Shown: one piece after another, positions 1-18,644 of the stretch | How positions within the stretch are numbered: the first letter of the stretch is position 1 | Layout of the letters: each line of letters begins with the position of its first letter | Source of the DNA: Auxenochlorella pyrenoidosa | Taxonomy: Eukaryota > Chlorophyta > Trebouxiophyceae > Chlorellales > Chlorellaceae | DNA length: 18,644 nucleotides | Assembly (NCBI GenBank): GCA_001430745.1 | Contig: KQ482032.1 | Location: 1,616,411-1,635,054, forward strand | Reading direction: 5' to 3' | The notes under the pieces: model-generated | Database searches by the model: none | The model's input: the letters and a program-made list of their open reading frames with translations, nothing else | What the model was told of the DNA's origin: nothing | Program-made: the position numbers and the translations under genes

Positions 1-1970
1 GGCCTAACGCCGGCGCCCCGGGTGCCGACGCCTATGCCTCGTATACCGACGTGCCCAACAGCCAGATCCGCAAGGTCACGGCGCGGCGGCTGCAGGAGAG
101 CAAGCAGCAGATCCCGCACTACTACCTGACCATCTCGGCGCGCGTGGACGCGCTGCAGCGCTTCAGGTCGGGCCTGGCCGGGCCGGGGCTGGCCGGGCGG
201 GGGCGCCGCAGGGGCGGCCCGCGCCGCAGGAAGCAGCAACAAGGGCCTGATGCTTACCTGCGCAGTGTGCTGCGGACAGCAAGGCGCCTGTACGTGAGCC
301 GGGCCCTGCATACGTGAGCCGGGCCCTGGTCTGCCGCGCCTGCCACCCTAATTCCCTCTCGCTGCGCCTTCCCTCCCGCCCTGCAGGCAGCAGCTGAACG
401 ACACGCTGGCGGCCACCAGCGGCGGCAAGCTGTCACTCAACGACTTCATCATCAAGGTGGCCGCTCGCGGCGGCAGGATGTGCACCCGCAAGCCTCCCTC
501 TGCCCTTGCAGCTGCCCAGTGTGACAGCCGGATCGCGGCATCCGAGCACGCGGGATCAAGTCGCAGTCACCGATGTAGAGACGCAGCTGTTGTCAAGGCC
601 GTGCTGCACCCTGCTCAGGCATGCCGGCTGCGGCGCTTAAGGCACGCCTCCCTGGCCTGGCCTCCTCCCGCTGCAACCCCCTTGCCGCAGGCCTCTGCGC
701 TGGCGCTGCGCAAGGTGCCCGAGGTGAATGCCAGCTGGCACCCCGAGTTCATCCGCCAGTACCACAACGTGGACTGCAGCGTCGCGGTGCAGGTGGGGGG
801 TGGCTGGGTGTGTGTGTGTGTGGTGGAGGGTGTGTGTGGTTGGGGCGGTGGTGGTGGGTGGGTGGGTGGGGGCCGGGGGGGGCACGGCGATTGCGCCAGT
901 CGTGCATGGATATCTGGGCGCCTGCGCTTGTGCCCAGCATACCTGGCCTGCCTGCCAACGAGATTGGCCTGGCATGCTGGTGCGCACGAGCGCAGGCGCC
1001 CAGATATCCATGCACGACTGGCACGAGCGCCGCCACGAGCACCGCCACGACCGCCGCCAACCTCGTTGGCAGGCAGGCCGGAGCTGCATGCACCCTTGCA
1101 ACCGCCTGCGCTCCTCAAGCGCTGCCGGCACTGTGGCCCCTCCTTGCAGACCCCCGTTGGCCTGATGGTGCCCATCGTCAAGGATGCCGACAAGAAGGGC
1201 CTGGCCGCCATCGCCGCCGAGGTCAAGGAGCTGGCGGGCCGGGTGAGCTGAGCTGCTGGCCGCACAGGCAGAGGTGGCTGGGAAAGTGCGCACCGAGGGG
1301 TGCCTGCCCCGCAGCTATTGCCGGCATGGCTTGGGCTCCCGCAAGGGTTTTCTTCTGTCGGCTTTGAAGTGGGCTGCTTTGTGCCGGAGCCGGTGGGCCC
1401 TCATCTTGTGCAACACGCAGCCGCCCCCGCCCGCCTGCCCCCCCCACCCCCCACCCCACCCCACCCCACACACACACCCCATTCCCACCCAGGCCAAGGA
1501 GGGCAAGCTGCGGCCCGAGGAGTTCACGGGCGGCACCTTCACCATCTCCAACCTGGGCATGTACGGCATCAGCCAGTTCGCCGCCATCGTCAACCCGCCG
1601 CAGGTGCGCCCGCTGCGCCGCTGCTGTGCAAACATGCTCGGTTGCCTGGGGCTGGGGACCAGGCCATGCTTGAGGCTGCAGCGTTCTTGTCTGTGCAGGT
1701 GCGCGGGAACGGCCGTCTCTGGCACGCCTGCAAACGCCTGCTTGCCACCCCACTCCCCACGCTGCCCTCCCCCCCCCCCAGGCCTGCATCCTGGCGGTGG
1801 GCACCACTGAGCAGCGCGTGGTGCCCGGCGCCGGCGGCGGCTTTGAGGAGGCCACCTTCCTGAACTGCACGCTGAGCTGCGACCACCGCGTGGTGGACGG
1901 CGCGGTGGGGGCCCAGTGGTTGGCCGCCTTCAGGGCGTACCTGGAGGACCCCGCCACCATGCTGCTCTGA
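1..1970 (+). CDS. DLAT: Pyruvate dehydrogenase E2 (dihydrolipoamide acetyltransferase), mitochondrial type, 3' part
   Basis: E2 transfers the acetyl group from lipoyl-lysine to CoA and forms the core of the pyruvate dehydrogenase complex. Exons: <1-166, 387-456, 691-792, 1150-1242, 1493-1603, 1782-1970 (stop TGA). Joined they give about 242 residues in one frame, with phases 2,0,0,0,0. This is the end of the linker plus the whole acetyltransferase domain; lipoyl and E1/E3-binding domains must lie upstream of the window. Diagnostic motifs: [10 protein letters not shown] and IPHYYLT at the domain start, [27 protein letters not shown]-like [12 protein letters not shown], and the catalytic [10 protein letters not shown] (H and D of HxxxDG) followed by a C-terminus ending MLL. 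The [17 protein letters not shown] join and the MLL end match mitochondrial plant and animal E2 better than plastid E2 (known family pattern). Mitochondrial location is inferred, since the targeting peptide is not in view. Confidence 0.93.
291..328 (+). repeat. Short tandem duplication in E2 intron 1
   Basis: The 18-mer TACGTGAGCCGGGCCCTG occurs at 291-308 and again at 311-328, a 20-nt period, inside the intron 167-386. It contains a GTGAG donor-like sequence in both copies, but no reading frame through it extends the E2 protein. Confidence 0.8.
793..885 (+). repeat. GT/G-rich low-complexity tract at start of E2 intron 3
   Basis: From the donor onward the intron is almost only G and T: TG dinucleotide runs near 808-838, then GGT/GGGT runs and a run of eight G near 873-882. 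It is low-complexity intron sequence that can form G-quadruplexes on the transcribed RNA; no gene is supported. Confidence 0.7.
890..1080. repeat. Long foldback (inverted repeat) inside intron 3 of the E2 gene
   Basis: Positions 896-928 are the exact reverse complement of 989-1021 (33 nt). Pairing continues inward with a few mismatches and one bulge to about 948/966, leaving a loop of roughly 17 nt. A second perfect inverted pair overlaps it: 945-962 is the reverse complement of 1062-1079 (18 nt). The element sits wholly within the 357-nt intron 793-1149. It could be a foldback/MITE-like insertion or a hairpin RNA precursor. Confidence 0.85.
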
Positions 1971-2682
1971 GTGAGGTAGGCACGCTGGAGGCAGCTGGCC
2001 CAGCTAGCGTGCGTGGCATGCAGAAGGGAAATCTTCTCTGCCTCGGCGCTCCTGACGAGCGCGACGGCTTGCCCTGCCCCCGCCCACGCCCCTGGCCTGC
2101 CCCAGGCCTGCTGCCCCTCCAGCCCGCCTGCGCGTCCGTTGCTCTACTGGTCCCGCTCGTCTCGCCCCCCCTTCCTTTTTGTGGTTTGACCCTCCGTTGG
2201 CTGAGCTCGCATGGCCTTGCCTTCACGCTGCACCGCCCGTCTGCACTGCTTGCCCCCCATTCTTTCTCCCATCTGTCCAGCTCCCCCCTGACTGCACCGA
2301 CTCTCCTGGCGCCTGCTCTGCCCCGGGTGCTCATCTAGGCTCGCTGGCGGCCAGCGAGTGCCCTGCTTCGCATTGCATCTTTGCTCGCTCCCTTTCTGCG
2401 CGTCATGCATGCTCTTCTGGTCCATGTTTTGGGGTGCGCGCCTTGTCCTCCCCAGAGAGTCAGCCTGAGGTTGCTGGCCCAGCCGGCTGCGCTGTAAACT
2501 GGCGTGTGCCTTGGCCAAAGGAGTCACAGCAAAACAAGGATACAGGATGGGTACCAAGGAAATACAAAATGTGCCCAGTGTGCAGTGCAGTCAAAATCCG
2601 CGGGGGACAAATAAGGCGCTTGAACAGCCAGACGCAGTCGGCATAAAAACGGATGGTGCGCCGCCCGGGTGCGCCGCCGGCA
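1971..2682. other. Convergent 3' flank between E2 and malonyl-CoA synthetase genes
   Basis: This 712-nt stretch lies between two converging stop codons and should hold both 3' UTRs. I see no conserved protein in it; the short open frames have no recognisable motif. A TGTAA pentamer at 2493-2497, the usual green-algal poly(A) signal, lies about 520 nt after the E2 stop. I found no TGTAA on the minus strand that would clearly serve the other gene. Confidence 0.6.
2493..2497 (+). terminator. Candidate TGTAA polyadenylation signal of the E2 gene
   Basis: TGTAA is the polyadenylation signal commonly used in green algae (established for Chlamydomonas and relatives). It occurs once on the plus strand in this 3' flank. 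A 520-nt 3' UTR is plausible for such genomes, but a pentamer match alone is weak. Confidence 0.35.
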
Positions 2683-5600
2683 TCAGTCTGCGGGGAACAG
2701 CTGCCGCCGCAGCTCCTTCTTGTTCACCTTGCCCATGGCATTGCGTGGGATGGAGGGCACCACCACCAGCTCCGCGGGCAGCTGGTAGGCCGGCAGGCTG
2801 GCCGAGGCAAAGGCGCGCAGCTCGTGGAGGGTGGGGGCGCTGCCGTCACGGGGGGCTACCACCGCAGCGATGCGCTGCAGGAGAGGGGTGTGGTGGCCCC
2901 GGGTGAGTGCTCGTGCCGCCCCAGGGAAGGCTGGGTTAGGGTGGCCCAGCCTCTGCGGCGTCACGCAGGCCCACGCTGCTGCCGACCGCCCGGGCCTGGC
3001 CCCAGCTGCGTGGCAGCGTCGCACCAGTGCGGCACAAGCATGCGGCTGCCTCTCTGCGCCCGCCAGCCGCCCACACGCCGTCTCTGACAACACAAACTTG
3101 AGGGGCACATTCCTGGAAGTGCTCACCCCCAGCTGCCGGCCCGCGCCTGAACCTTTCAAAGGCGTGGCGATGCGGGCCTGCCCACCCACCTCTCCGTACA
3201 CCTCGTCTGGCAGGCCCAGCACCGCCACCTCAGCCAGCAGAGGGTGCTCCAGCAGGGCGCTTTCCACGTGCAGCGCCGAGATCTGGCACAGCAGGGCGGG
3301 TGTGGGAGCGTGGTGGGGGAGGAGCAGGCGGCGCACGGGCGGGCCGGTCAGTCGGGAAAGGCAGCAGTGGGGGGCTGCGGGCGTCGGCTGGCAGGCGGCT
3401 CGTGAAGCACGCGGCTGGGCACTCCCCCTCCCACGCAGTCGCTTGCTGAGCTCGCCTTGTAGCCGCCATGCTTAATGATGTCCACCGAGGTGCGGCCCAG
3501 CAGCTTGTAGTAGCCACCCTGGACGACGCCGGTGTCGCCTGCAGGGGCGGGCGCGCGTCAGCGGGTCAAACGAGGGCGGCCGTGCATGGGCGGGGGCTAG
3601 TCGATCAAACCCTGAAAAACCTGATCCAAAACAAGCACACCCCCCCCCCCCCCTGTTGCCCACCCGTGAGGAAGTAGCCCTCCTCGTCAAAGGCCTCGGC
3701 CGTCGCCTCGGGCCGCTTCCAGTACTCCTTGAACAACTGCGGGCTTTGCACCCGCAGCTCGCCGGGACCTGCGGCAGCCAGGCGCTTCCAGGCAGGCTGC
3801 TGAGCCGCGTTGCCTGCTGCACGGAACAGCAGCATGCAAGGCCAGGCAAGATGCAGCAGTGGTTGCTGCTCAGTCCCGCTTGTACGTGCCCTTGACCGAC
3901 AAAGCGCAGGGCCATCCCCAGCCGCGCCCGCCCTGCCCTTCGCCTGTCAGAGCACGCCCCCAGGGACGTCCCCAGGCACGCGCCTGCGCCGGCGTCGCTG
4001 CCATCGGCGTTGGCCAGCCGCACGCGCACCCCGCGGAAGGGCTGCCCCACCGTCTCGGGGCGGCGCTCCCCGGCGTAGGGGTTGCCCAGCAGCATGCCCG
4101 TCTCAGTCATGCCATACCGCTCAAGCAGCCTGCTGCCTGCAAGCAAGGGGCAAGGGGGTGGGTGCGGGGTTAAAGGGACAGGGAAGGAGTGGGCCAGCTG
4201 CTGCTTGGCGCCTCACCCCGGCTGCCGCTGCTGCCTGGAGGGCAAGCAGACGAGGCAAGCCGCGGCCAGCTAGCAAGCTGTGATCATGGGCGGCGCGGCA
4301 GGCGGCATTTTTGCATAGAGTTAAGAGGGAGGCTGCTCGGGTTTATGATCAGCCCGGTGCTCACGCACAGCCCGCTGGGTGCGCTGCCGCTTGCCTGACA
4401 GCTCCTCCCAGCGCTGCATGATGGGGCCCGGGCAGGCTGCGCTGCCGCTCACCGTCAACCGCAGCTGCGGGTGGGAAGGGGGCTTGCGGGCGGGTGACGA
4501 CACACCACAGCAGGGAGCCACGTGTGCAGCTGCTATGCCCAGCAGGCACCCATTTTCTCAGGGCCCAGGGCTCCCACAAAAGGCTGCCGCCAGCTCTGCA
4601 CCCACGGAGTGCTGCCTGAGACACCAGCCCCGCCACCGCCCTCAGCCTCAGCCTCAGCCTGCGCCCACCCTGCGCGCCGCGGCCGCTGCCGCCGCCTGCT
4701 GCTGGGGGTCCATGTGTCGGTCCCGCCAGGTCAGCAGGTGGGAGTACATGGTGGGAACGCCCATGAAGACAGTGACCGGGTCCTCCGCCCGCTGCGGGCC
4801 AGGGCAGCATGCAGGGTGGCAATTTGCGGCAATGCTTTGCCGCTTCGGTAGCGACTCGGCAGCTCGACCATGCATTCTAGTTTCTGCCGAGGTGGCTGGC
4901 TGGCTGGTTGGCTGGCTGGCTGGCTGGCCGCTCACACCTGCAGGTGCTGCCACACGTCCCGGGGCGAGAACTTGGGCAGCATCTCCACACAGGCACCTGC
5001 AAGGGGGAGAAAGGTGTCGGTGTGGCGCCGGGCTGCTGCAGTGGTGCCGTTGAGACAGCTGCCATGTGCTGATAGCACAGTGAAGCACCCAGCTGAGCAG
5101 TCTCACTTTCTGCCTTTTAACTAGCTATCCATGTGTCCGCTTGCATACGACATCAGGACCAGCCACTGCCGGCGGCCCACTCAGCCCACCTATGCTCAGC
5201 GGGCACAGAAGCGCGTTGACGATGCCATGCACGTGGTGCAGCGGCAGGCAGTGCAGGATGCGGTCGGCCGCTTCCCAGGCCCATGCCTCGCACAGGGTGT
5301 CCACCTGGGCTGCCAAGCTCGCATGTGTGTGCAGAGCGCCTGCAGGCAGGGCAGCAGCAGGCAGGGGCTGATGAGGGGCTGGCAGCGCACCAGGGCCTGC
5401 CTTGAGAGCGCCTGAATGGCGATGCCTGGAGAGGGGAATGGCGACGGAGGGAGAAGGAAGGAATGCAGACCAGGGTTTAGCACATGGCGGAGCGCAGGTG
5501 GGGTGAGGGGCCGCACCCTTGGGCCTCCCGGTGGTGCCGCTGGTGTAGATGATGAGGGCGCCCTCGCCGCCGCCGCGCCCCTCCAGCCGGCGCCCCACCT

Positions 5601-6683
5601 CCCGCTGCAGCTCCGCAGCCTGCTCCCCCTCGTCCGCCTGCGCAGCCTGCGCCTCCGCCTGCCCCGCCCCCTGCTGCGGGTGCGTCTCCACGACGTGGAC
5701 CTCGGCGCCAAAGGGCTGCAGGCCAGGGGGTGTAACAGCGGGTGTCGGGGCCACGAGACAAGGCTCCTGGCAAGGCCACCTGCCGCACAGAATGCTGGCA
5801 TTGCTGGCAGGACCTGCTCAAGCCGCGTGACTCCACGCGGCGCAGCAAGCCATACCAGGCGGGCAGATGGCCCGCCAGCATGGCCGGGCAGGCAGATGGC
5901 CGGCCAGCCAGCGCGGCCGGGCGGGCGGCAGCGCTGCGCACCCGCGCCAGCGCCTCGAGCCGCTCGGCGTGCTGCTCGGAGGCCAGCAGGGACGACACCT
6001 CAGCATCCTCCAGCACGTACTGCAGCTCCCTGCAGCGGCCAGGCAGCCAGGAGGATGCGTGTGGCCCCGCTGGCGTCCTGCAGCACATGCTGCAGCTCCC
6101 TCCGCGCCGGCAGGGCGCGGCAGAGCCAGCCGGCTGGCCCCACATAGGCTGCAGCCTGAGGTCATTGGCGGCACGGGGGCCAGCCATGTTGGGGACCAGC
6201 CCCATGCACGCCCACCTGTCGGGGTGGCTGAGGCAGAGCGGCACTGTGATGCCGCCGTGCATCCAGGTGCCGAACGCCCCCGCCACGTAGGCTGGCCCAG
6301 GGTCGGCCATCAGGGCGACGCGTGGCCCAGCATCCGGCGCCGAAGTGCCGCCGACGCCGCTGCCGGGCTGCGCAGCTCGTCCGCTTTCAAGCTTCCGGCA
6401 GGTCGCCACAGCCGCAGACAGCACGTCTGCATACCTGCGCAAAAAGGCATGATGGCAGACGTATGCAAAAATTTAAGGTGGAAGCGGCAGCGGCCACGGC
6501 AGCTCAGGGGTGCCGCCAAGGCTGGGCTGCGCTGCAACAAGCCGCATCACTGGAAACCCTTGTCAGCAGCGCGCCATGCAATATGTTGCCAGCACGGATC
6601 ATGCGCTCTCACCTGTAGCTGCGGCCTCCGGCGACGAGTGCTGAGCGGGGCAGGAAGCCGAGCGAGGACCGCAGGACTTCCAT
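2683..6683 (-). CDS. AAE13: Malonyl-CoA synthetase (malonate-CoA ligase, AAE13/ACSF3 family), complete
   Basis: Adenylate-forming enzyme: malonate + CoA + ATP gives malonyl-CoA + AMP + PPi, clearing malonate and supplying malonyl-CoA. Exons in transcript order: 6683-6613, 6434-6216, 6029-5942, 5715-5517, 5339-5190, 4996-4938, 4791-4669, 4464-4395, 4136-3984, 3768-3664, 3538-3456, 3282-3190, 2874-2683. They total 1605 nt (534 residues), near the usual length for plant AAE13. Motifs: P-loop [11 protein letters not shown] (about 183-193), [29 protein letters not shown] (332-340), TGDTG (412-416), [14 protein letters not shown] (427-440), and [13 protein letters not shown] with catalytic Lys about 520. 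The [12 protein letters not shown] and ERYGMTE blocks are typical of the malonate ligases. The ATG at 6683 is chosen because upstream in-frame sequence reaches a stop before any other ATG and the MEVL start matches plant AAE13. No transit peptide or PTS1 is evident, so a cytosolic form is inferred. Three introns appear to have GC donors. Confidence 0.9.
3283..3455 (-). other. GC-AG intron 11 of the malonyl-CoA synthetase gene
   Basis: The exon ends TACAAG and the intron begins GCGAGC. The join gives [13 protein letters not shown], an invariant core motif of the family. The nearest in-frame GT donor would add seven residues inside that motif, which is unlikely. Confidence 0.65.
3640..3653 (+). 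repeat. Run of 14 C (G on the transcribed strand) near donor of intron 10
   Basis: The homopolymer lies about 10 nt inside the minus-strand intron that starts at 3663, so the pre-mRNA carries a G14 run beside the 5' splice site. G-runs near donors often act as intronic splicing enhancers (known in other eukaryotes); the role here is inference. Confidence 0.7.
3769..3983 (-). other. Probable GC-AG intron 9 of the malonyl-CoA synthetase gene
   Basis: Exon 10 must be entered in phase 1 to read [16 protein letters not shown]. All nearby GT dinucleotides after exon 9 are in phase 2 and would break the frame. CAG followed by GCGCGT fits phase 1 and gives a compact surface loop. This is the least certain of the GC donors because the +3 to +6 bases are poor. 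Confidence 0.45.
4137..4394 (-). other. GC-AG intron 8 of the malonyl-CoA synthetase gene
   Basis: On the minus strand exon 8 ends TCAG and the intron starts GCAAGC, the standard GC-donor form. Joining here gives [16 protein letters not shown], the same spacing as plant and human family members. A GTGAGC donor 27 nt further in would also keep frame but would insert nine residues (KRQRTQRAV plus a changed codon) next to a conserved motif. Confidence 0.6.
4893..4930 (+). repeat. GGCT microsatellite in intron 6 of malonyl-CoA synthetase
   Basis: About nine tandem GGCT/GGTT units fill this part of the intron between exons 6 and 7. It is a simple repeat with no coding role. Confidence 0.8.
6001..6101 (-). 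repeat. Tandem partial duplication of an exon head (exon 3 of malonyl-CoA synthetase)
   Basis: The first part of exon 3 (minus strand from 6029, encoding [10 protein letters not shown]) has a diverged copy 70 nt upstream in intron 2 (from 6099, encoding [10 protein letters not shown]). About 25 of 31 positions match. The 70-nt offset is not a multiple of three, so both copies cannot be read together in frame. The upstream copy also lacks a CAG acceptor (it is preceded by GGAG). Confidence 0.75.
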
Positions 6684-7660
6684 TATGATTGCTGCCGCAT
6701 ACTTCAGATCAATGTTGCGCCCGCGGTTGAGGAAGATGGCACTGCCTGGTTGCCCTTTGCAGGTGCCAAGCTGGCGTCGCAGCGCGCTGCAGCGCTGTGC
6801 GATGCTGCAAGTTTAAACCTCTTAAGAATGTGTCTGATGTGCCCTGAATGCATGGCTCATTGAAAAGATGAGAATGTGAGAAGGGTGCAATGTTACAATG
6901 TAGGGCTAGCCGTTGCACACCGGAGACCGCAGCTGGGTCGGTGGTGCGGTGGGCAACTGATGCCTCAAAGACCAGCGCCAATTGCATAGGCAACTCTTGC
7001 TCAACAACGCATGCACGGCGCCATTACTCAGCTTCAACAGTATGAAGAATCACCTTTGACTTGAGAACTTGCTGCACCGACGAGAGTGTAGGGTCGGTCG
7101 GCATGGCCGAGCACTTCTCCTCGTTCCGCTGAGAGCAGCAACTGCATGATGTGGTTACATTATGTCTGAAGCGCATATTGTCGTTGGTTCCCATGAAGGC
7201 TTGAATGCTGTGCAGCGCCACTCATTGAAAATTTGCGGCGGTGGCCGCAGCAGCAGGAGGCTGGCCGTGAAGTGGTGGGGTGTGGGGCCTGCGATGGCGC
7301 ACGGGCGGCAACCTGCTTCTTGCGTGGTGCATACTATGCTATTCGTGAATTGTTCTCCAGGAAACATCAAAACCAGCAGTGTTCGTGCTGCGCCTCAGCA
7401 AGGGACAGCAGCCCGCAACGTGCGTGTTAGGGCTTGTGATGGGCCTTCATAGAGATAATTGAAGTCAAGAAGCCATCAATCAATCACGATCAGGCCGCCG
7501 AGTGCTGGTCGCACAAGTTCAAGCGCCGACCCTGACCCACCTAGCACCAGAGTTCTTTGAAGCTCCGCAACGCTGCTTTGACCACCCAATTGAGCCCTTT
7601 ATCACCACGAACCATCAGCGATATCCCGCACCGCGAGCGCAGCTTGCAGCTGCCGGCGGC
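6684..7660. promoter_or_regulatory. Divergent intergenic region between malonyl-CoA synthetase and the six-Cys/FN3 gene
   Basis: This 977-nt spacer lies between two start codons pointing away from each other and should contain both promoters and 5' UTRs. It is less GC-rich than the genes around it, especially about 6800-7500. No RNA gene, conserved protein or clear TATA box is seen. A frame continuous with gene 3 is open back to an ATG at 7502, but using it would bury the signal peptide. Confidence 0.6.
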
Positions 7661-8875
7661 ATGGCCCGCACCTGGCTGCTGCTCGCGGCAGTCGCCGCAG
7701 TGCTCGCCAGCGCAGCTGCCGCCAAGTCCCGCTTCTCCGCTTGCAAGTGGAGCGACACATACAGATACTACAGGATTGTTGGCAGGTCTGGGCGAGGCCA
7801 GCGATTCGTAGAGAAGGTCAAGGTGAGCGCACAATTTTGGTCCATGCCCCTGCGTGCAGCACCAAACGTTGCCAAGGGCAGCGGAACACTCTGGCATCCT
7901 GGCTCCATTCCCTGCACTTTGCTGTCATATTTTTCGAAAGCTTGTGCTTGCAACACTGTCTGATCGCAACTTACGACACAAGCTGCACAGACACACCTTG
8001 GCCCCCCTAACACTTGTACCCTTTGCAGGGTGACTTCATCAACGATGCCTTTGTGCAGGTGGGCATGTCATGATGTATGCGCTCCCGTGGGGTTGGCTCT
8101 GCCCACGCCAGCCGCACCTGTTCCACGCCCACCAACGCCATTGCCGCCCCGCTTCACACAAACGTTCTCCTCTCCGCGCCATCAATGCACACATCCACGC
8201 GCAGGCGGTGAAGTACACCACGGCCCGCCTGCGCATGCGCCGCTACCTCGCCTCGGGGTGCCGCTTCGCCCGCGCCCTGCGCCACCAGGGTTGCTACAAT
8301 GTGCGGTTGTGGGTGCTCTGATGGGAGGCATGGTTGTGGGCGGGTGGATGGGAGGGCAGACAAACTCCTGGGGCGCTGCTGACTTTCCCTGTGCCGCCAT
8401 GGTGTGTGAAACGATCTCGCTCCACCTGCTTGCAGAGCTACATCCCTGGGGGCAAGGGCATGCAGTACAAAGGTCGCTACGGTGAGTGCAGCTGCTGTGC
8501 AGTGGAGTCAGCATGCACACACGTGAGCCTGCCTCCCTGCCTGCCTGGCCCCTGAGATCTGAAACTGATGTGCCCTTGAGTGCTGTGCAGGCTTCCGTTA
8601 CAGCGTGGCCTATGCCTGCCCGGTGAGTGGTGTTGTTCGTTTGCGGCTCAAGATGCTCTGCAGGAGCTGGCAAATCGAGCAGCAGCATGGTGGCCACTCT
8701 GTAGGCACAATACGGAGGCCTGCCACAAGGTGCTTCTGCCAGTGCTACCTCTTTGGCCGTCCTGCCTGCAGGGCAAGATCCGGGCCTTCTCTTGCAGTAT
8801 CAGGCTGTACACCAACAGGAACAACCGGCTGTCACACCCTTCCTTCTGGGCACCTGCCATGCTCAGCTGCGGCGG
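7661..8875 (+). other. Signal peptide and six-cysteine N-terminal domain of the first paralog (exons 1-6)
   Basis: The domain contains CKWSDTY, SGCRFARALRHQGCY, GKGMQYKGRYG, YACP, SCSIRLYT and LSCGG. The even number of cysteines in a secreted protein suggests three disulfides. It is basic (many Arg/Lys, for example RLRMRRYL). I considered pherophorin-type and lectin domains and could not match it to either. Confidence 0.7.
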
Positions 8876-11800
8876 GTGAGCTGCTCCCCGCAACGGTCCA
8901 GCCTCAAGAGCTGCAGAGTGGTCTCCAGAATGAAGATCCCAGGCCCTTCTGGCAGCCTGTTCCTCTGATGGCGCCAGCAAGGCTTGCTATGCTTGCTGCA
9001 CAGACAATGCATGCCCTGATGCCCACCGTGGTGTTCGCAGACATGCAAGCCTGCTGTGTCCGCTGCCTGCAGGGGAGGTGGCCCATCGCCGTGAGCACCG
9101 CAAGCGGGGCTTGCGTGTTGGCCGTCGAACTGGCACTTGCATAGCAAAACCAAGGAGCGATTGATTTGCGTTGCAGCTTGCAACGTGGCTGGGGACTTTT
9201 CTGCAGGGGGGTTCATGCCATACTTGTCCGCCTGGGCATGTGCCTGCCCTCCGCCTGCAGGTATAAGGGCAGGCCTGGCAGGCCACGCATCCGTGATATC
9301 ACCGGAGACGCCGCCTCTCAGGTGGGCTGCGTGGTGCTCAACTAACCCGCCGAGTGTCACCAGCACCAGACGTTTTATATGACAAGCACAGTCCAGCTAC
9401 CTTGCACGGTGCTGCCTGCCACTCGCTCGCGGCTATGTCACATGCTGCGGGCGCCCCGCTGCAGGTCAACATCATTGCCAACCCTCCGCGCTACACTGGA
9501 GGCTTCCGTGAGCTCCAAGCTTGACTGAACTGCATCCAGCTTGCCAACACTCCTGCACAACAGTACTGTAGCCTGCTGTGTTGCAACACCTGCATACGCC
9601 AGCTGGTTCTAGCTAGGTACCTCGCTGGTATTAACTGGCAGGGACCTGAGCTAGGATCTGTGCTGCCTGGATCCCCGCCTGTGCAGCCATCCTGTCATAT
9701 CGGGTCACGGCCACCCCCAGGGGCGGCGGCGGCACCATTATCATCGAGGGCGTTGGGTTTGTGGTCATTGGTAGCAACCAGGTGCGCAGCGGCATAGCGA
9801 CTGCCCATCAGGCCCCGCACATGCATGCCTTGAAGCTTTGGGAATGGGCCGCCAACCTGCACCAGCCCTCCTGCCTCTCTCCCACTCTTGCTGGCGTCCA
9901 TACCAGGGGGGCTTCCTGCATTGCTGCATTCCATAACATGTCCACATTTTCACACGGAGGTGCTCACATGCTATTGGGTTGCTTGGTGCCCCATCCCTGC
10001 TGCTGCAGATCCAGCTGTCGCTGCCTGCGACGCGCTTTGATTTGAACAACATTCAGTTCCTCTGGACCATCACCGCCAGGAACCAGAATGGCTATGGCCT
10101 CCGCAGCAGGGCCTACCGCTGGCCGGGCAGGTGAGGGCAGGGCCAGAGTGCTGCGGCCTGGGAGCAGTGAGCCAGCGCTGGGCTGCTGAGCTGTGGTCAC
10201 AGTCCTGAATTGATGGTCTTGAGCGTGGTGCTACAGCACCCAGCCGGGGATGCAACCTGCTTGCATGCGTATGCTCAGACAGGCCGTGCTGGCCATCCAA
10301 CATCTCAGGCTGACCCCCATAGGCTTGCGCACCTCGGTTCCAGAGTCATGTGCCTGCAATGTGCCGAGACACCAATATCCCTCTGCCTGTGCTGCAGGGA
10401 CCTGCCGTCAGCCCCCACCATCACCAACATCCAGTCCCTGCTCACGGGGGGTGTGCCAGGCAACATCCAGATCACAGCAGTGCCACCCTCTGACACTGGC
10501 GGCTCGGGTGCGAGCCCAGCACCGCGCAGGCGGAGCGGGTCTGGGTGCGAGCTGGGGAGCAGCCCCTGGCGGCCAGCCTATCCGCGCTGCTCCGCGACGC
10601 CCACCCACCTGCGCTGTCCTCTCCACACGCCTGCCTGCCTGCAGGCATCCGCAGCTACTCGGTGTGGGCAGACCCGGTGGGCAGCGGGCGCACCATCTAC
10701 CAGAGCGGGCTCACGTACACGACAGTCGGCAGCGAGGCAAGAGCGGGGGCGGCAGCTTGTGGATGGAGGCGGGCAGCAGGGGGGCGGGCTTGTTCAGCAC
10801 CTCCCACTGCATGGCGCCATGCCTCATGAGACACCTGCTGCGCGGAGCGAAGCCGCTTTGTCCCACATGGCAGCATGAGCAAGCACCTGGAGCGGCTCGC
10901 CTCCCAACATCAAGCCCCACCCAGCTGCTCCTGCTCCTGCCTGCCGACAGTGGGTCCAGAGCCCCTCCCTTCCCCCTGCAGATCTCCGTGCTGGTCTCCC
11001 AGGCAGTGTTCAACATCAGCGGGGAGCGCGCCGAGTGGACCCTGGCGGCGCAGAACGCCGTGGGGCTGGGCCGCGAGAGCGACCCCTACCTCTGGCCCAC
11101 CACGTGAGCCCTCGCTAGCGCTGCTGCAGGCGCTCTCAGCCCAGTCTTCCCCCTGCCCTCGCTTGCCATACTGCCTGGCCAAACCTTTGCCAGGGTCGGG
11201 ATGGCATGTCTCTGAGGGCAGGCGAAGCTCATGCAAGCTCGATGCACAACCAAGAACGCCTGCCAGTCTGCCAGCAAGGAGGCCACACGGTTGTTGGGTC
11301 AGCCATGTGACTACAGCATGCCTTCCCCCACCCGGCTGCGCTGCAGAGGACTGGCCTCTGCCCCACGCATCTGGTACATTCGCTACGCAGCCACCGGCTC
11401 ACCCCTGCAGGTGGCCATCCTCGTCTATCCCCCCTCCGATGACGGTGGCTCTGGTGAGCGCAGGCAGGCAGGCCTGGCTGCTAGCAGGCAGCCACTTCCC
11501 TGGGAGGCGCCCAAAGCAATCCCATGGCGAATCCCTCCCTTGTCTTTGCAGCATGCCGACCACCATTGCGCTGCCCACGCTTTGCGTGTTGCTCGACTGC
11601 CCTTTGCCTGGCTGGCAGCTGGCGCTGGCCCGCTGCACAGACTGCCACAGCCTGGCTGACGGCCTTTGCCTCCCGCCTTGCTCCCCTGTCCACCGGAATG
11701 CCAGCCATTGAGCACTACAGCGTGTACGCCACGCCCGTCTGGGGCGGCAGTCCCATTGTGATCGACTACGTGGCGCCCATTTCCGAGGGGGACAAGGTGG

Positions 11801-13255
11801 GCGGCGCGGGGGTACAGCGCAGCATGCGCAACAGAGGCAGTCGCTCAGAGCGCTGCTTGCTTGGCATAGGGCAGGACAGAGTGCTGTCTGTACTGCTGAG
11901 TCAGGAGCAGCTGAAGTTCACGCGCTGTTCGTCGGTGGTCGCTTCTCTGCCGCCCTCTCGCCATCCAGTTTGCCTCCTACCTGTGATGCACCTGCAGGTC
12001 AAGCTGCTGGTGGATGCCAGCCTGTTCGACCTGCAGAACATGCAGGTGGGGATTGCTGCCACGGCAGCTCTTCTTGTTGCTGCATATCTGCCTCTGGTAG
12101 CTGGCTGTCCACTGGCAGTCCTGCAGGCTGCGGGCATGTGCCTGCCACTGAGCATACTGCAAGCCCGGCAGCCCCTGATGTGCTGCTGTGCTCAGGCAGC
12201 CTTATTTCTGCCACTCGGGCCTGTTTGTGTCCTGCAGTACTTGTGGGAGGTGGCGGCTGACAACGCTGCCGGGCTTGGCCCCTACTCCGGAGACTATACC
12301 TGGCCCCGCACGTGAGCTGCCACGTGTGCTGGGGCCGGCGATTTCGCACACCCGGGATGCACAGCGAGTGCCTTGCACACAGCTGGCGGGGCTGCATGGG
12401 ACCGCGCAAATTGTGCCAGCGCTCCCACCTGCCCGTGAGTCCAAAGCCAGGGTCGTCTGGCACCAATGCCTGCGCTCCCCTCTCGCCGCCTCCTTGCATC
12501 TGCCCCTTCACTCGCAGGGACACCCCCGACATGCCCGACATCACACGCATCTTCCGCGACATATCAGACCCCAGCTTCATCTACCTCAACGTCACCCAGC
12601 CAGACTGGTACACCGTGCTTCCGGGTCGGTGCCCGCCGGCTGTGCTCATTGCCTGGAGGCCCCGGCTCGGCCTGCCTACCTGGCAGCCAGAGCAAGCGAC
12701 CGCAGCCCTCGCCTGCCTGGCTGTGGGTCTGCTGAACGTGATGCCGCCACCCCGCTGGGGTCCTGCATGCCTTTGTCCATGCCACTGCTACTTCTGTTTC
12801 CTTACCCCAGTCAACTGCCCCCGCCCCGGCCCCCGCCACCCCCGCCACCCACCCTCGAGTGCAGACATCACCGCCTTTGACGTGCTGGTCCGCTCCAACC
12901 CCGCCTCCCCCAACCCACTGTGGTCGACGGAGGTCATCGCGCCAGACTTCACAGTGACTGGCAGCGCCTGGCCGGCCGCACAGGTGGGGGCAGCGCCCTG
13001 GGCAGCAGTCGGGCGCAAGGGCGCCGGCAGGCCCGGTGCCGAGCACGCACAGGGCCCGGCCCCTTTGCCTGGGATTCTGAGCAGCCGTTACATGCCGGCT
13101 CCTTGACTGGCCGCCTGGCTGGCCCGCCCTGGCAGGTGCTCATCCACGTCAGCCCCCCCGCCGTGTACCTGGCCGGCAGCCCCTACTCCTGGACCGTGCG
13201 CTCTAAGACCAGCCAGGACACCAGCCCCGAGAGCCAGCCGCTTCAGTACCCTTGA
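7661..13255 (+). CDS. Secreted six-cysteine-domain protein with four FN3-like repeats (complete; family not recognised)
   Basis: Twenty exons: 7661-7822, 8029-8058, 8205-8300, 8436-8481, 8591-8622, 8772-8875, 9261-9321, 9465-9507, 9687-9781, 10009-10130, 10398-10507, 10645-10736, 10982-11103, 11347-11453, 11705-11796, 11998-12045, 12238-12311, 12518-12624, 12865-12983, 13136-13255. The sum is 1782 nt, 593 residues, with consistent phases throughout. Residues 1-21 form a signal peptide (hydrophobic LLLAAVAAVLA then Ala-rich). Residues about 24-157 are a domain I cannot name, with cysteines at 28, 83, 94, 121, 130 and 155. Four FN3-like repeats follow (about 158-264, 265-372, 373-479, 480-593). 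There is no transmembrane segment or obvious GPI signal at the C-terminus, so a secreted or wall-associated protein is inferred. Sequons NIS and NVT are present. The start at 7661 is chosen for the signal peptide and GGCATGGC context. The partner protein and function are unknown. It is a tandem paralog of the gene at 14854. Confidence 0.8.
9261..10130 (+). other. FN3-like repeat 1 of the first paralog (exons 7-10)
   Basis: Strand-like blocks: PRIRDITGD, NPPRYTGGFPILSYRVTATP, IQLSLPA, FLWTITARNQNGYGL, ending YRWPG. The P-P-x-x-x-GG-x-I-x-x-Y core and the W-x-I-x-A-x-N-x-x-G block are the FN3 signature. The first exon of the cassette is split into 61 + 43 nt here. Confidence 0.7.
10398..11103 (+). 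other. FN3-like repeat 2 of the first paralog (exons 11-13)
   Basis: Blocks: APTITNIQ, AVPPSDTGGSGIRSYSVWADP, ISVLVSQ, EWTLAAQNAVGLGRES, ending LWPTT. Exon lengths are 110, 92 and 122 nt with phases 2-1-0-2. This is the clearest FN3 match of the set. Confidence 0.75.
10737..10981 (+). other. GC-AG intron after exon 12 of the first paralog
   Basis: Exon 12 ends GGC AGC GAG and the intron starts GCAAGA; the acceptor is CCCTGCAG. The equivalent introns in the other repeats (after 9781, 11796, 12983 and 16815) all start with GT in the same phase 0. This looks like a GT to GC donor change at a homologous site. Confidence 0.65.
11347..12311 (+). other. FN3-like repeat 3 of the first paralog (exons 14-17)
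   Basis: Blocks: SAPRIWYI, YPPSDDGGS, IEHYSVYATP, VKLLVDAS, YLWEVAADNAAGLGPYS, ending TWPRT. Exons are 107, 92, 48 and 74 nt; the last two sum to 122, the length of the undivided exon elsewhere. The acceptor before 11705 has a weak pyrimidine tract and is the least secure splice site here. Confidence 0.7.
12518..13255 (+). other. FN3-like repeat 4 of the first paralog (exons 18-20, C-terminal)
   Basis: Blocks: MPDITRIF, NVTQPDWYTVLPDITAFDVLVRS, FTVTGSAWPAAQ, VLIHVSPP, YSWTVRSKTSQDTSPES, ending LQYP-stop. It is the most diverged repeat. The P-P-x-D-x-GG turn is replaced, and the middle exon is longer (119 nt against 92-101). An N-glycosylation sequon NVT lies near the repeat start. Confidence 0.6.
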
Positions 13256-14853
13256 TAGCGGTGCGCGGCTGATGTGCATTGGTGGTGGGTTGGTGGGGTG
13301 GGTTGCCTCGCGGCGGGGGGGACGGGGGGACGGGGGGCGGGGGGGGGGCGGCGGCGGGGGACGGGGGTATTCTTGGACGTGTGCCAGGTTCCCGTGGGTT
13401 CAGATAGAGGTACCGGGGACAACAGGCAGGTGCCAAAAGCAGGGGTCGGAAAGGCACCCAGCAAGCGCAGTGCACAGCAGACTCCACAAGGCTGCATAGC
13501 CAGGAGGCAACCTGCCAGCAGGCACCTGTTGCTTTCATGCAAGGGTTGGGCAGCGCAGCCTAGGCTGGCAGCCGCAGCGCTTCAACTTGCCACCGCAGGA
13601 TTGTACAGCAAAGGATGCCAGCTAACACCGGCCTGCAAGCAGTGCTGATCAACCAGCACAGCGGACAGCGGTGTCATCAGCGGATTGAATACAGCAGCAT
13701 GCCAGACCAAGCACTGACGGTTAAGCCAGCGCTCTCTGCTCTTCTGCTGCAGGTGGCTGGGTCTGCCAACGACCGCATGACATGCAGACATGCAGCATGT
13801 ACATGCGATCAGGCCGGCGAGAGGGACCAAGGGAGAGCTGCTCTCCTTGCCTGAGCACCCCTTTGCCGCAGCACCCTCGAAGCCCTGCCTGCCTGGTGCC
13901 GCGGGGCGCCGTGCATCCCCTCCAACCCTGCTCCATCCCATCCTTGAACTCAACGCCCACCCTATCCCCTTTGAACTGGAACTCACGCATGCCATGCCCT
14001 AATTCAGTGGCCCTTCACCCGATTCCTCCCGTCGCACCACCTCCCCATGCGCTTGGTCCATCCCTCTACGCTTGCATTGCCCCCCTCCGGCATGTCTGTT
14101 CCACGCCCTCCTCAGACCGGACCTGCTGTACAGGCATCTATCCCTCGTGTTAGCATCTTACCTTAGGGACCAGACTGTCGTCTGGAGATCACAACCGCTG
14201 GGCCAGCTTGAGCAGGGCGTCAACGAGTGGTGCTGCAGTATCCACGCGGCTGCGCTGCGCTGGCAGCGGTGGGAGTGAGCCTTGTGCGGTTTGGCGGACA
14301 GTGCTTGCAGTCCGCGGCTGCCCTCTTTCGCCTGTACAACGGAAATGTTATGAGCACCAAAGTGGGGCTGCACTGCAGCTAGAATCAGCATGCACGGCAG
14401 TGTGGCTGCGGGTGCATTTTGAATCGCGGTGCCGCGCCGCCGCCCACCAGCACAGCCGCGAGTTCACCCTTCCCCCGCCTTCGCGCAAGCTCCGCCTGCT
14501 TGGGAGCAGGCTGATATAGGGAATGCGGCCGGGCGTGAGCTGGCGGGGCCCGGGTTGCTGATGATGGCCCTGAGCTGCCTCTCACCCACAAAGCCCCAAC
14601 GCTTTCCCATCGCTTGCTTCCAATTTCCGGCATCTACTCTGCAAAATCTACGATATAGCAAGCGGGCACGACAGGCACGAGCCCGCAGGGCGTCGACCAC
14701 TGGAGGACCACGCACCTTTCTCGCTGCTGTTGAATATCCTTTCCGAGCAATCCCGAGAGCGCTCTCACACTCCTGGGAGCTTCTGGGTCGCCGCACGAAG
14801 CCGGCGACAGCAGCTGTAGCCCTCTACCCTCTCGCACCACCGCTCCCGCCGCC
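13256..14853. other. Intergenic region between the two paralogs
   Basis: This 1.6-kb stretch should hold the 3' UTR of the first paralog and the promoter of the second. Apart from the G-rich tract it shows no conserved protein, RNA gene or mobile element. Two TATA-like strings, CTGATATAGG at 14511-14520 and CGATATAGC at 14651-14659, lie about 340 and 200 nt before the ATG at 14854; either is only a weak candidate. Confidence 0.55.
13281..13368 (+). repeat. G-rich tract downstream of the first paralog's stop (G-quadruplex candidate)
   Basis: It starts about 26 nt after the stop codon. The core 13311-13367 has at least six runs of five or more G separated by one to four bases. It should lie in the 3' UTR, where it could fold as RNA or DNA G-quadruplex. 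Confidence 0.75.
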
Positions 14854-16143
14854 ATGACAACAGAACGCTTTGTACTTCTAGCGGCGCTGGCCTCCCTGCT
14901 CGCGACTGCGGCGGCGCTGCAGGCGTGCACCTGGTCTGACACCTATCCCAAATGTGAGTGTACACTATGCGTTCTGAGCAGGTGTCGTGCTCTCTCGTAC
15001 AGACGCCACCCAGAAGGAGTGCCGCCACCTGCTGCGGCTATTTAAATTCACCTGCATTCTGCAAGCTTCGCCTGCAGACCAGATCATTCCCGCCAGCCGG
15101 CCTGGAGGCCAGAGCAAGTTCAAAGAGGTGGTCAGGGTGAGGGCAGCCTGGCGGCGCGGCCCCCACATAGCATGCCTGCCGCGCATGCTGCGGCTGCTTG
15201 GCTGCGCGGTCGTCCACGCCGGGACCTCCCCCCTGCTCCTCCGATCGCCAACGCGCCCGCTCCAGCGCCTGGCATGCAGGGCAACTTTGTGAATTTTGCG
15301 TACAAGCAGGCGGTGTCGCTGACCACCTTGCGCCTGCGCCGGGGCGGCTACATCTCAGACAGCTGCCGAGTGCTGTCCACCGTCAAGGAGCGCGGCTGCT
15401 ACGACAGCCGGGTCCCGGGCCACAAGGGGCGCCAGCTGTACGGGCGCTACGGTGAGGGGCACGGGGGTGGGAAGATACCCACCTGCCTGCCTGCCTGCCC
15501 GCTGGGCCAGGCTGGCTGCTCAACTTCTCCCATCCCGCCCCTGCCCGCCCCTGCCCTGCGCCCACCCCCAAACGTCACCCCTCCACAACCCACCTCACAC
15601 CCGCAGCCCTGCAGAACTGCCTCTGCACTGTAATGGCGCGCTGACCTGCACTGCCTGGCCTCCTCCTCTGCAGGCTTTCACTTCTCCGTGCTCTACTCCT
15701 GTCCGGTACGCCACTGCTGGCACTTTGCTGGCGCTGGGTGCCCCTGCCCTGGCCCGCCAGACAGGCTACTGTCAGCATCTATTGGACCATTTTTTGGCAA
15801 ATGCTGGCCCGGGGGCTTGCACACATCATCTGCCAGGGGCGAAGGCATTGATTCCGGGCGCCTCAGGGATTTGCCCACCCCGGCCCGTTGCACCATGCCC
15901 CTCTCCCCATGTGCAGACCAGCGCGCCAGTTTTTGACTGCAGCGTGCGCCTGTATACAACGCGCTACAACAGGCCATGGTGGGTGCGGGGGCGGTGCCTG
16001 TGGCCCGGGTCTTAGACACGCTTGCCTGGTGCTGTGTTGGCCTGCTGCCCTGCACCCTCGTTCCACTCACCCCGCTGGCCCTTTTTCTGGCGGACCGGTT
16101 GCAGGCACAAGAGCTTCTGGCGCTCACCCCTGGTGGACTGCAG
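14854..16143 (+). other. Signal peptide and six-cysteine N-terminal domain of the second paralog (exons 1-6)
   Basis: Cysteine gaps from the second to the sixth are 11, 27, 9 and 25 residues, identical to the first paralog; the first gap is 57 against 55. Exon 3 (172 nt) corresponds exactly to exons 2+3+4 (30+96+46) of the first paralog, and exon 4 (32 nt) to its exon 5. Confidence 0.72.
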
Positions 16144-18644
16144 GTGTGGGGCAGCCGCATGGGATTGGGCTCGCATCCGCAGAGACGCAACTCGCGCCGC
16201 TGTGCAATGCTCCGCTGCGCTGTGCTGCTGTGCTGCACCCACCCAGGCCAGCTGCGCCTGCCGTCCCGCCTTCCCTGTGCAGCGGCGCGGCCAGCAGCGG
16301 CGGCAACAGCGGCCGCAGCAACATCATCCCCAAGACCACGTGAGCTTGCAATGTGCTCTGGGCTCTGCACTCATCCAATGCCTGGCGGTCAGCTTGCACA
16401 GGATTGCAAGGCTTGCCAGGCTTGCCTACACAGCGTTCCCTTGCTCGCCCTCTTCCCTTGTGTTCCAGGCCCACCGTGCCCACCATCACCAGCATTGGCT
16501 GGTCTGGCAGCATGCCGACCCCTTACGTCACCCTCACCGCCATCCGGCCTGCCAGCGGAGGCTGTAAGCTGGCAGCGCGCTTTACCTCGGTCTGCAGACC
16601 TTGCCGTGCAGTTTTTTGTGCCATTCGCCTTCTCCTATGCACCCCTTCCCTTGCATAGCTGCGGACCTGGGCTGCATACAACTCGGCCCAGCCTCCCGGT
16701 CCTCGCTCTTGCAGCCATCCTGAGCTACACGCTGACAGCTGTCCCGGCGCGCTGCTGCGGCTACGCCACCGTCACTGTGCCTGGCCTGGCCTACAGCAGG
16801 AGCGGTGGGGGCAAGGTGCGTTGGTTCCCTCATAGTGTAATGGGCAGCGGCCTCTGCGCTCCAGTGCTGTCAATTGCATGCCTCGCCGTCGGCCCACCTC
16901 TGGCCCTGCCTCGCCAGCGCGTCCACTGTGCGGCCCTGGGCCCGACCCGCGCCTGCAGATCCGGGTCAGCGTGCCCGCCGGCTACTTCACCCTGGGGGCC
17001 ACCAGGTACTGGTTTGCGCTGCAGGCCCGCAACAGCCTGGGGCTCGGGCCCAAGAGCGCCCCCTTCTTGTGGCCCACCGGGTGAGCACCCAGCCCCCCAG
17101 CAGCCGGGTGGGCCGCCCTGGCTGCACTCTGGACCGCCTGGCCGGGCAGATGTGGGGTTGATGATGGGCAGGCGGAGCAGGGCGCGGGCAAGGCATGCAA
17201 GAGGCTCGCTTGACATTTTGCCTTCACTCTCTGCCCGCAGGCCACCCGCCGGCCCCACCATCACGGGCATCACATCCTCGCTGCTGCCAACGGGGCAGGT
17301 GCAGGTACTCATTGAGGCGGCGCTGCCGACCTTCTATGCAGGCAGGTGGCAGCTGGCAGGGCAAGGGGGGATGGTGTGTCAGTGCATGCCTGGGGCCCGC
17401 TGGCACCATGCGATTGCGCTCTGCCTTCAGAGGGACATGGCAGCGGCAGCCGTGCGTTGTAGGCGGGACATGCCAGCACACGCGTGTGCAGGCGGACACG
17501 CCGCTGCGGTTGGCCCTGCCCCCGCCTGCAGGCATCTCTGGATACGTCGTGAAGGCAGTGCCCAGGCAGGGCTCGCAGTACGCCACAGTCACCCGTTCCC
17601 CTGATGGCATCCCGTTCAAGGACTCGACACGGGTCTGTTAGCAGGGGCAGGCAGGTCGGAGGGGCACCCCCTCCGACATCAACACATGTGTTGCAGGCTG
17701 GCCCGTGCTTGCTGCATGCATGCGCGCTGAGCGCAGCCTGGCCTTGCTGCCCCAGCAGCATGGGCCACGGGACCCATCACGCCCATGGCCCATCATCTCA
17801 GACGGCGTGCACCTGTGGGAAAGCCCATGCACCGCTCCTGCACATGTGGGAAAGCCCATGCACACCTCCTGGGTGTGCCTGCAGGTCACCCTGATGGTGC
17901 TGGGGCGATGGTACGACCTGGCCAACCTGCAGTACGACTGGACAGTCATGTTCCGGACAAATCTGACAAACAGCGAGGCGAGCAACGCTTGGCTCTTCCC
18001 CGAACAGTGAGCCGCACGCTACTGCGCGTGAGGGCATGGGCGTCCAATACCCTGGAGCCGCAGGAAGTTGGCTTTGCAGCCTGAAAGGTGCATTACTACC
18101 CGTGCGCCCTTCACTGATGTGGCCTCAGCCAGAAGAGCAACCCCCTGCTGGTGCGCTGGCCCGCTGCAGGGGCAGGCCAGCCGCGCCCTCCATCCAGTAT
18201 GTCGCTGAGCAGTATTCCAAGGAGTGGGTGGTGGCGCTGCGCCCGCCTGCTTGGCGCGGCGGCAGCGGCATCTGTGAGTTGTCAGGCAGCTCTGGTACTC
18301 CTGCGGCAGGGCAGCTGGTGCTGTGCGTGTGCCGGGCACGCAGGCCTTGCTGAGCTGGCGCACCACCTGACTGCTGCCAGCAACACACGTCATCAGATGT
18401 AATTGTCTTGCCGCATCGGTGTATGGTTGCCGCCCTGGGCCCTGCCACCCCTTGCGGCTCGACCACAGCCCGCTGCTGCGCACCCGCCGGTGCAGCCGCC
18501 GCCACACGCTGTTCCCCCCTCCCTGCCCCCCGCCCTGGTGCCCCGCAGACATCTACAAGTACCTGGTGCTCGTCACCCGCGTGTGGGACAGGTTTCAGTA
18601 CGGAGCCATCAGCGTGCGGCCCAAGTTCCCAACCTGGCCGACCG
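14854..18644 (+). CDS. Secreted six-cysteine-domain/FN3-like protein, tandem paralog (3' end beyond the window)
   Basis: Fifteen exons visible: 14854-14953, 15078-15136, 15280-15451, 15674-15705, 15917-15978, 16105-16143, 16283-16339, 16469-16563, 16715-16815, 16959-17080, 17241-17341, 17532-17632, 17885-18006, 18170-18273, 18549->18644. That gives about 454 residues and remains open at the window end. The ATG is in a strong context (GCCGCCATG). Residues 1-21 are a signal peptide (FVLLAALASLLATAAA). Cysteines 25, 82, 93, 120, 129 and 154 match those of the first paralog. A Ser/Gly-rich linker (about 155-173) precedes the FN3-like repeats (about 174-280, 281-388, 389 onward). Shared motifs include C-x-WSDTY, RGCY, YGRYGF, SCP, CSVRLYT and SFW. 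Function is unknown; an extracellular structural or binding role is inferred from the architecture. Confidence 0.78.
16283..16339 (+). other. Ser/Gly-rich linker exon unique to the second paralog
   Basis: The exon encodes SGAASSGGNSGRSNIIPKT in phase 2-2, so it can be added or skipped without changing frame. It lies exactly between the six-cysteine domain and the first FN3-like repeat; the first paralog has no counterpart. Confidence 0.55.
16469..17080 (+). other. FN3-like repeat 1 of the second paralog (exons 8-10)
   Basis: Blocks: PTVPTITSIG, RPASGGSILSYTLTAVP, IRVSVPAG, YWFALQARNSLGLGPKS, ending LWPTG. Exons are 95, 101 and 122 nt with phases 2-1-0-2. An adjacent Cys-Cys pair (ARCCGY) sits in the middle exon, unusual for FN3. 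Confidence 0.72.
17342..17531 (+). other. GC-AG intron after exon 11 of the second paralog
   Basis: The next exon (GCATCTCTGGATAC) must be entered in phase 1 to read ISGYVVKAVP. The only nearby GT (17346) would enter in phase 2 and break the frame. TATGCAG followed by GCAGGT fits phase 1, matching all other introns at this cassette position. Confidence 0.65.
17809..17870 (+). repeat. Two-copy 31-nt tandem repeat in an intron of the second paralog
   Basis: Two near-identical units share TGTGGGAAAGCCCATGCAC and begin at 17809 and 17840, within the intron 17633-17884, just before its acceptor. They do not code for part of the protein. Confidence 0.8.
18170..18644 (+). other. FN3-like repeat 3 of the second paralog (exons 14-15, truncated by window end)
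   Basis: Blocks: AAPSIQYVAE, ALRPPAWRGGSGI, YIYKYLVLVTR. Exon 14 is 104 nt, phases 2-1; exon 15 is entered in phase 1 and is open to the window end. The first two parts of the cassette are present; the 122-nt exon is expected just outside. Confidence 0.6.

Follow-up and report, generated by a model that had tools for sequence, protein, structure and literature searches.

The window analyzed here, a stretch of 18,644 nucleotides corresponding to C43:1616411-1635054 of a 51.6 Mb assembly, carries two adjacent genes on its forward strand, which we call A and B. The initial annotation had described them as a same-strand pair with signal-like N-termini, a common head and FN3-like units, and this description is borne out by two public proteins, P0001 (599/599 residues of A) and P0023 (residues 1-450, identical to the gene B model). 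The features are as follows.

7661..13255, + strand: gene A, 21 exons, 599 aa; signal-like N-terminus, MAPS-like head, Gly-rich linker, four FN3-like units
7661..7723, + strand: signal-peptide-like N-terminus of A, residues 1-21, by hydropathy; the homologous MAPS is cut after residue 19
7661..8875, + strand: gene A exons 1-6, six-cysteine MAPS-like head, by alignment A8, ending at a phase-2 intron
9073..9090, + strand: gene A microexon, 18 nt, phase 2-2, part of the Gly-rich linker, required for identity with P0001
9261..10130, + strand: gene A FN3 unit 1, exons 8-11, phases 2-0-1-0 with one extra intron, by predicted strands and FN3 matches
10398..11103, + strand: gene A FN3 unit 2, exons 12-14, phases 2-1-0, by predicted strands and FN3 matches
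11347..12311, + strand: gene A FN3 unit 3, exons 15-18, phases 2-1-0-0 with one extra intron, by predicted strands and FN3 matches
12518..13255, + strand: gene A FN3-like unit 4, exons 19-21, phases 2-1-0, by exon phases and repeat alignment; pLDDT about 30, fold without confident prediction
14854..18644, + strand, 3' end beyond the window: gene B, MAPS-like head, linker, three FN3-like units; 498 aa in P0023
14854..16143, + strand: gene B exons 1-6, signal-like N-terminus and six-cysteine head, by alignment and exon phases
16283..16339, + strand: gene B linker exon, 57 nt, phase 2-2, by exon phases
16469..17080, + strand: gene B FN3-like unit 1, exons 8-10, phases 2-1-0, by exon phases and repeat alignment
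17241..18006, + strand: gene B FN3-like unit 2, exons 11-13, phases 2-1-0, by exon phases and repeat alignment
18170..18644, + strand, continuing beyond the window: first two exons of gene B FN3-like unit 3, phases 2-1; PF00041 matches P0023 residues 451-491 (E 4.6e-4, 20.8 bits, below the 25-bit cut-off)

Elsewhere in the window, exons of a 2-oxoacid dehydrogenase acyltransferase catalytic domain (PF00198, 64.8 and 68.4 bits) lie at 352-1970 on the + strand, representing the 3' portion of a gene whose start apparently precedes the window. AMP-binding (acyl-CoA synthetase-like) exons occupy about 3475-5817 on the - strand, with PF00501 scoring 57.9 bits at 5128-5817 and 22.5 bits, below its cut-off, at 3475-4212.

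P0001 was recovered in the homolog search as a protein of 599 aa, 99% identical to our first model of gene A and present on seven contigs, the longest of 2,388 bases. Because gene A covers 5.6 kb, P0001 must derive from spliced RNA. Its six extra residues are those of the microexon, which rules out the 20-exon model, and once the microexon is included the 21-exon model equals P0001 throughout. P0023 (498 aa, three contigs, the longest of 2,402 bases) likewise confirms the exon joins of gene B, which has 15 exons within the window. The last four residues of the gene B model differ from P0023, and the Micractinium tetrahymenae protein P0024 agrees with the transcript; a one-base difference near the window end would explain the mismatch. 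This apparent frame shift falls at about 18626-18643, near a short C run, where either an assembly indel or allelic variation might account for it. Each gene also has one GC-AG intron, at 10737 (A) and 17342 (B), both backed by the transcript-derived proteins. Many short exons in GC-rich DNA, and a first gene A model that was one exon short, are what might be expected if the gene models were chance exon joins; the identity of 599 residues of A and 450 of B to intron-free public proteins refutes this idea and leaves it a negligible probability. We consider the architecture of MAPS-like head, linker and FN3-like units to be virtually certain, and found no description of it among the papers listed in literature searches, as judged by title or the start of the abstract.

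MAPS was reported in 2025 from laboratory cultures of Chlorella sp. HS2 as the dominant protein of the medium, about 17 kDa in size, with no known domain or function and with similarity only to hypothetical green algal proteins, Micractinium ones included (PMC12213679). The same paper gives an Edman sequence, GPYKINPGXY, indicating processing after residue 19, and the accession of the full deposited sequence, XRO64249.1. Our comparison used the Edman N-terminus, the signal residues and the C-terminus coded by a primer. The standalone protein P0025 agrees with MAPS at 8/10 Edman residues (X read as C, as in PMC12213679) and 15/19 signal residues, and other standalone members resemble the mature GPY...GCY start to varying degrees: P0026 and P0012 (7/10), P0011 and P0013 (6/10) and P0010 (4/10). 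The published reverse primer codes RVECA followed by a stop, an ending found in P0025 only (1/27 proteins); this ending connects MAPS with P0025, through which alone the connection extends to A and B. The reported MAPS product of 417 bp compares with a P0025 frame of 471 bases, which may reflect a shorter gene or a transposed digit.

Alignment A8, whose 11 rows include close ortholog pairs, has 30 invariant columns; five of the six cysteines are invariant in all 11 rows, and the first is absent in one. The head profile recovered relatives with E-values down to 4e-39, and on this sequence evidence we are confident that the heads of A and B belong to the MAPS family. The N-terminal domain, left unmatched in the initial annotation, therefore has relatives, and among the proteins recovered it stands alone more often (n = 8) than it is fused (n = 4: A, B and their two orthologs). 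The A and B heads share with MAPS the family of P0025, the conserved cysteines and a signal-like N-terminus, whereas MAPS stands alone and A and B lack the GPY start and add a linker with four or three FN3-like units.

The head has no significant match in Pfam or NCBIfam (in NCBIfam none at E 1, six proteins), and profile searches placed it in no well-described family of the same architecture. Two chance-like Pfam hits also appeared: DUF3613 at E 0.19 in B, and Phage_OMP at E 1.5 across the P0011 signal peptide. Searched by sequence against the PDB, the head profile gave a single match, to a precorrin methylase at E 2.1, and the viral fold library yielded nothing at E 0.001. Viral and prokaryotic sources of the head were rejected after 33 pattern matches in viral_contigs and 67 in genome_contigs, none of them confirmed, in a search whose short patterns miss distant relatives and may have left out near records.

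Profile searches identified three standalone relatives in M. tetrahymenae (ABPG75_010775, ABPG75_009416 and ABPG75_009417), and also P0009, P0010, P0011, P0025 and P0026, whose contigs, none longer than 1,133 bases, are probably transcripts. In the genome of the window, two standalone loci are readable through most of the domain. One, at C63:227 kb, corresponds to P0009 (117/118 residues), which corrected a first splice model with its donor six bases early; alignment A2 and the head tree carry the resulting version, short by two residues. The other belongs to a pair of divergent copies on C6, at 870 and 876 kb, of which one is interrupted by unreadable sequence; the matches at C6:870017-877359 are about 5.4 kb apart, an arrangement resembling the adjacent tags ABPG75_009416/009417. 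A signal-peptide-like match lies at C57:920 kb. Fused and standalone genes have two intron sites in common, and a tree of 13 heads places the four fused heads on one side of a branch (100/99), although it is unrooted, leaves 7/10 inner branches open and comes with a long-branch warning. A single fusion with later duplication would fit these results.

The ortholog of gene A in M. tetrahymenae (Chlorellaceae), P0002 (ABPG75_006125), is 83% identical over 476 aligned residues, and that of gene B, P0024 (ABPG75_006123), is 79% identical over 496; both tags are on a contig of 4,329,782 bases, presumably the same one. P0002 ends within FN3 unit 3, and our guess is that ABPG75_006124 could hold the rest. 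A and B are only 36% identical to each other, against 79-83% between orthologs, and the duplication is therefore most likely older than the split of the two species. The genes form a tandem pair, as the initial annotation described, and a recent tandem expansion was rejected on these identities. Proteins combining the head with FN3 came, among the named sources in the databases searched, from Chlorellaceae only, in keeping with the lineage-specific family originally suggested.

The signal-like stretch of A reaches a 12-residue hydropathy maximum of 2.65 at residue 6, and neither A nor B has a second strongly hydrophobic stretch. Given the signal-like N-terminus, the lack of a membrane anchor and the presence of MAPS in the medium, both proteins are very likely secreted.

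The FN3-like assignment was made by fold. The predicted model of P0001 (pLDDT 65.8 overall) contains three FN3 sandwiches in residues 164-485, with unit 4 at about 30, and its structure matches are FN3 arrays of titin, contactin and NCAM. Structure prediction recovered the FN3 sandwich fold in A; profile searches did not reach the PF00041 gathering score of 25 bits, with 17.1 for P0002, 20.8 for P0023, 23.2 for P0024 and none for P0001. By sequence, titin and an FN3 protein accounted for the three weak PDB matches of gene A (E 0.05-0.38), and its five further homolog matches among those listed all carry PF00041, two of them being named bacterial or archaeal, with a best E of 5e-16 over 55% of A. 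Elsewhere in the genome, an FN3-like protein of another type (L001 1273-1950, - strand; C59:2001893-2002111) scores 25.4 bits, just above the cut-off.

In every unit of A, and in the first two of B, a phase 2 intron marks the start and is followed by a phase 1 and then a phase 0 intron within the unit; unit 3 of B shows the first two of these three within the window, and units 1 and 3 of A each have an extra phase 0 intron. Together with the linker, which is its own phase 2-2 exon in both genes, these phases make the linker and FN3 units separable exon cassettes, and the units were probably multiplied by copying within the gene. The array resembles those of titin, contactin, NCAM and bacterial or archaeal proteins in predicted fold, repeat layout and weak PF00041 matches, and differs in falling below the Pfam cut-off and in its phase 2-1-0 exon triplet of class 2-2. 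Shuffled FN3 domains of animals are mostly class 1-1.

Our models lead us to expect, with some reserve, that the head folds like a cystatin, with one helix on a curved antiparallel sheet and two conserved hairpins. It would share with cystatins (PF00031, phytocystatins included) the predicted topology and conserved residues in the two hairpins. Cystatins carry QxVxG in the first hairpin and PW in the second; both are absent from the head, which instead has QxxG and SFW, invariant in 11/11 rows of A8. As in type-2 cystatins, which have the same cysteine order around the second hairpin, one cysteine lies in the strand before that hairpin and one after it, a likeness in order. No sequence relation was found: PF00031 gave no match in four heads and six proteins at E 10, where filters drop most matches above 0.1, and hhalign of the head with seven cystatins returned a probability of 0.0. 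On these searches we rejected cystatin membership by sequence.

Taken as a whole, our best explanation, to which we give slightly less than even chances, is an old tandem pair of the MAPS family with a cystatin-like head and an FN3 rod that holds the head at the wall. A MAPS domain would have been joined, as the head, to a Gly-rich linker followed by three or four FN3 domains that form a rod. This head would act as a binding module whose hairpin edge binds a protein partner, the first candidate being a papain-type cysteine protease, a guess drawn from the predicted fold and from 25 exon matches to PF00112 in the genome. Spacing and adhesion are typical uses of FN3 arrays, and here the rod would retain the head at the cell wall or close to it, while free MAPS goes to the medium. 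A spacer or retention role for FN3 is somewhat favored; protease inhibition by the modeled head is doubtful.

A wall-retained binding or inhibitor protein is our leading guess, and an adhesion, wall or recognition role, as first proposed, is possible. Close behind our best explanation in likelihood comes a purely structural or adhesive function: head and rod might bind wall polysaccharide or other cells without any inhibition, the cystatin-like shape being just a common arrangement. This alternative, a serious contender at a little under even probability, is favored by the basic character of the proteins (pI 9.5 for A, 9.9 for B), the moderate evidence for the head fold and the usual employment of FN3 arrays; it fits less well with a standalone relative, MAPS, that is soluble and abundant in the medium (PMC12213679), or with the absence of RGD among the ten proteins examined, A and B included. 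Recognition proteins tied to life inside ciliates seem improbable. The only two named orthologs both come from M. tetrahymenae, a symbiont of Tetrahymena utriculariae (PMC12516953), but MAPS is made in laboratory culture (PMC12213679), and a term search of the main text of the symbiosis paper found no occurrence of fibronectin, cell wall, cell surface, secreted or extracellular (PMC12516953).

Returning to the wall-held inhibitor reading, a broader and rather speculative extension, which we consider unlikely, is that MAPS proteins are unrecognized cystatin-fold secreted protease inhibitors of Chlorellaceae, with A and B held at the wall by FN3 rods in a two-tier system, soluble and retained. 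The locus documents FN3 units as a defined exon triplet inside an algal gene. The existence of FN3-tailed relatives of MAPS, together with its possibly cystatin-like fold, offers a direct and cheap test of MAPS function and a reason to study wall-retained versions.
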